Shown here in pieces: positions 1-64,000 of a stretch of DNA of 64,000 nt; position 1 is the stretch's first letter, and every line of letters begins with the position of its first letter. The position numbers were made by a program, and so were the translations under genes. The notes beneath the pieces were generated by a model. That model was not told the DNA's origin. It made no database searches and worked only from the letters and a program-made list of their open reading frames with translations. This DNA comes from Veillonella parvula (GTDB lineage Bacteria > Bacillota > Negativicutes > Veillonellales > Veillonellaceae): NCBI RefSeq assembly GCF_902810435.1, contig NZ_LR778174.1:1968501-2032500 (forward strand), written 5' to 3'.

Positions 1-202
1 ATATAGATGGAATTGTATATAGGAAATTAACCACTACCATAACTGGCGCAGCTAGCCGTTTATATTCGTATATAAACACACCCAATAAGCCACCGATGAT
101 GGTAGCAATAACAGAAGCTAATACTGAAATTTCTATATGCTCCCATAATAGCTGGAGGAAAAAATCATAGCGATTTATAAGTAATGATATGACATCATGC
201 AT
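1..202 (-). CDS. osmoprotectant (glycine betaine/choline-type) ABC transporter permease, N-terminal part
   Basis: Only the first 67 codons are in the window; the gene runs off the left edge. The protein begins MHDVISLLINRYDFFLQL, then LLWEHIEISVLASVIATIIGG, a first membrane segment that matches the start of OpuCB/ProW-type permeases. It continues to a VVNFLYTIPSI stretch, the conserved 'QTIPSLA' region where the second helix begins. The family moves compatible solutes into the cell together with an ATPase and a binding protein, which would lie to the left. The ATG at 202 has a strong AGAAAGGCGGTG ribosome site. The exact substrate cannot be told from this fragment. Confidence 0.75.
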   Translation of the reverse strand, partial: MHDVISLLINRYDFFLQLLWEHIEISVLASVIATIIGGLLGVFIYEYKRLAAPVMVVVNFLYTIPSI

Positions 203-374
203 TACATACACCGCCTTTCTAAGTCAAAAACACGAAAAATTATATAGGTATATTAGAGTCAACAAAACTAAAGAAATCTTTATAAAGCTATATTTACCCA
301 TGATACTATTGTATACCTAATTATTTCTTAACTCTAGTCTATTTACCATACACAGTAAAAGCCATCATTTATAT

Positions 375-701
375 TTATATATCATACAAGTTTAGCTCTT
401 TAATATATCTGAAAGGAATAACAGTTCCTTGTACAGATAGAATTTGTAATTGCTCACTAATCATATCAACAGCTCCTATAAGTTCCGTATATTTTCGTTT
501 GTTGTAGTAAACGATTCGTACCCACTCCCCACAACGTACAGATTGTAAAACTGTATTTAACTCGTCTATTTGATCCTCTGATAACTCTGCCCGATTTTCT
601 TTTGGCTTTGCTACAGCGGCTAATAACGCTTCAAATCCCCTCAATGCCGCAAAGGGCATAAATTGTTTTGCTCGCTGTAACCGAGACATGCGATGTTTCA
701 T
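375..701 (-). CDS. YolD-like family protein
   Basis: 108 residues. The opening KHRMSRLQRAKQFMPFAAL and a C-terminal half of alternating beta-strand character (WVRIVYYNKRKYTELIGAV) fit the YolD family (YolD/YqiX/YorD of Bacillus). These small proteins are usually encoded beside a Y-family polymerase of the UvrX/YqjW kind. Here it lies 56 bp downstream of such a polymerase on the same strand, so the two are probably one SOS-type operon. The biochemical role of YolD is not established; an accessory factor for the polymerase is the usual guess. Confidence 0.8.
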   Translation of the reverse strand: MKHRMSRLQRAKQFMPFAALRGFEALLAAVAKPKENRAELSEDQIDELNTVLQSVRCGEWVRIVYYNKRKYTELIGAVDMISEQLQILSVQGTVIPFRYIKELNLYDI

Positions 702-757
702 TAATGTATACCTCCCCTTACGCGACTAATGTATTTCCAATGTATCCATTATAATAT

Positions 758-2041
758 CTATTCCCCATTATGACCGCCTACCAAGGTATTTCTAAAGCGC
801 ATGGTTCCTTCCTCTTGTAAGCTCGATGCACGCAAAATAGAATTCTTACCAAACTGTTTCTTAATGGATAGCATAGCCTCTTGTACCTGTCGCTCTTTTT
901 CCTCTTCATTTGTAGTAAGAGTGCTAAATAGGTCCACCTCTTGAGGTATGGCGGATCGATTGACTAAATCCTCAAAGCTGACCCCTATACGCCGTATGAG
1001 CTCATTCTTATGGCAATGCTGCTCGTATAATTTAATAACCGCCGTCGTCAAGGTCTGTAGAGAATCTGTATACTGCTTAAGCTTTTTAGAACCTCCTGTA
1101 GAGCGCATCATTTCATTAGCATAGCCGATATGAACATAGATATGATTTGTAACCCCTTTAATTTGTAAAAGCTCTAACACCAAGGACTCTACCATTTCAC
1201 GCATAGGCACGCATGCCTCTTCATAGGTATAATTGCGCAACAAAATCTGACTGTGCGAGATAGAGTGCTTAATGGGGCGATACGCATGGATATCCGCAAT
1301 CGTACAAGGCTCACGGCCCCAAGCATGGTCAATGATGAGCTCTGCATTAATGCCAAACTCCTTGTACAACTTCGCTTCTGGAATCATGGTAATACCATGT
1401 AAATCATAAGCACCATACTTATGCAAACGATTAGCTATGCCCTTACCAATCTGCCATATATCGGTCAAGGGCTGATGATACCAAATTTTCTCTTTAAAAA
1501 GGCTTTCATCAAGATAACCTATAAAATCAGGTGCATGTTTCGCCAAAATATCGAGGGCAATCTTGGCGAGAAACAAATTCGTTCCAATCCCAACGGTGGC
1601 ATAAATCTTCGTTGCCGCTAGCACCGCATCAAGCAACATCTGCGCCAACTGACGAGGCGTCTTTTTATATAATGGCAAATAAGGCGTGATATCGATGAAA
1701 TACTCGTCGATAGAGTACACATGTACATCTTCGGGCGCCACATACTTGAGCAAGGTTCCATAAATCTCAGCAGATACCTGCATATACCGCTTCATATGTG
1801 GCTTCACCGTCAAATACTCAATATGCGGTGGAATCTGAAATAATCGGCTGCGATTTTTAACACCTAACTTTTTTAAGGCTGGAGAAATAGCCAACGTAAT
1901 AGCCCCCTTGCCACGAGAACCATCGGCCACCACCAAAGGTGTTGTAAACGGATCCAGTCCCAAATCGGCGCATTCTACAGATGCGTAAAAACACTTCAAA
2001 TCAATACACATATACAGCCGATCCGTATCACCTGAACCCAT
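758..2041 (-). CDS. Y-family DNA polymerase (UvrX/UmuC-like, lesion bypass)
   Basis: Error-prone translesion polymerase of the DinB/UmuC superfamily, about 427 residues. The catalytic start motif MCIDLKCFYASVE carries the first metal-binding Asp. The palm motif VHVYSIDEYFIDIT carries the second acidic pair. A helix-hairpin region (IGKGIANRLHKYGAYDLHGI) and a C-terminal little-finger domain follow. I start it at the ATG at 2041, preceded by AGGGGGTG at 7 bp. The longer frame would need a TTG at 2095 with no ribosome site and adds residues the family lacks. Pairing with YolD and a LexA-like site upstream suggest DNA-damage control. Confidence 0.88.
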   Translation of the reverse strand: MGSGDTDRLYMCIDLKCFYASVECADLGLDPFTTPLVVADGSRGKGAITLAISPALKKLGVKNRSRLFQIPPHIEYLTVKPHMKRYMQVSAEIYGTLLKYVAPEDVHVYSIDEYFIDITPYLPLYKKTPRQLAQMLLDAVLAATKIYATVGIGTNLFLAKIALDILAKHAPDFIGYLDESLFKEKIWYHQPLTDIWQIGKGIANRLHKYGAYDLHGITMIPEAKLYKEFGINAELIIDHAWGREPCTIADIHAYRPIKHSISHSQILLRNYTYEEACVPMREMVESLVLELLQIKGVTNHIYVHIGYANEMMRSTGGSKKLKQYTDSLQTLTTAVIKLYEQHCHKNELIRRIGVSFEDLVNRSAIPQEVDLFSTLTTNEEEKERQVQEAMLSIKKQFGKNSILRASSLQEEGTMRFRNTLVGGHNGE

Positions 2042-2135
2042 ACAAACACCCCCTAAACCGCTAAACAACGGGCTTTTACAAAAAACAGAACACAAAAATT
2101 TCTATGATTAGTATAACAAAAACCGAGAGTATTTT

Positions 2136-2149
2136 CAAACATATGTTTG
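2136..2149. promoter_or_regulatory. LexA-like SOS operator
   Basis: The 14-mer CAAACATATGTTTG is a perfect palindrome and differs from the Gram-positive SOS box CGAACATATGTTCG only at one symmetric position per half. It sits 95 bp upstream of the polymerase start. Binding by LexA is inferred. Confidence 0.6.
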
Positions 2150-2185
2150 TTTTTATAACAGTAAATTTTGAACATAAAAAATAAA

Positions 2186-2230
2186 AAGAGTACCTACTAT
2201 TAGACATCAAATCTAATAGTAGGTACTCTT
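2186..2230. terminator. bidirectional hairpin between the Y-polymerase promoter region and the orphan gene
   Basis: A 19-bp stem (AAGAGTACCTACTATTAGA pairing with its reverse complement) around a 7-nt loop, flanked by A-rich and T-rich runs. It lies just past the stop of the gene ending at 2246 and would end its transcript. Confidence 0.8.
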
Positions 2231-2245
2231 AAGTACGCATATAAC

Positions 2246-3031
2246 TTAACCCAATATGGTTTCTTTAGGACTTGTATAATAAACTAAACCCTTTTCACTA
2301 CTATAATCCATGCTAGACTCTTTGCGGCTACAAAAGTGACCTCTAAGGTCTATAGAAATCTTTCTTAACCACAATTGTTGTCGTTTATTGCTCAAAAAAT
2401 CTTTTCCGTTATCACAAGAATCAAATAATTCAAGAGCTTCACTAAAAACCTCGGACTCACCACAGTTTATAGCTCGAAGATTAGTAAGGTAGTTACGCTT
2501 AAAAGCATCAAAGGCATCAACGCAATACTCACCTAACTCAATCAAAAACACGGTATACCCTAGCATAAAAATCATCATGATTTGCTCAAAACTATGATGA
2601 GATACAAAAGAAATATAGAGATGATCAATACTATCCGTATTAGGTACATCAAACAAATTAAAATCATTAATACAAGTATGATATGAGGACTCCATTAATC
2701 TAGATACACAATCCAGTTCCAAGGAATCTATCGCATCACGCAAATGACCTTCCCAATCAAAGTCTTCAAACCACTCTGCTGCATCAACAATATCTTCCAT
2801 TCCCATACCTTGGAAAACAATCTCCCTTAAGTCCTTTGACAACCGGTATTCATCAATTAAATCTATCATAGACAAATGATAATGTAGACTCTCAAATACG
2901 CCTAGACTAATACGCTTGTATTTATAAGCCTCTGCAGCACCTAATCCAACCAGCAACAAATAAAACTCAATATTTTGTTTTCCACTAATAGTTAAATTCA
3001 TCATACAAAGGATGGAAACCTTATATTCCAC
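2246..3031 (-). CDS. hypothetical protein, DUF3969-like N-terminus (possible orphan immunity protein)
   Basis: 261 residues, acidic and helix-rich, with no signal peptide. Residues about 20-90 (FYLLLVGLGAAEAYKYKRIS, then RLSKDLREIVFQGMGMEDI) resemble the short DUF3969 proteins, but this is a by-eye match only. The rest is not recognised. The longest frame starts at a GTG (3031) without a clear ribosome site; ATGs at 3004 and 3001 are alternatives. It is alone between two large hairpins, so it is a single-gene unit. Its style resembles the immunity-like proteins at the right end of the window. Confidence 0.5.
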   Translation of the reverse strand: MEYKVSILCMMNLTISGKQNIEFYLLLVGLGAAEAYKYKRISLGVFESLHYHLSMIDLIDEYRLSKDLREIVFQGMGMEDIVDAAEWFEDFDWEGHLRDAIDSLELDCVSRLMESSYHTCINDFNLFDVPNTDSIDHLYISFVSHHSFEQIMMIFMLGYTVFLIELGEYCVDAFDAFKRNYLTNLRAINCGESEVFSEALELFDSCDNGKDFLSNKRQQLWLRKISIDLRGHFCSRKESSMDYSSEKGLVYYTSPKETILG

Positions 3032-3157
3032 CTCACAATACTTACGTATTGTACGACACTATAAAATCTATCTAGTACTATTATACACTTGAATACGATT
3101 TATTTTCTACTAGTATAACGCCAAAACTTCTATTATCTTCTCTCCCAACAATACAAC

Positions 3158-3340
3158 GAAAACTATCGAGTGCCACTATATTGATGGGACACCTTCATAT
3201 GTACAGTGATAAAAAGAAAGGACTATACTTATGCAGCGACATCAGGTCACGAGGAGCAAAGAAGTATAGTCCTTTCTTTTTAATTAAAATGTAGCTATGT
3301 CACGGGGCCCCATCAATATAGGCACGCCCCGATAGTTTTC
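3158..3340. repeat. nested inverted-repeat element downstream of dnaB
   Basis: Two concentric inverted repeats. The outer arms begin GAAAACTATCG at 3158 and end CGATAGTTTTC at 3340; further in they share TGCC/GGCA and the 12-mer TATATTGATGGG/CCCATCAATATA. The inner arms are a perfect 20-bp pair (3211-3230 and 3262-3281) with a 31-nt loop. On the minus strand the inner stem ends in TTTCTTTTT, so it can serve as the dnaB terminator. The outer arm starts immediately after the dnaB stop codon. The remaining DNA from 3032 to 3157 shows no gene. Confidence 0.75.
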
Positions 3341-3341
3341 A

Positions 3342-4700
3342 TTATTGTTCCGGCCCTAGGTCTCGGAATTCTACGTCTCTAAATTGTGTTAATTCTCCAA
3401 CGAATTGGAGTTCCACGGTACCGACGGAGCCATTACGGTGTTTACGAATGAGGACTTCTGCATTGTCCCCTTTTTCGGAGTTTTCATCGTAATATTTATC
3501 ACGGTACAAGAAGATAACGATATCTGCATCCTGCTCGAGGGAGCCAGATTCACGAAGGTCCGAAAGCACAGGCCGTTTATCTGGTCTGCTTTCAACACTA
3601 CGAGACAACTGCGACAAAGCGATAACCGGCACGTTAAATTCACGAGCAATCAATTTAAGATTACGAGAGATTTCGGACACCTCTTGTTGACGGTTTTCGC
3701 TACCCTTACCAGCATTTCGACCTTGCATCAACTGAATATAATCGACGATAACGAGATCAAGGCCATGTTCCACCTTGAGACGGCGCAACTTAGAACGCAT
3801 ATCTTGTACAGTAAGGCCCGGTGTATCATCGATAAAAAGCTTGGATTTGCTCATGCGGTCCGCTGCGGCAATCACCTTTTCCCAGTCAGCAGGATCCATA
3901 TTCGCACGGCGCAATTTTTCAGAGCTCACACCTGCCACGGAGGACAAAATACGGCCCACAAGCTGTTCCTTGCCCATTTCTAGGGAAAAGAACGCCACCG
4001 TCTTGTCGTACAACATCGTTACATTTTGAGCAATGTTCAAGGTGAAAGCTGTTTTCCCCATGGCAGGACGAGCTGCTACGAGGATGAGGTCAGATTTTTG
4101 TAAGCCGTTAAAAATGTGGTCCACATCTTTAAAGCCTGTTGGCACGCCTGTAATAGCGCCATCATGCTGTTGCAATGCATTAAGTTTATCTAGATTAGAT
4201 AAAACCACTTCCCCAATGGCAGCAAAGGATGATTCAGACTGGGTTTGACCGCTTACATCTAATACCATTTGCTCTGCCTTGTTAAGGATAGCCGTCGGCT
4301 CATCTTCGCCAGCATACGTCATGCCAACAATTTTATTTCCTGCATCGATGAGGCGCCGCAACTGAGCTTTCTCGCTAATGATTTTCGCATGTTCCTCAAC
4401 ATTGTATGACACCGATTCATTCGCAAGAGATGTAATATAAGCAAGACCTCCTACCGCATCGAGGCGCTTACGACGATCTAGCTCTTCACCAACGGTAATA
4501 AAGTCAGCTGTCTTATTGGCATGCACGATTTCTAAAATGGCATCGTAAATAATACGATGTGCATCGCGGTAAAAATCTTCAGATTTAAGAATACTTGTCA
4601 CCGTATCTACAACGGCGCCCATATTGGATCCATTAGTTAATAAAGCCCCCAAAACGGCCTTTTCCGCATCTAAATTATGCGGCGGAATGCGTACATCCAT
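3342..4700 (-). CDS. dnaB: replicative DNA helicase DnaB
   Basis: Hexameric helicase that unwinds DNA at the replication fork. The N-terminal domain begins with the family signature MDVRIPPHNLDAEKAVLG. The RecA-like C-terminal domain has Walker A AARPAMGKT (about residue 210), Walker B LDLVIVDYIQLM and the SQLSRSVESRPDKRP arginine/loop region. The ATG at 4700 is chosen because GAAGGGG precedes it by 7 bp and it gives the usual start; the open frame continues 15 codons further. About 452 residues, normal length. It lies downstream of rplI and gdpP as in many Firmicutes, and a hairpin separates it from rplI. Confidence 0.96.
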   Translation of the reverse strand: MDVRIPPHNLDAEKAVLGALLTNGSNMGAVVDTVTSILKSEDFYRDAHRIIYDAILEIVHANKTADFITVGEELDRRKRLDAVGGLAYITSLANESVSYNVEEHAKIISEKAQLRRLIDAGNKIVGMTYAGEDEPTAILNKAEQMVLDVSGQTQSESSFAAIGEVVLSNLDKLNALQQHDGAITGVPTGFKDVDHIFNGLQKSDLILVAARPAMGKTAFTLNIAQNVTMLYDKTVAFFSLEMGKEQLVGRILSSVAGVSSEKLRRANMDPADWEKVIAAADRMSKSKLFIDDTPGLTVQDMRSKLRRLKVEHGLDLVIVDYIQLMQGRNAGKGSENRQQEVSEISRNLKLIAREFNVPVIALSQLSRSVESRPDKRPVLSDLRESGSLEQDADIVIFLYRDKYYDENSEKGDNAEVLIRKHRNGSVGTVELQFVGELTQFRDVEFRDLGPEQ

Positions 4701-4735
4701 GATAATCCCCTTCACACAACCACTATGGATAAAAG

Positions 4736-4765
4736 AATTCACCATACTCCAAGAGCATGGTGAAT
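4736..4765 (-). terminator. hairpin between rplI and dnaB
   Basis: Arms ATTCACCAT/ATGGTGAAT around an 11-nt loop, followed on the minus strand by TCTTTTATC. It overlaps the last bases before the rplI stop region and ends 36 bp before the dnaB ATG. It may be a partial terminator that lowers dnaB relative to rplI, or a processing site. Confidence 0.5.
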
Positions 4766-4769
4766 ACTA

Positions 4770-5216
4770 TTATTCGGCTACCACATTAACCTTGATAGTA
4801 CTTGTAATTTCAGGATGAACACGCACTAGTACGTCATGTACGCCCAATGTTTTCAATGGTTCTTTAATTTCGATTTTCTTTTTATCAATATCTACTTTAT
4901 ATTGAGCTTTAGCAGCATCGGAAATATCTTTAGCAGTAACGGAACCGAATACGCGACCTTCTTCGCCCATGCGAACTTTTACAGTCACTTCAACCTTAGT
5001 CAATTGAGCGGCCAAGATCTTAGCTTCGTCATTTGCAACGGCTTTATTATGAGCAATGGATTCTTGTTTTTGTTTCGCATTATTTACGTTAGTTGCTGTA
5101 CCTTCAAGGCCGAGGCCTTTCTTGATCAACACGTTACGGCCATATGCGTCACTAACTTCAACGATTTCGCCTTTTTTACCAACTTTTTTAACGTCTTCTA
5201 ACAATACTACTTTCAT
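4770..5216 (-). CDS. rplI: 50S ribosomal protein L9
   Basis: 148 residues. The N-terminal MKVVLLEDVKKVGKKGEIVEV followed by SDAYGRNVLIKKGLGLEGT is the L9 signature that binds 23S rRNA. A long central helix (about 45-75) links it to the C-terminal domain ending in HPEITSTIKVNVVAE. The gene starts 2 bp after the gdpP stop, so the two are translationally close. The order gdpP-rplI-dnaB is conserved in Firmicutes. Confidence 0.97.
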   Translation of the reverse strand: MKVVLLEDVKKVGKKGEIVEVSDAYGRNVLIKKGLGLEGTATNVNNAKQKQESIAHNKAVANDEAKILAAQLTKVEVTVKVRMGEEGRVFGSVTAKDISDAAKAQYKVDIDKKKIEIKEPLKTLGVHDVLVRVHPEITSTIKVNVVAE

Positions 5217-5218
5217 TG

Positions 5219-7240
5219 TTATTCCTCCTCTTGTTCTGCGGAATGAAGCGCCTTAAGAGCATGCTCCAAAATGGCCTGCTTCGCTTCCTCTATGGTCATA
5301 CCTTGTAATTGAGCACCAGCCACAGTTCTATGACCGCCACCACCCAAGGCTTCCATTACAACTTGTACATTTACCTTACCTTTGGATCGAGCACTAACGC
5401 CGATACCGCCATCATTTAGGGAATATAGTACAAAGGCAGCTTCAATATCTTCATTACTGATGAGCATGTCCGCACTTTGTGCAGCCAACGCCATCATATC
5501 CTTCAAGCCTTCAGGCGCTACGGAAATAGCAATCCCCTCAGTACGACTTGCTTCAAATACCATTTTAGCACGCAATTGGATAGAATCGAAAGTTTCAATA
5601 AACAATTGTTTAACTCTGTCGATATCCGCCCCTGCACGGCGCAAGAATGCTGCGGCCTCAAAGGTGCGTGCCCCAGTTTGTTGGATAAAGTTCTTCGTAT
5701 CTAATACGATACCTGCATAAATACCTGTGGCTTCCGCTTTTGAAAGTTTTACAGGAACGCCTGCATATTGTACAAGCTCTGTTACGAGCTCAGATGTGGA
5801 CGATGCAGTTGGTTCCAAATAGGTAAGCAATGGATTTTCCACAAAGTCCGCTGCGCGGCGATGATGGTCGATAACGATGCGTCGTTCAGAAATTTCAAGC
5901 GCCTCTTGAGCCGCCACCATTTCCTGACGATGCGTATCACACACGACAGTGAGCGTATTCGCATCTACCCATACTCTTGCAGCTTCTGCAGTAATAATAT
6001 TCTCTTTCCAGAACTCTGACTCATTAAGAACATTCACCATTTTATCGATGGCACTAGTTTCTTTTGAAAGCGCAATGCGCACGTCTTTACCAAGTGCTCG
6101 AGCAATGGCGGCTACACCGATAATACCACCTAATGCATCGTAGTCTTCACGTTGATGCCCCATGATAAGAATCTTATCAGAATCAATCATAAGCTCATGT
6201 ATTGCTTGAGATACAACACGAGCACGAACGCGCGTATTCTTCTCAACGCCTGCCGTATTGCCACCAAAGAAGCGGGTACTTTCACCATCCATAATGCACA
6301 CTTGGTCACCACCACGACCTAAGGCGATATCTAAGGCTGCACGAGCACGACCAGATACATCTTTCACAGAACCTACATTTTCACTAATACCAATAGAAAT
6401 CGTAGCTGGAACTTGACGCGGAGATGGTACTTTACGGATTCGTTCGAGCACTTTAAAACCATCTTCCTCCATCTCATGAAGCGCACCACGAGAAATGGCA
6501 AAGGTATACATATCATCTTGGAAGTTACGAATAAAGCCTTCGTAGCGATCGATTTCATCCATGATGATATTATTTATATCTGTCCAAATACTAGTATACT
6601 CACGATCACTAAGGCCTTTTGTCAATTCTTCGAGATTATCGATTTGAATCATACCCCATACAGGCTGTCCCTCTTCGGCTTTAATACGGGCTTTTTCTAG
6701 GTCAGTAATGTCCTTAAAGTACAATGCCATCACTGCATGTTCCGCCAGTTCATCTTCACTATCAATATCTGATCGGGTATCCCGAGGATCGATAAATTTA
6801 TAAATAATTTGGAAGTATCGATTTTCATATTTTTCCGTCATATATCCGGACTTACCCCAGATTTTATCGATACGGAAACCAGGCAACAAAGCAGACATTT
6901 TTTGGAGCTTATTCCAATCCACCTTAACCCAGTCGGCGAAAACACTATTATTCCACACCAATGTGCCTTGCTTATTAACAAGAACAATCCCCATTGGCAA
7001 ATTTTGTAAAGCAAAATTAGAAGCTTGTGTGACGTTTTTCATCATCGCACTAAACTGTTCTCTTGCTAAACGACGCCGGTTATGAAGGGTATTATAATTA
7101 ACCAAATACGCCGCTACTACAATGATTAATGCTAAAATCGCAATAGCCCAATTTAAATAGGCCAGCAATAATAGCAATAATACGAGAACGGCAACAATGG
7201 TAATTTCTAAACCTTTCCATCTCCGTTGAAAGGATTTCAT
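5219..7240 (-). CDS. gdpP: cyclic-di-AMP phosphodiesterase GdpP (YybT family)
   Basis: Membrane-bound enzyme that hydrolyses c-di-AMP. Two membrane helices lie at about residues 12-50. Next come a PAS-like domain (LPMGIVLVNKQGTLVWNN), a degenerate GGDEF domain (FAISRGAL... ISIGISENVG) and a DHH/DHHA1 phosphoesterase. The catalytic motifs visible are MGHQREDYDALGG, VVCDTHRQEM, RIVIDHHRRAADF and the C-terminal GGGGHRTVAGAQ. In many homologues the first motif is MGHxxPDxDA; here it reads QREDYDA, keeping the Asp residues. 673 residues, typical. Ribosome site GAAAGGAGG. Between yybS and rplI as in Bacillus. Confidence 0.94.
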   Translation of the reverse strand: MKSFQRRWKGLEITIVAVLVLLLLLLAYLNWAIAILALIIVVAAYLVNYNTLHNRRRLAREQFSAMMKNVTQASNFALQNLPMGIVLVNKQGTLVWNNSVFADWVKVDWNKLQKMSALLPGFRIDKIWGKSGYMTEKYENRYFQIIYKFIDPRDTRSDIDSEDELAEHAVMALYFKDITDLEKARIKAEEGQPVWGMIQIDNLEELTKGLSDREYTSIWTDINNIIMDEIDRYEGFIRNFQDDMYTFAISRGALHEMEEDGFKVLERIRKVPSPRQVPATISIGISENVGSVKDVSGRARAALDIALGRGGDQVCIMDGESTRFFGGNTAGVEKNTRVRARVVSQAIHELMIDSDKILIMGHQREDYDALGGIIGVAAIARALGKDVRIALSKETSAIDKMVNVLNESEFWKENIITAEAARVWVDANTLTVVCDTHRQEMVAAQEALEISERRIVIDHHRRAADFVENPLLTYLEPTASSTSELVTELVQYAGVPVKLSKAEATGIYAGIVLDTKNFIQQTGARTFEAAAFLRRAGADIDRVKQLFIETFDSIQLRAKMVFEASRTEGIAISVAPEGLKDMMALAAQSADMLISNEDIEAAFVLYSLNDGGIGVSARSKGKVNVQVVMEALGGGGHRTVAGAQLQGMTIEEAKQAILEHALKALHSAEQEEE

Positions 7241-7259
7241 AACGGCCTCCTTTCTATTA

Positions 7260-8216
7260 CTATTGACGCGCTTTGTAACGTGTCCGCAAATCTAAAAACA
7301 TATCTATAACACCAAATATCGCTAGTGCTTGTCCAAAGAAGAAGGCATACACACCAAGCAATATCCACTTCAATTTATTACTCATGCGATAACTACTCAT
7401 TAAGTCTGCTAAAGCTGCAAAGCCATGAACAGAACACATAGAGCTACCGAGGAGTAATACATTAGTACTAATGGCTGTGACCCATGAAGAGTCCATACTA
7501 ATATGTGGAGCACCATATATACCAATAATGCCTAACGCATATAAACCGGCACTCCAGATAGGCATTCTCCACTCTTCAATCGGTAAAAATCGAGGTATGG
7601 AGATATGTAACCGCTTGCCTAACCATATAGATATCTGAATAGTTATATAACTATATGATACGGCAGCTATAGCTACAGCTACAAAAAACGCATCCTTCAA
7701 ACCGGTAGCTAACTTATCTACATTTTTCACAAATAAATCCGCTTGTTCCTGTGTAATATTAGAATTCGTTTGTAATGCTTGGTCAGCAATCATACGAGCT
7801 TGCTCTGTCATCTGTATATCTATCATTGATAAGTCAATACCAGATATATACGCTTGTGCAATGAAAGTTACTAATACAGCAACAAACATAGCAATACTAG
7901 GGAGTAGTAACCGTTTAATCGTTCCCAATGAAAGACGATTACCCTCTCCTACTCCTACACCTACCGCAGCAAATAAGCCAACAGGTATACCATTCCATGG
8001 TCCAAATAAAATTACTGCTAAGAAAGTAGTAACAATAGCTGCCGATATACTATATTTACGGCCCCATTTTGTTCCAATTATGCCAATGGCCGCAGGTGTA
8101 ACAAAAAATGATAAAAAGGCGAAAGCTGGTATATAAACACTGATAGCACTAAGGATAACACCTATAGCACTAACAAAGGCAGTTTCAACCATCGCTCTTG
8201 TATTTGTTTTATTCAT
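7260..8216 (-). CDS. yybS: DUF2232 membrane protein (YybS family)
   Basis: 318 residues with about eight predicted membrane helices; the first (residues 8-40) reads VETAFVSAIGVILSAISVYI. This resembles DUF2232 proteins, which look like ECF-transporter S components and are almost always encoded before gdpP in Firmicutes, as here (19 bp gap). Function unknown. A hydrophilic loop around residues 130-170 (QMTEQARMIADQALQTNSN) separates the two halves. Probably the first gene of the yybS-gdpP-rplI-dnaB run. Confidence 0.85.
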   Translation of the reverse strand: MNKTNTRAMVETAFVSAIGVILSAISVYIPAFAFLSFFVTPAAIGIIGTKWGRKYSISAAIVTTFLAVILFGPWNGIPVGLFAAVGVGVGEGNRLSLGTIKRLLLPSIAMFVAVLVTFIAQAYISGIDLSMIDIQMTEQARMIADQALQTNSNITQEQADLFVKNVDKLATGLKDAFFVAVAIAAVSYSYITIQISIWLGKRLHISIPRFLPIEEWRMPIWSAGLYALGIIGIYGAPHISMDSSWVTAISTNVLLLGSSMCSVHGFAALADLMSSYRMSNKLKWILLGVYAFFFGQALAIFGVIDMFLDLRTRYKARQ

Positions 8217-8367
8217 AAATCACCATTCTTACATAAGAAGATATATTAATTGGTATCTTTTAATTATAACAGTTTAAAAAGGTAACTTCAAATACCCCAT
8301 ATAGTAGACAATTGCGATAGTGGTGCTATTTATAGTACTGGCAATACATATAAATAACGAAAAATAG

Positions 8368-8388
8368 GGAGCCACCTAAAGTAGCTCC
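8368..8388 (-). terminator. rho-independent terminator after the PIN gene
   Basis: On the minus strand GGAGCTACTTTAGGTGGCTCC is followed by CTATTTTTCG. It sits 6 bp past the PIN gene stop. Confidence 0.75.
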
Positions 8389-8393
8389 TCATC

Positions 8394-8873
8394 TCATATT
8401 ACCATATGTAATTGACGCATCATTTCAAATACATTCACATATGAAACATCAAAATGCTCACATATATCCGGTATTTTGACTTTCGTAGTGCTTGGTCCCG
8501 CTAAGGTTTCGTGGGTTACAACCACACCTCTGCGGACACTCGCATAAGCTATAAGCCAAGGATCCGCTTTAGCCAAAAAGCGATGTTTTTCTGCATCCTT
8601 ATATTGTTGATTTGACATCACATATTCAGCGATATCTACATATGAATTTTGTATCTCATCATCATTTGTCGCTTCAGTAAATGTCAAATAATGAGTGTTA
8701 AACCAAGTAGATAACTCATCATTACCGCTCATAATTTCATTTTTAATGTGATCAATAGTTAAAATATTACCTCTACTGCGAGATATCAACTCATTCCAGA
8801 ACGATGGAACAATATCAAACCCATAATAGCGGTTCTTTGCATCTATAAAGGTATTACTATCAAGAACATACAT
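8394..8873 (-). CDS. PIN-domain protein, DUF4411 family
   Basis: 159 residues. It opens MYVLDSNTFIDAKNRYYG, the first acidic motif of PIN ribonucleases. The second acidic cluster follows (TIDHIKNEIMSG), and near residue 105 comes KADPWLIAYASVRRGVVVTHE, the conserved DxWLIA Asp region of DUF4411. These proteins are usually the second gene after an ImmA/IrrE-type protease, as here (11 bp gap). By analogy with other PIN/antitoxin pairs it is probably an RNase toxin. Toxicity is inferred, not shown. Confidence 0.85.
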   Translation of the reverse strand: MYVLDSNTFIDAKNRYYGFDIVPSFWNELISRSRGNILTIDHIKNEIMSGNDELSTWFNTHYLTFTEATNDDEIQNSYVDIAEYVMSNQQYKDAEKHRFLAKADPWLIAYASVRRGVVVTHETLAGPSTTKVKIPDICEHFDVSYVNVFEMMRQLHMVI

Positions 8874-8884
8874 AGTTTTTTCTC

Positions 8885-10000
8885 CTAAAAACTATACTCA
8901 TTCACATATTTTGTAAAAGTACTACCACGTAAGCCTAACAACTCATACGCATCTCGATACGCCAATTCACCTGCTCGAGCAGCTTTGACAACAGTACGAC
9001 TAAAACTTTCACCCAACCGAGCGTGAGCAGTGACATAAAAATCCCCACCACCTCTTGTCTCTCGTTCAGGTAAGCTTTGTAATCGCTGATTAAAACGTTC
9101 CACTAGTCTATGATATTGAATTCGAGTAATATATCCATGCTCTAATGCTATACGATAGATAACATATTCACTCACCTTAAAACGCTTAGCTACGGTCTCA
9201 TAATCCTCCAAATGTTCATTCCACACTGGAATAAATCGAGATTCCGGCACAAGAAATTCACCTGCAAAGCTGTTACAATACGGCTCAGAAGAGCTATCAG
9301 TAACGCCTTCCTCACCTAATAATATATGACAAAACTCATGAATAATCGTAAACAGCCTCCCATGATTCGAATCAGCTCCATTGATAAAAATAACAGGTGC
9401 ATAAGAATCAATTAATGTAAACCCTCTAAACTCATCGACAGATAATTTACGTCTAGTGTTAGAGCCCACAATACCGTTAACAAATACAGTAACACCGATA
9501 GCCTCGATGCGTTCACGTATATATGTAAACGGATCTGCTATACCTATTTGCCAACCAGCCTCTATATTTAATAACGAATAAGCTTGATGCACAAGACTTC
9601 TGCTATCCATGTGTTTAGAAAAACCCCCTACATAAGATAACGCATCTATTCCTAAATTAAGCTTTCGATATTGACTCAACCAATCTTGGCGAATCTGCAT
9701 ATCATAAATAGTATCTCTTAACTCAGGACTATATGGCCTATCAGGGATTTCACCATTTAGTCTTCTAAAATCAGTAATCTCTTTATCCGATAACTGTGGA
9801 GGATTCTTTAAATAAATATACCCTAACGGTACATTGGAAAAAGTAGCTAATGCCTGTATTTGGCAAATTGTCGGATGCACACTGCCGGCAATCCACTCTC
9901 CATACTTTGGAAACCGCTTATAAAAAGCTTCATAACCTTTACCACTATATTTAGGTAACCAGTTTAAAATAGCTCCACTCACCGGAAACCGTCCGGACAT
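8885..10000 (-). CDS. ImmA/IrrE family metallo-endopeptidase (COG2856), likely antitoxin/regulator partner
   Basis: 371 residues. The N-terminal third (residues 1-70) is helical, like the XRE-like region of COG2856 proteins (PKYGEWIAGSVHPTICQIQ). The zinc-protease motif FTIIHEFCHILLGEEG gives HExxH near residue 221, with a downstream ESRFIPVWNE region. The C-terminal part carries a helical RIALEHGYITRIQY segment. Start ATG at 10000 has GGAGGTGAGGG before it. With the PIN/DUF4411 gene immediately downstream this is a recurrent two-gene cassette on mobile islands. The target of the protease is unknown. Confidence 0.85.
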   Translation of the reverse strand: MSGRFPVSGAILNWLPKYSGKGYEAFYKRFPKYGEWIAGSVHPTICQIQALATFSNVPLGYIYLKNPPQLSDKEITDFRRLNGEIPDRPYSPELRDTIYDMQIRQDWLSQYRKLNLGIDALSYVGGFSKHMDSRSLVHQAYSLLNIEAGWQIGIADPFTYIRERIEAIGVTVFVNGIVGSNTRRKLSVDEFRGFTLIDSYAPVIFINGADSNHGRLFTIIHEFCHILLGEEGVTDSSSEPYCNSFAGEFLVPESRFIPVWNEHLEDYETVAKRFKVSEYVIYRIALEHGYITRIQYHRLVERFNQRLQSLPERETRGGGDFYVTAHARLGESFSRTVVKAARAGELAYRDAYELLGLRGSTFTKYVNEYSF

Positions 10001-10108
10001 ACCCTCACCTCCCTTTCCCCTTTATTACTCTTCTACTAAATAATATTCGCTACTTATTATAAAATTCCTACTTTGATTACATTAATTTTACAATCATATA
10101 CCAATGAA

Positions 10109-10152
10109 AAACAAGCAGTTGTTAAATAAATATTTTAACAACTGCTTGTCTT
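10109..10152. terminator. terminator of rnjA
   Basis: Arms ACAAGCAGTTGTTAAA/TTTTAACAACTGCTTGT with a short AT loop, T-rich on both sides. It lies 9 bp past the rnjA stop and separates it from the ImmA-like gene. Confidence 0.85.
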
Positions 10153-10160
10153 AATTATAT

Positions 10161-12329
10161 CTATACGTCTTGAATAATTGGCAAGATCATAGGGCGACGA
10201 CGAGTTTTATCATAGAAGAATTTACCCAATGCGTCACGTACGTTTTGCTTAATGGTTGTCCAGTCTTTGATGCGTTGCATTTCGCAATCTTCAAGAACTT
10301 GTTCTACACGGCGCTCCGCAGCAAGCATGAGTTCTTCTGCGTCACGAACATATACGAAACCACGAGATACGAGGTCTGGACCAGCTACGATAGTACCGGA
10401 AGCTTTATCCATCGCCATAACGACGATAACCATACCTTCTTGTGCCAATTGTTGACGGTCACGGATAACGATATTACCTACGTCACCAACACCAAGGCCA
10501 TCAACGAAGATAGCGCCAGCTTGTACGCGGCCACCTTTGCGACCACCATCTTTATCGAATTCAAAGATTTGACCATTATCACCGATAAGGACTTTCTTAG
10601 GATCTACGCCCATGGCCACACCAAGTTCACCATGACGGCGCAACATGCGATACTCACCATGAACTGGGATAAAGTATTCCGGACGAACAAGGTTAAGCAT
10701 TGTTTTAAGCTCTTCTTGGCTCGCATGACCAGATACGTGAATACCACGGTCTTTACCGTATACCACATTACAACCTAAACGAAGCAAGTTATCGATAGTT
10801 CTACCTACAGCACCTTCGTTGCCTGGAATTGGTGTTGCAGAAATGATAACAGTATCATTCGGTGCCAATTCTACAGTGCGATGGTTGCTTGTTGCCATAC
10901 GGGACAAGCCTGCCATCGGTTCACCTTGAGAACCAGTCGTTAAGATCATGATTTGGTCATCTGTGTAGTTGTGCATTACATCAACGTCGATGATTGTATT
11001 TGGTGGAATATTCAAGTATCCACGCTCTTGGGCAATTTCTGTAACATTGACCATGCTACGGCCCATAACTACAACCTTACGGTTGAACATAACCGCCGCA
11101 TCAATAGCTTGTTGAATACGGGATACGTTAGATGCAAATGTCGCCAAAACAACGCGGCCTTTTGCTTCTCCAACAGCTTGTTTAATCGCAGGGCCTACGG
11201 AACTTTCAGAACCGGTAGTACCTGGTTTTTCTACATTTGTAGAGTCCGACAAGAGCGCTAATACGCCTTTGTTACCTAACTCAGCAAATTTGTGCATATC
11301 CATCAAACGGCCATCAACTGGGGTTTGGTCAATTTTAAAGTCCCCTGTATGAAGAACCGTCCCGATTGGTGTATTAAAGTATACAGCGCAGGAGTCAGGA
11401 ATGGAGTGATTTGTTTGGATGAAACCAACAGTCACTTGACCAATTTGAACTTCATCGCCGGCAGCAATCGTACGCAGACATTTTGGAGATACCTTATGTT
11501 CTTTAAACTTGCCTTCGATTAATCCACAAACGAGGTTTGTTGCGTATACTGGGCAACTAATTTCTTTCATAAGGTATGCCAAAGAACCGATATGATCCTC
11601 ATGACCATGAGTAATTACGACAGCTTTCACGCGGTCTTTATTCTCGATGATATAGCTCATATCAGGAATAACGATATCTACGCCAAGCATATCTTCACTA
11701 GGGAATGCAAGCCCAGAGTCAAGAACGATGATTTCGTCCTCGTATTGGAAGATAGTCATATTTTTACCAATTTCACCAAGACCACCTAATGGAATGATTT
11801 GGAATTTTCCCTTGTTGGCGCCATTTGGTGTGCGACCGACTAATTCCACTTGTTCCTCTTGATTGTTCCAACCTGTAGAACGATTATTTGAGCGGTTATT
11901 ATTGCGGTTCTGACCATTTTGACCATTGCGACCATTATTAGTACGCGTATTACGTGTATTTTCACCACGCGGTGCACGAGTTTGACGAGTTTTGCGTTCT
12001 TGACCTTCACCTTGTTCGGCATTGCGACGTGTATTTGTACGGCGAGTCGTATTAGTACGGCCACCATTCGCACTTGTGCGAGTATTTGTAGAACGGCGTT
12101 GGCGTGTTGCACCTTCACCTTCACCAGCTGTTTGTTGGCGCGTACGACCTTCGCCAGCAGGGCGGCGTGTATTTGTACGGCGACGCGTTTGTTTTTGCTC
12201 GCCTTCAGCCGCAGCTGTAAGAGTAGCAGTTTTTGCTACTGTTGGTTCTGCTTTCACTTGCGCAGTAACCTGATTATCTGTTGTATTCACAGTTCCTCCT
12301 AAAATTTTGTTCATTAATTTATTTAACAT
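10161..12329 (-). CDS. rnjA: ribonuclease J with long basic N-terminal extension
   Basis: RNase J: 5'-to-3' exo- and endoribonuclease of the metallo-beta-lactamase/beta-CASP family. The core begins about residue 170 (KFQIIPLGGLGEIGKNMT). It carries the zinc motif VVITHGHEDHIGSL, later HTGDFKIDQTP, the beta-CASP motif SDSTNVEKPG, GSQGEP and VSGHASQEEL, and ends in the C-terminal dimer domain. Residues about 15-165 are an extension rich in Arg, Thr, Asn, Gly and Gln (TRRRTNTRR, NGRNGQNGQNRNNNR). RNase J is normally about 550 residues; this one is about 722. Start ATG 12329 has AGGTGAG; a GTG at 12341 is the alternative. Confidence 0.93.
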   Translation of the reverse strand: MLNKLMNKILGGTVNTTDNQVTAQVKAEPTVAKTATLTAAAEGEQKQTRRRTNTRRPAGEGRTRQQTAGEGEGATRQRRSTNTRTSANGGRTNTTRRTNTRRNAEQGEGQERKTRQTRAPRGENTRNTRTNNGRNGQNGQNRNNNRSNNRSTGWNNQEEQVELVGRTPNGANKGKFQIIPLGGLGEIGKNMTIFQYEDEIIVLDSGLAFPSEDMLGVDIVIPDMSYIIENKDRVKAVVITHGHEDHIGSLAYLMKEISCPVYATNLVCGLIEGKFKEHKVSPKCLRTIAAGDEVQIGQVTVGFIQTNHSIPDSCAVYFNTPIGTVLHTGDFKIDQTPVDGRLMDMHKFAELGNKGVLALLSDSTNVEKPGTTGSESSVGPAIKQAVGEAKGRVVLATFASNVSRIQQAIDAAVMFNRKVVVMGRSMVNVTEIAQERGYLNIPPNTIIDVDVMHNYTDDQIMILTTGSQGEPMAGLSRMATSNHRTVELAPNDTVIISATPIPGNEGAVGRTIDNLLRLGCNVVYGKDRGIHVSGHASQEELKTMLNLVRPEYFIPVHGEYRMLRRHGELGVAMGVDPKKVLIGDNGQIFEFDKDGGRKGGRVQAGAIFVDGLGVGDVGNIVIRDRQQLAQEGMVIVVMAMDKASGTIVAGPDLVSRGFVYVRDAEELMLAAERRVEQVLEDCEMQRIKDWTTIKQNVRDALGKFFYDKTRRRPMILPIIQDV

Positions 12330-12390
12330 AGTTTTTCTCACCTATCACTTGAATTGATCTATGCCACGAGGAAATGTCACACAAAGAAAA

Positions 12391-12412
12391 AGGCGCTATT
12401 ATACTAGCGTCT
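12391..12412 (-). promoter_or_regulatory. terminator-like hairpin in the rnjA leader (possible attenuator)
   Basis: On the minus strand GACGCTAGTATAATAGCGCC forms a stem-loop directly followed by TTTTTC, about 60 nt before the rnjA start. A second short hairpin (GCGCATTTTTGCGC) precedes it. With a probable promoter at 12607-12612 the leader is about 270 nt, so early termination could control rnjA. Confidence 0.45.
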
Positions 12413-12606
12413 CGTCAAATGGGCGCAAAAATGCGCTATCAAATTTTGCCGTTCCTAGTTTGTGTGCCATTTGCCGTAGCAAATGAGTATAGTGCACTAT
12501 CAGATGCTTCAACCGCAAGAGACTTCTGTTTTTATCTCAATCCGATACGCAGTGCAATATAGTCCGATCTGTTTTGATGAAAGCCTCACTTTCATACGTT
12601 GTGCTC

Positions 12607-12612
12607 ATTATA
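12607..12612 (-). promoter_or_regulatory. -10 element of a probable rnjA promoter
   Basis: TATAAT on the minus strand, with a T-rich, poorly conserved -35 region. It is the best candidate in the 395-bp gap between rnjA and the DUF805 gene. The leader between it and the gene has no convincing coding frame. Confidence 0.4.
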
Positions 12613-12686
12613 ACATAAAAACAACATAAACAAAAGAGTTCTACGCTTGATTCATTAAAAGTAACATAAAATTTTACTACTACTTA

Positions 12687-12714
12687 AAAGGGCGGCTCAA
12701 ACTGAACCGCCCCA
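12687..12714 (-). terminator. rho-independent terminator of the DUF805 gene
   Basis: Minus strand GGGGCGGTTCAGTTTGAGCC continues to CGCCC then TTTT. GC-rich stem 11 bp after the stop codon. Confidence 0.85.
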
Positions 12715-12724
12715 AAGCATTTTA

Positions 12725-13801
12725 TTATTTATCATCTGGCATATTTTTATAAAAGCCTTCAATATGCCACTCACCATGTTCTTCGACGAGAGATATGTAG
12801 CGTGTCATGTGCGCAGCCTCAACCGCGCCATCTCCGGGTTTAGTGACTTGCAGATCCGCTTCGTAAATAATGCGTTTCATGCCATTTATACGACTGATAC
12901 GACTCGTGCCTAAGGACCCGACAACCACCTTCGGCGCCGACATCATAGCTTCCATCCATTTCTGCTTTTCTACGGGATTTGTCTTAGCCTGATCGGTAAC
13001 ATAGGTGAAAGCCTTATCATAGTTCTTTTCATTGACGGCGTCAAAATAACCGTGAACAACATCCCGTGCAGCTTCATCACTGCCTTGACCGACGATGATA
13101 TTCGTAAACCATCCGCCCGGATCCAGTTCATTTTCCGGTCCCATATAACGAGACGAAACACTGCATACGCAGATAGCACTCACCAGCAATGCAACGAGAA
13201 TTCGAGTAGTGAAAGCGCTGCTCGTAGGCGATACTTTCATAATAGATGCCAACCGTTTGCCGATAATGATGTTCCTCAACGCCTCACCATATTGATTAGC
13301 CTTCGGTTCACCTTTCTTACACAGTAGAACAAATAGAATAATCGGTCCGATGAAAGGAATTAAGATTAAAAACAGATGATCACTACTTTTACCGGTATCA
13401 TGAAGGCGACGGATACATAGAGAGCCCAACGGAATCAGCGAGACAAGACCGATGATTGTCAGTAACATCCATGCCAACAGGATTAAATAAATACCTGTAT
13501 GAAGCACCACCATAAGCCCATAAGAAAGGGCCAGAATTCCAGCGATAACTAAAATCCACATCAAAAAGAACCGCAAAAATTCCCCTCTGGACGCACGGCC
13601 ATCTGAATTCATAAATTTGCGGCCCACCACATAGAGAAATGTATCCTTGTAACTCAACTGATAATGCGCCAGCGGATAGATAATATCCCCTTCCGGTGCG
13701 ATGCTCTCAACCTCCACCGCAGTCGTATACTGCCCGCAATGCGGACAGAACATGGCAGCCTCGTCACAATACTGACGGCAGGATTCACAATATCGTTTCA
13801 T
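12725..13801 (-). CDS. zinc-ribbon DUF805 membrane protein
   Basis: 358 residues. An N-terminal zinc ribbon (CESCRQYC... FCPHCGQY, four Cys) is followed by a DUF805 domain (residues about 48-180) with several membrane helices. DUF805 hallmarks are GRASRGEFLRFFL and LCIRRLHDTGKS. Another membrane segment follows (about 196-216), then a C-terminal NTF2-like soluble domain (AARDVVHGYFDAVNEKNYDK... WHIEGFYKN) of the DUF4878 kind, probably outside the membrane. Function unknown. It is preceded 12 bp upstream by the UDG-like gene, suggesting one transcript. Confidence 0.8.
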   Translation of the reverse strand: MKRYCESCRQYCDEAAMFCPHCGQYTTAVEVESIAPEGDIIYPLAHYQLSYKDTFLYVVGRKFMNSDGRASRGEFLRFFLMWILVIAGILALSYGLMVVLHTGIYLILLAWMLLTIIGLVSLIPLGSLCIRRLHDTGKSSDHLFLILIPFIGPIILFVLLCKKGEPKANQYGEALRNIIIGKRLASIMKVSPTSSAFTTRILVALLVSAICVCSVSSRYMGPENELDPGGWFTNIIVGQGSDEAARDVVHGYFDAVNEKNYDKAFTYVTDQAKTNPVEKQKWMEAMMSAPKVVVGSLGTSRISRINGMKRIIYEADLQVTKPGDGAVEAAHMTRYISLVEEHGEWHIEGFYKNMPDDK

Positions 13802-13813
13802 ATGTAATACCTT

Positions 13814-14611
13814 CTATCTCAAAACTCTCTCTACAGCTTCAGCAAAACCTTCACGGTATAAATTAGCCCCACCGTTAGCCGGATGTCTAAGACCGATGGC
13901 TGAAAGGCCGAATCGCCCCATCGTGTCCGCCGATTTTTGACCGACAGCGAGCACGAGTGGCTCCGGTCCACCTAATTCGGTGTGCAATGCCAACAGTCTT
14001 TTCGTATATTCCCAACCCAGCTGCTGCTCCGACTCAGTCGGCGTCCGATTAGTGAGCGGTTCGTCCGCCTTATGAGGATGAAAGGGGAATATATTCCAGA
14101 ACAGTGCATCGTATGGATCAATTTCCTGTTCGATAATGGCACTCCATACTACTGTATCCGTAGGTTCATTGAATCCCTGTTCCCGTTGGGTCCGTTTCAG
14201 CATGGAACTCACAGGGGAGCTAGTTCTTTGTAATGTAACAGGCGTTATTTGATGCGCCCGAATTGTTTTATGCTTATTCAACAACATGCGCTCACAGGTA
14301 ATGGCAATGCCCGAAAAGCGCCCGCCTTGATATCCGACAGCCTCCGCCACCACAAAGATCTTGGAGCGTCCCAACCGCGGCAGCAAATACGCCATCAAAT
14401 TGTTACGACGCACCTGAGCCGCATCAAAATCAGGCCGAACAATTTCGAGGTCAGGATTCACCTCGCCCCATGGATTGTGAACAAGCTCGCCCCTATATTG
14501 ACCGAGCCAGTCTATAAACTGCTGTACTTTTGCAATCTGATTCGTACCAAACGAAGTCATATATTCATCAAAAGACAGCGTTTTCTCTTCCTCTGATGTA
14601 AATAAGGACAT
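13814..14611 (-). CDS. uracil-DNA glycosylase family protein
   Basis: 265 residues. The motif order fits the UDG superfamily: KIFVVAEAVGYQGGRFSGIA at residues about 85-105, where family 4-like enzymes have GEAPG; FWNIFPFHPH in the middle; and LRHPANGGANLYREG near the C-terminus. Here the first motif reads AEAVG rather than GEAPG, so the specificity, or even the activity, may differ. No Cys cluster for a 4Fe-4S centre is visible. ATG at 14611 has TTGGGGGAGAG before it. Probable DNA-repair or sanitation role. Confidence 0.75.
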   Translation of the reverse strand: MSLFTSEEEKTLSFDEYMTSFGTNQIAKVQQFIDWLGQYRGELVHNPWGEVNPDLEIVRPDFDAAQVRRNNLMAYLLPRLGRSKIFVVAEAVGYQGGRFSGIAITCERMLLNKHKTIRAHQITPVTLQRTSSPVSSMLKRTQREQGFNEPTDTVVWSAIIEQEIDPYDALFWNIFPFHPHKADEPLTNRTPTESEQQLGWEYTKRLLALHTELGGPEPLVLAVGQKSADTMGRFGLSAIGLRHPANGGANLYREGFAEAVERVLR

Positions 14612-14876
14612 TGGCTCTCCCCCAATTTATACTACCGAACCATATAATAAATAATGCTGTATATCATGATTATCAATCCTTTATATACTGTATTTATACA
14701 CTAAATCCCATAATAATACAATTCATATATTACGATATCCAATCATGATATGTGATAATATATCTGATAATCACGCACTACATAAAATGTATACCGTTAC
14801 TATATTATAATAGCATCCATTTCTGAAAGTTTGATGCGAAATTAATATTCAAAATATCCACATGCAACAAAATATA
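14612..14876. other. gene-free AT-rich spacer
   Basis: Nothing coding is seen. The DNA is strongly AT-rich between two same-strand units and could hold the promoter for the UDG-like gene, but no -35/-10 pair stands out. Confidence 0.5.
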
Positions 14877-14988
14877 AAAAACTGTAATTTCAAAGCGACT
14901 TTAGATTCTCTACCATCAAAACGACAGGCCTCATGTAACAGCCTTGATGGTAATGAACGATCCTACTATCTTTGAAACTACAGTTTTT
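14877..14988. terminator. long interrupted palindrome ending the SsuABC-like operon
   Basis: Outer arms AAAAACTGTAATTTCAAAG (14877-14895) and CTTTGAAACTACAGTTTTT (14970-14988) pair with one mismatch; inner arms CCATCAA/TTGATGG nest inside. On the minus strand the outer arm ends in a T-run. It lies 40 bp after the ATPase stop. The size (112 bp) is large for a simple terminator. Confidence 0.65.
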
Positions 14989-15027
14989 GTTGGGCTTCTG
15001 TTGCTACTAATATATACAATATCACAT

Positions 15028-15801
15028 TTATATATAAAACTCGATTTTGTCTTCTTTGGCGAGTTGGAATTGTTCAAATATGTGATTTCGAATATTGACG
15101 AAGGATGCGGAGGTCCTGTCCGTCCTATCGATGAGATTGACGGGGATGATCGTTTGCATCCGTCCCGGATTAGCGGCGAGCACTACGACGCGGTCCGCAA
15201 GGACCACCGCCTCTTCGATATCATGCGTAACAAATACGACCGTTTTACCCTCTTCACGGCAGATGCGGGAGATTTCGTCCTGTAAATTAATGCGTGTCAA
15301 CGCGTCGAGGGCCCCTAGCGGCTCGTCCATGAAGATAATATCCGGATCGACCGCCAGCGCCCGCGCAATGGAAACACGTTGCTGCATCCCGCCGGACAAC
15401 TCCGCCGGATAACGATTGCGCGCATGGTCGAGCCCCACCATTTTCACGTATTTATCGATGATAGCAGGTCGCTCTTCCTTAGGCACATTCTTACTTTCAA
15501 GGCCCAGTTCAATATTACTTTCCACCGTTCGCCACGGTAGCAGTCCGTAATTTTGAAAGACCGTTACATACCGCAGTTGAGGTGCTTTCACCTCCGCGCC
15601 GTCGATGGTAATAGAGCCCGAAGTAACGAGCTCAAAGCCGGCCATAGCATTTAAAAGCGTGCTTTTACCGGACCCGGAAGGACCTAAAAGGCAAATAAAT
15701 TCACCTCGTTCAATGTCCAGATTAATATTTTCAAGGATGGTGAGCGGTTCTCCATCTTTCATAAATTCCTTGTGTGCATTGCGCACCGAAATGTAACCCA
15801 T
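15028..15801 (-). CDS. nitrate/sulfonate/taurine-type ABC transporter ATP-binding protein
   Basis: 257 residues. Complete ABC ATPase: Walker A GPSGSGKST, Q-loop FQNYGLLPWRTV, signature LSGGMQQRV, Walker B IIFMDEPLGALD and switch His FVTHDIEEA. The LPWRTV Q-loop and EEAV... spacing are those of the SsuB/TauB/NrtD group. It energises the permease encoded 11 bp upstream and completes a three-gene importer (binding protein, permease, ATPase). Substrate (aliphatic sulfonate, taurine, thiamine precursor or other) cannot be fixed from sequence. Confidence 0.9.
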   Translation of the reverse strand: MGYISVRNAHKEFMKDGEPLTILENINLDIERGEFICLLGPSGSGKSTLLNAMAGFELVTSGSITIDGAEVKAPQLRYVTVFQNYGLLPWRTVESNIELGLESKNVPKEERPAIIDKYVKMVGLDHARNRYPAELSGGMQQRVSIARALAVDPDIIFMDEPLGALDALTRINLQDEISRICREEGKTVVFVTHDIEEAVVLADRVVVLAANPGRMQTIIPVNLIDRTDRTSASFVNIRNHIFEQFQLAKEDKIEFYI

Positions 15802-15812
15802 ACGTCCACCTC

Positions 15813-16565
15813 CTATTTCTCAATGCCCCAACGTCTATAAATCCATTTTTCGATGAGGGATACGCCCCAATCGAGCAAAAGACCTACAAAGCCAATCGTC
15901 AAAATCGCCACCATCAGAAGGTCGTTACGCAAATTATTCCGCATATCGATGATGAGGAATCCAAGACCCGTCTGAGAGCCTACCATTTCCCCTGTCACCA
16001 GGAAGATCCACGCCGTGCCGAGCGCGATGTGAAGGCCCGATGCAATACCAGGAAACACCGCGGGCAATACAATTTTAAATAACAACTCCGGCTGCTTGAT
16101 ACCAAAATTTCGAGCCACCTTGATGTATACGGGATCGATATTCTGAATCGCGGACACCGTGGACAATAGAACCGGGAAAAACGCCGCGATAAAGATGATA
16201 ACGATAGCAGGCGCTTGACCGATACCGAAAAACAGAACGATAAACGGCAACCATGCTACCGGTGAAATAGGACGAATCACCTGAACGATAGGATTAATAT
16301 AATTCCAAATGCCCTTATACCAACCTAAAATAAGGCCTAAAAACACACCGGCTACGACGGAAATGATATAGCCGATGAAAAAGCGCACCAAACTGTCCGC
16401 AATATCCTTGAACAATACGCCGTCCCCGATGAGTTCCCCGAAGCCGAGCAGCACCTTGTACGGCGTCGGCAACAAGGCTTCGTTAAATCCGCCGATGCGG
16501 ACAACCAGCTCCCAAATCAGCCAGACCGCGATGAACGCGCCCGGCACATATGTGTATTTTTTCAT
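15813..16565 (-). CDS. SsuC/TauC-like ABC transporter permease
   Basis: 250 residues, about six membrane helices. The N-terminal WLIWELVVRIGGFNEALLP and the EAA-loop region (ARNFGIKQPELLFKIVLPAV) are standard for the sulfonate/nitrate/taurine permease family. The C-terminus has GEMVGSQTGLGFLIIDMRNN. Ribosome site GGGGGTAG. Second gene of the operon, 10 bp from its neighbours on either side, so the three products are probably made together. Confidence 0.9.
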   Translation of the reverse strand: MKKYTYVPGAFIAVWLIWELVVRIGGFNEALLPTPYKVLLGFGELIGDGVLFKDIADSLVRFFIGYIISVVAGVFLGLILGWYKGIWNYINPIVQVIRPISPVAWLPFIVLFFGIGQAPAIVIIFIAAFFPVLLSTVSAIQNIDPVYIKVARNFGIKQPELLFKIVLPAVFPGIASGLHIALGTAWIFLVTGEMVGSQTGLGFLIIDMRNNLRNDLLMVAILTIGFVGLLLDWGVSLIEKWIYRRWGIEK

Positions 16566-16575
16566 GGTCTACCCC

Positions 16576-17529
16576 CTATGGCAATAGCGATGTATCTACA
16601 AACTCCGAATAACTCGGCACCTTTTTAATCAAATCGACATGAGTCATGTGATGCACGAGCGCATTATAACGATCCTCGGTGAGGGCCAAATCTCCAAAAC
16701 CAATTACTTGCAAGGAACGCTCGATAACAGGATCCTTAAATTTCATATATTTCAAGGCAATCTCCTTTTGCGCCTTCGGATGCTCATCTAAATATGTACC
16801 TGCATCGAGATAGGCTTTTGTGAAAGCCTTCGCCAAGTCGTGGTGTTCATCGACAAATTGACCGTTGAACACGAGGGCGCAGCAGATATTGTCATGCCAT
16901 AAGTGATCAGGGTCTTCAAAGACCTTCCCGGCGCCCATTTCTATGGCAAGAGAACCGAAAGGCTCAGCCACACTATACCCAGCGATTTGACCGACCGACA
17001 ATGCGGACGGCATTTCAGGAGGACTCATCTCCACTATCTGTACATCCTTCTCACTAAGGCCTGCCCGTTCAAGCATAAGGTCTACGAGAATCTTTTGTGT
17101 AGATTGCTTATGAGGGATAGCAAAGGATTTGCCTTTCAAATCCTGTACAGAATTAATGTCGTTATTTACAACGATAATGTTGCCTTCCGTATGGCCTAAT
17201 GCCGCTGCGCGCACATCAATTCCCTGTTCACGAGCCTTTACGCCGAGCTCAACGAGAACAGCTGCAGCGTCTACTTTACCGGTGTTGAGCGCATCCATGA
17301 GTTCCGGCCAGGAACCGTATTTAACAAGCTCTACATGGACAGGACCATCTGCTGTCTCCAATTCCTTCGTAGCAAATACGGGTAGCGCATGCGTAATCGG
17401 TAAATACGCAACGCGCACGGTCTTCAGCTCCTGTGCTGACTTCGGTACCGTATGCTGATAATATGCATACGCCGCACCTCCGATAACGAGAAGCACAACA
17501 GCAATGATTAGATACCAAATTTTCTTCAT
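16576..17529 (-). CDS. SsuA/NrtA-like ABC transporter substrate-binding protein
   Basis: 317 residues. A single N-terminal hydrophobic segment (residues 4-24, WYLIIAVVLLVIGGAAYAYY) anchors or exports it; no lipobox Cys is present. The mature part begins LKTVRVAYLPITHALPVFA, typical of NMT1/SsuA-type periplasmic binding proteins. It continues with GKVDAAAVLVELGVKA, GKSFAIPHKQSTQKI and YSVAEPFGSLA. It captures the ligand and delivers it to the permease. First gene of the operon behind a good sigma-70 type promoter. Confidence 0.88.
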   Translation of the reverse strand: MKKIWYLIIAVVLLVIGGAAYAYYQHTVPKSAQELKTVRVAYLPITHALPVFATKELETADGPVHVELVKYGSWPELMDALNTGKVDAAAVLVELGVKAREQGIDVRAAALGHTEGNIIVVNNDINSVQDLKGKSFAIPHKQSTQKILVDLMLERAGLSEKDVQIVEMSPPEMPSALSVGQIAGYSVAEPFGSLAIEMGAGKVFEDPDHLWHDNICCALVFNGQFVDEHHDLAKAFTKAYLDAGTYLDEHPKAQKEIALKYMKFKDPVIERSLQVIGFGDLALTEDRYNALVHHMTHVDLIKKVPSYSEFVDTSLLP

Positions 17530-17652
17530 AATGTCCCCTCTTTCTACCTCACAACAAGGGGCGTTTATGACTCATATCATTTCCCGCATTTTTCTAAACC
17601 TTAGATGAAATCAGGCTTTAGAACACCTCGTCTTCTAAACTTAATATATCCT

Positions 17653-17681
17653 ACTATATCAATATGTATTAATTATGTCAA
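17653..17681 (-). promoter_or_regulatory. sigma-70 type promoter of the SsuABC-like operon
   Basis: Minus strand TTGACA (17681-17676), 17-bp spacer, TATAGT (17658-17653). The leader is about 120 nt and contains the short inverted pair TTTAGAA/TTCTAAA (about 17611-17636). The rest of the 437-bp gap (17530-17966) holds a terminator at its right end and three copies of a TAATTAAC-type repeat, but no gene. Confidence 0.75.
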
Positions 17682-17849
17682 TAAATCATATTAATATTGT
17701 AGGTATTATTATTTATGTACGAAAAATGTCAATATAGACAAGATCCTATTTATTTAAATAAGCATTTTAATATAAAAGGCAAATAAATAGATAGTATATA
17801 GAGGATCAACACCAGTAAACTTTCAGATAACATAAAGCCGCAAGATTTT

Positions 17850-17912
17850 AATTAACCAAAAACAGCAAATAACTAATTAACCAAAAGCGTTGAAGCGCTA
17901 ATTAACAAAAAA
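17850..17912. repeat. three short TTAATTAAC-type repeats
   Basis: TTAATTAACCAAAAACAG, CTAATTAACCAAAAGCG and CTAATTAACAAAAAACAG lie about 24-25 bp apart just before the terminator of the glycosyltransferase gene. No function is evident. Confidence 0.45.
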
Positions 17913-17943
17913 CAGGTAGCATCCATTGGATACTACCTGTTTG
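17909..17943. terminator. terminator of the glycosyltransferase gene
   Basis: Stem AAACAGGTAG.ATCC / GGAT.CTACCTGTTT, T-rich on both sides, 24 bp after the stop codon at 17967. Confidence 0.85.
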
Positions 17944-17966
17944 TAATGTTTATTAACTTTTCACAA

Positions 17967-19598
17967 TTATTTGAATAGAGTCTTTTTATTTAGTACGTAA
18001 ACTTCAGATGTACCTGCTTCACTAGACTCAGATACATGTGGATAAATGGAGGACTGACGGAAATGCTTAATTTCCCCTTTAGGAACGATTAACATAAGTG
18101 GCTTACCAGATTCGATAATCTTGTTAAATTCCTCTTCACTTACTTGTTCCATAAGATATTTCTTCTGCCATTCATCGCTACGTTTTTTTAATTTATCTCG
18201 ATCATCCCAGCGGCTTTCATCACCATTAATCTTGATAACCTTATGCCCCGTATAATACACAACAGCCGTACTATAGCCGTTATAGTAATAGACATCTCCT
18301 TCATAGGAATCCACTACTGGAACAACATCAATATTACTACGTTGCTTAACGAATGGCTCTAAACCTTCCATAACAACTATAGAAGATATAACCATCGTAC
18401 CAAGGACAATAATTGTAACTAAACGATATCCTCTTTTCGTATACCATGTATAGAACATAGCCAATATTGCCATAGCAACCACGACATAGAGCAAACAATA
18501 AAAACCCCATGGTGCGAAGAAAGAGCCTGCTACATAAGCAATCCACAAAAGCAACGTCGGCCCCATAATAATCCATTTTAAGGCTCTAGATTTGCCTTTG
18601 CGAATAAGCTTCATAACGCCCAAAGCACCGATAGCACTAAATGGGACTAAGCTAACAAAGGTATATAGAGGGTATTTTGTTGCCATCAAGGTGTAGAATA
18701 GCACAATTCCAACACCCCAAGTCATATTATAGATAAACCCTGTATGACGTTGTTTAAAGCCATCGATTATACCGTAAATAACGGCACCCGTCCACGGCAT
18801 GGATGCACCAAAAAAGATAGCGAGATAATACCACCACACATTATCTTCTGGATGCTCCGATTGAGTAGCGCGAGTCACATTGTGAAGCCCTAAGAAGCCA
18901 TTGATAAAGTCTTGACCATGAACACTGTACATGTATACATACCACGGCAAACAAACTACACAAAAAGCTAAAATGCCACGCCAATCGAAGATGGCTTTCA
19001 CCATAGACCAAGAACGATTAATACTTGCAAAAACAAGCAGAATCATACCAGGCAACACAATGGCTACCGGACCTTTAGTGAGTACGCCTAACGCAGCAAA
19101 TACATAGGCTACAATCATGGCATACGGTTTCTGTTCCACCAGTCCCTTGTAGGAGTAAATCATAACCATCAACGTCGTATAGAGGAGCACCATATCCGTA
19201 ATAACGCCATGTGCTACGGTCCAGAACATGAGAGATGTGCCTAGAACAGATGCCCCAATGAGACCAAGTGCCCACTTACCGCTCATGGTACGCGTAGATT
19301 GATACATGGTCGCCACCGACAAAGCACCGAAAATAGCACTCGGTAGGCGCACCACCCAATCAGCAATTCCAAAGATTTTAAAGCCAAGAGCAATGAGCCA
19401 ATAAATCATGATGGGTTTATCGTACCAATAAGTACCATAAATCTGCGGAGATAGCCAATCACCTGAAAGAACCATTTCCTTTGCCGTTAACGCATAATTA
19501 GATTCAACGGGATCTGTAACAGGCAACATATTATTGCCAAACATATAAAACACTAGCCACACAATAAATACGACTGGTGTTAATCGAGAGAGTTTCAT
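17967..19598 (-). CDS. ArnT-like membrane glycosyltransferase (GT-C/PMT superfamily)
   Basis: 543 residues with about twelve membrane helices. The first periplasmic loop has DPVESNYALTAKEMVLSGDW followed by YGTYWYDKPIMIYWL. This is the acidic pair plus 'YxxKPPLxYW' pattern of ArnT/GT83 enzymes that move a sugar from a polyprenyl phosphate carrier onto lipid A or other glycans. A C-terminal soluble domain (from about residue 430) resembles that of ArnT. Use on lipid A is an inference from the diderm setting. The DedA gene precedes it by 10 bp; both probably share a transcript. Confidence 0.85.
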   Translation of the reverse strand: MKLSRLTPVVFIVWLVFYMFGNNMLPVTDPVESNYALTAKEMVLSGDWLSPQIYGTYWYDKPIMIYWLIALGFKIFGIADWVVRLPSAIFGALSVATMYQSTRTMSGKWALGLIGASVLGTSLMFWTVAHGVITDMVLLYTTLMVMIYSYKGLVEQKPYAMIVAYVFAALGVLTKGPVAIVLPGMILLVFASINRSWSMVKAIFDWRGILAFCVVCLPWYVYMYSVHGQDFINGFLGLHNVTRATQSEHPEDNVWWYYLAIFFGASMPWTGAVIYGIIDGFKQRHTGFIYNMTWGVGIVLFYTLMATKYPLYTFVSLVPFSAIGALGVMKLIRKGKSRALKWIIMGPTLLLWIAYVAGSFFAPWGFYCLLYVVVAMAILAMFYTWYTKRGYRLVTIIVLGTMVISSIVVMEGLEPFVKQRSNIDVVPVVDSYEGDVYYYNGYSTAVVYYTGHKVIKINGDESRWDDRDKLKKRSDEWQKKYLMEQVSEEEFNKIIESGKPLMLIVPKGEIKHFRQSSIYPHVSESSEAGTSEVYVLNKKTLFK

Positions 19599-19608
19599 AA
19601 GGGCCTCC

Positions 19609-20196
19609 TTATCGACGATTACGATAGTATCTAAAGCCCAGTACTACAGCTATAATGACAAATACAACGATCATAACAATCAAGAACTCATGATTGTACT
19701 CGATAAGGTCTTGCCAATTTTCACCAAGTACCTTGCCTAAGTAAACGAGCAAAATCGTCCAAGGAATCGTACCGAGTACCGTCCAGATGATGAAATGCCA
19801 CATGGGATAGCGTGCCATTCCTGCAGGGAAGGAGATAAAGGTACGAACACCAGGTAAAAGTCGACCAAAAAATACAGCTACACCGCCATATTTATTAAAC
19901 ATCTTTTCTGCCAGTTCAAATTTATGTTCATTAAAGAATATATATTTACCATATTTCAATAATAAAGGGCGCCCACCATGCTCACCCATCCAGTAGGATA
20001 CTATAGAACCAACAATACCTGCTAAGATACCTACCACCATTGTTGTATGCATATCAAATATGCCTTGAGCTATCAAATACCCCGCAAAACCAAGTACGAT
20101 TTCACTTGGAATAGGCACATTAGCATTTTCTAGAACCATTGCAATAAACATGGCCGTATAGCCATATGTTTCCATAAACGAAATAATATATTCCAC
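19609..20196 (-). CDS. DedA family membrane protein
   Basis: 195 residues. It begins MEYIISFMETYGYTAMFIAM, followed by NVPIPSEIVLGFAGYL and the DedA signature FGRLLPGVRTFISFPAGMARYP (arginine-rich re-entrant motif). DedA/VTT proteins act as lipid-carrier or phospholipid scramblase/flippases; several are needed for undecaprenyl-phosphate recycling. Its position before an ArnT-like glycosyltransferase, which uses undecaprenyl-linked sugar, fits that role. GTG start at 20196 with GAGG at 7 bp. Confidence 0.9.
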   Translation of the reverse strand: MEYIISFMETYGYTAMFIAMVLENANVPIPSEIVLGFAGYLIAQGIFDMHTTMVVGILAGIVGSIVSYWMGEHGGRPLLLKYGKYIFFNEHKFELAEKMFNKYGGVAVFFGRLLPGVRTFISFPAGMARYPMWHFIIWTVLGTIPWTILLVYLGKVLGENWQDLIEYNHEFLIVMIVVFVIIAVVLGFRYYRNRR

Positions 20197-20308
20197 TATT
20201 TTACCTCATTAAAAATCCCCATCCGGGTTCTATAATGTACTTATTCTGGTACATCATTTCGTGAAAATTTCACCCAACCATTTGGTACACTATATATTTT
20301 ACCATAAT

Positions 20309-20340
20309 AAAGAGACCCTCACCACAGGTGGGGTCTCTTT
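20309..20340. terminator. rho-independent terminator
   Basis: AAAGAGACCCTCACCACAGG and its partner GGTGGGGTCTCTTT form a GC-rich stem with T-runs on both strands. It lies in the gap between the DedA gene and the FecE-like gene and most likely ends the iron-uptake transcript. Confidence 0.85.
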
Positions 20341-20446
20341 AAGGTATAAACAGTATGCAATTTTCGAAATAGCTTTTTTACTATTGTGTACATTTCAGTA
20401 AAAACAGCTAACAATTAACTAGTATATAGCATTTAAGTTCCTCTAT

Positions 20447-21235
20447 TTAAGCAAGACCATATGGTACACATATAGGACATGTTTCTTCACTGCGAGGACT
20501 TTGTAAAATATCCGCTTTAATACCGAACCACTCTGCTAAATTCTCTGGGGTCATCATCATATGCGGAGTTCCATCACCTACAATAGCTCCCTCTTTAAGA
20601 GCAATAATGCGGTCACTATAGCGCAAAGCTAGATTCAAATCATGGAGCACCATAACGACCATAATATTTCGTTCCCGCTGTGTGCGTTTAACTAGCTCCA
20701 TCAACTCAATTTGATGGCGACTATCGAGATAGGTAGTCGGTTCATCGAGGAGTAAAATATTCGGTTCTTGCGCCAAACTTAATGAAAGCCATACGCGCTG
20801 CCGTTCACCGCCGGATAGTTCCCCTATTTGCCGATACCGATATTTCCATACATCTGTGCATTTCATCGCCTGCTCCACAGCAGCTAAATCCGCATCAGAT
20901 AGTTCCTTAAAAATCGATACATACGGATTTCGTCCGGATCGAACCAACTGCTCAACTAACATTCCTTCAGGGGCGGTCGTAATTTGCGGTAACAAAGCTA
21001 TATGGCGCGCTAATTCCTTCGTATTCCACGAATGTAAAGATTTTTCATCCAGCGATATGGTGCCTTGTTTTATCTTGATAAGCCGCGCCAAAGCTTTCAA
21101 AAACGTTGATTTTCCCGAACCATTTGGACCAATAATAGATATTATTTCCGGTTTATCAAAGACGATAGATTGATTCTCCAGTATCAATCGTTTTCCATAA
21201 CCTACCGTTATATTATCGACTATTAACACACTCAT
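20447..21235 (-). CDS. FecE/FhuC-like ABC transporter ATP-binding protein (iron complex, heme or cobalamin)
   Basis: 262 residues. ABC motifs: Walker A GPNGSGKST, Q-loop LLPQITTAPEGMLVEQLV, signature LSGGERQRVWLSLSLAQEP, Walker B ILLLDEPTTYLDSRHQ and switch His VLHDLNLALRYSDR. The TYLDSRHQ and VLHDLNLA forms are typical of siderophore/heme/B12 importers (FecE, FhuC, BtuD). It starts in an ATGA overlap with the permease stop. Last gene of the FecB-FecC-FecE run. Confidence 0.9.
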   Translation of the reverse strand: MSVLIVDNITVGYGKRLILENQSIVFDKPEIISIIGPNGSGKSTFLKALARLIKIKQGTISLDEKSLHSWNTKELARHIALLPQITTAPEGMLVEQLVRSGRNPYVSIFKELSDADLAAVEQAMKCTDVWKYRYRQIGELSGGERQRVWLSLSLAQEPNILLLDEPTTYLDSRHQIELMELVKRTQRERNIMVVMVLHDLNLALRYSDRIIALKEGAIVGDGTPHMMMTPENLAEWFGIKADILQSPRSEETCPICVPYGLA

Positions 21236-22233
21236 CTTCGCCCCACCCCTTTCAATAGATACAAGAAGAATGGAGCACCCAAGAAGCTCATCAGTACGCC
21301 TACAGGAATTTCACCGGGCGCAATCACCATGCGCGCCAATGTATCTGCATAAACAATTAATATGCCACCAAAGACCATAGACGTAGGAATCAAATAACGA
21401 TAATCCACACCTACAATGAGACGCGCCACATGAGGCACAATAAGACCTACAAAACCCAACATTCCCGACACGCTCACCGCTGATGCGGCTAATAAAGAAG
21501 CTAATACGAGTAAGGACAATCGACATCTTTCAACATGCACACCTAAAGTGCGCGCCGTATCATCGCCTAAACTAAGCAATGTAAGCCATCTGATAGATAT
21601 CATAGATCCAATAATTCCTATAGCCGTATAAGGCCAGATCATCATTACATCATCCCAGCTGCGCCCTACAAAACCACCTGCCATCCAGCTCACCGTTCCT
21701 TGAACACGATCCGGATAAAACACAGATAGAATCGTATTAAATCCGCCGAAAAAAGCAGCTACTGCCACACCGGCCAAGATAAGGCGCAACGGATTGAGCC
21801 CACCTTGCCAAGAAATCCCATAAACCAAAAACGATGCCACTAACGCACCAACAAAAGCACCAATAGGAACAAGCATAACGTAAGTAGGCATGAGAATCAT
21901 GATGATCATAGCCGCCAAAGCACCGCCAGAGGTAATGCCGATAATTCCGGGATCCGCCAAAGGATTTCGCAAGATACCTTGTAAAATCACACCGGCTAAG
22001 GCAAGATTCATGCCAGCTAAAAAGCCCACTACAACACGTGGTAAGCGTATAGTCATGATAATTTGACCAATTTTCGATGTGTCGCCACCCGTTATGATTT
22101 GGTATAATTCGCCCCAAGTTAATGGAACGGCGCCCAGTTTCATACTCAGCAACACTCCTGCTATTAACAGAATCAGCGCAGCCACAAAAACGCGTAAGCC
22201 ACGACGTTCCTGCACATTAATGAGATTGTCCAT
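21232..22233 (-). CDS. FecCD family ABC transporter permease
   Basis: About 333 residues and ten membrane helices. Family signatures: RLPRVVVGFLAGMNLALAG, ILRNPLADPGIIGITSGGA, and near the C-terminus GMLGFVGLIVPHVARLIVG with ADTLARMV. Moves an iron chelate, heme or corrinoid across the inner membrane. The ATG at 22233 is preferred: AAAAGGTG lies 6 bp before it and the encoded start MDNLINVQERRGLR is normal, while the open frame runs 20 codons further without a ribosome site. It overlaps the binding-protein gene by 17 bp. Confidence 0.9.
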   Translation of the reverse strand: MDNLINVQERRGLRVFVAALILLIAGVLLSMKLGAVPLTWGELYQIITGGDTSKIGQIIMTIRLPRVVVGFLAGMNLALAGVILQGILRNPLADPGIIGITSGGALAAMIIMILMPTYVMLVPIGAFVGALVASFLVYGISWQGGLNPLRLILAGVAVAAFFGGFNTILSVFYPDRVQGTVSWMAGGFVGRSWDDVMMIWPYTAIGIIGSMISIRWLTLLSLGDDTARTLGVHVERCRLSLLVLASLLAASAVSVSGMLGFVGLIVPHVARLIVGVDYRYLIPTSMVFGGILIVYADTLARMVIAPGEIPVGVLMSFLGAPFFLYLLKGVGRR

Positions 22234-23200
22234 ATAACACCTTTTCCGCATATAATAACACTTGATCCATTCGAGCGGTCGGCACCGACGCAAACAAAGG
22301 ACCCGGCAAGACCTCTATATTCCCATTAGCAACAGCAGGTACATTCTGCCATGCCGGCGTTTTAAAAGCCTTTTTAAAAGCTGCTATATCTTTCTCACCG
22401 CTACTGCCATGATTAATCAAGATAACCTTGTCACAATCAAGAACGGCCATCGTCTCCAGATTAAGCGGAATATATCCATCCAAAGCATTCTCCGATACAT
22501 CCTGCGGCAAATATACATCAGCCACATTTTTTGCCCCTAATCTTTGGAAAATATCTCCCACATATGTTTTACTGGAGGCTAGTTGGTAACTCGTAGGTGT
22601 CCCAAAAACGATGAGGACACGCGGTACAGACTCATCTTTATGACGCTGTATGATTTCCGTTAGGATATCATTATATTTCTGGACCAACGCAGCCGCCTCC
22701 CTATCATGACCAGTCATAGTGCCCACATGTCGAATATGGTCCATGATGTCATCATAATTGGAGGATAAGTGGTAAAAGCTAGGAATATGATTCGCATTAA
22801 AAGCTTTGCGCAACGCCGTTTGAAACGGCATGGCAATGCCGATAACGAGATTCGGGTCGGACATAATAATTCGTTCAATACTTGGAGATACAGCACTATT
22901 CATATTCGGATACTGTGCAATTTTAGCCTGCACATCTGCCGGTAACTCCCTTGAATTTACTACGCCTACGGGGCTAACACCTAAAGTGATAAGCAATTCA
23001 CTATCCGCCGAAGAAATGGATACTACACGACTTGCTATGTTTGGCAACGACACAATTTGCTTCGTATCATCTTCAATCTGAATAGCACCTGCCTCGCTGA
23101 ATACCTCTCGCTTGCCTTCAAAGCTCATAACCGTAGTGAAAGTTCCCACAACGGCAACAAGCCCCAATAAACATAATAATGGCTTATTGATAATGATCAC
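22217..23200 (-). CDS. FecB/BtuF-type periplasmic substrate-binding protein
   Basis: 327 residues. An N-terminal export segment (NKPLLCLLGLVAVVGTF) has a Cys at about position 10 but no clear lipobox. The body is helical-backbone type: RVVSISSADSELLITLGVSP, IERIIMSDPNLVIG, PRVLIVFGTPTSYQLASSKT and a C-terminal QVLLYAEKVLYG. This matches binding proteins for iron siderophores, heme or B12. GTG start at 23200 overlapping a GAGGTG ribosome site; no other in-frame start exists before a stop. Works with the next two genes and probably with the TonB receptor upstream. Confidence 0.85.
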   Translation of the reverse strand: MIIINKPLLCLLGLVAVVGTFTTVMSFEGKREVFSEAGAIQIEDDTKQIVSLPNIASRVVSISSADSELLITLGVSPVGVVNSRELPADVQAKIAQYPNMNSAVSPSIERIIMSDPNLVIGIAMPFQTALRKAFNANHIPSFYHLSSNYDDIMDHIRHVGTMTGHDREAAALVQKYNDILTEIIQRHKDESVPRVLIVFGTPTSYQLASSKTYVGDIFQRLGAKNVADVYLPQDVSENALDGYIPLNLETMAVLDCDKVILINHGSSGEKDIAAFKKAFKTPAWQNVPAVANGNIEVLPGPLFASVPTARMDQVLLYAEKVLYGQSH

Positions 23201-23343
23201 CTCGCAGATTACTTATGCAAGCTAAACCTCATACATTATAGTTTCAAATTAATGCCACTATATTACATACACCAATACATATGCATGTATTTCATTCATA
23301 CATTAAGGCCTCAGCATTTCATGCGTACATTAATATCTCACTA

Positions 23344-25407
23344 TTACATACGCAAGTTAAGGCCCATACGATAAGTGGCGCCATGAATATCCCGTAAGTC
23401 TTGTTTTTCACCAAATATATTTTCGACCCCTACATACATGGATGCATTATCATTCAACTGACGAGTCACCATAACATTCCAAGTTTGAATATTTTTCTTT
23501 TTCGGAATGCTGAGGCGTGGGTTAACAACGATAGCATCAATGCCATCAAGGTAGTTAATATAATAATTACCCCAGAACGCGCCAGTCCAGCGACCTTGAT
23601 GATAATTAACACCACCACTAAATACATGACGACCACGGTTTAACAGACGATTATGGGTAACGTCATTCTTCGCATCCAAATAAGTATAGTTACCGAATAC
23701 ATCCCATTTATCATTGAGTCTATGATTTACAGATAATTCCACACCTTGCAATACAGCACGAGGTAAATTGGAATACGAAACATAAATACGGCGATTTGCC
23801 ATATCAATACGATTAGCACCGCTTTCAATATAATTTTTAATAACATTGTGGAAATAGGACGCCTTAACATTTGTCCGTTTCCAATCTTTTTCTACAGAGA
23901 AATCAAAGTTATAAGAGCTTTCAGGTTTCAAATTAGGATTACCTTGCAAATATATATCGAAAGCCCCTAATCGCCCTCTTGGCACATTAGATGCCATAAG
24001 CCAATGATGATACATTTCCGTCATACCAGGTGTGGAGTAGCCTGCACCATAGTTTATTTTAAAGCGAAGACTATCATTTGCTTTATAGGTAACACCAATC
24101 TTAGGCGACCAATGACTATCAAATGCATTTGACGTATCGTAGCGAACAGCAGGAATGATTACCCATTTACGACTAGGTTTCCATTGATGTTGCACAAAGT
24201 AACTACCGTAATTAATGGTTGCCTTACCCGCAGTATCTGTAATGCCTTCTCGAGTTCTTGACCATGCAATGGAGCCGTTATTAATACGCGTACTAATCGC
24301 TTCTTGACGACGGAATTGAACGCCATAAGTCAAGAGATTCTTCTTATCTATTGATGTGTTAACCTGTGCGTCTGTAATCCATTCTTTATTATAATATTCA
24401 TCCCAAATGGATAGTTTTTTTATGCCACCCGTGCGCTTATATTGATCATAGGTGTCTTTGTAATGATTGTAGTAAGACTGCACCATAAGCGATGACCGAC
24501 CGCGACGACCATTCCAACGAAGACCTGTGCTTGTAGTAGTCGTATTTTTATCAACCGATTGAATTAATGAGCTACCCTTTTTCGTATTCATATCCAAGTC
24601 TTCAGTTTCTCGATCTATAAAGAAGGAAAATTTATCCCTTTTTCCCGCTTGATAAGATACGTCAAAATGAAGCGGTATCCGATCACCATGATAATTATTA
24701 TCCGAGCCAGAATCATTATTACCCGCTATATTCCTGCGAATACCAGCACCGACCGATCCGTTCCACTTTCCTTTTTGTCCACTACGAGCCAATACATTGA
24801 AGTTATATCCCGTCGCACTCGATGCATCACGGCGAGAGATTTCAGTATTAACCTCTACACTTGGCTTTCTGGATTGCTTTGTAATAATATTAATAACCCC
24901 ACCGTTCGCCTCAGAACCATAAAGTGCACTCGACGGACCACGCGTTATTTCGATGCGTTCCACATTATCCATGCCTTGACGAAGCCAGCCCATGGCATTA
25001 GCTCTCGTTTTCGTCAACTCTCCCGTAACACGTCGTCCATCAATAAGAATTAATGTATGACGAGATTCGGCGCCACGCATCGTAATATTTTGTCCACCAT
25101 GAGCATCGGTGCTGAAAGCGACGCCTGGCACACTTTGTAAGGCTTGCTCTAAATTACGATATTGGCGATCTTTAATTTCCTCTTGTGAAATAATCGTTGT
25201 CGCGATTGGCACATCGCGAACTAATGCCTCCGTACGAGTAGCCGTAACCGTAATATCTTTCATGCGTCTTGACTGCTCATTACTCACAGTATTTTGAGAT
25301 TCATTCACACTATCCACACTTGTAGAACTATTATTTTCTGCACCTACCACACCTGCAACAGACGTTAGATATACAACACACAATAGTGCTGCCCATGACT
25401 TTTTCAT
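23344..25407 (-). CDS. TonB-dependent outer-membrane receptor
   Basis: About 687 residues. The signal peptide MKKSWAALLCVVYLTSVAGV is followed by a linker and the TonB-box region (MKDITVTATR). The plug domain has VPIATTIISQEEIKDRQYRN, SVPGVAFSTDAHGGQNITM and GPSSALYGSEANGGVINIITK. A 22-strand barrel with GNPNLKPESSYNFD follows and ends in aromatic-plus-last-residue form (MGLNLRM). Class similar to CirA/FepA/BtuB/heme receptors; ligand not determined. ATG at 25407 with GGAGG; a GTG directly before it is the alternative. Presence proves an outer membrane. Upstream come tonB, exbD and exbB. Confidence 0.92.
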   Translation of the reverse strand: MKKSWAALLCVVYLTSVAGVVGAENNSSTSVDSVNESQNTVSNEQSRRMKDITVTATRTEALVRDVPIATTIISQEEIKDRQYRNLEQALQSVPGVAFSTDAHGGQNITMRGAESRHTLILIDGRRVTGELTKTRANAMGWLRQGMDNVERIEITRGPSSALYGSEANGGVINIITKQSRKPSVEVNTEISRRDASSATGYNFNVLARSGQKGKWNGSVGAGIRRNIAGNNDSGSDNNYHGDRIPLHFDVSYQAGKRDKFSFFIDRETEDLDMNTKKGSSLIQSVDKNTTTTSTGLRWNGRRGRSSLMVQSYYNHYKDTYDQYKRTGGIKKLSIWDEYYNKEWITDAQVNTSIDKKNLLTYGVQFRRQEAISTRINNGSIAWSRTREGITDTAGKATINYGSYFVQHQWKPSRKWVIIPAVRYDTSNAFDSHWSPKIGVTYKANDSLRFKINYGAGYSTPGMTEMYHHWLMASNVPRGRLGAFDIYLQGNPNLKPESSYNFDFSVEKDWKRTNVKASYFHNVIKNYIESGANRIDMANRRIYVSYSNLPRAVLQGVELSVNHRLNDKWDVFGNYTYLDAKNDVTHNRLLNRGRHVFSGGVNYHQGRWTGAFWGNYYINYLDGIDAIVVNPRLSIPKKKNIQTWNVMVTRQLNDNASMYVGVENIFGEKQDLRDIHGATYRMGLNLRM

Positions 25408-25529
25408 CACACACCTCCAGAAAATATATTAGGGCTCTAATAGTATAAAACGATATCTAATCTCAATTATATATTCATCAGGAATAACTATCAATATTAT
25501 TTTATGTTATCAAAGTAATATATATACAT

Positions 25530-25563
25530 AAAAAAACTAGTATCTATAAAGATACTAGTTTTT
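25530..25563. terminator. terminator after tonB
   Basis: AAAAACTAGTATCTATAAAG and its complement ending TAGTTTTT form a perfect stem, 9 bp past the tonB stop. It separates the tonB-exb transcript from the receptor gene. Confidence 0.85.
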
Positions 25564-25571
25564 CATTATAC

Positions 25572-26375
25572 TTATAAATTATAGTGAATTGTGATATCTG
25601 CATATTGCTGTGTACCTGTAGAATTTTCAGCGCCACCCACACTATAAGCATATTCTCTAGCATGTTCTGATAACATAGGGTCATCAGAGTTAAGAACTTC
25701 CACACTGGCAACACTGCCACCTGGGGCAAAATAAATTCTTAGTGTTACATCACCTTGAATTCCCATAGTGTATGCATCTGTAGGGTAATTACTATTAATT
25801 GCACTTTGTAAATTACTCCAATACCCATCATAACTGAATGTGCCGCCACCACCGACATCAACTTCAGTACCTCCGGTACCTTCACGATCGCTAAGCCCTT
25901 CTCCGCTACCTGTTGATGCATACCCGATTCCAGAACCTTCAGCTCCGACAAGTCCACTCCCCGTATTGCTACCAACAGAAGATTGTTTAACCGTTCCTAT
26001 TTCACCAGCACTCGCTTGTTGACTAGACGGACTTACATCACTTTTTGTAGGAACAGCAGAGTTTCCATTTTGTCCTCCATGACCGGCTCCTCCGTTATCA
26101 AGTTGAACATTATTATTTTCCAATTCTTTTGAGTGTTGAAGCTCATGAGCTTTTTCTTCTTTAATTTGCTCTTTAATTTCCTCTACTTGTTTCTCTGCTT
26201 CCTGTTCCGTTAGAAAATTAATTTGTAACGATCCAGCCATCTGAGATTCGATATAATCAGAAAAAGAAATAAAAGCAACACCCACCGTAATAATACTTAT
26301 AATGGTAGCAATAACAAAGGCTTTTTTATAGGTCATATGTGGATAATTCCACACATCTACATATTGTTTCGCCAT
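25572..26375 (-). CDS. tonB: TonB-family energy transducer
   Basis: 267 residues. One membrane helix near the N-terminus (about 15-37, KAFVIATIISIITVGVAFIS) spans the inner membrane. Next are a charged helical stretch (EQEAEKQVEEIKEQIKEEKA) and a long Gly/Ser-rich linker (residues about 95-180), where classical TonB has Pro-rich repeats. The C-terminal TonB domain (VTLRIYFAPGGSVASVEVLN... YADITIHYNL) contacts the receptor TonB box. Transmits proton-motive-force energy from ExbBD to the outer membrane. Gene order exbB-exbD-tonB-receptor supports the call. Confidence 0.85.
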   Translation of the reverse strand: MAKQYVDVWNYPHMTYKKAFVIATIISIITVGVAFISFSDYIESQMAGSLQINFLTEQEAEKQVEEIKEQIKEEKAHELQHSKELENNNVQLDNGGAGHGGQNGNSAVPTKSDVSPSSQQASAGEIGTVKQSSVGSNTGSGLVGAEGSGIGYASTGSGEGLSDREGTGGTEVDVGGGGTFSYDGYWSNLQSAINSNYPTDAYTMGIQGDVTLRIYFAPGGSVASVEVLNSDDPMLSEHAREYAYSVGGAENSTGTQQYADITIHYNL

Positions 26376-26383
26376 AGCATCAC

Positions 26384-26788
26384 CTATTTATTAACAGTGG
26401 CAATACTAATACTTGCAGCGCCGGCTAATTTCATATCATCCATTAATTCCACGACCTTGCCATAACTCAACTCCTTGTCGGCACGAATAAGGAAGTTTTG
26501 ATTTTTATTCTCTCCAATTTTGGCTTTCACAGAGCTAATAAGCTGTTCTTTCGTCACATATCCATCATCAATCATCAGCTGCCCAGATTTTTCAAAATCA
26601 ATTAAAACCGGGCGCAACTCTGCGGACTGTTGTGTTTTTGTTTTTGGTAGCATAATAGACAAGGATTGTTGTGGAATCGTATATATGGTGCTAATCATAA
26701 AAAATACGAGCAAGAAAAAGATGATATCAATCATAGGGATAATCATCAAAGTAGGCTTTTCTCCCTCCATACGGCTCATTCGTTTCAT
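26384..26788 (-). CDS. exbD: ExbD/TolR family proton-channel subunit
   Basis: 134 residues. The single helix carries the essential channel Asp at residue 21 (IIPMIDIIFFLLVFFMIS). The periplasmic domain that follows (RPVLIDFEKSGQLMI... IRADKELSYGKVVELMDDMK) is the ExbD dimerisation fold. It overlaps the exbB stop as ATGA and is followed 8 bp later by tonB. Together they form the TonB motor. Confidence 0.93.
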   Translation of the reverse strand: MKRMSRMEGEKPTLMIIPMIDIIFFLLVFFMISTIYTIPQQSLSIMLPKTKTQQSAELRPVLIDFEKSGQLMIDDGYVTKEQLISSVKAKIGENKNQNFLIRADKELSYGKVVELMDDMKLAGAASISIATVNK

Positions 26789-27396
26789 GCAGCATGCCCC
26801 CGATCATAAGAATCTAAGACACGAGAAAATGAATCTTCTAAACGAGATATTGTCATACGTACATGATGAGTAAACCCGGCATGAAAACACAATGCCACAA
26901 TAGCCACGCAAAGACCAGAAGCAGTTGCAACAAGGGCTTCCCCCACACCACCGGTAATAGCAGTAGGTACCGCACCGTCAGCACCGAACACCTGAAAGGC
27001 ACCAATCATACCCGTTACAGTACCAAGCAAACCTAATAATGGTGCTATCGTAACAATAGTAGAGAGCCAATCAAGGCCACGTGAAGCGTGTGTATAAACA
27101 TGGGCCACCATATCTTCCATTTTGGATTGCAATACATTGCGATCATGACACTGTCCAAGCACGCGAGTTAGATTATACGAAATATTAGCTGTATATTTAG
27201 ATTCTAAGCTAGTTAATAAGGATTGCCAGTTTATTTCGCTCTCTTCTAATGCATCATTCAGAGCAAACATTTCCCGCTTCAATTGTCGATAATAAGCTAT
27301 ACGTTCTATCGCTATAGCTACGGTTATGATAAGTGCCACTAGTAGCGGCCACATAACAAATCCACCATGTAAGAATAATTCCCACGCCTCTTTCAT
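26785..27396 (-). CDS. exbB: ExbB/TolQ/MotA family proton-channel protein
   Basis: 203 residues. Three membrane helices at about 14-32, 110-130 and 148-170; the family motif GLDWLSTIVTIAPLLGLLGTVTGMI precedes AITGGVGEALVATASGLCVAI. Pentameric inner-membrane channel that drives TonB using the proton gradient. First gene of the exbB-exbD-tonB unit. A candidate promoter with a Fur-like palindrome lies about 90-100 bp upstream. Confidence 0.92.
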   Translation of the reverse strand: MKEAWELFLHGGFVMWPLLVALIITVAIAIERIAYYRQLKREMFALNDALEESEINWQSLLTSLESKYTANISYNLTRVLGQCHDRNVLQSKMEDMVAHVYTHASRGLDWLSTIVTIAPLLGLLGTVTGMIGAFQVFGADGAVPTAITGGVGEALVATASGLCVAIVALCFHAGFTHHVRMTISRLEDSFSRVLDSYDRGHAA

Positions 27397-27484
27397 CGTA
27401 AACCTCCTTTATAAGTAGCTTAATTCTATATACTAATTTCCTACACTAACAAACTGATTATAAATAGACTATCCTATTGTAAAT

Positions 27485-27499
27485 TGATAAATAAAATCA
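27485..27499. promoter_or_regulatory. Fur-like operator upstream of exbB
   Basis: TGATAAATAAAATCA matches the 7-1-7 Fur pattern TGATAATnATTATCA at 11 of 14 positions. It lies next to a possible promoter (minus strand TTTACA, short 15-bp spacer, TATAAT). Iron control of exbB-exbD-tonB would make sense but is inferred. The rest of 27397-27618 shows no gene. Confidence 0.4.
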
Positions 27500-27618
27500 C
27501 TTAATAAGTCTATCATATCATACTACATTTTCCAATCTTATATGTATAACAAGCACTTTAAGAGCATTATAATCTGTGAATCTGAAATAATTTTGAATTT
27601 ATATCTCAATTAATACGC

Positions 27619-27653
27619 AAAAAAGCGACCAGGATTTCTCCATGATCGCTTTT
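27619..27653. terminator. terminator of the DUF2922 gene
   Basis: Minus strand AAAAGCGATCATGGAGAAAT, then partner TCCTGGTCGC followed by TTTTTTGCG. Located about 55 bp after the DUF2922 stop. Confidence 0.8.
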
Positions 27654-27707
27654 ATACTACCTTTAGATTATATTTGTACCTTTCTAGACTACATCATAGA
27701 AGCAGTA

Positions 27708-27929
27708 CTATTGCAATTCAGTAGTTTGTGTCTTTACTTCACGAGCTGTAGTAAATGCTGCTAATTCTGCATCACCAGAACCAAGAATTACTTTATTAGC
27801 CACTAACGCATTAGCCGCTGTTTTAGCATCTTGTAAAGTAATTCCAGCACGAGGAGCACTAATTGTGATTGATGTGCTTTTACCACCGACCGTAGAAAAT
27901 GTAAGATATACAACGCGTTTCTCCGCCAT
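27708..27929 (-). CDS. DUF2922 family small protein
   Basis: 73 residues: KRVVYLTFSTVGGKSTSITI, then APRAGITLQDAKTAANALVA and a C-terminal AFTTAREVKTQTTEL. The strand-helix pattern is that of DUF2922, short Firmicute proteins of unknown function that are usually paired with a DUF1659 gene, as here. The ATG at 27929 follows a perfect AAAGGAGG; the longer frame would start inside that ribosome site. It lies 223 bp downstream of the DUF1659 gene. Confidence 0.85.
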   Translation of the reverse strand: MAEKRVVYLTFSTVGGKSTSITISAPRAGITLQDAKTAANALVANKVILGSGDAELAAFTTAREVKTQTTELQ

Positions 27930-28152
27930 GTGGGCGCCTCCTTTCACGTTTCATAAACAAGTTCATCGAATCTAGATAGGCTGTAAACATGTTAGATTAC
28001 AAATATACGTATCTTCGATTCATATCAATAAGGATGGGAATGTGTGGACTTGCTATTTCTACACCTCTTTACGACTATGTGAGGCTGTATGAAATCAGCA
28101 ATTAACAATGTGTTTGGATCACCTAAAACAAGAATGAGTAGAAACTCTACCC

Positions 28153-28359
28153 TTAATGCCCTAAGGATACTTCATTGACGCGGACCACGTCGGACAAGCT
28201 GTGGTCATACAAGGCTGCCAGCGCATTACCAACGGTTTTCACATTATCGTCAGACGCTTCTTCTGCAACACGAGTATAGGTTACGTCTTTGTACTTCGGC
28301 GCATCTTCGGTACCGATGTTAAAACGCAACACCAATTTAGTGCGTTTAATGTTAGCCAT
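28153..28359 (-). CDS. DUF1659 family small protein
   Basis: 68 residues: ANIKRTKLVLRFNIG, then YKDVTYTRVAEEASDDNVKT and NALAALYDHSLSDVVRVNEV, the DUF1659 pattern. ATG at 28359 with AAAGGAGGTGATACG. Its partner DUF2922 is downstream. The 223 bp between them contain no further gene that I can support, so they could be one transcript or two. Role unknown; the very strong ribosome sites suggest both are abundant. Confidence 0.85.
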   Translation of the reverse strand: MANIKRTKLVLRFNIGTEDAPKYKDVTYTRVAEEASDDNVKTVGNALAALYDHSLSDVVRVNEVSLGH

Positions 28360-28483
28360 CGTATCACCTCCTTTCACCCTCTTATATTCCTGAGGTCCTC
28401 ATTCGACAACCCCTTTGCCGTTATTTAAGGTACTTATGGTGAAAGTAGCTGAACTCTACTTATAATATGATGAATTGAAATAG

Positions 28484-28546
28484 AAAAAGACCTCTACCAA
28501 GTGTTATCTAGAAACTTAATATTCTAGATAGCGCCAGTAAAGGTCT
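28484..28546 (-). terminator. two-tier hairpin ending the kinase-fold gene
   Basis: Outer arms GACCTTTAC/GTAGAGGTC (one mismatch) and inner arms TATCTAGAA/TTCTAGATA on the minus strand, followed by TTTTTC. Begins about 40 bp after the stop at 28585. Confidence 0.8.
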
Positions 28547-28584
28547 ATAAAGCGCTCTTACTACGAGTACTATTCAAATCCATA

Positions 28585-29331
28585 TTATTCGGTTTTCAAA
28601 GCCAATATAAAGTCATATGCTTTAACAGCGGCTTCAGTGTCCACAAAATGTAGAGGGTTTAACATACGACAGAATTTAAAAAGATATTCATGTTTACTCA
28701 AAATGTCTTTTATATGTAGCACTGTCTCACGGGCTGTACAAGCTGAGCTATAGCCATTCATCATAGCATATAGATACGAAATGGATAAATTATCCTCCCG
28801 AAGGAAGCTGTGAACGAAGACGAGTAAATCCCAGCCTTGCGGTGTTAACTCAGGCCAACGACGGCTATTCTCCCAATCGAGCAATGTGATCTTATCTAGT
28901 TCAGGCTCATAGGTAATGTCGCGCATAGCAGGACGGCCATGACTCAAGCCATAATCATGCAACTGACCTAATGTCTTGCCAAACATATAAAAAATATGAC
29001 TTAACATATCCTGCAAACTATCATCCTCTGGATGTTGATCGGGCAATTGGCTATAATATGTTAACGTTTTACCACAAGCTTCTGTAACAAAATAATGTTC
29101 TCTAAAACCAGCAATAACAGGAGCTACTGGCAATTGCGTATTCACAAAAGAAATCTTGTAAAACTCATAATCAAAAGAAGCTCTAGGTGCGGGCTTAATC
29201 CAACTAGAGCGATGGTTACTTATATCCTGTTTTACAAAGTACTGTTTGTTGTTAAAATCCACAGAAAAAACACGATGTTCTGTCTCTTGATCAATCATTC
29301 GATCGATATATTCTAATAGCATATCATTCAT
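28585..29331 (-). CDS. protein-kinase-fold protein (KdkA/WaaP or aminoglycoside-phosphotransferase-like)
   Basis: About 248 residues. The catalytic loop of the kinase fold is visible as LSHGRPAMRDITYE followed by KITLLDWENSRR, which fits HGxxxxxD and the DxE/DFG-like metal site. An N-lobe Lys is plausible in KQYFVKQDIS. The small size and absence of membrane segments resemble bacterial LPS-core (Kdo/heptose) kinases and Rio/Bud32-like enzymes. The substrate is unknown; LPS is possible in a diderm. Start ATG at 29331 preceded by GGGGGG. Stands alone between terminators. Confidence 0.65.
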   Translation of the reverse strand: MNDMLLEYIDRMIDQETEHRVFSVDFNNKQYFVKQDISNHRSSWIKPAPRASFDYEFYKISFVNTQLPVAPVIAGFREHYFVTEACGKTLTYYSQLPDQHPEDDSLQDMLSHIFYMFGKTLGQLHDYGLSHGRPAMRDITYEPELDKITLLDWENSRRWPELTPQGWDLLVFVHSFLREDNLSISYLYAMMNGYSSACTARETVLHIKDILSKHEYLFKFCRMLNPLHFVDTEAAVKAYDFILALKTE

Positions 29332-29686
29332 TATTTCCCCCCGTATATACACTCTATAATGCTAATCGCCCTCTCAAAGCATAATAACTAGCATTTCCAA
29401 TATAATATCTCCCAAATTTATATTGTATAATCTAGTATATATAGCATTATAATAATTTATGAATTACAACATATTAGCTATTACTCATATAAGTGTATAC
29501 AATTTGTGTACTTATTATACTACAATTATCAATCGATATCAAAATCAAATTTATTTATAAAGTTAGTATTTTACTGTATTTATTTTACATTTATCGATTT
29601 ATATATATTTCACGATTTATAATTCAGTACAATTAAATCCAAACCTATTACCATTAACATTACTAAAAATCTATTTATAGAAAAGA
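29332..29686. other. gene-free AT-rich spacer
   Basis: Extremely AT-rich, with stops in all frames. It should hold the promoter of the kinase-fold gene but no clear -35/-10 pair is seen. Confidence 0.5.
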
Positions 29687-29716
29687 AAAACCCCCTAGCC
29701 TAAGCTAGGGGGTTCT
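29687..29716. terminator. terminator of the fumarate reductase operon
   Basis: AACCCCCTAGC, loop CTAA, GCTAGGGGGTT, flanked by A- and T-runs. Strong GC stem about 75 bp after the last gene. Confidence 0.92.
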
Positions 29717-29791
29717 TCTGGTAATTATGATAATAGGTTTAGATTCAGACTACTATATAGACCAACTCTGATCATGTCTAAATCAAACGAA

Positions 29792-30667
29792 TTAACCTAC
29801 AAATTTTGTCACTGCCGCAGTATCAGTTAAGTGACGTTTAGGCATACCCATTTCAGCAGGGGAAATGCCAAGAGCAAGACCTACTAATTGGGACATGTGT
29901 AAGATTGGCATATCTTTGCCGCCGCCTACAACTTCTTTAGCTTCTTTTTGGAACATATCAAGTTGCATTTGGCAAAGTGGGCAAGGAGTAACTACGCAAT
30001 CTGCGCCTTCTGTAGCCGCATCTTTATTGATAGAGCCAGTCATTTGCATTACGGAATCATGTGCAGGGTATACTGCATGGAAACCGCAGCAGTCAAGTTT
30101 ACGGGAGAAGTCAATTGGTGTAGCACCGATAGCGGAGATCAAATCTGCTAAGGATGTAGGCATTTGATAATCTTCGAAGCCCAATTCAGTTTGAGGACGA
30201 AGAATATGGCAACCATAGTATTCAGCTACACGTAAACCAGTTAAAGGTTTAACAACTTTAGCTTTCAATTTATCCAAACCGTAATCGCGGATCAATACCC
30301 ATAAGAAATGAGTAATATCAGTTGTACCGCGGTATTGTTTACCGATTTGAGCTAATTTTTTGTTAACTTCGTTCTTTTCTTTTTCGTTATTGTCTAATTC
30401 ATTTTTAGCTTCACGAAGCATCAAAGTACAAGTGTTACATACAGTTAAAAGGTTCAAACCTTTTTCTTCTGCCAATGCAATATTACGAGCATTTGTAGCA
30501 AGTGTAATTTCTGGAGCGATGTCTTGAACGTGGGACGCGCCGCAGCAAGTCCAACCGTCAAGTTCTTCCAACTCGATGCCTAATTTTTTAGCTACAGCAA
30601 CTGTTGCTAAGTAGTCTTCTTTGGCAGCGCTTTCAAGAACGCAACCTGGGAAAAATGCGTATTTCAT
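29792..30667 (-). CDS. fumarate reductase/succinate dehydrogenase E-type subunit (CCG-domain, heterodisulfide-reductase B-like)
   Basis: 291 residues. Two cysteine-rich CCG domains: FFPGCVLESAAK with ELDGWTCCGASH near the N-terminus, and YYGCHILRP with SRKLDCCGFHA in the second half. Between them is a CNTCTLML motif and later TPCPLCQMQLD. This is the pattern of SdhE/MfrE (HdrB-like) subunits that replace the heme-b membrane subunits in 'type E' complexes. It should bind unusual iron-sulfur clusters and link quinone/menaquinol to FrdB. It starts within the frdB stop (TAATG), so synthesis is coupled. No membrane helix is seen. Confidence 0.88.
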   Translation of the reverse strand: MKYAFFPGCVLESAAKEDYLATVAVAKKLGIELEELDGWTCCGASHVQDIAPEITLATNARNIALAEEKGLNLLTVCNTCTLMLREAKNELDNNEKEKNEVNKKLAQIGKQYRGTTDITHFLWVLIRDYGLDKLKAKVVKPLTGLRVAEYYGCHILRPQTELGFEDYQMPTSLADLISAIGATPIDFSRKLDCCGFHAVYPAHDSVMQMTGSINKDAATEGADCVVTPCPLCQMQLDMFQKEAKEVVGGGKDMPILHMSQLVGLALGISPAEMGMPKRHLTDTAAVTKFVG

Positions 30668-31629
30668 TATTTGCTTACCTCCTCAGCTGCTTTCATAAGT
30701 CTGCGAACACCATCAATACCGTTTACAGGTTTTTGAGGTACTACAAGTTCGAATGGATTGATTTTGCTGTGTTTCCACAAACGCAATGCATAGAATGCTT
30801 GTTTAGCGGAATCTACAACACCATCAGATTTCAAGCTCATAGAAACTTCTTTCAAGCGACCAGTTTTGTAAAGGTCCTCTTTGAAAGCAACTGCATGGCG
30901 AACGCCTTTGCTGTTAGTAAGACCAGCTTTTGTAGCTTCTTTACGCAAGTTGGAAATATCTTGAGCAGGTTTTAAGTGTTTAGGGCAACGGGAGATACAG
31001 TTCATGCAGTGAACGCATTTCCAAAGGCCATTGTCGAATGCAGGTTGAATGTGAGCCATAGGTGCATCATCACGGCTATCCAATACGAAACGGTTAGCTT
31101 TTGTGAATACATATGGTTCTAAGAAGTCATCTTGACGTGCAGTCAATTTGTTACATTCAGATGCGCAGCAACCGCAAAGAATACATTCTGTACCAGCAAC
31201 GAATTTTTTGAAGTCAGCTGGAGTTTGGCGAACGATTTTGTCCCCTTCGTTGAATTCAGCTTTAAGGAAAATCCAAGGAGCAACTGTTTTCAAGCGATCA
31301 ACTTTGGATTCCCAGTCAACAACTAAGTCACGGATAACACGGAAGTTACCAATTGGAGCGATTGTCAATTCGTCTGTGCCATAACGTTCTGTTAATTCAT
31401 CGATTTTAGATTCACAGCCGAGCATCGCTTCGCCGTTTACACGAATGGAGCAAGCGCCGCAAACTGCGGAACGGCAAGCTGCCAAGAATGTCAATGTTGG
31501 ATCTTGAGTATCTTTAATTTTTTGAAGGCCCCAGAGGATTGTACGGTCAGGTTCGTAATCGAATTTGAAAGTCTGTACAAACGCGCGACCTTGTTGGTAA
31601 CGGTGAATATGGTAGGTGATTTGTCTCAT
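30667..31629 (-). CDS. frdB: fumarate reductase iron-sulfur subunit
   Basis: 320 residues, longer than usual (about 240) with a C-terminal extension. The N-terminal 2Fe-2S ferredoxin domain has CRSAVCGACSIRVNGEAMLGC. The second domain carries ECILCGCCASECNK and CVHCMNCISRCPKH. The last motif, CxxCxxCxxxCP, has an additional Cys compared with the usual 3Fe-4S pattern, as described for SdhB of E-type enzymes. It may therefore hold a 4Fe-4S cluster. Passes electrons between FrdE-like subunit and FrdA. One bp gap to frdA. Confidence 0.93.
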   Translation of the reverse strand: MRQITYHIHRYQQGRAFVQTFKFDYEPDRTILWGLQKIKDTQDPTLTFLAACRSAVCGACSIRVNGEAMLGCESKIDELTERYGTDELTIAPIGNFRVIRDLVVDWESKVDRLKTVAPWIFLKAEFNEGDKIVRQTPADFKKFVAGTECILCGCCASECNKLTARQDDFLEPYVFTKANRFVLDSRDDAPMAHIQPAFDNGLWKCVHCMNCISRCPKHLKPAQDISNLRKEATKAGLTNSKGVRHAVAFKEDLYKTGRLKEVSMSLKSDGVVDSAKQAFYALRLWKHSKINPFELVVPQKPVNGIDGVRRLMKAAEEVSK

Positions 31630-31630
31630 C

Positions 31631-33349
31631 TTAGTACTTCCTTTCTTGTGGTTCGTATTTAGTGAACACTACGTCGCGTTCTGTTAATTCGTATTGACCG
31701 TCAGCACCTAATTTGATCAAAGAATGTTTTAAGTATCTTTCATCATTACGTTTAGGATGGTCTTCACGAATATGAGCACCACGAGATTCACGGCGGTGTA
31801 AAGCGCCCATAGCAATAGCTTTTGCTACTGTTAACATGGAGCCGATTTCACAATAGTTTACGAATGCCATGTTGTAAGTACGTTCAGGGTCACCTACATA
31901 GCAAGTTTTATAATCTTCAATCAATTGTTCGATTTCTTTTAAGGCTTCAGTAATACCTTCTTCATTACGGAAGATACCTACTTTATTCCACATTGCATCA
32001 GCCAATGCATCGCGAATTTCTACAACCGGACGACCGCCTTCACGGGATGTTACTTCTGTGAAACGAGCTTCCCAAGCTTTTGCAGCTGCAGCAAGTTCCG
32101 CATCTACGTTAGGTTGTTCATGTGTTTCAGCATAATCAGCTGCGCCAGCACCGGATACTTTACCGAATACTACGCCGTCTGCCAAGGAGTTACCACCCAA
32201 GCGGTTCGCACCGTGGATGGAGATACAAGATGCTTCGCCAGAAGCGAACAAACCAGGCAATTCACATGCACAAGTTTTGTAATCCACTACGTCGATACCG
32301 CCCATTGTATAGTGACATGTAGGACGAATAGGTACCGGTTGAGTCAATGGATCGCAATGTTCGAAGCACATAGCTAAGTCGCGGATACCATGAAGTTTTT
32401 CGATAATAACTTCAGGGCCCAAGTGACGAAGGTCAGCTACTACATATGCGTTAAGGCCAGAACCGAAACCACGACCTGCAGCGATTTCATCTTCGATGGC
32501 TTTCGCTACAACGTCACGAGATGCCAATTCCATTTTGTTAGGCGCATATTTTTTCATGAAACGTTCGCCTTCAGCGTTAAGAAGGTAACCACCTTCACCA
32601 CGAACCGCTTCGGACATCAAGATACCAGTACGACCAAGACCAGTTGGATGGAATTGGATCATTTCCATATCTTTCAAGCCGTTACCAGCGCGGAATGCTG
32701 CTGCCATACCATCGCCTGTGGAAAGGAATGGGTTTGTAGTACGAGTCCAGAAGATACGGCCTGCACCACCAGTAGACAAGATAATAGCTTTCGCTTTAAT
32801 TTGTTCTACTTTACCTTCTTTCATGTTCCAAACTACAGCGCCACCAACGTGACCTTCTGCAGATTTAACAAGATCTAAAAGATACCATTCTTGTAAGAAG
32901 TGTACGCCTTCTTTCAAGCATTGTTCGTAAGTTGTGTGCAAAATAACGTGACCAGTTTTATCCGCAGAGTAGCAAGTACGTGGATAGGATTGACCACCGA
33001 AGTTACGTTGCGCAATTTTATTCTCTTCAGTACGGGAGAATGGAGCACCCATGTGGTCCATTTCAAGTACGCCTTCTGGACAACGAGAGCAGAAGAATTC
33101 GATTGCATCTTGGTCGCCAAGATAGTCAGAACCTTTTACAGTATCGAAAGTATGAGTTTCAACTGTATCTTCAGCTGCAACGTTGTTCAAACATGCATTT
33201 ACACCGCCTTGCGCCATTGCTGTTGCAGAGCGAGTTGGGAAAATTTTAGTAATAAGAGCTACTTTTAAGCCTTTGCGACGACCTACTTCAAGAGCCGCAC
33301 GCATGCCGGCGCCACCGCTACCTACTACTAGAACATCAAACTGTTCCAT
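31631..33349 (-). CDS. frdA: fumarate reductase flavoprotein subunit
   Basis: 572 residues. FAD-binding start VLVVGSGGAGMRAALE. Substrate-site motifs: FHPTGLGRTGILMSEAVRGE, the PTCHYTMGGID region and SISIHGANRLGGNSL-type helix-capping loop (CISIHGANRLGGNSLAD). The position of the covalent-FAD His in E. coli FrdA (RSHTVAAEGG) reads RSATAMAQGG here, with Ala42, so FAD is probably not covalently bound. No Tat signal, so the active site faces the cytoplasm. First gene of frdA-frdB-frdE behind a clear promoter. It most likely reduces fumarate to succinate. Confidence 0.93.
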   Translation of the reverse strand: MEQFDVLVVGSGGAGMRAALEVGRRKGLKVALITKIFPTRSATAMAQGGVNACLNNVAAEDTVETHTFDTVKGSDYLGDQDAIEFFCSRCPEGVLEMDHMGAPFSRTEENKIAQRNFGGQSYPRTCYSADKTGHVILHTTYEQCLKEGVHFLQEWYLLDLVKSAEGHVGGAVVWNMKEGKVEQIKAKAIILSTGGAGRIFWTRTTNPFLSTGDGMAAAFRAGNGLKDMEMIQFHPTGLGRTGILMSEAVRGEGGYLLNAEGERFMKKYAPNKMELASRDVVAKAIEDEIAAGRGFGSGLNAYVVADLRHLGPEVIIEKLHGIRDLAMCFEHCDPLTQPVPIRPTCHYTMGGIDVVDYKTCACELPGLFASGEASCISIHGANRLGGNSLADGVVFGKVSGAGAADYAETHEQPNVDAELAAAAKAWEARFTEVTSREGGRPVVEIRDALADAMWNKVGIFRNEEGITEALKEIEQLIEDYKTCYVGDPERTYNMAFVNYCEIGSMLTVAKAIAMGALHRRESRGAHIREDHPKRNDERYLKHSLIKLGADGQYELTERDVVFTKYEPQERKY

Positions 33350-33494
33350 AATGACCTCCTCATAACTACCTATTAATAAGAAACCTGTTAGACTATCTCA
33401 TTTCAAAAACTTATAAAAATTTTTGATAACCTAATCATTTTTCTTTCAAGAAAAACCCCATACTTATGCGATTTTTCTTATTTCTTTACCTATA

Positions 33495-33523
33495 ATTATA
33501 GAGAGCATTTCAGGTCATGTCTA
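33495..33523 (-). promoter_or_regulatory. promoter of the fumarate reductase operon
   Basis: Minus strand TAGACA (33523-33518), 17-bp spacer, TATAAT (33500-33495). Leader about 140 nt. Confidence 0.7.
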
Positions 33524-34234
33524 AACCCTATTATGCATAATTAATTTTGATTAATCTAATTGATAATTTATTTCACTTAGCATTTTTAAGGTAAAAAGAG
33601 GAGTCAAAAAATTACCTATATGAATAATTTTTACAAGAAGTTAAGGATTTTACGAAAGTAGTTCGGTTCCGAAATTTTTCTATATTTTTATTTCCTTTGG
33701 TATCTATAGAATTCGCATAAACACTAGCTTTTTAATTATTGCTAACCATTCCTAATAATTAATATCCATTAAATTCCTACTAAATTTACCTCGAATTTAA
33801 TCATCGAAAATTATCGTATTTCTCCGTTCATAACAAGCATTTATTTCTGTGATAATAATTATCATAAGTTTTTTTAGTGATTTATCGCACATCATCTAAA
33901 ATCGATAAAATCACCCTCATCTATGCGCATACGGCAATCTTCGATATAGTTAGATTTTATTCATTAGCAGAATTCATTAAGTTTCAGTCTTTCACCATTT
34001 TTAAGGCTTTCAAAAATGAAGAAAAGTCTTGTAAACTCGCATGTACATTCATCTTTTGCTCATTACTATTGTATAAGGTATGATAATAGATAAATAAGTT
34101 ATATAATATTATATATATAGTCACCTTATATGGTGTTGTGGCTTTCAAAAAAAGAAAGTTTATATATATATAATGACTATAATTAATGTAGTTGGAGAGC
34201 TATATTTTTAAATCATACATAAGGAGAACAGAGA
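33524..34234. other. gene-free region between frdA and the two-component system
   Basis: No frame with a credible ribosome site is found on either strand. The stretch holds a perfect Fur-type palindrome in its middle. Just before the response regulator it has AT-only runs with TATAGTCA motifs in both orientations (about 34110-34180). It could encode a small RNA. Confidence 0.45.
33850..33864. promoter_or_regulatory. perfect Fur-type 7-1-7 palindrome
   Basis: TGATAATAATTATCA matches TGATAATnATTATCA at all 14 fixed positions. It is about 350 bp upstream of the frdA promoter and about 370 bp upstream of the response regulator start, so its target is unclear. Confidence 0.65.
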
Positions 34235-34909
34235 ATGAAAATTTTACTTGTAGAAGACGAAGAAATGCTGAATGGTATCACGGCTAAATATTTACGTGCA
34301 GAAAATATGACAGTTGATACATGCTTCAATGGGCAACAAGCGATCGATTACGTTAACACATCTAGCTATGACGTTATCGTAATGGATATTATGATGCCAA
34401 TCCTCGATGGTATCAGTGCTCTTGCACAAATGCGTAACGACGGTAATACAACACCTGTATTGCTTTTAACAGCAAAGGATTCCTTGCAAGATAAAGTTAC
34501 AGGCCTTAACACTGGTGCAGATGATTATCTTGTAAAGCCTTTCGATCTTGAAGAGTTAACCGCTCGTATTTATGCATTAGCTCGTCGTAATGCGCGTCAT
34601 GCACAAAACGATATCCATGTAGGTCCACTTACCATCAATGTTCCTCAACGTACTGTTAAACGCGACGGCGAAACAATTACATTGACTGCAAAAGAATTCG
34701 ACCTATTATTCTATTTAGCAAGTAACGAAAATATCGTATTATCTCGTCAACAAATCCTTGACCATGTTTGGGAATACGATTATGAAAGCTACTCTAACCT
34801 TATCGACGTATACATTAAAGATTTGCGCAAGAAAATTGATACTGATGAGAATGTAAAACTCATTCAAACGGTTCGTGGAGTAGGGTATGTCCTCAAAACA
34901 GAAAACTAA
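34235..34909 (+). CDS. OmpR/PhoB family response regulator
   Basis: 224 residues. Receiver domain with acidic pair EDE (residues 7-9), phospho-acceptor Asp51 (IVMDIMMP), Thr in LLLTAKD and the switch Lys in YLVKPF. The C-terminal winged-helix domain (about 125-224) has TLTAKEFDLLFYLASN and RQQILDHVWEYDYESYSNLI, ending VRGVGYVLK. ATG preceded by AAGGAGAAC. Overlaps the kinase gene by 23 bp. The signal and regulon are not known. Confidence 0.94.
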   Translation: MKILLVEDEEMLNGITAKYLRAENMTVDTCFNGQQAIDYVNTSSYDVIVMDIMMPILDGISALAQMRNDGNTTPVLLLTAKDSLQDKVTGLNTGADDYLVKPFDLEELTARIYALARRNARHAQNDIHVGPLTINVPQRTVKRDGETITLTAKEFDLLFYLASNENIVLSRQQILDHVWEYDYESYSNLIDVYIKDLRKKIDTDENVKLIQTVRGVGYVLKTEN

Positions 34910-36302
34910 TGATCCTCACCGAGATCTAGATACCATGTCTGGGGCAGCCACCGATTTATTTAATCGGCTGCCCCTAACCTTTAAAATTATGTCTTGGTAT
35001 ACCATCTTTTTGCTTATCATTTTGATGGTTGCATCCGCATGGATTTACGCATATACACATGAATCCGATAACAAAGAAGTGCGCGAACGCTTACAACAAC
35101 AAGCGATGATTATGGCTACGGATATTCGCAAGTTTAAACCGTACCAAGATAATACATTCTTCTTTGTATCAACTCAAGACGGCTATATTATTAAAGGCGC
35201 CTTGCCAGATGGGTTTCCAAACCAAACAATCCTTTCCTTAGGCCAAGTTGGTGAAATTGCTGCTGGTGATGATACCTTCTACTACTACGATACACCGGTT
35301 AACGAACCGAACTATCGTGGTATTTTGCGTGCTGTTACAAAAGTAAAAACAGCCTCTAAAAAGACGGAAAACCTTTTATACAGCTTACTGTTAGGGAATA
35401 TCATTTTCTTACTAATTTCCTCCCTAGGCGGTTATCTTTTCATCAAAAAAGGACTTAAACCGGTCCGAACCTTGACGAAAACAGCTAAAGTCATCGGTAA
35501 GAACAACGACTTGAGCCGTCGTATCGACATTCCGGCTCGCACAGCGAGAGATGAAATCTACGAACTAACTACAACATTTAACCGTATGATTTCAGGTCTT
35601 GAGGATTCTTCCAATCGTGAAAGACAATTTAGTTCTGACGTATCTCACGAGCTACGTACACCAATTGCCGTTATTAAAGCAGAAAGTGAATTTGCTTTAA
35701 AATACGGTCGTACGGAAGCAGATCTACGGGAAGGTTTAACACATATCTTAGAGCAAGCTAAGTTCATGACTAACCTCGTAAGCCAACTGCTTGATGTAGC
35801 CCGCCTTGAAAATGCACAAGGTCTAAGCTTTGCACCTGTCAATGTATCATTGATGTTATCCAATATGGTCCACGACTATACAAGACTCTGTACAGAAAAT
35901 ACAGATAAACAGATTACGATTACATCTCATATTGAGCCTAATTTACATATGAATGCTCACGAAGTATCATTACGTCGAGCTATCACAAACCTAGTGGACA
36001 ATGCCATTAAGTTTACAAACTCTACTATTGATATTTCGGCTAAACTCGTAGGCAGAGACTTAGTCATTACCGTAACAGATAATGGTATTGGCATCGAACC
36101 TGAAGCTCTAGATCATATTTGGGATCGTATGTATCAAACGGAACAATCGCGAAATAAAAAATCTAATCACGGTATAGGTTTAGGCCTCTACTTTGTAAAT
36201 AAAGTTATTAACTTACACCATGGTACAGTAACGGCCACGAGTGAACCCCAAGTAAAAACTACATTTACCGTGCGATTGCCGTACAATACAAGGGAAGAAT
36301 AA
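34887..36302 (+). CDS. sensor histidine kinase
   Basis: 471 residues. Two membrane helices (about 32-54 and 165-186) bracket a roughly 110-residue extracytoplasmic sensor region. Next are a HAMP domain (GLKPVRTLTKTAKVIGKNND...), the H-box DVSHELRTPIAVIK, N-box NLVDNAIKF, G1 DNGIGIEPEALD and G2 GIGLGLYF. The usual order for EnvZ/CusS-like kinases. Forms a pair with the overlapping response regulator. The sensor region has no recognised motif, so the stimulus is unknown. Confidence 0.94.
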   Translation: MSSKQKTNDPHRDLDTMSGAATDLFNRLPLTFKIMSWYTIFLLIILMVASAWIYAYTHESDNKEVRERLQQQAMIMATDIRKFKPYQDNTFFFVSTQDGYIIKGALPDGFPNQTILSLGQVGEIAAGDDTFYYYDTPVNEPNYRGILRAVTKVKTASKKTENLLYSLLLGNIIFLLISSLGGYLFIKKGLKPVRTLTKTAKVIGKNNDLSRRIDIPARTARDEIYELTTTFNRMISGLEDSSNRERQFSSDVSHELRTPIAVIKAESEFALKYGRTEADLREGLTHILEQAKFMTNLVSQLLDVARLENAQGLSFAPVNVSLMLSNMVHDYTRLCTENTDKQITITSHIEPNLHMNAHEVSLRRAITNLVDNAIKFTNSTIDISAKLVGRDLVITVTDNGIGIEPEALDHIWDRMYQTEQSRNKKSNHGIGLGLYFVNKVINLHHGTVTATSEPQVKTTFTVRLPYNTREE

Positions 36303-36305
36303 CAT

Positions 36306-36336
36306 AAAAGGGACTGACCAATGGTCAGTCCCTTTT
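36306..36336 (+). terminator. terminator of the two-component operon
   Basis: AAAAGGGACTGACC, loop AAT, GGTCAGTCCCTTTT. Perfect stem 4 bp after the kinase stop. Confidence 0.92.
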
Positions 36337-36386
36337 CTATATCAATTTTAATCCAAAAGCCCATAATGTAGAATTAATTAAACCAT

Positions 36387-36428
36387 AAAAAACTAGCATA
36401 TAGAAGCTCCTTCTATATGCTAGTTTTT
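36387..36428 (-). terminator. terminator of the DUF445 pair
   Basis: AAAACTAGCATATAGAAG and its complement around a 3-nt loop, T-run on the minus strand; 42 bp after the stop at 36470. Confidence 0.88.
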
Positions 36429-36469
36429 GTGTATTTAATTTTAAAGCAACTTATTATAGATAATTAACT

Positions 36470-37783
36470 TTAGCCTACAAATTGTTGCCAAAACGGCATA
36501 TATACATATTCTAAGAAGGTCCATACAAGCAGACCCGCTACAGCACCAACGATAGCACCATTAATGCGGATCCAGCTGAGATCGTCCTCCACCTTAGATT
36601 CAATAAAGTAAATAAATTTATCTGTACTGAGGCCACCTAATACTTGACGTATGATAGTTTCAATGAGGTCATACCCTTGTTCAAGTACGTAGTCGCCAAT
36701 ATCGTGTAAGGTTTTTTCAATACGATTTCTAAGATCGTCCGATTGACCGTATACATTCCATAATTCAAGAGCAATATTAACTAAAACCTGAGCCGGAGTC
36801 TCTCCGTTTTCATCCCCTACGAGCAATAGTTCTTCTATATAAGGGCATAAATGGTTTTCGATAACAGATTCCCAATCTTGTTCGCGAATCCAGCGTTCCC
36901 ACGCTTCGTTAAGAGCATCGCAGACTTCATGGTTCTCTTCAATATTACGAATAGGTTCTACCCATTGTCGCAACCAAGCAGTTCGTTCGGGGCTATTTGG
37001 ACGCTTCCAACTTTCCAGCATCGCATAGGCCTCTTGAACAATAGCCTCTGCCATTTCTTGATAGTTTACTACATCGGTAGCTTCGGACATAGAAATAAGG
37101 AAATCAGACCAGAAGCCTTTTCGCTTTTTCTTATGTGCCTCTTCTGCTACGACAGCGGTAAGCCAAGTAACCATAGCCGGATGATTAATCCGTTCTTGAA
37201 TCACGTTTAGAACTTGCACAACCATACTTTCATAGCGATTATGCTCACATAAATCAAGTAATACGTGTTTCAAAACGGGCACGAGAGAATGTTGTTGAAG
37301 CAATCCACGAATGCGTTTTGCCCCCCATTGTGCCCATTCTTCATTAGTTTGAGATTTCCATAAAAGGTGTAGTCCTTGATGAATCACAAGGCGTGCTGCT
37401 CGCTGCCCCTCAGGAGACAACAAGAACTTCTCAAACAATGGCACAAATTGCACATTTTTCAATAATACTTTACAGCGCTCCTTGGTAAGCATCTTCGTCT
37501 CTACAAGTTTAATGACACCATTAATGAGGCGATCTTTATTGCGAGGAATTAGCGCTGTATGATATGGGAAGCCTAGTGGCTTGCGAAATAAAGCCGTTAC
37601 AGCAAACCAGTCAGCCACACTGCCGATGAGGGCAGATTGAACAGCCCAGTACAACGGTTGATACCAACTTTCATGGCCAAAGAAAAATTGTCCTACAAAA
37701 GCAAAACAATACAATACGGCAGTCAAGCCTAGAATGCCATTAGCACGCTGTTTCAAGGTAAGGGATTTCAAATAACTAATCAT
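36470..37783 (-). CDS. DUF445 family membrane protein (second copy)
   Basis: 437 residues. The N-terminus has two membrane segments and the DUF445 signature ALIGSVADWFAVTALFRKPL, then PYHTALIPRNKDRLINGVIK. A long helical, partly coiled middle follows. The C-terminal RINGAIVGAVAGLLVWTFLEY is a terminal membrane anchor. Family function is unknown; YheB-type members occur near sporulation or envelope genes. Starts in an ATGA overlap with the preceding DUF445 gene, and shares its domain order, so the pair probably arose by duplication and may form a hetero-complex. Confidence 0.88.
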   Translation of the reverse strand: MISYLKSLTLKQRANGILGLTAVLYCFAFVGQFFFGHESWYQPLYWAVQSALIGSVADWFAVTALFRKPLGFPYHTALIPRNKDRLINGVIKLVETKMLTKERCKVLLKNVQFVPLFEKFLLSPEGQRAARLVIHQGLHLLWKSQTNEEWAQWGAKRIRGLLQQHSLVPVLKHVLLDLCEHNRYESMVVQVLNVIQERINHPAMVTWLTAVVAEEAHKKKRKGFWSDFLISMSEATDVVNYQEMAEAIVQEAYAMLESWKRPNSPERTAWLRQWVEPIRNIEENHEVCDALNEAWERWIREQDWESVIENHLCPYIEELLLVGDENGETPAQVLVNIALELWNVYGQSDDLRNRIEKTLHDIGDYVLEQGYDLIETIIRQVLGGLSTDKFIYFIESKVEDDLSWIRINGAIVGAVAGLLVWTFLEYVYMPFWQQFVG

Positions 37784-39015
37784 TTGAGCACCCCCTCTAC
37801 AATGATGGTCAAACCGTATAAGATGCCGCCAAGGACAGCGCCTATAAGGGAACCATTAATACGCACCATTTGAAGGTCATAGTACATTTTGCCGCGAACA
37901 ATTTGAGTGATTTCATCAGGCGAGTAACGAGATAATTCCTGACCTACCACACTGTCGATGAGCGGGTTCAACTTCTGCAACCACGGAATACTACGCAACA
38001 AGAAGAACCGCTCAAACGGCGCCTGCTTGTCTGGATTCAACAAAATTTCGGTGCCAAGCACATTAAAGCGATCTATAACGATGTCCATGAGGCGTTTCCA
38101 GTCCAATGTATCCCCATCGATAAGTTTGCCTTCCCATTCTTCAAGAACCATTCTAATCCACTGATTTTTATGTTCTTCGATGAAAGCTTGCCATTCTGTA
38201 TTGGTTTCTAGGTTATTGAAGAATCGAATCGCTTGGCCCCATACATAGCGCCCCAATGCAGAATCAATAGATTCATTTTCCTTCAAGAACTGAACAGCTT
38301 TTTTCTGTACCGTTTCTACCAATCGTTCTGGTGAAAGTCCATCTCCACCAAAGGCGATAGCCAATTCGCGAAAGAAAGAATCCTTTGTATAAGTTTTCAT
38401 AATGTCTAGCATGACGCGATACAAATACGGATATACCTGATTTGATGCGATAACACGCTGACATGTGCGGTTAAAATAAAGCCAAAACACGCTTGCTGTG
38501 TGACGTTCTAGCATACAACGGCCAAAGAGAATAACGAGGGGTGTTGCTTTCCAGTTTGTAACCCCCTTATAAATGGCCTTATTAATCTCTTGGCGCATCG
38601 GTTCAATATCCATATGAGATAAAACTTGATTGCCCACACCGTACAAGAGATTTCTAATTTGAACTTGTCCCACATCGCTCATGCCGTATTCAACGATACG
38701 GACCATAACGCGTTCTTTTTTGATAGCATAATACATCTGTGGCACGCGCAATAGCTCTTCGCTGAGCATAGTGCGGCCTATCTGAATTAATCGTTCCTTA
38801 CTGCGCGGCAAGATTGCCGTTTTGAAAGGAATGCCTAAAGGCTTCGTAAAGAGAGCCGTTACTGCATACCAGTCCGCGAGGCCACCTATCATAGCTGCCC
38901 CAGAGATATGCATGATAAAGGCCCAAAATGTATCATGTCGCTGCGGATATGAAATTAAAAATATAATAGCCATGACAACCAACAGGGTGGTTGCCACTGG
39001 TTTAGTTTTCATCAT
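37780..39015 (-). CDS. DUF445 family membrane protein (first copy)
   Basis: 411 residues. Same layout as its downstream neighbour: N-terminal helices with GAAMIGGLADWYAVTALFTKPL and PFKTAILPRSKERLIQIGR, long helical body, and C-terminal VRINGSLIGAVLGGILYGLT. ATG at 39015 chosen behind AGGA; a GTG at 39018 directly before is possible. Sequence between the two copies has diverged strongly in the middle but the termini are close, which points to an old duplication. Confidence 0.87.
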   Translation of the reverse strand: MMKTKPVATTLLVVMAIIFLISYPQRHDTFWAFIMHISGAAMIGGLADWYAVTALFTKPLGIPFKTAILPRSKERLIQIGRTMLSEELLRVPQMYYAIKKERVMVRIVEYGMSDVGQVQIRNLLYGVGNQVLSHMDIEPMRQEINKAIYKGVTNWKATPLVILFGRCMLERHTASVFWLYFNRTCQRVIASNQVYPYLYRVMLDIMKTYTKDSFFRELAIAFGGDGLSPERLVETVQKKAVQFLKENESIDSALGRYVWGQAIRFFNNLETNTEWQAFIEEHKNQWIRMVLEEWEGKLIDGDTLDWKRLMDIVIDRFNVLGTEILLNPDKQAPFERFFLLRSIPWLQKLNPLIDSVVGQELSRYSPDEITQIVRGKMYYDLQMVRINGSLIGAVLGGILYGLTIIVEGVLK

Positions 39016-39110
39016 CACTTGATCCTAACTTACTCAATTACGCATATAGACTGTTCCTATATAACGTAGTGACCTCGAGGTCTACGGACTTTCACACTTA
39101 TATCTACAAT

Positions 39111-39812
39111 CTAAAATGTAGCCTCATCGCCATCTTTTTGAGGTTCCCAAATCGGCACCTCCCCAAAGAGAGCTTTAAAGTACACAGACGGTGTCCATAA
39201 TGGACCATTCAAATGAATTGGAATAAAGGCTTTATTCACCTGTACACGGCGCAAAAATTCAATACTACCCCACTCCATAGCGTCTTCCAAACGATTGTCG
39301 ACAGGGAACATCGCTACATCTACGGACAAACCATCTAATTCCTTGAACTCACGCCAAGCCATGCGCTTTGCATCCGCATTATTTTCTGGCGTATCACCAA
39401 GCCAATGCCACCAATTAAGGTCGCCTGCATGGAAAATAGAGTCAGAGTCGATATTCACCGTATTTGTCTTTATGTAAAAAGAACCACCTTCATCGGTGCT
39501 GCCATACATATGGATGCCTACATCATCTAATAGTGCATCTTGACCAGGGCGCATGGTAATACATTTTTTTACTTTGCCCTCTAACGGCACATCTTGATGG
39601 CAAATATAGCGCGTTTGAGGACCATCAAATTCCGTAATGGATGGGTTAAAGTGATCTCCATGAGTGTGACTTACGAAGAACCAAAGTTCACGACCTCGTT
39701 TAGCCAACTGCCAAACAATATTATTAGGATCCTTATAATAATCAAATACATAGCAACGCTTACCATCCTCTACAAGGAATCCGCTATGCGCTAAAAAAGT
39801 AACATGTAACAT
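39111..39812 (-). CDS. MBL-fold metallo-hydrolase
   Basis: About 233 residues. It begins LHVTFLAHSGFLVEDGKRCY. The metal motif FVSHTHGDHFNP gives HxHxDH, with a later His in SIFHAGDLNWWHWLGD and another near the C-terminus (FIPIHLNGP). It resembles UlaG/YtkL-like beta-lactamase-fold hydrolases that act on phosphoesters or lactones. The substrate is not known. The ATG at 39812 is 11 bp from AGAGG; the open frame begins with a TTG three codons earlier. Monocistronic. Confidence 0.85.
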   Translation of the reverse strand: MLHVTFLAHSGFLVEDGKRCYVFDYYKDPNNIVWQLAKRGRELWFFVSHTHGDHFNPSITEFDGPQTRYICHQDVPLEGKVKKCITMRPGQDALLDDVGIHMYGSTDEGGSFYIKTNTVNIDSDSIFHAGDLNWWHWLGDTPENNADAKRMAWREFKELDGLSVDVAMFPVDNRLEDAMEWGSIEFLRRVQVNKAFIPIHLNGPLWTPSVYFKALFGEVPIWEPQKDGDEATF

Positions 39813-39980
39813 TATTATCAATACCTCTGATTTATTGAGAATTTATATCATTCGTATTTTTTATTATACCATATTTTTCTAAATGCATGGCATAAACAAA
39901 TGGCTATTCATGACACATATAAAGGACTTTTTTTAAGACTTATCAAATATATAGTGCCCCATATGTATCATAATAAGGGC

Positions 39981-40001
39981 AGAAATGCCGCTGGCATTTC
40001 T
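39981..40001. terminator. palindrome at the end of the hxlR-type gene
   Basis: AGAAATGCC, 3-nt loop, GGCATTTCT. It overlaps the stop codon at 40001. No T-run follows on the minus strand, so it may work as a processing or stability hairpin rather than a classical terminator. Confidence 0.45.
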
Positions 40002-40357
40002 TAGATGCGGCCAGCGGCTTTCATATAGTCGATATATTGGTTACCCCAGTTTTCAAGGGAAGCTAATACAGTTTTAAAACCAGCTCCCACTTCGGTAAGG
40101 CTATATTCAACCTTTGGTGGAATGGTTCCATATACTTCACGATGTACAAGGCCATCATCTTCCATTTGGCGCAACGCTCTTGTAAGTGTTGCTTGTGTGA
40201 TTGGATGTAATCTCCGTTCTAATTCACGGAAGCGCACAGGACCTTCAGATAATTCATGCATAATCAACAAAGACCATTTGCCAGCCAATAACTTTTGACT
40301 CGTTGCAAAAGGACATCTGCCAACTAGATCATGAACATTTACGAGTTGCTCTGCCAT
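40001..40357 (-). CDS. HxlR family transcriptional regulator
   Basis: 118 residues. Winged helix typical of HxlR/YodB/QorR: CPFATSQKLLAGKWSLLIMHEL, RFRELERRLHPITQATLTRALRQMEDDGLVHR (given here in two parts joined by the recognition helix), and a beta-wing PKVEYSLTEVG. Cys15 lies where YodB/HypR-type thiol sensors have their redox Cys. ATG at 40357 has AAGGAG at 7 bp. Divergent from the dioxygenase gene, which it probably controls, perhaps in response to quinones or electrophiles. Confidence 0.9.
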   Translation of the reverse strand: MAEQLVNVHDLVGRCPFATSQKLLAGKWSLLIMHELSEGPVRFRELERRLHPITQATLTRALRQMEDDGLVHREVYGTIPPKVEYSLTEVGAGFKTVLASLENWGNQYIDYMKAAGRI

Positions 40358-40797
40358 TGTCATTCTCCTTATATATCTAGCTTAAGTAGCTTGTTATAAC
40401 AAAATTAACATCTATAACTAAGCTACTCTTTATAGCTACATTACAATTTCTATTTCGGTATTAGAAATATTTCCACTTAATGTAGTTCAAATCATATCAC
40501 AATTTTTTAGAATTGCAAGTATTTTATAGTATCATTTTCTAGGGTACAAAAATTTTTGAAAATATTTTAATCAGTAAATATCACAATTCTATCATATTTG
40601 ATAGTACCTATCTCAAATAATTCTACTATTCAAAATATTTGCACCAATATATAATAAACTTACTAACTAAATACAATTATCGGTTGGTGAATCAATAACT
40701 ATTAGATTTAGTCATCAACATTTATAGCTAAACAATTGTATCAATTTTACAGCATTAAACAGATTACACATTATCAATTGAAGGATTAGGTGATATT
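40358..40797. promoter_or_regulatory. divergent promoter region of hxlR-type gene and dioxygenase, with inverted-repeat operator candidate
   Basis: 440 bp, AT-rich, no gene. The clearest structure is AGTAGCTT (40385-40392) with its complement AAGCTACT (40420-40427) and an additional TAGCTT copy just to the left. It is 28 bp upstream of the regulator start, so autoregulation is plausible. Confidence 0.4.
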
Positions 40798-41592
40798 ATG
40801 AAACGCATGCCTACACTATTCGTCGGTCACGGCAGCCCTATGATGGCTTTAGAACATACAGAAACAACAAATACTTTCAAAAGTATAGGACAAAATATAA
40901 TTAACAACTATGGCAAACCAAAAGCCATACTTGCCATCTCTGCCCATTGGTATGCAGATGACACCTATGTTCAAAGCGCAGAGAACCCAAAGCAAATTTA
41001 CGATATGTATGGATTCCCTCAAGAACTTTACGAAGTTGTGTATCCTGCAAAGGGTGACAGCAATTTAACAAAAAAAGTACAAAAATTACTGGGTAACTCC
41101 GTTTCTATAAATGACACTTGGGGTATCGATCACGGCATGTGGACTGTGTTAGTTCACATGTTCCCTGATGCATCGATTCCCGTTGTCCAACTATCTATCA
41201 ATAAATACCTAAGCCCAAAAGAAGCCTATCAACTAGGAACAAAGCTTCAGTCATTACGCGATGAAGGCTATCTTATCATGGGCAGCGGTAATATCGTTCA
41301 TAATCTAAGACGCATAGAATGGGATAATCCATCCGGCACCTCTGCCACAATTGAGTTTGACCAATATATTTCTAAGGCAATCTTAGAAAATGATGTAGAT
41401 ACTGTTGTTAATTACACATCACATCCTCATGCAAGCTACGCAGCACCTACACCAGATCACTATCTACCATTAATCTATATTATGGCCGCTAGCGAAGGGA
41501 CAAAACCGACTGTATTTAATCAAACCTATAATTCGGGCTCCCTATCGATGACAGGATTTATCTTTGAAGATGAGCCTCAAAACATACTTTAA
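40798..41592 (+). CDS. DODA-type (YgiD-like) extradiol ring-opening dioxygenase family protein
   Basis: 264 residues. Metal-ligand regions of the LigB/DODA class: LFVGHGSPMMALE, LAISAHWYADDTYV, DTWGIDHGMWTVLVHMFPD and IMGSGNIVHNLRRIEW. These Zn/Fe enzymes open catechol-like rings (E. coli YgiD is a DOPA 4,5-dioxygenase). In an anaerobe a true dioxygenase role is doubtful, and the protein may serve another purpose in quinone or catechol handling. Divergent from an HxlR regulator, a common pairing for electrophile defence. Confidence 0.88.
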   Translation: MKRMPTLFVGHGSPMMALEHTETTNTFKSIGQNIINNYGKPKAILAISAHWYADDTYVQSAENPKQIYDMYGFPQELYEVVYPAKGDSNLTKKVQKLLGNSVSINDTWGIDHGMWTVLVHMFPDASIPVVQLSINKYLSPKEAYQLGTKLQSLRDEGYLIMGSGNIVHNLRRIEWDNPSGTSATIEFDQYISKAILENDVDTVVNYTSHPHASYAAPTPDHYLPLIYIMAASEGTKPTVFNQTYNSGSLSMTGFIFEDEPQNIL

Positions 41593-41706
41593 GCCCATAA
41601 AGATACAAAAATCTCCTAGGAAATTTTATTTCCTATTCACATAAAACCTTACATTACTATGTATAAACAAAAATAAATAAATATATATGTATTTATTTAT
41701 TTACAC

Positions 41707-41743
41707 AAAAGAACCGCTAGTTACAAAAACTAGCGGTTCTTTT
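41707..41743. terminator. bidirectional terminator between the dioxygenase and gpx
   Basis: AAAAGAACCGCTAGTT, short loop, AACTAGCGGTTCTTTT. Serves two converging genes. Confidence 0.9.
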
Positions 41744-41765
41744 CTTTACCATACTAATGACTCTA

Positions 41766-42308
41766 CTAAATAATTTTTTTAATGAAAGTTTCCATTTCCA
41801 TCGGTTTTACAACAGGCTCGAAGCGCCCTACCACATTACCTTTACGATCTATAACAAACTTAGTGAAGTTCCACTTTACCTCATCGTCCTTTAAATAATT
41901 AGGATCGATACCATTGAGATAATCTGTAAGCATTTCAGTTTTATCACTAGGTGGGAAGCCTTGGAATGGTTGTTCCCGTATCATGTATTTGAAAAGGTCT
42001 AATGCACTTTCATCGCGTACATCTGCTTTCCCCATAACGGTAAAAGTAACACCGTAATTCAATTTGCAGAAAGATTGGATTTCGTTATTAGAACCAGGTT
42101 CTTCCTCTCCAAATTGATTGGAAGGAACAGCAATAATTTCTAATCCTTGCTCTTTATATTGCTTATAAAGAGCCTCTAGACCCTCATATTGGTGAGTAAA
42201 TCCACATTTGCTCGCCGTGTTAACAATGATAAGAACCTTACCTTCATAAGTTTGTAAGGATTGTAATTCACCAGACTTAGTAGGCAGGGAAAATTGATAT
42301 ACAGACAT
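41766..42308 (-). CDS. glutathione peroxidase family protein (BsaA/GpxA-like)
   Basis: 180 residues. The peroxidatic Cys35 lies in VNTASKCGFTHQYEGLEALY; further motifs are IAVPSNQFGEEEPGSNNEI and the WNFTKFVIDRKGNVVGRF tail. It keeps the Gln and Trp that complete the catalytic tetrad. In bacteria these enzymes mostly use thioredoxin rather than glutathione. Removes peroxides in the cytoplasm. The unknown gene upstream is only 31 bp away on the same strand, so they are probably cotranscribed. Confidence 0.92.
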   Translation of the reverse strand: MSVYQFSLPTKSGELQSLQTYEGKVLIIVNTASKCGFTHQYEGLEALYKQYKEQGLEIIAVPSNQFGEEEPGSNNEIQSFCKLNYGVTFTVMGKADVRDESALDLFKYMIREQPFQGFPPSDKTEMLTDYLNGIDPNYLKDDEVKWNFTKFVIDRKGNVVGRFEPVVKPMEMETFIKKII

Positions 42309-42339
42309 GGAATCTCCTAATTTAAATTAAAAATCTTTA

Positions 42340-43134
42340 TTACACTAATAATGTTTTCACATCATAATTAAATTTTGCCGTTGTTTCCGCCGCAGTTTTT
42401 TGCCATTCTGTTGTTGCTGTACCATCTTTTTCAAGGAAGAATCCAGAGTCAAGATAGCGAATAATAATATAGTTGGAATCCTTTTGATCAAAGCCATTAC
42501 CGCGGGAGAAATCGATACCATGGCCTGTATTACGCGTTACGATAGCTTCCAACAAAGGCAACGTAATAGCATTCAACGTAATTTTCATATCACATTTGTC
42601 GAAAATCTTTTTAAAGAAAGAACTAGGTTTTTCTTCTTTATATACTAATAGTTTACTAATTGTACCATTAGATGCACACACTACGCGACGAATCTCATTA
42701 ATAGGAATCTCCATCTTGCCATTTGAGATAACACCGTTTTTAATAGTAATTTCTCGTTTCCCCATGTAGGAGTAATCTAGTGGCAATTGAAGAGTGTCTA
42801 AATTTGCGGGGAAGTCCGCTGTCAATTTATGGCGAGCAAAGGCAGCAATGATCGCTTTAGTTTCACGAATGTTGTGACCAGCATTAGATTCCTTATGGTC
42901 AGTATCTAAATCTTGGCCTTCAATATTTTTCCAATTATGGTCTCTAAATATAATCGAATAGTTACTATTTGAATTTAAATATCTTGTAAGATGAAGCTCA
43001 TTTACATCATCAAAATCAATGTCAGTTATAACTTGTCCATTCGAATCTTTACAGAGTACACCATTGTAACTAACCGTCAATATACGATCCGTACTTTCAA
43101 AAACAACAGGATTTGTGTCGAATACAGAAATCAT
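42340..43134 (-). CDS. hypothetical protein upstream of gpx
   Basis: 264 residues, soluble, with alternating strands in both halves. Recognisable only as two similar pleckstrin-like or repeat segments (RILTVSYNGVLCKDSNGQVI and KREITIKNGVISNGKMEIPI). The latter reads like bacterial PH-type domains, but the match is weak. No signal or membrane segment. Ribosome site GGAGAGGG. Its fixed neighbour is glutathione peroxidase, so a stress-linked role is possible. Not assigned to a family. Confidence 0.55.
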   Translation of the reverse strand: MISVFDTNPVVFESTDRILTVSYNGVLCKDSNGQVITDIDFDDVNELHLTRYLNSNSNYSIIFRDHNWKNIEGQDLDTDHKESNAGHNIRETKAIIAAFARHKLTADFPANLDTLQLPLDYSYMGKREITIKNGVISNGKMEIPINEIRRVVCASNGTISKLLVYKEEKPSSFFKKIFDKCDMKITLNAITLPLLEAIVTRNTGHGIDFSRGNGFDQKDSNYIIIRYLDSGFFLEKDGTATTEWQKTAAETTAKFNYDVKTLLV

Positions 43135-43318
43135 AGCCCTCTCCTTTTCACGACTTCAAACATACCTACACCTGTATATATCAAGTGCATTTACTCAATA
43201 TATTGATTAAATATATTAATCAAATATAGTTAATTTAATCATACACCTTCTATATGTATTTACGCAAATGAGATATTTTCACCATATATAGTTACAAACT
43301 CATAATTTTTAAGATAAC

Positions 43319-43350
43319 AAAAGACACCAACCATTCGATTGGTGTCTTTA
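43319..43350 (-). terminator. hairpin in the gap between the gpx operon and the RIC gene
   Basis: AAAAGACACCAA...TTGGTGTCTTT. A second, weaker stem, CAAGGAGC/GCTCCTTG, follows at 43360-43387. Both lie downstream of the RIC gene on the minus strand. Confidence 0.8.
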
Positions 43351-43409
43351 CTACATACAAGGAGCCATTTTGCAATAGCTCCTTGTCATTATACAGATGA
43401 TATTATAAT

Positions 43410-44069
43410 CTATTTCATGTCAAACAAAACAGAGTTTTCTAAGAAAATATGTTCATGCAGGCCTTCTTCTAAGGCTTTCATGGTCTTAAATACATACACA
43501 TAAGTAGCACAGCCATCTGCTGGTGCTGTGTACTGGTTGGTCAATGCACTTAAGGATTCCAAAAGTACACCTGCAGCTTCATGTTCAGCCCGAAGTTCTT
43601 CAAAGTCTACGGGTTTACCCGCTTTAAACTCAGGGAAGTCTACATGCTCTTCATGCCGGAAATGAGGTACAAGAGCGGATTTAAGTTGCAAAAAGATTTG
43701 ATAAATCTTTGTCAATTCCTTACCATGATGGTCATAATGTACATTTAGCAGTTTTGCCAACCCTTGGTCAATTTCATCAATCATATTTAATTGTTCTCGA
43801 TGGTAATTATGAACGATGTAATCAATCAATTGGTCTTTAGAATAGCTAAGCACCTCTGCACGAGAAGATTTCTGAGCAACTTGTACATCATTTAGCATAG
43901 CAATGTATGCATCCACATCTTTACCTTTTTCTGCAATAGCCTCCGCTAAAGGATGTCCGCCACCACAGCAAAAATCAATTCCATCTTTTGCTAATACATC
44001 CATTAACTCTGGATTTACTTTAACCGCATCAGCTACGGTCATGGATTTATTAATAGTCCCAAAACTCAT
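43410..44069 (-). CDS. ric: iron-sulfur cluster repair di-iron protein (RIC/ScdA/YtfE)
   Basis: 219 residues. The N-terminal ScdA_N (DUF542) domain has ADAVKVNPELMDVLAKDGID and the DFCCGGGHPL di-Cys motif. The hemerythrin-like C-terminal domain contributes His ligands in VHNYHREQLNM, HYDHHGKELT, HFRHEEHVDFPEF and EEGLHEHIFLEN. It repairs iron-sulfur clusters damaged by nitric oxide or peroxide. ATG at 44069 with GGAGGTG at 6 bp; the open frame extends 5 codons further. Single-gene unit. Confidence 0.93.
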   Translation of the reverse strand: MSFGTINKSMTVADAVKVNPELMDVLAKDGIDFCCGGGHPLAEAIAEKGKDVDAYIAMLNDVQVAQKSSRAEVLSYSKDQLIDYIVHNYHREQLNMIDEIDQGLAKLLNVHYDHHGKELTKIYQIFLQLKSALVPHFRHEEHVDFPEFKAGKPVDFEELRAEHEAAGVLLESLSALTNQYTAPADGCATYVYVFKTMKALEEGLHEHIFLENSVLFDMK

Positions 44070-44249
44070 AAGATACACCTCCAATGGTTTACGCCGATCT
44101 ATTTTCTTATAGTTATACTATACGACCAACCATGGATTCTGTCTGTCGCAGTGGCTACGAATTTGAAAGTAACATGACAACAATGGTAACGCTGTAGAAA
44201 ATAACATGGCGTGATGAATATAAAATATATGGATATATGTTGAACATAC

Positions 44250-44278
44250 AAAAAGCTGGCCCTATAGAGCCAGCTTTC
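44250..44278. terminator. terminator after pta
   Basis: AAAGCTGGC, loop, GCCAGCTTT; A-run and T-rich flanks. About 55 bp after the pta stop. Confidence 0.82.
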
Positions 44279-44331
44279 AGCATATCAAAACATACATGAC
44301 ATATGTGTATATATAATTATGTAGGCAGCTA

Positions 44332-45330
44332 TTAGATACTTTCAACAGCAGCGATAGCAGCAACGTCTACAACGTCTTGAGCAGAGCAGCCACGAGAAAG
44401 GTCATGAACTGGTTTAGCCAAGCCTTGAATCAATGGGCCAAGAGCATCAGCGCCGGAGAAGCGTTGTACCAATTTGTAACCAATGTTAGCAGCTTGAAGA
44501 TCAGGGAAGATCAAGATGTTAGCTTTACCAGCTACGTTGGAGCCAGGAGCTTTCTTTTCTGCTACGGAAGGAACGATGGAAGCGTCCAATTGTAATTCGC
44601 CGTCAAATTTGAAATCAACGTTGCGTTCTTTCAAGATGTTAACAGCTTCAACCACTTTATCTACTTCTGGAGTGGAAGCGGAACCTTTTGTGGAGAAGGA
44701 CAACATGGATACGCGAGGGTCAGCCATGCCAACAACTTTGCGAGCTTTTTCTACAGTGGATTCTGCAATATCAGCCAATTGTTCGCTAGTTGGATTAGGC
44801 AATACGCCGCAGTCAGAGAATACTAGCATACCGTCGTCGCCATATTCTTTTTTGCTTGTGAACATGAACATGGAAGAAGATACAGTTTTAAGACCTGGTT
44901 TAGTACCTACAACTTGCAATGCAGCGCGCAATACGTTTGCTGTTGGGCAAGCGGAACCAGCAACCATGCCATCTACTGCGCCAAGGCGAACAAGCATAGC
45001 GCCGAAGAACAAGCAATCACCTTTCATAGTTGCATCAGCCTTTTCAGGAGTCATACCTTTTTTAGCGCGCAATTCTACGAATGTATCAACCATTTCTTGG
45101 TAACGATCATAGTTGGCTGGATCGATAATTTCAGCACCTTCGATGGATACACCAACAGCTTTAGCAGCCTCAGCGATTTCAGCAGGATTACCAACGAGTA
45201 CAGGTGTTACGAAACCTTCTTTCAAAATAATTTCAGTTGCTTTCAATACGCGTTCATCTTTGTATTCTGGCAACACGATTTTTTTACCTAATGGTTTTAC
45301 TTGGTCTTTTAATTTTTGAATTAAATCCAC
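44332..45330 (-). CDS. pta: phosphate acetyltransferase
   Basis: 332 residues, the short Pta form. KKIVLPEYKDERVLKATEII opens the protein; GDCLFFGAMLVRLGAVDGMV and VGMADPRVSMLSFSTKGSA are core motifs, and KANILIFPDLQAANIGYKL with SGADALGPLIQGLAKPVHDLSRG closes it. Converts acetyl-CoA and phosphate to acetyl phosphate for ATP production through acetate kinase (not in this window). GTG at 45330 is preceded by AAGGAGG at 8 bp; the upstream open frame lacks a ribosome site. Confidence 0.95.
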   Translation of the reverse strand: MDLIQKLKDQVKPLGKKIVLPEYKDERVLKATEIILKEGFVTPVLVGNPAEIAEAAKAVGVSIEGAEIIDPANYDRYQEMVDTFVELRAKKGMTPEKADATMKGDCLFFGAMLVRLGAVDGMVAGSACPTANVLRAALQVVGTKPGLKTVSSSMFMFTSKKEYGDDGMLVFSDCGVLPNPTSEQLADIAESTVEKARKVVGMADPRVSMLSFSTKGSASTPEVDKVVEAVNILKERNVDFKFDGELQLDASIVPSVAEKKAPGSNVAGKANILIFPDLQAANIGYKLVQRFSGADALGPLIQGLAKPVHDLSRGCSAQDVVDVAAIAAVESI

Positions 45331-45387
45331 GATTTTTGCCTCCTTAACATTGGCTTTACGCCATATCAATACTATTATTATAGCAAG

Positions 45388-46602
45388 TTAACGACTCTCT
45401 AACAACCATTCTAAAACATTTCGTTGTTGAATTCCGTCGTAGTTGGCATTTTTATTTAGTTCATCTAAGGTGAGCAAAAACTTAGAGTATTGGTCTTGTA
45501 CCGCCTCAAGCGGTGCTAGTTCTCGGCTCAAAGTATTAGAGTCAAGTACGGTCTCACTAACTTGATAATATTCGGTAATCCCCCCTTTTTGTGCTACAAA
45601 ATCTATTTCACCCTTAGCCAGTTGCCCTACATATACGGTGTATCCTCGTCTAATGAGCTCTAGAAAAACGATATTTTCTAGTATATGACCTGTATCACGA
45701 CTCGCATTCCCCACTAGCAAATTTCGTAATGTTACATCAACACTATAATACTTTGCATTGATACGTAGTAATTCTTTACCTCGTACGTCATAGCGATTTA
45801 CCTTATATAACAACAAGCTATCCTGTAATCCTTGTAAATACCGTTCTACAGTTTTATTATCGATTTTTCGACCTGCACTAACGAGAGAGTTGGCTATTTT
45901 ATTTGGTGAAAGTAAACTACCAACATTCGCCATAATATACCGCACTATATCTTGTAAAATTGTGACATCATTAATTTTCAATCGAGCCACAACATCATGC
46001 AATAACAAAGTATTATATAATCCACGTAAATATTCTTGAATATCAAAGTCTTCGCCCCCTAATTGCTGAGTATAAGGGAAGGAACTTTCACGAAGATAGG
46101 CCTCATAGGCAGGAATCAAAGAATACTGATTACCCTCATACTTGCTATGGTAAAACTCACTGAAGGACAATGGCAACATCTGAATTTCCACATATCGTCC
46201 AGTCAATAATGTGGCGATATCAGAAGACATAAAGTATGCATTGGAGCCCGTAATATATAAATCTGTGTTCTCTTTTACAAACAAGCTATCTACGACACGA
46301 TGAAATTGATCTACATGCTGAATTTCATCAAGAAAAATGTAATTCGTTTCATTAGGCTGCATACGTTCTAAAATATATTGATACAACGCATGGTAATCTC
46401 GCAAATGCTCGTATTCCAATTCTTCAAAATTAATGGAAATAATCTGTTCAGGCTTCACATTATCTGCCAATAACTTATCTTTAAACAGCCTAAACAATGT
46501 AGATTTACCACAACGGCGTATGCCTGAAACGACCTTAATAATAGGCCGCTCTCGATTACGCCGTAAAAAATCTAGATATCCTTGGCGCTGAATTAACTTC
46601 AT
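45388..46602 (-). CDS. AAA-type ATPase with DUF4143 C-terminal domain
   Basis: 404 residues. Walker A SGIRRCGKSTLF near residue 30, Walker B NYIFLDEIQHVDQFH, sensor region LYITGSNAYFMSSDIATLLTGR. The second half (from about 200) is DUF4143, a nuclease-like domain with GHILENIVFLELIRRGY and GEIDFVAQKGG. COG1373 proteins are common in anaerobes, often as multi-copy accessory genes with unclear function. ATG at 46602 has GAGGAGG at 5 bp; the open frame extends 22 codons further. A set of palindromic repeats lies directly upstream. Confidence 0.88.
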   Translation of the reverse strand: MKLIQRQGYLDFLRRNRERPIIKVVSGIRRCGKSTLFRLFKDKLLADNVKPEQIISINFEELEYEHLRDYHALYQYILERMQPNETNYIFLDEIQHVDQFHRVVDSLFVKENTDLYITGSNAYFMSSDIATLLTGRYVEIQMLPLSFSEFYHSKYEGNQYSLIPAYEAYLRESSFPYTQQLGGEDFDIQEYLRGLYNTLLLHDVVARLKINDVTILQDIVRYIMANVGSLLSPNKIANSLVSAGRKIDNKTVERYLQGLQDSLLLYKVNRYDVRGKELLRINAKYYSVDVTLRNLLVGNASRDTGHILENIVFLELIRRGYTVYVGQLAKGEIDFVAQKGGITEYYQVSETVLDSNTLSRELAPLEAVQDQYSKFLLTLDELNKNANYDGIQQRNVLEWLLESR

Positions 46603-46686
46603 AAGGGCCTCCTCATCTATGTACCTTCTCATAGATGGAACCCATGTATTAGTAATATCAGATATCATATCACTTACCTAATAAAT

Positions 46687-46782
46687 TTGGATTCCATTCC
46701 AACTTCATATTAATTTTATCATAAAGTTGGATTTCACTCCAAATTTTTATTATTTTAAGCATAAAATTGGATTAGATTCCTA
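46687..46782. repeat. three palindromic repeats at exact 40-bp spacing
   Basis: TTGGATTCCATTCCAA (46687), TTGGATTTCACTCCAA (46727) and TTGGATTAGATTCCTA (46767). Each is a TTGGA-n6-TCCAA inverted repeat; each is preceded by ATAAA. The start-to-start distance is 40 bp both times. They lie between the divergent DUF4143 ATPase and LUD genes. The rest of the 345-bp gap is AT-rich without a gene. Confidence 0.75.
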
Positions 46783-46947
46783 AAGTTTTACTTTAAATTT
46801 AAACATACAGCACTTCAATTAATGTTTATCTATGAACTACATACCAATAATTGAACTCTTTACACATAATACGCTACAATAATAAAAACAAAATACGGAT
46901 AGCCAAATGCCAATTTATATTCCTTATACACCCATTTAGGAGGTCTT

Positions 46948-47625
46948 ATGGCGAATACAGAGACAACAATCAACGCTGTTATACATCCAAAATACAATGA
47001 CACACCTATAGACATAGAGAAAACAATTAAAGCCTTGGAACGCAATAATTTTGTAGTCCATTATTTCGAAACTGGTACTGAAGCTATTTCCTATTTAAAA
47101 GGTCGTATTCAAAATAAACGTGTAGCCATCGGTGATTCTCACACCTTATTGGAGCTCAAGGTTCATGATGTCTTAGCCCAGGTCAACGATGATATAACAG
47201 ATATTCAACGTCCCCTTCCTGGTGAAAGTTTCCGCGACACCGCATTGCGTACCATGGGGCGTGATGTATTCCTTACCTCTGTAAACGCTCTTGCTCAAAC
47301 GGGAGAGATGGTTAATATTGATGGTACGGGTAATCGTGTTGCAGCCTCTTTATTCGGCTCTCAAGAGGTATTCTTTGTGCTAGGCATCAACAAAATCACG
47401 CCAGATTTAGCTTCCGCCATCTATCGCGCACGCAATGTAGCCGCTCCACTCAACAGTAAAAAGAATAAAAAGAGCTCTCTCAATCCATGTGCTACATTAG
47501 AAGAAAAATGCTATGACTGTGGCTCTCCTGACCGCATATGTAACGCATTAACCATTTACTATAAAAAGATGCGCAATATGCAAACCATGGAAGTCATCAT
47601 CATTAATGAATCTTTAGGCTTCTAA
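46948..47625 (+). CDS. LUD domain protein (lactate utilisation LutC-like)
   Basis: 225 residues. LUD (DUF162) fold: INAVIHPKYNDTPIDIEKTI, KRVAIGDSHTLLELKVHD, GRDVFLTSVNALAQTGEMVN and IDGTGNRVAASLFGSQEVFF. The C-terminal CATLEEKCYDCGSPDRICNA has four Cys, a pattern of stand-alone LUD proteins. LutC-type subunits belong to lactate oxidation complexes, a key pathway in Veillonella-like organisms. No lutA or lutB lies beside it here, so its partner is elsewhere or it acts alone. AGGAGG ribosome site. Its end overlaps the convergent XRE gene by 23 bp. Confidence 0.85.
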   Translation: MANTETTINAVIHPKYNDTPIDIEKTIKALERNNFVVHYFETGTEAISYLKGRIQNKRVAIGDSHTLLELKVHDVLAQVNDDITDIQRPLPGESFRDTALRTMGRDVFLTSVNALAQTGEMVNIDGTGNRVAASLFGSQEVFFVLGINKITPDLASAIYRARNVAAPLNSKKNKKSSLNPCATLEEKCYDCGSPDRICNALTIYYKKMRNMQTMEVIIINESLGF

Positions 47626-47878
47626 TAGCTTGAGGTCCATTCAAAAAATCTTGTACACTCATTTCTCCGAGTCCGTATACAACCCGATAAATTGTAGACC
47701 ACCTCGGATCGATAGAACCACTTTCAAGATCACTAATATAAGATTGGGCTAGACCAGATTTATCTGCTAATTGATACTGGGTCATTCCCAATTGTCTGCG
47801 CCAAAGTAAAATCAATACGCCAAGTTTATGAATTTCTTGTCGAACTTGTAAGTCTTGACAACATACGATAGGATTCAT
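47603..47878 (-). CDS. XRE family helix-turn-helix regulator
   Basis: 91 residues. The HTH occupies about residues 22-78: LLWRRQLGMTQYQLADKSGLAQSYISDLE with recognition helix SYISDLESG, followed by a fourth helix (STIYRVVYGLGEMSVQDFL). The N-terminus has CCQD. No ligand domain. Its 3' end overlaps the LUD gene tail-to-tail. An inverted repeat over its own promoter suggests autorepression. Confidence 0.9.
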   Translation of the reverse strand: MNPIVCCQDLQVRQEIHKLGVLILLWRRQLGMTQYQLADKSGLAQSYISDLESGSIDPRWSTIYRVVYGLGEMSVQDFLNGPQAIRSLKIH

Positions 47879-47923
47879 GCCAACCTCTATCTACTTTCTC
47901 CCTCAACACATACTTATGCCTTT

Positions 47924-47953
47924 ACTATACGGCTAGGCTCAGTCAGTGCCTAG
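47924..47953 (-). promoter_or_regulatory. promoter and operator of the XRE gene
   Basis: Minus strand TAGGCA (47952-47947), 17-bp spacer, TATAGT (47929-47924). The inverted repeat CTAGGC (47933-47938) / GCCTAG (47948-47953) covers the -35 and much of the spacer, a normal place for an autorepressor site. Confidence 0.55.
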
Positions 47954-47976
47954 TAGTAGTTGAAATGCAATAACAC

Positions 47977-48026
47977 AAAAGCCTTAACAAAAACTAATGT
48001 CTAAATCAGTTTAGTTAAGGCTTTTT
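47977..48026 (+). terminator. terminator beyond the XRE gene, read from the LUD side
   Basis: AAAAGCCTTAAC ... GTTAAGGCTTTTT with a 24-nt loop. It has a T-run on the plus strand. No other plus-strand terminator is seen between the LUD stop and here, so the LUD transcript may run antisense through the XRE gene. Confidence 0.6.
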
Positions 48027-48297
48027 ACTATGTAGATTACGTTGCGTAGGATTTCATCATTTCGTGGAATTTTAGTATATATAAAAATTATTATCATTAA
48101 AAATACAGTGAATAAATTAAAAAATACAGGTATTATCTATATATTACCATTTCTATACAGCATTCATACATTATGCATACACTTGATTTATAAAATCACC
48201 TAGTTCTATTAATACTACAAGAAGACTATACGATGTATAGTAAATACGCAATATTGTTAACATACATTGAGAAATAATAAGTCTATTAACAATACAA
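48027..48297. other. gene-free AT-rich spacer
   Basis: No gene seen. Contains a TTATTATCATT stretch (about 48090) that is a Fur half-site at most, and a short ACTATAC/GTATAGT inverted pair (about 48227). Confidence 0.45.
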
Positions 48298-48332
48298 AAG
48301 GACTATACGGTTCAACTGTATAGTCCTTTCTA
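48298..48332. terminator. terminator of the gltD-like gene
   Basis: AAAGGACTATACGGTT ... with partner GTATAGTCCTTTCT. The stem sequence is nearly the same as the inner stem of the dnaB-linked element at 3211-3281. Confidence 0.88.
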
Positions 48333-48347
48333 TGTATTTATATAAGA

Positions 48348-49700
48348 TTATTGAGTAATGCTTTCTTGTGCTTTTTTGATTTCCATGTATTTAACCATAC
48401 CATCAACAGCTTTTTTAGCTTCACGCATCGCTAATACTACAGTAGCTGGTTTATGTACAACGTCACCGCCTGCAAATACGCCTTTACGGTTAGTCATGCC
48501 ATAAGGATCTTCAGATGTAATAATATAACCTTTTTCATCTACTTTTAAGTTATTACCTTCACCTACAAGACGAGCATTTGGTTTATGACCTGCGGCGATA
48601 ATGATTTTATCAACAGGCATTACTTGGAAGTTACCAGTGCCGTGGATACCTGCACCATCTTCGTTAAGTGCCATCACTTCGTATTTGAAGCCTTCTACCT
48701 TATCTGTACCTTCTACGCCTACTGGAGAAGCGAACCATTGGAATTGAACGCCTTCAGCACGAGCTTCTTCGTATTCAGACAACAAGGCTGGCATTTGTTC
48801 TTGACTACGACGATATGCTACAGTTACCGCTTCGCAGCCTAAACGGACGCATGTACGAGCCGCATCCATCGCTACGTTGCCACCACCGATGATGATAACA
48901 CGATCGCCTTTTTTAACAGGAATTTGATTTTCATCAAGTTCCCCATTTTCTACCAATTGTACATTCGTCAACAAGTACATTGCTTGGAATACACCAGGTA
49001 CTTCATCGTTTTCCATGCGCACGTCTTGAGGAATATGCGTACCAGTACCGATAAAAATAGAGTCAAAACCTTCAGCAAAGAGAGCATCCAAAGTTTTATC
49101 TTGACCAATAAATGTATTACATACGAATTTAACACCTAAACCTTCAAGACGAGCGATTTCACGACGTACAACGGCTTTGGACAAGCGGAATTCTGGAATA
49201 CCGAATAAGAGTACGCCACCTGGTTCAGATTGGCCTTCAAATACAGTTACCTCATAACCGAGTTTAGCCACATCACCAGCTACGGACAAACCTGCAGGAC
49301 CAGACCCTACTACCGCTACCTTACCAAGATCTTGTTTAATCTTCTTAGGTTTGCGAAGTTCATTGATGCTTTCAAAGTCAGCCGCGAAGCGTTCCAATTT
49401 ACCGATGTTAATAGGCGGTTTTTTCGCCTTATTCATGATACAGTTGCCTTCGCATTGATTTTCTCGTGGGCATACGCGACCGCAGATAGACGGTAAATTT
49501 GTTCGTTCCGCCAAGATATCATTAGCTTCACCAAAATTACCACGTGCGATAGCTTGGATGAAACGAGGTATTTCGTTTTCAATAGGACAGCCCATACGGC
49601 ACAAAGGCTTTGGACAATTTAGACAACGTTTCGACTCTGCGAGCGCTTCCTCCATCGTATAATCCGCATCAAAATGTAGTGGTTTTAATTCGTTACTCAT
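48348..49700 (-). CDS. GltD-like NAD(P)-dependent flavin oxidoreductase (glutamate synthase small-subunit family)
   Basis: 450 residues. The N-terminal iron-sulfur part has CLNCPKPLCRMGCPIENEIP and CGRVCPRENQCEGNC. The FAD site is VAVVGSGPAGLSVAGDVAKL and the NAD(P) site VIIIGGGNVAMDAARTCVRL; the tail GVFAGGDVVHKPATVVLAM is typical. No glutamate synthase large subunit is adjacent, so it could work as NfnB-like transhydrogenase subunit or a stand-alone GltA-type enzyme. The substrate is uncertain. ATG follows AGGAGGCATGTGCC. Its leader of about 150 nt looks structured. Confidence 0.88.
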   Translation of the reverse strand: MSNELKPLHFDADYTMEEALAESKRCLNCPKPLCRMGCPIENEIPRFIQAIARGNFGEANDILAERTNLPSICGRVCPRENQCEGNCIMNKAKKPPINIGKLERFAADFESINELRKPKKIKQDLGKVAVVGSGPAGLSVAGDVAKLGYEVTVFEGQSEPGGVLLFGIPEFRLSKAVVRREIARLEGLGVKFVCNTFIGQDKTLDALFAEGFDSIFIGTGTHIPQDVRMENDEVPGVFQAMYLLTNVQLVENGELDENQIPVKKGDRVIIIGGGNVAMDAARTCVRLGCEAVTVAYRRSQEQMPALLSEYEEARAEGVQFQWFASPVGVEGTDKVEGFKYEVMALNEDGAGIHGTGNFQVMPVDKIIIAAGHKPNARLVGEGNNLKVDEKGYIITSEDPYGMTNRKGVFAGGDVVHKPATVVLAMREAKKAVDGMVKYMEIKKAQESITQ

Positions 49701-50137
49701 GGCACATGCCTCCTAACAAGGATCCAGTACTATACTTACAGCGTTGCATGCACCTAAGCATTCCGATGAGCCCTCTCACATAGGGATGCCGCCACATGCT
49801 GCTAACATTTATCTTTTGTAACCATTTGATAGACGTGTGGTCACTGGTCAGACTCACACTATTCTATAGTATATTCTAAATTGTGAAAGTCCCAACAGTC
49901 AAGCAAATATAGCACCTTTTGTATACGAATATAGCCCCTATTCATGCAAGGATTGCATAGATTTTATACAAGTCCATTTACTTATAATAGGATGCATGTA
50001 TACTGATAATAGATACAGTAATAAGAATTAGAGATACACCTTACGGAATAGAAATATCTATTTTGTAATTGAATATATACATACATATAAGAATTAAAGA
50101 TATAAAAGTCAAGGTATATCCTTATATGAGGTTTCTT
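49701..50137. promoter_or_regulatory. divergent region of the gltD-like and patB-like genes
   Basis: 437 bp without a gene. The left half is the GC-richer leader of the gltD-like gene with several possible short stems (for example GCATCCC...GGG...GAATGC near 49765-49800). It does not fit a T-box or riboswitch class that I recognise. The right half holds TTGTAA (50063-50068), 17 bp, TATAAG (50086-50091), a plausible plus-strand promoter for patB. Confidence 0.5.
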
Positions 50138-51325
50138 ATGAACACAGCAGAATTCACTAGCAAATACTATATAGACCGCCACGGTTCTCATTCCCGCAAA
50201 TGGGACGGTGAGCACTTAAAATTCAGTCGCACCGACCTATTACCATTATGGGTGGCAGATATGGACTTTATGCCGCCTCAGTGCATCCAAAATGCCATCT
50301 GTAGCTATGTGAAAGCCAATCCTCTAGGTTATACTATGACAAATCCAAATTATATAAAGGCGGTCATAAATTGGTACAAACGGCGTCACAACTGCGGCAT
50401 TGAACAGGACTGGCTCACTAGCGCCCCCAATGTCATTACCGGTATTATGTGGTGTATTGGGGCTTTCACAAAACCAAACGATTCCATCGCCGTTCTAAGT
50501 CCTGTATACGGCGCCTTTGATACGAGCGCTAGCGATGCACAACGTCAAATCATCGCTGTTCCTATGATGCGTAATAAAGATAATCGCTACACCGTAGATT
50601 ACGATGCATTTGAAAATGCTATCACCGAACATGATGTGAAGCTATTCATTCACTGCAACCCACACAACCCTGTGGGCCATGTGTGGACGGAAGAGGAGAT
50701 GGGCCTATTATTTGGCATCTGTAAGCGCCACCATGTGCTCATCATAAGCGACGAAATCCATCAAGACCTCATTACAGGCCCAACAGCCTTTACATCATCC
50801 TTAACCGTAAAGAGTGGAGCCTATGTAGATAACATGATTGCCATGTCCTCCTTGTCCAAGTCGTTCAATATGGCTAGCTTGCACCACGCAGAGGTTATCA
50901 TTCCTAATGAAAAGCTACGAAGCCAATTCAACACCTATAAAGCTCATGTATACCATACGGACTCAGACGTTATTGCCGAAACTGCCATCACAGCAGCCTA
51001 CACTCACCCAGAGGCCGAAGCATGGTTAACAGATGTACTGGCCGTCGTTCGTGAAAACTATGAATATCTGTACCGAGAGCTTTATACGGCATTACCCAAA
51101 ATCCGCATCAGCCCTATGGATGGTACCTATTTAGCGTGGATTGATTTTGGTGCCTATGTAAAGTCCGAAGATATGCACGACCTATTTGAAAACAAATGCC
51201 GCCTCGCACCTAGCTTTGGCGAATGGTTCGGAGGTGAAAGCTACGCAACCTTTGTACGTCTGAACTTAGCTACAAGCCTAGAAAATATAAAAACCGCTAC
51301 CCACAGCATTATTAGAAATATTTAA
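50138..51325 (+). CDS. patB: PatB/MalY family C-S lyase (PLP-dependent aminotransferase fold)
   Basis: 395 residues. YYIDRHGSHSRKWDG and LPLWVADMDFMPPQCIQNAI are the MalY/PatB start; HCNPHNPVGHVWTEEE and ISDEIHQDLI are the cofactor pocket, and the PLP Lys is in SSLSKSFNMASLH. Cleaves cystathionine or cysteine to a thiol, ammonia and pyruvate, giving H2S or homocysteine. ATG 50138 is preferred: GAGG precedes it, and the longer open frame would start inside the predicted promoter. Confidence 0.92.
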   Translation: MNTAEFTSKYYIDRHGSHSRKWDGEHLKFSRTDLLPLWVADMDFMPPQCIQNAICSYVKANPLGYTMTNPNYIKAVINWYKRRHNCGIEQDWLTSAPNVITGIMWCIGAFTKPNDSIAVLSPVYGAFDTSASDAQRQIIAVPMMRNKDNRYTVDYDAFENAITEHDVKLFIHCNPHNPVGHVWTEEEMGLLFGICKRHHVLIISDEIHQDLITGPTAFTSSLTVKSGAYVDNMIAMSSLSKSFNMASLHHAEVIIPNEKLRSQFNTYKAHVYHTDSDVIAETAITAAYTHPEAEAWLTDVLAVVRENYEYLYRELYTALPKIRISPMDGTYLAWIDFGAYVKSEDMHDLFENKCRLAPSFGEWFGGESYATFVRLNLATSLENIKTATHSIIRNI

Positions 51326-51427
51326 CATATCAGCTATATTAAGCATAGTAATTCTATCCAATCATACTATCCCCTACACAACTGTAGTACATACAGGGAG
51401 GTATGTGCGGTAAACTATAAGGCATAC

Positions 51428-51471
51428 AAAAAGGCTACTCTACCATCAAATCGTGTAGAGCAGCCTCTTTT
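51428..51471. terminator. bidirectional terminator between patB and the hemerythrin gene
   Basis: AAAAAGGCTACTCTAC ... GTAGAGCAGCCTCTTTT. One mismatch in the stem; A- and T-runs on each side. Confidence 0.85.
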
Positions 51472-51540
51472 ATATATGTCTTACTTTTCTATATATGTCT
51501 CATATATGTTACCTATTCAGGTTACCACATATATAGGGTC

Positions 51541-53187
51541 TTATTTAGTTCTAGCAAAATGATCTTTTGCAAATTGCATGTCTTGTACGAGTTCCAATGT
51601 ACCAATATAGTTATTGTTTTGGTCACGAACAGCCATGTAATTAACATAGAACGGACGACCTTGTTTTTCAAGCCATACAGCTACATTGTCGCGATCACCT
51701 TTACGGAAGGAATCAATGATACCACGTACGATTGGTTCTACCTTTGGCGGATGGCAGGAATACACATCGCGACCGATAGCTGTAGTAGGGCGTTTGAAGA
51801 CCTTTTCACCATCGTTGAAGTAACGGTTAATGTCTTCGTGATCAACGAAAGTTACTTCCATTGGCATTGTATTAAGCATGGCATTTAATTGATCCACAGT
51901 CAAGCTACCACCGATTAGAGCAATGGTATTATCATCGCCACTTGCTTTTGTTGTTTGTGTTGCTAATGCGGTTTCAGCCTCTGTCCAAGCAGTGCGTTTT
52001 ACCCCAAAGATTTCTTCATACTGTGCTGTATCTTTGTAGATTTGGTACCACTCTTCAGTGCTGAAGTTTTCTGCACAGATTGGGAACAAAATATTTTGTT
52101 CTTTATAGATCATTTCTTGTGCACGTGTAAGAAGCTCATCAAAACGTCTATACCAATCATCTACGCTTTGGCTAGACTTAGCTAAATCACCTAGTTGGTC
52201 TCGAATATCACCATCAACAGTCCACATAACCATAGATGGACCAGAAATATCATAGGCTACTTTCAAATGCGGATACAAAAGGTCACCCTTCTTAGCATAG
52301 TGAACAGATACTTGACGCACTGCATTTACATCATCAACGGTTGCCGTTTTATCTGCCACCTTAGGTCGAATAGATTCAATTAACGCATCAAGAGCCTTGT
52401 TTTCCTCTGTTAATTGATGGAGTGGATGTCCTACAGTTTCAATTAAGGACACCACACTTTTACTCTTCTCTTGAGCCTCTAACACAGCCTCAACCTTAGC
52501 ATGTTCTGACTCCATTTGTTCATGAATGGTAGAACCGTGGAACAAGGCAGAGTGAAGGTCACATAATTGTTGCACCTCAGCTAACGGTGTACCTTCACGC
52601 ATGAGACCTTGCTCAGCTTTCATAATTTCACTAGCCTCAACATGGGCGAATTGACTAGCAAAATCTTCACGAACGGCACCAAGCTCTTCGCCCGTACCTA
52701 ACCGTTTCAGGAATCCTTTAAGTTGCTCTACACGTTCGCTATCTTGAACAGCATCTTCAGCCTTAGCTTCGGAATTTTCTTCCGTGTTAGCTTTCGCTGT
52801 AGTAGATGCTGCTGCACTGGTTTCTGCTGCATTTGCTGCAACTGTGCTAGATGCTACCTTAGCAAATGCGTCAGTAACATTAGACTTTGTAGCCACTGCA
52901 GTAGGCGCTACGCTAGGATGATCCGTAGCTTCCGCATCATCACCAGATAGATTTGGCATTTCACCTTCTAAGGTAAAACCAGCTTTCATAAAAGCACCCA
53001 CGATATCGATCATGGATACACCTTTCATCTTAGCCCCTTTTGGGATAGTCATGATTTTGCCAACAGAATTCAACATCACCTTATTTGTGATTTCGCTGAA
53101 TCCTAATTCCTTCATAATATCTGTTACTTCAGGATATTCTTTTACCAAATCATATACAGATTTGGATAAATCTAATTTCTTTTCCAT
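51541..53187 (-). CDS. DUF438/hemerythrin/PAS domain protein
   Basis: 548 residues. Order: DUF1858 at 1-70 (DLSKSVYDLVKEYPEVTDIM), a low-complexity Ala/Thr/Glu linker (about 85-145), DUF438 (QLKGFLKRLGTGEELGAVRE), a hemerythrin-like domain with HPLHQLTEENKALDALI and SVHYAKKGDLLYPHLK, and a C-terminal PAS_10 domain (AIGRDVYSCHPPK... GRPFYVNYMAVRDQ). Related proteins are thought to sense oxygen or NO. It is not linked to a kinase or DNA-binding domain. Located near sodA, which fits a redox theme. Confidence 0.88.
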   Translation of the reverse strand: MEKKLDLSKSVYDLVKEYPEVTDIMKELGFSEITNKVMLNSVGKIMTIPKGAKMKGVSMIDIVGAFMKAGFTLEGEMPNLSGDDAEATDHPSVAPTAVATKSNVTDAFAKVASSTVAANAAETSAAASTTAKANTEENSEAKAEDAVQDSERVEQLKGFLKRLGTGEELGAVREDFASQFAHVEASEIMKAEQGLMREGTPLAEVQQLCDLHSALFHGSTIHEQMESEHAKVEAVLEAQEKSKSVVSLIETVGHPLHQLTEENKALDALIESIRPKVADKTATVDDVNAVRQVSVHYAKKGDLLYPHLKVAYDISGPSMVMWTVDGDIRDQLGDLAKSSQSVDDWYRRFDELLTRAQEMIYKEQNILFPICAENFSTEEWYQIYKDTAQYEEIFGVKRTAWTEAETALATQTTKASGDDNTIALIGGSLTVDQLNAMLNTMPMEVTFVDHEDINRYFNDGEKVFKRPTTAIGRDVYSCHPPKVEPIVRGIIDSFRKGDRDNVAVWLEKQGRPFYVNYMAVRDQNNNYIGTLELVQDMQFAKDHFARTK

Positions 53188-53397
53188 TTTGTTCCCCTCG
53201 TGTCAAAATCTTTATAATATACTTACTGATATTAATGAGCCCTTATACGTAAAAATCTCGTATACAAGGCTATCTATTTACTGTGAAAAGTCTATATATA
53301 ATGACCTATGGTTCTATGATAAACGATATCGATTAGAAAATCTGTATCCGTGGCTATACTTTTGAAAGTTATTTATAAGAATGAATGACAATAATAA

Positions 53398-53442
53398 AAC
53401 ACCGGATAATCGATCATGTAGACCAACTATCCGGTATTTACG
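53398..53442 (-). terminator. terminator downstream of sodA
   Basis: ACACCGGATA...TATCCGGTATTT hairpin with a loop of about 20 nt, T-rich end on the minus strand. It lies 78 bp past the sodA stop, beyond the GTTTCT repeat. Confidence 0.65.
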
Positions 53443-53463
53443 TTACATTATATTATTATTCTC

Positions 53464-53505
53464 GTTTCTGTTTCTGTTTCTGTTTCTGTTTCTGTTTCTG
53501 TTTCT
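53464..53505. repeat. seven tandem GTTTCT hexamers
   Basis: Seven perfect copies (AGAAAC in sodA sense), between the sodA stop and its terminator, 14 bp after the stop codon. Simple-sequence repeat prone to slippage. Apart from this and the terminator, the 332-bp gap 53188-53519 has no gene. Confidence 0.95.
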
Positions 53506-53519
53506 AACAAGTATACCAC

Positions 53520-54149
53520 TTAATCATGATGTGGTTTCAATGCTTTTTCGTAGTTTTCAGAAACTTTGTCCCAGTTAATAACGCGGAAGAATTCCTTGAT
53601 ATAGTCTGGGCGACGGTTTTGGTAGTGCAAGTAATATGCATGTTCCCAAACGTCTAAGCATAGAATTGCTGTTTTACCTTCCAATATAGGATTATCTTGG
53701 TTTGCAGAGGATGTCACTTCTAACTTGCCATCTTTATTAACTACAAGCCAAGCCCAACCAGAGCCAAAACGTGTAGCTGCTGCAGTAGAGAAGCTTTCAA
53801 CAAACGCATCGTAGCCACCAAGTTCAGCGTCAATAGCCTCTTTCAAAGGGCCTTGCAATTTAGAAGTATCTGGTTTTGTCATAATTTCCCAGAACATAGT
53901 GTGGTTCTTGTGACCCCCACCATTATTGATAACTGCTTGACGGATATCTTCTGGCACATTAGCAATATCGCCGAGAATGCAGTCTATACAGCCATACGCA
54001 AGATCCGGATATTTCGCGATGGCCGCATTCAAATTATTAACATACGCTTGGTGATGCTTGTCATGATGCAATTTCATTGTTTCAGCGTCGATAACAGGCT
54101 CTAGGTAATCATAAGCATACGGTAAAGGTGCGAGTTCGAAAGGTTTCAT
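53520..54149 (-). CDS. sodA: superoxide dismutase (Fe/Mn family)
   Basis: 209 residues. Metal ligands: His in [15 protein letters not shown] (two His around residues 26-31), a His in [13 protein letters not shown] region, and the Asp/His pair in [37 protein letters not shown] fits the family. Converts superoxide to peroxide in the cytoplasm. Whether it prefers Fe or Mn is not clear from sequence. ATG 54149 with AAGGAGG; the open frame extends 11 codons upstream without need. Confidence 0.95.
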
Positions 54150-54296
54150 AGTAGTCCTCCTTATAATTAGGGCATAGAACAATGCTAATTATTTCGTATC
54201 ATCGTTCTTGTGAAAGCGATTCGATGCACCTGCATCGGTAGTATAGAGTCAATCTACTAGCATAGCATATATACTTCAAGAAGAGACGTATTATCC

Positions 54297-54315
54297 TAAC
54301 TTCAACCAGAAGTTA
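54297..54315. promoter_or_regulatory. 7-5-7 palindrome upstream of sodA
   Basis: TAACTTC, 5-bp spacer, GAAGTTA: a perfect inverted repeat about 150 bp before the sodA start. The regulator is unknown. Confidence 0.45.
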
Positions 54316-54339
54316 AGATATACTTTTCAACCAATAAAT

Positions 54340-54354
54340 TGATATGAATTATCA
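54340..54354. promoter_or_regulatory. Fur-like operator upstream of sodA
   Basis: TGATATGAATTATCA matches TGATAATnATTATCA at 12 of 14 positions (full right half-site). It is about 190 bp before the sodA start. Fur control of sod genes is common; here it is inferred. The gap 54150-54410 has no gene. Confidence 0.45.
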
Positions 54355-54410
54355 TTCTTTATCTAATTGTACACATTATATAGAAAAACGTCAATATAAA
54401 AGGCTAACAT

Positions 54411-54440
54411 AAAAAGGCCATGGGAACTCCCACAGCCTTT
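54411..54440 (-). terminator. terminator of the nicotinamidase-like gene
   Basis: Minus strand AAAGGCTGTGGGAGTTCCCA continuing TGGCCTTTTT; located about 78 bp after the stop at 54519. Confidence 0.8.
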
Positions 54441-54518
54441 CATTAGTTGATTGTTATGTGACTTTTACTCAGCAATAACACATAGTTCTACATAAAAACA
54501 TATACAGATATATACAAA

Positions 54519-55058
54519 TTATTCAACAATGCACTGACACATTTTCATCGTTGTTAATGCCGCTTGATGGGACTCCTCTGTTACACCAGCACAACAGCTC
54601 GAATCGATATGAATCGGAATCTCTGGCAAACCTGCTTTCAGCATAATCGCATTGGACACAACGCAAATATCTGTACATAATCCGATGAGCGTAATAGACT
54701 CAATAGGATTTACTTTATCCATGCCCTCTAACCGAGTGAGCAGCTCAAAGGAGGCAAAGTTTGGTTTATCTACAAAGGACACAGGACTCATAATTGATCG
54801 ACCTTCTGCAGCCTCAATCAAACCATCCACGATATGCCAGCCCTCGGTATTTTTAACGCAATGTGGCACTGGTAAAAGCTTTCCTTCTTGGTGTTCCAAG
54901 TAATCTCTATCATGCGTGTCACGCGTAAAGATAATAGGGCCATCAAAGCTTTCAATTTTCTTACGCACATTATCTACAATTAACTGTGCTTGCGATGAAC
55001 CAAGGGCACCATCTACAAAATCATTTTGCATATCGATAACTACTAGAACCTTTTGCAT
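54519..55058 (-). CDS. pncA: isochorismatase-family cysteine hydrolase, nicotinamidase-like
   Basis: 179 residues. KVLVVIDMQNDFVDGALG gives the catalytic Asp. Metal ligands are in FTRDTHDRDYLEHQEG (D-x-H) followed by LPVPHCVKNTEGW. The nucleophilic Cys is in TLIGLCTDICVVSNAIML. The D-x-H plus later His pattern is that of PncA, which converts nicotinamide to nicotinate in NAD recycling. ATG 55058 has AGGAGGAG; the open frame begins 15 codons earlier with no ribosome site. Confidence 0.85.
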   Translation of the reverse strand: MQKVLVVIDMQNDFVDGALGSSQAQLIVDNVRKKIESFDGPIIFTRDTHDRDYLEHQEGKLLPVPHCVKNTEGWHIVDGLIEAAEGRSIMSPVSFVDKPNFASFELLTRLEGMDKVNPIESITLIGLCTDICVVSNAIMLKAGLPEIPIHIDSSCCAGVTEESHQAALTTMKMCQCIVE

Positions 55059-55168
55059 AGCTCCTCCTGTATATAGGCTACAAAACAAAGTACTTATTTC
55101 CAATCAATATTATTTATACTCTTTATTCTTTATACCATCAATAGTATCTACCAACTCTATAAATTGTT

Positions 55169-55212
55169 ATCAAGTTGTTGTGAAAGTGTCATCAAGTTGT
55201 TGTGAAAGTGTT
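55169..55212. repeat. two tandem 22-bp direct repeats
   Basis: ATCAAGTTGTTGTGAAAGTG followed by TC or TT, twice in a row, 110 bp upstream of the pncA-like start and 61 bp after the pgpA stop. Possibly a regulator site; AT-rich surroundings. Confidence 0.85.
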
Positions 55213-55272
55213 ATTAATGAGTCATCGAAGCCCACCTCATACTTTATCGACAAGTAGATATATGACGGACTT

Positions 55273-55785
55273 CTATTCTTCTGCTATAGCATGTTGCACG
55301 CGATTTGGCTCATTATGTGCCAGTTTTCCTGCCGCTGCTGCCGCTACAGCACCTACTAAATCATCAAGGAATGTATTACAGTGCCCCCCTTCTTCACTAT
55401 CTAATTTTCTGATAATACCTGGCTTCACCTTATCTAAATATCCATAATTTGTAAAACCAATGGATCCATACAAATTAACGATGGAAAAAGCCAAAATTTC
55501 ATCAATACCATATAGGCTTTCATCATTAGCAACAATGCGTTGCAATGGCTGAGATAATTTATTCTGCTCTGTCAACTTATCAAGCTCTATACCCGTAATA
55601 ATCGCATTATGCACCTCCCGTTTAGATAGTACAGAAGCCACACTTGTGCGACACTCTTCCAGTTTTAAATTCGGCATATACGGTTTTTGTACGTAAAAAA
55701 CAAGCTCTGCAATGTCATCTAATGTGACACCACGCTCAGCGAGAAGATCATAAGTATATTTCTCTAAATCTTTCGTAGTTTCCAT
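55273..55785 (-). CDS. phosphatidylglycerophosphatase A-like protein (YutG family)
   Basis: 170 residues. LLAERGVTLDDIAELVFYVQ starts the domain; LKLEECRTSVASVLSKREVH, FSIVNLYGSIGFTNYGYLDK and the acidic EEGGHCNTFLDDLVGAVAAA are the PgpA/YutG signatures. Soluble relative of PgpA, with no membrane helices. The Firmicute YutG lineage is often present without a known substrate. ATG 55785 preceded by AAAGGAGGG; the frame is open further up. It begins 10 bp after the TonB-C-like gene, probably one transcript. Confidence 0.82.
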   Translation of the reverse strand: METTKDLEKYTYDLLAERGVTLDDIAELVFYVQKPYMPNLKLEECRTSVASVLSKREVHNAIITGIELDKLTEQNKLSQPLQRIVANDESLYGIDEILAFSIVNLYGSIGFTNYGYLDKVKPGIIRKLDSEEGGHCNTFLDDLVGAVAAAAAGKLAHNEPNRVQHAIAEE

Positions 55786-55795
55786 AAGCCCTCCT

Positions 55796-56191
55796 TTATC
55801 GTTTCTTAGAATTAGTATCAGGTAGCATGACAATACTTACGGGAATCGTTACAACAAGCGCTTCATCAGTATCAACATGTTTAGTATTCCAAGCCGCTTC
55901 TTTAGCAGCCTCCTCAAAGATAGGGTACGCTTCACGATCTAGTTTCCAATTATTAGGACCTGCTTCAACAGCTACAATATTACCCTTATCATCCGTCTTA
56001 ATCTCTATAGGAACGATTAATGTTCCATCTGCACTCGTTTCAAAAGCCTCTGGTGGAATGATCACGTTATAAGAAATCTGTTGTTGCAATTCATAATTAC
56101 GCTTGTCCGCAGGCTTTATATCTGCAGCTATAGAACTAATAGGACTCATTGCAGACACTAATAAAGCCAACAGTATAACACGGTTAAACAT
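55796..56191 (-). CDS. secreted protein with TonB C-terminal-like domain
   Basis: 131 residues. A signal peptide of about 22 residues (MFNRVILLALLVSAMSPISS) is followed by a mature domain: ISYNVIIPPEAFETSADGTL, VPIEIKTDDKGNIVAVEAGP and a strand ending ALVVTIPVSIVML. This is the TonB_C/energy-transducer fold without the inner-membrane anchor or linker. A cleaved periplasmic protein is likely. Role unknown; it could bind an outer-membrane receptor. Next to a PgpA-like gene. Confidence 0.6.
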   Translation of the reverse strand: MFNRVILLALLVSAMSPISSIAADIKPADKRNYELQQQISYNVIIPPEAFETSADGTLIVPIEIKTDDKGNIVAVEAGPNNWKLDREAYPIFEEAAKEAAWNTKHVDTDEALVVTIPVSIVMLPDTNSKKR

Positions 56192-56251
56192 AGTTTCCTC
56201 TCATCTAAATACTCTCATACTATATGCATTATAAGTTGATTATACCACGAA

Positions 56252-56285
56252 AAAATCCCTACCGAATTTTTATCGGTAGGGATTT
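56252..56285. terminator. terminator of the phnA-like gene
   Basis: AAATCCCTACCGA, 7-nt loop, TCGGTAGGGATTT; TTTTTT on the minus strand. 6 bp after the stop. Confidence 0.9.
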
Positions 56286-56291
56286 CTTAGA

Positions 56292-56636
56292 TTAGATTTT
56301 CTTAACCATTTCAGATTTCAATGCCATCGCACCGAAGCCATCGATTTTACAATCGATATCGTGACCATCGCTCGCATCAGAGATGAGGCGGATATTTTTA
56401 ACACGTGTACCTTGTTTCAATACGCCCGCGCCTTTTACTTTGAGGTCTTTTACAACAACCACTGTATCGCCATCAGCGAGCTCATTGCCGTTAGCATCGC
56501 GAATAATATCCGCTTCAGCTGCAGCTTGCGCATCGGCCGCTGTCCATTCGTTGCCACACATAGGGCAGATAAACATATGCCCATCTTCGTATGTGTACTC
56601 GTCACCACACTTAGGGCAGTTAGGTAAATTTGCCAT
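56292..56636 (-). CDS. yjdM: PhnA/YjdM family zinc-ribbon protein
   Basis: 114 residues. A zinc ribbon [20 protein letters not shown] (four Cys including CGNEW) is followed by the YjdM core: [37 protein letters not shown] and [19 protein letters not shown]. The 'alkylphosphonate uptake' name is historical; actual function is unclear. Single gene with its own terminator. Confidence 0.9.
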
Positions 56637-56727
56637 TTAAATCTCCTTTGTTTATTACATAATGAAAGTATTATATCATACCTTGGAAACCGGGCTCTAT
56701 ATTAATATGATGACCATTGACTCCAGA

Positions 56728-56756
56728 TTGACGATATACGCCAATCTCATTATAAT
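56728..56756 (+). promoter_or_regulatory. promoter of an antisense RNA opposing the holin-like toxin gene
   Basis: TTGACG (56728-56733), 17 bp, TATAAT (56751-56756): a near-consensus promoter reading toward the 3' end of the toxin gene on the opposite strand. No plus-strand coding frame follows it. Confidence 0.75.
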
Positions 56757-56762
56757 GTAATA

Positions 56763-56870
56763 AAGAGATAGTCGACGAGTGGTTCCGCCAGGCTCATCCC
56801 AAAACATTATAAAGCATGCAAAAATGGCCTTTCGTTTTCAGCTACCAGTTGGTAACGAAGGGCTATTTGT
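56763..56870 (+). ncRNA. predicted antisense RNA of the type I toxin-antitoxin module
   Basis: Start inferred 7 bp after the -10; end taken at the shared hairpin 56822-56868. The RNA would pair with the 3' end of the toxin mRNA including its stop codon. Its 5' sequence AGATAGTCGACGAG is almost the same as the toxin mRNA 5' end (AGATAGTCGAACGAG). The exact 3' end is uncertain because the plus-strand T-run is weak. Confidence 0.55.
56822..56868. terminator. shared hairpin at the toxin 3' end
   Basis: AAATGGCCTTTCGTT pairs with AACGAAGGGCTATTT (15 bp with two wobble pairs, 17-nt loop). On the minus strand it ends in TTTTT, a good terminator for the toxin mRNA. The toxin stop codon lies inside one arm. 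Confidence 0.75.
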
Positions 56871-56964
56871 CGTTATTACGACAAATCAGCACTATCAATG
56901 CTCCAAAGGAAATAACGACAGTTAAGATCCCGAGGACAATCATAATGACTTCATAAGCATTCAT
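56863..56964 (-). CDS. putative holin-like toxin (type I toxin-antitoxin)
   Basis: 33 residues: MNAYEVIMIVLGILTVVISF, then GALIVLICRNNDK. One membrane helix with a charged C-terminal tail, matching the 'holin-like toxin' family of Firmicutes (PF16935-type, consensus MxxYEAlxLMixFGxFI). It is preceded by GGGGGTG at 8 bp and by a strong promoter (57025-57053). An antisense promoter faces it from downstream. In this family overproduction damages the membrane; that it does so here is inferred. Confidence 0.8.
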   Translation of the reverse strand: MNAYEVIMIVLGILTVVISFGALIVLICRNNDK

Positions 56965-57024
56965 AGGCTTTCACCCCCTTCAAAGAAAAAGGGTGGCCCA
57001 ACCTCGTTCGACTATCTTACGTTC

Positions 57025-57053
57025 ATTATAAACCGAACTTATGTTCTATGCAA
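57025..57053 (-). promoter_or_regulatory. promoter of the holin-like toxin gene
   Basis: Minus strand TTGCAT (57053-57048), 17 bp, TATAAT (57030-57025). Start expected near 57018, giving a leader of about 55 nt. Confidence 0.75.
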
Positions 57054-57095
57054 TAAAAAATCTATTAATAAATATTAGTCTATTTATAACTAACA

Positions 57096-57126
57096 AAGGG
57101 AGACTCTTGATAGAGTCTCCCTTTTA
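57096..57126. terminator. hairpin upstream of the toxin promoter
   Basis: AAAGGGAGACTC, loop TTGATA, GAGTCTCCCTTTT. T-run on the plus strand; insulates the toxin module from the ECF gene. Confidence 0.8.
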
Positions 57127-57186
57127 TTCGCTACCCTCGTAGTGTTAATTCTTAAGAAATAATCAATATATTGATTATAAAATAAG

Positions 57187-57293
57187 ATAAACCTAACGTT
57201 TAAGACTAAGTACGGCAATACTTAGACACGTTAGGTTTATCAAATTCACAATTTCTTTGATGAGCCTAACGCCTAGAACACGTTAATTGGCTC
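57187..57293. terminator. two consecutive hairpins after the ECF gene
   Basis: 57187-57240: 13-bp outer stem (ATAAACCTAACGT) with an inner stem CTAAGTA/TACTTAG. 57262-57293: GAGCC/GGCTC stem with AACG/CGTT inside and TTTT on the plus strand. Both are within the gap between the ECF gene and the toxin. Confidence 0.65.
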
Positions 57294-57338
57294 TTTTGTA
57301 CTTATAGTATAGTCTGAATTCTAAAGACTGTCAATTTA

Positions 57339-57836
57339 CTATCCAAGTCGTTTACGCAAAATCGCATAGAGTATCATGCTAATAATAACGCTCATAACAG
57401 CTTGAATAGTATTAGTTAAAATACTTGCAATGGCTACGCCTGGGTCGAATACAAAGTATTCGGCGATAAAGTAGCCTGCTACGATAACAATACCGCCTAC
57501 GATAGTTGCTACCAAGGCAGAGGTAGTTGTCTTATTGTTATAGACAGTACCGACAAGATAGCCTTCAATGCCTTTCACCACAAAGGTGATAGGTACAAAG
57601 ACTGCATAGCCGAGAAATAAATCAGCTAGCGCCGGACCGATAGCACCAATATAGGCGCCATATTTTCGACCTAATAATAGAGCTGACGTCATAATAACGA
57701 CATCTCCTACATTGAAATAGCCGCGAATGCCAGGTACTGGAATTTTCGTGTACATGGTAAACAATGTTGCGAGGGCAATCAATACGGCTGTGAGTACTAA
57801 CGCGGACGTAGTACTGCGGGTTTGAACGTGTTGCAT
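57339..57836 (-). CDS. ECF transporter S component
   Basis: 165 residues with five to six membrane helices. SALVLTAVLIALATLFTMYT is the first helix, followed by VPGIRGYFNVGDVVIMTSAL and LADLFLGYAVFVPITFVVKG (COG4720-like). S components bind a vitamin or metal and use a shared EcfAAT module encoded elsewhere. The ligand cannot be told; pyridoxine, hydroxymethylpyrimidine or queuosine-precursor transport are possible. A perfect inverted repeat covers the presumed start site. Confidence 0.8.
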   Translation of the reverse strand: MQHVQTRSTTSALVLTAVLIALATLFTMYTKIPVPGIRGYFNVGDVVIMTSALLLGRKYGAYIGAIGPALADLFLGYAVFVPITFVVKGIEGYLVGTVYNNKTTTSALVATIVGGIVIVAGYFIAEYFVFDPGVAIASILTNTIQAVMSVIISMILYAILRKRLG

Positions 57837-57854
57837 AGCGTCCTCCTTATAAAA

Positions 57855-57916
57855 ATAGACATGTGACTATATCCATCACATGTCTATACTATATACCTTT
57901 ATAGTAACACCTGCAA
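57855..57916 (-). promoter_or_regulatory. promoter and inverted-repeat operator of the ECF gene
   Basis: Minus strand TTGCAG (57916-57911), 17 bp, TATAGT (57893-57888). Directly after the -10 lies ATAGACATGTGA, 9 bp, TCACATGTCTAT (57887-57855), a perfect 12-bp inverted repeat ending in TTTTTA 10-15 bp before the ribosome site. It could be a repressor site or a leader hairpin. Confidence 0.55.
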
Positions 57917-58066
57917 ATAAAAGAAATTAACAATACTTCCTTAGCAAATTCTATCGTCATTTACTTTCAGAATAAATACTCTTCACTGGACTTTAACTTA
58001 ATATAGATACCATTTTATTATCCAGATTCCCTCAAGCAACGATGATTAATCAGAAAGGAACTAGTC

Positions 58067-58633
58067 ATGAACATTTTAATCATTTACACCTATCCTAATC
58101 ATCAAAGTTTTAATAGCGCTATTCTGAAAGTAGTGCAACAGAATCTTTCAAAGGATCACAATGTGAACATCTTGGATTTATATGAGGAGCAATTCGATCC
58201 TATATTGCGATTTGATAACACGCACAAACGTCGAGATTTAAGCACTGTGCCAGACATGGAAAAGTACCGCAATATGATTACTTGGGCAGACCATATCATC
58301 TTTATCTACCCAATTTGGTGGAGCGGTATACCCGCAATGCTCAAAGGCTTTATTGATCGCGTATTTACAGCAGGCTTTGCCTATTCATACGGCAAAAGAG
58401 GCCTTATAGGTCATTTACAAGGGAAATCAGCCTGGATTATCACCACACATAACACTCCCGTCTTTTTGACGCCGTTTATTCAGGACTATGGCAAGGTATT
58501 AAAAAATCAGGTTCTGAAATCCTGTGGCATTAAACCTGTTACACATACCCAGTTGGCGGGCACAGAAAACAGTTCGGACGAAAAACGCCGGCGTTTCTTA
58601 GATAAAATCGCTAAGATCGCCAGCAGTATTTAA
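58067..58633 (+). CDS. flavodoxin-fold NAD(P)H oxidoreductase (NQO1/KefF/MdaB-like)
   Basis: 188 residues. NILIIYTYPNHQSFNSAILK is the FMN/FAD phosphate loop; DHIIFIYPIWWSGIPAMLKG and FIDRVFTAGFAYSYG are the family signature, then GKSAWIITTHNTPVF. It reduces quinones or electrophiles by two electrons. The preceding ATG has AGAAAGGA. Divergent from the ECF gene; no partner is evident. Confidence 0.9.
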   Translation: MNILIIYTYPNHQSFNSAILKVVQQNLSKDHNVNILDLYEEQFDPILRFDNTHKRRDLSTVPDMEKYRNMITWADHIIFIYPIWWSGIPAMLKGFIDRVFTAGFAYSYGKRGLIGHLQGKSAWIITTHNTPVFLTPFIQDYGKVLKNQVLKSCGIKPVTHTQLAGTENSSDEKRRRFLDKIAKIASSI

Positions 58634-58770
58634 CATTTCTAGTATACTATGATTTTTTACCAAAGATTACTTGGTTACCAAAATCACAAATAAATTTACA
58701 TTAGACTGCTTACAGTTTGCGCTAAGTCAAAAACAAACTGTATACGAAAACCTTCCCAATTACATAGATA

Positions 58771-59058
58771 TTACTCTTCAAATCTCTCTTCTACATTGTA
58801 GAGAACCTCACAATCACACCCGCCACCTTCGTTAATAATCCAGGCTAGTACACTTTCAACATCTACGCTCTGCTTTTCCAAAAATTCTCTTGTGAAAGTC
58901 AAACTATGATCGCAACCATCATTTGTCTCTAATTTCTCATCTACATAGTCAAAGAGATTCCAAAATAGCTCTTCATCCATAGGCAGATTATCTTTAAACG
59001 ATTGCCTTTGCTCATCAGCATAAGCCTTTAGCAATTCCTTTTTACGCGCTTTGTCCAT
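58771..59058 (-). CDS. DUF2695 family protein
   Basis: 95 residues. The C-terminal SVLAWIINEGGGCDCEVLYN is the DUF2695 signature; the N-terminus is helical (KARKKELLKAYADEQRQSF). Acidic. The ATG at 59058 overlaps the DUF1877 stop (TAATG) and follows AGGTGG, so both are translated together. DUF2695 genes are frequent in clusters of small acidic proteins that act or are suspected as immunity proteins. Last gene of the array. Confidence 0.8.
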   Translation of the reverse strand: MDKARKKELLKAYADEQRQSFKDNLPMDEELFWNLFDYVDEKLETNDGCDHSLTFTREFLEKQSVDVESVLAWIINEGGGCDCEVLYNVEERFEE

Positions 59059-59579
59059 TATAACCACCTTTTTAACAAATCGAAACTACTGCGTGGCCCT
59101 TCGCTTCTAGCACTTTTTTTATAGAACACCTTCATCTGCTCGAAGTCATGGAGAAGCTCATCTATGATTTCCTCCTCTTCTTCGTCATAGTCCCAAATAT
59201 TTGGGTATAACTCAGCCTCTTTACAGGCTTTCATATCGAAAGATTCGAGTGCTTGATCCATATCAAACTGCTCTAGAGCCGCTACGATATCAGCTATTTG
59301 AGAATGTTCCGTATAGGCCATATAGTCTGATAAATCCTCTATAGACGTTACACCAAGCACAGCTTGACTAAGTGGATTATCATCTATTCTATGATCAGTA
59401 CTCACACCAGTAAGCACGAAGTGAAGGACATCCCACATCTTATCGATGTCGAGCAATAACTCGTCCTCATCGCTCCACTCTTCAACGGTTTCAAAAAGAT
59501 CCTTCTTTGATGAGCCTAACCCTTTGAGTTCTTTTAAGCTTTCATCACTTATACAATTATAATTTGCAATGAGTCCCAT
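59058..59579 (-). CDS. DUF1877 (YfbM-like) family protein
   Basis: 173 residues. MGLIANYNCISDESLKEL begins the family; LLLDIDKMWDVLHFVLTGVS and NPLSQAVLGVTSIEDLSD are YfbM-type motifs; ELYPNIWDYDEEEEE and MKVFYKKSARSEG close it. Highly acidic. DUF1877 members are found in immunity-type gene clusters and as stand-alone YfbM. ATG at 59579 after GGGAGG. Coupled to the DUF2695 gene. Confidence 0.85.
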   Translation of the reverse strand: MGLIANYNCISDESLKELKGLGSSKKDLFETVEEWSDEDELLLDIDKMWDVLHFVLTGVSTDHRIDDNPLSQAVLGVTSIEDLSDYMAYTEHSQIADIVAALEQFDMDQALESFDMKACKEAELYPNIWDYDEEEEEIIDELLHDFEQMKVFYKKSARSEGPRSSFDLLKRWL

Positions 59580-59682
59580 ACTCTAAAACCTCCCTAGATA
59601 CTCAGTAATCTAAAACTTACATAGTTACTTAGGAATCTATAATCTCCATAAATGCCGAATAATTCGAAGCCTCCACTGATAG

Positions 59683-60276
59683 TTAGTTCTCTATCTCTGT
59701 CAACAATTCTAGCAACGTAACCTCATATTTGTTATTTTTGTCTAACAATGGCTTACATAATAGAAGCACTTGTAAAGAATAGTAGTAGAAGCTAAAGAAC
59801 AGATCATCCGGAAATACCTCTTCTTCCTCATATCTAAGAACATCTTCATCTTCATCATATTCTTCAGGCCAAAGATACTCTTCGTTGAGCATATCCTCAA
59901 AGTTCGATAATTGATCTACATGTTCTAGCATAAGACCATCTCTAATACACTCAGCAATAATGATGAATAATTCAGCTAATTCTTTTACTAAATATCTTGC
60001 GATCTCATTATGGCCTTGTTCTTCAACGGCTTTTTTAAAAATACGTAATAGAAAAATCAACGCAAAGGGCGTAGCATGCCATAAAGTCGATTGATGCTCA
60101 ATATTTTGGGCCAGCTCTTCACCTGCCGCATCAATGGCATCAACGTCCTTCATATCCCACAACACCTCAAGATGAGCAGGAAAATCTGTAGCACGGCCGT
60201 AAGTTGTGGTCAAACGATGCCAGGGTATATCACTGACTTTCACAGTTTCTATATATGTTTGAGTTGTTGCATTCAT
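59683..60276 (-). CDS. HEAT-like small acidic protein, possible immunity protein
   Basis: 197 residues. IPWHRLTTTYGRATDFPAHL and NIEHQSTLWHATPFALIFLL follow the start of a common bacterial HEAT-type family ('W-x2-L-x4-YG-A-x-D-P... HQ-T-x2-AT'). Helices dominate. A strongly acidic segment (EEYDEDEDVLRYEEEEVFPD) lies near residues 140-160. No catalytic motif. Position inside the array suggests binding of a basic partner. Confidence 0.6.
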   Translation of the reverse strand: MNATTQTYIETVKVSDIPWHRLTTTYGRATDFPAHLEVLWDMKDVDAIDAAGEELAQNIEHQSTLWHATPFALIFLLRIFKKAVEEQGHNEIARYLVKELAELFIIIAECIRDGLMLEHVDQLSNFEDMLNEEYLWPEEYDEDEDVLRYEEEEVFPDDLFFSFYYYSLQVLLLCKPLLDKNNKYEVTLLELLTEIEN

Positions 60277-60305
60277 CGCATCTACTCCCTTTTTTAGCGC
60301 AATAA

Positions 60306-61112
60306 TTATTGGTGAACAATATCTTTCACCAATTCATTAGTATCTATCAGGCGAATTCTACCTCTTCTAGGCTCATCTGTAATCTCGGTGTAGATATCGT
60401 CCAATGTGCCTGCCGGTGCTAGTTTCCACAGCTTGCACGGATACAGTTCAACAGCCCCAATGATTTCTAAATGGTCTAGCAATAGGCCTAGATCTTTATG
60501 ATTAAACCAACAGTCGGTATCGATACCGAAATTTGTATTATCTTTACGACAGGAAATTTGACTATTTAAAAAATCATCCATACTAGGTTTGTGCGCTTGT
60601 AAAAGTCTTGTACAGGCCAAATGGTACTCGATTTTCCGCGGTGATTGATCCACGTCAGATACAAAAATAGCTCCATACTCGTTTTCAAACTTAACAGCTA
60701 ATACGTCACCTACCTTAAAATGAGGTTCTCGCTTTGTTTTAGATTTACGAACCTTTAGAGGCTTTGGATTTTCACTTTGTAGTTGTACGGCTAATGTATC
60801 TAACACCTTTTGCCGTTGTTTGAGCGCCTTACTATCAATTTCTAGCCAAAACTCATGAGCGCCCTTCGCGATTATGTCTAATGCTTTCTCTTTGATATCC
60901 TGCGGCAGATGACCTATCTTCCACAGCGAATAGGCTACGGCAGTCCAATAAATTTCTGTATAGAATTCGTCAGTACAAAAATTCTGCTCTTCAGCCAGAA
61001 TTTCTGAAACAATGGTATCAATACTGATACCATCTCTATAGCGCTCAACAATCAAATTATAAATATCATAGCCATCATCACTATCTATGATTTTTACTCC
61101 ATCAATAGCCAT
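60306..61112 (-). CDS. hypothetical protein with Imm26-like central domain
   Basis: 268 residues. The N-terminal half is helical. From about residue 130 the sequence FKVGDVLAVKFENEYGAIFV resembles the start of Imm26/ImmMo-type immunity domains (GDVF-x-ip-l-x-ygya-V). The C-terminus is basic (EPRRGRIRLID). Two-domain arrangement is unusual for the array. The match is by eye and moderate. 29 bp before the HEAT-like gene. Confidence 0.5.
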   Translation of the reverse strand: MAIDGVKIIDSDDGYDIYNLIVERYRDGISIDTIVSEILAEEQNFCTDEFYTEIYWTAVAYSLWKIGHLPQDIKEKALDIIAKGAHEFWLEIDSKALKQRQKVLDTLAVQLQSENPKPLKVRKSKTKREPHFKVGDVLAVKFENEYGAIFVSDVDQSPRKIEYHLACTRLLQAHKPSMDDFLNSQISCRKDNTNFGIDTDCWFNHKDLGLLLDHLEIIGAVELYPCKLWKLAPAGTLDDIYTEITDEPRRGRIRLIDTNELVKDIVHQ

Positions 61113-61137
61113 ATAATTCTCCTTTTAAACAATACGT

Positions 61138-61680
61138 CTAGAAAAACAGATTATGTGATTCTGTAACGGTTCCATCATCTTCATGGAAATAACAAATATA
61201 TAAAGGAGCTCGATGTGCAGCGTCATAGAATTTTTGTAATTCAGCAGCCACATTTGCTTCTAAAGGCATGCCTAGCACCTGAACAACGGTTTCCCATACA
61301 TCCATTTCTGTATAAGAAGCGATTTGATCATGTCGCTCATTGGCATAGGCTTCAAGAGTAGATATGTCCGTATATTGGCTGGCGTCACAATAATCATGCC
61401 AGCAAATGCTATACACCAACAAATGGATTAAATCATCTACACTTTCAGCTATACGACCACATTCCCCTTCGCTACTCATATATCCGATAGAGCCATCCTC
61501 TAATTGATGATATTCGCCACCGGCACCATCACGAGCAAAAGCTACTCCGTCCACGGAAAAGGTACATCGCCCCTCTACCTCATCACGTTTTGTAGGTTCA
61601 TCGAGTAAAAAGAAATCAAATAGAGCATCAAAATTTGCTGCCAAGCTAGAATCTTCACACAATAGTTTTAAATAATCCAT
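61138..61680 (-). CDS. SUKH (SMI1/KNR4)-like protein
   Basis: 180 residues. ARDGAGGEYHQLEDGSIGYM followed by SSEGECGRIAESVDDLIHLL fits the core strand-helix region of SUKH-like proteins (fGrdGaGGef... vgyi-d-eG-aG-ia-s-d-f). SUKH is the largest bacterial immunity superfamily. ATG 61680 follows AGAGGGAAG; the open frame starts 9 codons further up. Acidic. Sits between two further unassigned array genes. Confidence 0.65.
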   Translation of the reverse strand: MDYLKLLCEDSSLAANFDALFDFFLLDEPTKRDEVEGRCTFSVDGVAFARDGAGGEYHQLEDGSIGYMSSEGECGRIAESVDDLIHLLVYSICWHDYCDASQYTDISTLEAYANERHDQIASYTEMDVWETVVQVLGMPLEANVAAELQKFYDAAHRAPLYICYFHEDDGTVTESHNLFF

Positions 61681-61716
61681 ATTCTTCCCTCTTATTGATT
61701 CTCTCATCTCTCTATT

Positions 61717-62223
61717 TCATCTATTATTTTCTCGTAATTCTAATAATGCAGAAACTTCATCCATGTCGAGATTAAACATATTACTTTCAAGATCAATTGG
61801 CTCAAAATAGTAGCGAACCGTATCCGCCCCAAATTCGTCGTTTAATTTGGTCCATTCTGTCCCTGAAAGCACGGTAAATCCGAGCGTATCATCGCCAAGG
61901 CTTTCAGCAAACCAGCGCACCTCATAATCAGGTTTAACGAAGTCGTTGAAATATTTGATGGTAACATCCCGATTTTTCTCATCACCGTAAGGAATTAAGA
62001 GTTCTTTATCACCCTTTTGTAGCACAATATCATCACCATAGGGCTTGTCATTGCTAACGGTTTGAATATCAATAGGCTCATCCATCATATCATTGAAATA
62101 GCGTACCACATCTTCGTCATTCTCGCGCCAGTCAATCCAGATGATAGCTTCGGAATCAAATAAATCATCTAAATCCATATCATGACTGAAGAAATCTTTG
62201 ACTAATTTATATATATCTTCCAT
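61717..62223 (-). CDS. hypothetical acidic protein in the immunity-like array
   Basis: 168 residues, strongly acidic. Segments FSHDMDLDDLFDSEAIIWID and VRWFAESLGDDTLGFTVLSG; the latter resembles the core of immunity proteins against nuclease or deaminase toxins, without a family name I can assign. ATG 62223 after GGAGAGAG; a longer open frame begins 7 codons earlier. No signal or membrane part. Confidence 0.5.
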   Translation of the reverse strand: MEDIYKLVKDFFSHDMDLDDLFDSEAIIWIDWRENDEDVVRYFNDMMDEPIDIQTVSNDKPYGDDIVLQKGDKELLIPYGDEKNRDVTIKYFNDFVKPDYEVRWFAESLGDDTLGFTVLSGTEWTKLNDEFGADTVRYYFEPIDLESNMFNLDMDEVSALLELRENNR

Positions 62224-62294
62224 AGTCTCTCTCCTGCATATCACTTATATTTTTAGGTAGAATACAACACCAGTATCACCACTTTAAAACAACT

Positions 62295-62726
62295 CTATAA
62301 GGTTTCGTATATCACATCTTGTTGAGCCGTAAAGTTTTCATCAAAAGGAACCAAAACATATAGATGTCCTGCTGAGGATTCTCCCACATCATAGCCTAGT
62401 GCAAATGTATCGTAACAACCTGATTTATCCAGCATTATATCCGTTAGCGTTAGTACAACAGACTCTTCTTGCGGTATTCCCTTTTGTATGAGCCCCTTCG
62501 CCAGTTGGTCTAATTCATCTAATTGAACATATAATTGCTCCCATATTGATAGTGAAAGTACATCATCTTCAGTATAACCGGTACAACTAATATTAAGTTT
62601 TTCAAAGGCCTTTCCTACATTCTCTAAACGATTAATGCCCAATCGGCGAGATACAAAGTAAACGCCATACGGTTCTTCAGACCAGCTTTCAACATTCCAT
62701 AATATCATTAATTCCGATCTTCTCAT
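62295..62726 (-). CDS. hypothetical small protein in the immunity-like array
   Basis: 143 residues. It reads MRRSELMILWNVESWSEEPY, with a C-terminal half ALGYDVGESSAGHLYVLVPF that looks like a beta-rich end. ATG at 62726 has TGGAGAG; another ATG six codons in is possible. No known family recognised. Similar length and charge to its neighbours. Confidence 0.45.
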   Translation of the reverse strand: MRRSELMILWNVESWSEEPYGVYFVSRRLGINRLENVGKAFEKLNISCTGYTEDDVLSLSIWEQLYVQLDELDQLAKGLIQKGIPQEESVVLTLTDIMLDKSGCYDTFALGYDVGESSAGHLYVLVPFDENFTAQQDVIYETL

Positions 62727-62746
62727 TAGGACTCTCCATTAATTGG

Positions 62747-63562
62747 TTATCCTGCAATATCTGCATCAATAGGGTTCCCATCCGCATCAATATGGGCTAT
62801 GATACAGTGCCCCCAGAAAATATCATCATCGTCATAATAGACCTCTATGGAGCCATCGTTACGAAACGCCAATTCGCCCATCGTAATACGCTTAGCAAAT
62901 ACGTCTGATGTAATCGGATCTTGGTCATCATTGTCGAGCCAATCATTAGCAAGGTCTAGCAATTTTTCACTAATATAGGTACTAATTCGTTGTTCAAATG
63001 CTTTGAAATTATCGATTGTATTGAAAGCAGCCAATGCTATGGTGCAGCTTTCATCAGAGCCCTCATCTACATCAAGGGTGAATGCATAATCATCAATTCT
63101 CGCTGTGTAATATTGATACTCTCGATTTAACAAGAAGTCACCCCTGTCGGTATGAAGGTATTTAGGGGTTTTCAAATACGCCGACAACGCCTCCAACTCG
63201 CTATGTTTAGCATGCTCCTCTAATACCTCAAGCACATAATAGCGATTATTCCAAGAAGGACGCATATAGCCCAAGTCCTCTATAGGTTTTGCTTTCTTAA
63301 CCAACAATTTGTAAACGCCATGGGGCTCAAAACTATACCCCCAACCATTATCAAAACCTTCAATAATCCACGTCAAAATGCCTTCGCTACGGTCAAGCAC
63401 GCCAGTTCGAGTATCTAAGATAGCATCGGTAGACACTAGTGGTCTATGGTACTTCTCTAAATAAGGACTAGCCCCATTCGCATCACTGCGCGGCAATGCA
63501 TAGATTTCAAACTCTTCCGCTTCAAACTCTGCTTCATATTCTGGTAGACGTACAATACTCAT
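62747..63562 (-). CDS. DUF2262 family protein
   Basis: 271 residues. The C-terminal domain (about 150-271) has the DUF2262 signature: SIEVYYDDDDIFWGHCIIAH with DGNPIDADIAG at the end. The N-terminal part (SEGILTWIIEGFDNGWGYSF, then RPSWNNRYYVLEVLEEH) is the companion domain usually found before it. The short stretch ITSDVFAKRIT is typical. DUF2262 occurs in immunity-type loci. ATG after GGAGAGAG. Confidence 0.75.
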   Translation of the reverse strand: MSIVRLPEYEAEFEAEEFEIYALPRSDANGASPYLEKYHRPLVSTDAILDTRTGVLDRSEGILTWIIEGFDNGWGYSFEPHGVYKLLVKKAKPIEDLGYMRPSWNNRYYVLEVLEEHAKHSELEALSAYLKTPKYLHTDRGDFLLNREYQYYTARIDDYAFTLDVDEGSDESCTIALAAFNTIDNFKAFEQRISTYISEKLLDLANDWLDNDDQDPITSDVFAKRITMGELAFRNDGSIEVYYDDDDIFWGHCIIAHIDADGNPIDADIAG

Positions 63563-63613
63563 ATGACTCTCTCCTACATTATAATCACGCTACTCATCAT
63601 AATTTCTGTTATA

Positions 63614-64000
63614 TCATAAGCGTTCAGCTACATCGATTCTATGTAATAGTTCTTTCGCTAATTCTTGGGCTGTTTTGAATTCCTCATTTGAAAGCACCAT
63701 AAGTACAAAGCTATCGGTTCCGATGTCCATGCCTGCTAACGTATAGTTTTCCCATTTAGAATTAAGATCCGCACACCAGTCCATAATACATTGGTCTTCA
63801 TCTAATGCTGCTGTATCAATAATTAGACCTTCACTAGTATCTAAAGACTTGTTACGTATTAACTTCTGTACATAATAAATAAAATCCTCTAGTTCACATT
63901 TACAGCTTAGCTCTACAGCATATCCTTTAGAGGCTAGTTTCTCATAGAGGTTCCACCAGCTATCTTCTAATTCTTCCATGGAGCGCAACTTAGCCTTGGT
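63614..64000 (-). CDS. DUF6630-like protein, probably cut by the window edge
   Basis: At least 124 residues and open to the right edge; no ribosome site is seen before the TTG at 63988 or the ATG at 63979, so the true start may be outside. GYAVELSCKCELEDFIYYVQ and LAGMDIGTDSFVLMVLSNEE fit the two conserved blocks of DUF6630 (helix then 'DSDSYvLf'). Continues the array. Function unknown. Confidence 0.55.
   Translation of the reverse strand, partial: TKAKLRSMEELEDSWWNLYEKLASKGYAVELSCKCELEDFIYYVQKLIRNKSLDTSEGLIIDTAALDEDQCIMDWCADLNSKWENYTLAGMDIGTDSFVLMVLSNEEFKTAQELAKELLHRIDVAERL

Follow-up and report, generated by a model that had tools for sequence, protein, structure and literature searches.

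What does a gene for an ImmA/IrrE-like metallopeptidase do when it lies directly ahead of a gene for a PIN-type ribonuclease, and is the peptidase the switch that sets the PIN protein free? This question is raised by a two-gene unit of Veillonella parvula, from a genus of common human commensals, within the 64,000-nucleotide stretch of DNA analysed here (contig NZ_LR778174.1, positions 1,968,501 to 2,032,500), hereafter the window. The features of the locus are listed below in window coordinates.

8885..10000, minus strand: antitoxin gene, vapB52-like, with an M78/IrrE metallopeptidase domain, 371 aa (ORF list, Pfam, 9VZY match, model)
8394..8873, minus strand: toxin gene, vapC52-like PIN ribonuclease, DUF4411, 159 aa (ORF, Pfam, 9VZY match, model)
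8874..8884, minus strand: 11-bp gap between antitoxin stop and toxin start (ORF coordinates)
8368..8388, minus strand: terminator-like hairpin 3' of the toxin gene (terminator scan)
10111..10149, no strand assigned: terminator-like inverted repeat in the interval between the RNase J gene and the pair (terminator and repeat scans)
8338..10144, no strand assigned: extent of the cassette; the closest relative without it (G008) has about 52 bp at this place (genome comparison)
Antitoxin protein, by residue: HTH-like N-terminal domain, about 5-66; linker with the FR motif (F78, R79); peptidase with HEFCH, the HExxH motif (221-225), and E239; helical (HTH-type) sub-domain; helical C-terminal domain, about 321-368

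The arrangement originally predicted, a protease and a PIN gene 11 bp apart, was found as two open reading frames on the minus strand, and the terminators expected on both sides correspond to terminator-like hairpins at 8388-8368 and 10111-10149. The latter, an inverted repeat scored on the plus strand and bordered on each side by short runs of T or A, separates the pair from its upstream neighbour, the RNase J gene. The interval 8200-10300 contains four terminator-like sites, where shuffled sequence gives a mean of 1.0 (sd 1.0); two of the sites fall within the two genes. Promoter prediction around the pair returned 10 promoter-like sites against 10.1 expected, which is chance level. The seven nearest flanking genes were identified by Pfam scan as dnaB, rplI, gdpP, the DUF2232 gene yybS, the RNase J gene, a gene for a DUF805 protein and one gene with no Pfam match. 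A genomic island around the Veillonella pair was considered and rejected, as the cassette of about 1.8 kb alone is inserted between the core genes yybS and RNase J. No tRNA gene was found near the cassette or within the 64-kb window, and the search for direct repeats or att-like sequences at the cassette ends gave just short two-copy repeats, which often occur by chance.

Profile searches bore out the protein families proposed for the pair. The large protein matches Peptidase_M78 (PF06114, E 3.2e-17) and the small one DUF4411 (PF14367, E 4.6e-49), while in NCBIfam the antitoxin has a single weak match below the cut-off and the PIN protein has none. Against PDB sequences, the antitoxin matches 9VZY chain A over residues 32-344 (E 6.3e-19) and the toxin matches 9VZY chain D over residues 2-148 (E 1.2e-8), with 9VZZ matching as well. 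These entries are the VapBC52 complex (Rv2515c-Rv2514c) of M. tuberculosis, described in June 2026 (PMC13273310). According to that paper, the large protein is the antitoxin, which forms a 1:2 complex with the toxin through its N-terminal domain and caps an active site of the toxin with its C-terminal domain; on encountering single-stranded DNA (ssDNA), VapB52 cuts off its own N-terminal domain, and a HEXXH mutant does not. The same source identifies VapC52 as a tRNase that cleaves tRNAs, and describes residue C229 of VapB52 as coordinating zinc in the resting state, a "cysteine switch" that it also attributes to CapP. In its phage assays, overexpression of VapC52 shielded M. smegmatis against phage D29 and co-expression of the antitoxin gave no protection; since protection was seen with toxin overexpression and lost with the antitoxin present, native defence is unproven even for VapBC52.

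The logic of such pairs, originally called not well characterised, turns out to have a literature. Makarova 2009 lists gene pairs of PIN and COG2856 (M78-type) families and proposes a protease-controlled, three-component toxin circuit; the TASmania study reports Rv2514c as toxic alone and rescued by Rv2515c; and PMC13273310 supplies the structure and the ssDNA trigger. The literature drawn on besides PMC13273310 comprises PMC2701414, PMC6504116, PMC8790059, PMC6098607, PMC10904395 and PMC10440598. Among the matches listed for Veillonella toxin-antitoxin reports (the best 12 of 54, by titles and abstract starts), none concerned a DUF4411/M78 pair. The original idea is thus a good one that is now largely in print, and the Veillonella pair is most likely a relative of the published VapBC52, which makes the find largely ordinary.

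We consider it likely that the two genes form a type II toxin-antitoxin module, chromosomal and of the VapBC52 kind (DUF4411 toxin, M78 antitoxin), in which ssDNA-triggered self-cleavage of the antitoxin frees the PIN ribonuclease. By this proposal, the large protein would bind the PIN toxin and block its active site with the C-terminal helical domain, the N-terminal HTH-like domain acting as a second hold on the toxin. A build-up of ssDNA, through DNA damage or phage replication, would then lead the M78 domain to cut its own linker near the FR motif, and loss of the N-terminal domain would free the toxin and stop growth, acting as abortive infection. The evidence obtained here is that each protein is homologous to a different chain of a single solved complex, together with the conserved catalytic residues, the model folds, the gene linkage and a patchy distribution that bears marks of horizontal exchange. 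Toxicity, neutralisation, a tRNA target, the ssDNA trigger, self-cleavage and phage protection would hold by analogy with VapBC52, and by the same analogy the PIN protein is most likely a ribonuclease, specifically a tRNase. The suggested toxin-antitoxin or phage-defence logic, with release of the PIN protein on a signal, gains partial support in that it is reported for the homologous VapBC52, whose complex both window proteins match. Release of the PIN protein by the protease agrees with that report; cutting of the PIN protein does not, VapB52 cutting itself and doubling as antitoxin.

The structural models are in line with this assignment. In a pairwise alignment, H221, H225 and E239 of the window antitoxin, together with F78 and R79, align with H216, H220, E245, F75 and R76 of VapB52 (residues matched by spacing, the chain count in the alignment being the paper's number plus one), so that the third zinc ligand and the FR linker motif are kept. 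The antitoxin model (mean pLDDT 87.4) places helices within residues 9-62, then the peptidase core and, at the C-terminus, four helices within 321-368, and is poorly ordered at about 71-90, the block 71-80 that holds the FR motif being the least ordered. The best PDB matches of its middle part are CapP (Z 10.2, 156 residues, rmsd 3.1), PrpR-type regulators and IrrE, and PprI with ssDNA also matches (Z 9.6, 154 residues, rmsd 4.5). The N-terminal helical domain of the original prediction was confirmed and refined to an XRE/Cro-type HTH fold in the model, with matches to BswR (Z 8.1, 64 residues, rmsd 2.1), ImmR and C.Csp231I (Z 7.7), a Z of about 8 being weak by itself for small helical domains. 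These fold neighbours are close to those that PMC13273310 names for VapB52, and in the model the predicted C-terminal helices complete an HTH-M78-CTD antitoxin layout homologous to it. A Foldseek search of the PDB with the full-length antitoxin model gave no full-length match (one match at E 1e-3, query TM-score 0.28), and 9VZY is not among the fold-search rows for either model, which is uninformative because the fold library ends at 2026-04-08. For the toxin, the model (pLDDT 95.8) matches PIN proteins and VapC toxins (best Z 12.8 and 12.7), and the PIN acidic residues D5, E46, D104 and E122 are all present. In a 40-row toxin alignment, where the window is counted twice, as itself and as its duplicate L001, D5 is conserved in 40, E46 in 39, D104 in 38 (the other two have Glu) and E122 in 40.

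The neighbourhood survey proposed originally was run, and the order of the pair was found to be kept on chromosomes, plasmids and viral contigs. In a phylum sample, DUF4411 exceeded the cut-off in 28 of 299 genomes. At the DUF4411 genome loci (L001-L004, L007-L035), a related antitoxin gene adjoins on the same strand in 26 of 33, a count that includes loci with a gene in pieces (L004, L010, L022, L027 and L028); the seven with no adjoining antitoxin-toxin pair are three contig ends (L024, L025, L032), L030, where the antitoxin ORF alone was recovered, the sub-cutoff L034 and L035, and L023. All 12 plasmid loci fetched by DUF4411, chosen among 47 plasmid records with a match, carry the pair, including L058, where the locus is unannotated and the ORFs are present. 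For plasmid and phage loci fetched by an antitoxin match, DUF4411 adjoins in four of seven and is absent by profile from L071, L072 and L073; at L072, an unnamed gene overlaps the antitoxin end in its place. The pair is found within the set distance at 73 of 80 viral-contig loci, and three more overlap through over-long open frames (76/80); no DUF4411 was found at the other four (L080, L090, L093, L151), of which L080 and L090 end soon after the antitoxin. The phage collection yielded two records for the toxin and three for the antitoxin. The expectation that such pairs recur on genomic islands is therefore upheld in part: relatives do occur on plasmids and on viral or prophage-like contigs, but the window copy is a cassette between core genes. 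On an E. coli megaplasmid (L074), the pair has an HTH regulator gene on one side and phage recombination genes (Gam, Bet) on the other, a location that suggests prophage cargo. One Acetobacter copy sits inside a type I restriction locus.

A departure from VapB52 concerns the cysteine switch. The position of C229 in VapB52 is Thr234 in the window antitoxin, whose loop from the second His to the Glu is also shorter by 11 residues; the latch described for activation of VapB52 is therefore lacking. The cysteine switch was not treated as family-defining, since few relatives have it. We surveyed 81 representatives below 85% identity drawn from 123 sequences; both sets count the window but not its duplicate L001, and for some of the 81, such as L071-L073, no neighbouring DUF4411 gene was found. 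The switch position holds Cys in 7 of the 81, Ser in 44, Phe in 14, Tyr in 5 and another residue in 10, with one gap; counting a Cys anywhere in the loop raises the number to 11. With the Cys in 7 of 81 representatives, the window counted in the set, the published latch cannot apply generally. Loop Cys was present in 6 of the 36 DUF4411-led rows (12 from plasmids and 24 from genomes, the window's own among the latter), all six from genomes. Three changes on the tree are needed to account for the seven Cys rows; six of these rows lie within one starred seven-row set, and the remaining one, L072, has a long branch whose placement is unsure. By comparison, Arg79 is conserved in 81 of 81, His221 in 80, Glu222 in 79, His225 in 81 and Glu239 in 81. 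The FR motif was considered as proof of the cut site and rejected: its Arg is also kept in two members with a broken HExxH (L018 and L019) and in L073, where no DUF4411 neighbour was found, so that conservation of Arg79 may be structural rather than a mark of the cut site.

The activation latch of the one studied member is thus absent from most of its sampled relatives. We put forward, tentatively and as somewhat short of an even chance in its entirety, that the window antitoxin belongs to a cysteine-less majority of the sampled DUF4411-type M78 antitoxins which need another latch, whose trigger may differ from the published ssDNA/cysteine-switch model, and some of which have dropped proteolysis altogether. 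Candidate latches in such members would be, for example, the linker, bound toxin, metal supply, or a switch position occupied by a hydroxyl or aromatic residue; for the window protein, the proposed mechanism assumes that occlusion by the linker or in the toxin complex would keep the protease off and would be relieved on ssDNA binding. Activation by ssDNA with no cysteine switch is plausible by analogy with PprI of Deinococcus, which is described as ssDNA-activated, with ssDNA near the cleavage site, in a text that does not contain the word cysteine. No survey of the missing cysteine was found in passages of PMC13273310 or among the matches listed, mainly from outside the subscription journals, on cysteine-switch peptidases (the best 10 of 36), on CapP/CapH/IrrE/ssDNA (the best 10 of 1,113) and on DUF4411 PIN proteins; Supplementary Fig. 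S3D of PMC13273310 may bear on the matter.

Members with a broken protease motif raise the alternative that the pair is a toxin-antitoxin module in which the protease is not the trigger, the antitoxin being a stable binder from which other proteases, or dilution, free the toxin. In two genomes of one genus, L018 (HQYLH) and L019 (YQFAH), the catalytic Glu is lost although the antitoxin ORF and the DUF4411 ORF next to it are both full length, so that these antitoxins are possibly protease-dead; both group with the window protein in one broad clade (15 rows, 98/97 support; 6 rows, 95/74), and the HEXXH mutant of VapB52 is likewise reported in PMC13273310 to retain toxin binding. On the other side, HExxH is present in 34 of the 36 DUF4411-led rows and in 79 of the 81 representatives, part of which were found via an HExxH pattern, and an unused protease would hardly be kept to this extent. 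Both losses belong to the DUF4411-led genome set; the search for viral contigs used two conserved peptide patterns, and because one of them spans HExxH those contigs are no gauge of how often the motif is lost. We regard this alternative as unlikely, though the best placed of those considered.

It is more doubtful still that the large protein mainly cuts a separate repressor, in the style of ImmA/ImmR, IrrE/DdrO or CapP/CapH, with the PIN protein as an unbound downstream output. The structural proximity of the M78 model to CapP, PrpR-type regulators, IrrE and PprI speaks for such a reading, as does the three-component circuit proposed in Makarova 2009. Against it, the cassette shows no sign of a third gene between the flanking hairpins, and the homologous VapBC52 forms a direct 1:2 complex. 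We retain the VapBC52-like module, with its self-cleaving antitoxin, as the preferred reading.

Within Veillonella, four of the 14 genomes have DUF4411, counting the one from which the window comes, and the same four carry the antitoxin, in one case in pieces; the tally is of one genome per species and has no bearing on strains. All four cassettes lie beside yybS, before the RNase J gene; in the ten genomes with no cassette, a single short locus contains both yybS and RNase J sequence. Of these ten, G008 is the closest: its flanks are 96-97% identical, and the roughly 52 bp in place of the cassette carry another hairpin-like repeat. Compared with V. denticariosi, the cassette DNA is 94% identical and dnaB, rplI, gdpP and RNase J 79-83%, whereas compared with V. 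rogosae the cassette is 69-72% and the same genes 87-91% identical (dnaB in part only). This mismatch indicates a separate history of the cassette, as expected for exchange between strains, and the sequences thus carry signs suggestive of horizontal exchange within the genus. The inference is tempered by the two genes past RNase J (window 12725-14611, the DUF805 protein and the protein with no Pfam match), whose DNA shows a similar pattern, with 89-93% identity to V. denticariosi and 68-70% to V. rogosae.

Decay affects both genes of one sister copy (G010, L004): the antitoxin has frame breaks and an internal deletion, and the toxin lacks a start codon and has an early stop. This fits a toxin that is intolerable when its antitoxin is gone, as a single case and no proof. 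That the window pair is itself a decayed or neutral remnant with no present function, as this damaged copy might suggest, is the least probable reading of all, given that its ORFs are full length with catalytic residues and that the V. denticariosi copy is intact, with proteins 94-95% identical. The adjoining yybS gene, for a DUF2232 membrane protein (window 7260-8216), varies strikingly within the genus: it is 94-98% identical to three of the 13 other genomes, 62% to one and 30-33% to nine, and it is divergent even in G009, where the flanks are 93-96% identical; this suggests that the yybS core was replaced by recombination.

If the pair works like VapBC52, Veillonella too would have an antitoxin that responds to ssDNA by self-cleavage and thereby releases a tRNase, and the question it raises is what holds the cysteine-less proteases in check and whether ssDNA still activates them.

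Several known systems resemble the pair in part. RosmerTA (RmrTA), a group of toxin-antitoxin systems for phage defence, is described as having an antitoxin with a protease domain, often with a small HTH, and an adjoining toxin gene; its toxin (one member described) is membrane-active, unlike other families, whereas the window toxin is a DUF4411 PIN protein. With PADLOC, 13 RmrA profiles match the antitoxin (E 1.9e-9 to 1e-3), mostly in the protease region, where CapP matches too (E 1.9e-8). CapP-CapH of CBASS and PprI/IrrE-DdrO of Deinococcus share an M78-type peptidase with an HTH and ssDNA-activated cleavage, but they cut a separate repressor to control transcription and have no PIN toxin partner in the described systems; no CapH-type repressor or CBASS genes were found in the cassette or among the seven nearest flanking genes. 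Canonical VapBC modules share the PIN-fold toxin, VapC structures being among the best matches of the window toxin, but canonical VapB is small (8-13 kDa, according to PMC13273310), whereas the window antitoxin is large and multidomain. The closest system is VapBC52 itself, in which the same two protein families occur in the same order, both with significant sequence matches, and share a similar domain layout in the model, with the HExxH, the third Glu ligand, the FR motif and the PIN acidic residues kept. Besides the cysteine-switch residue and the shorter loop, the window pair differs from it in that the disordered 23-residue N-terminal stretch of VapB52 has no counterpart in the 371-aa ORF, and in its setting, a core-gene junction in a genus of Bacillota.
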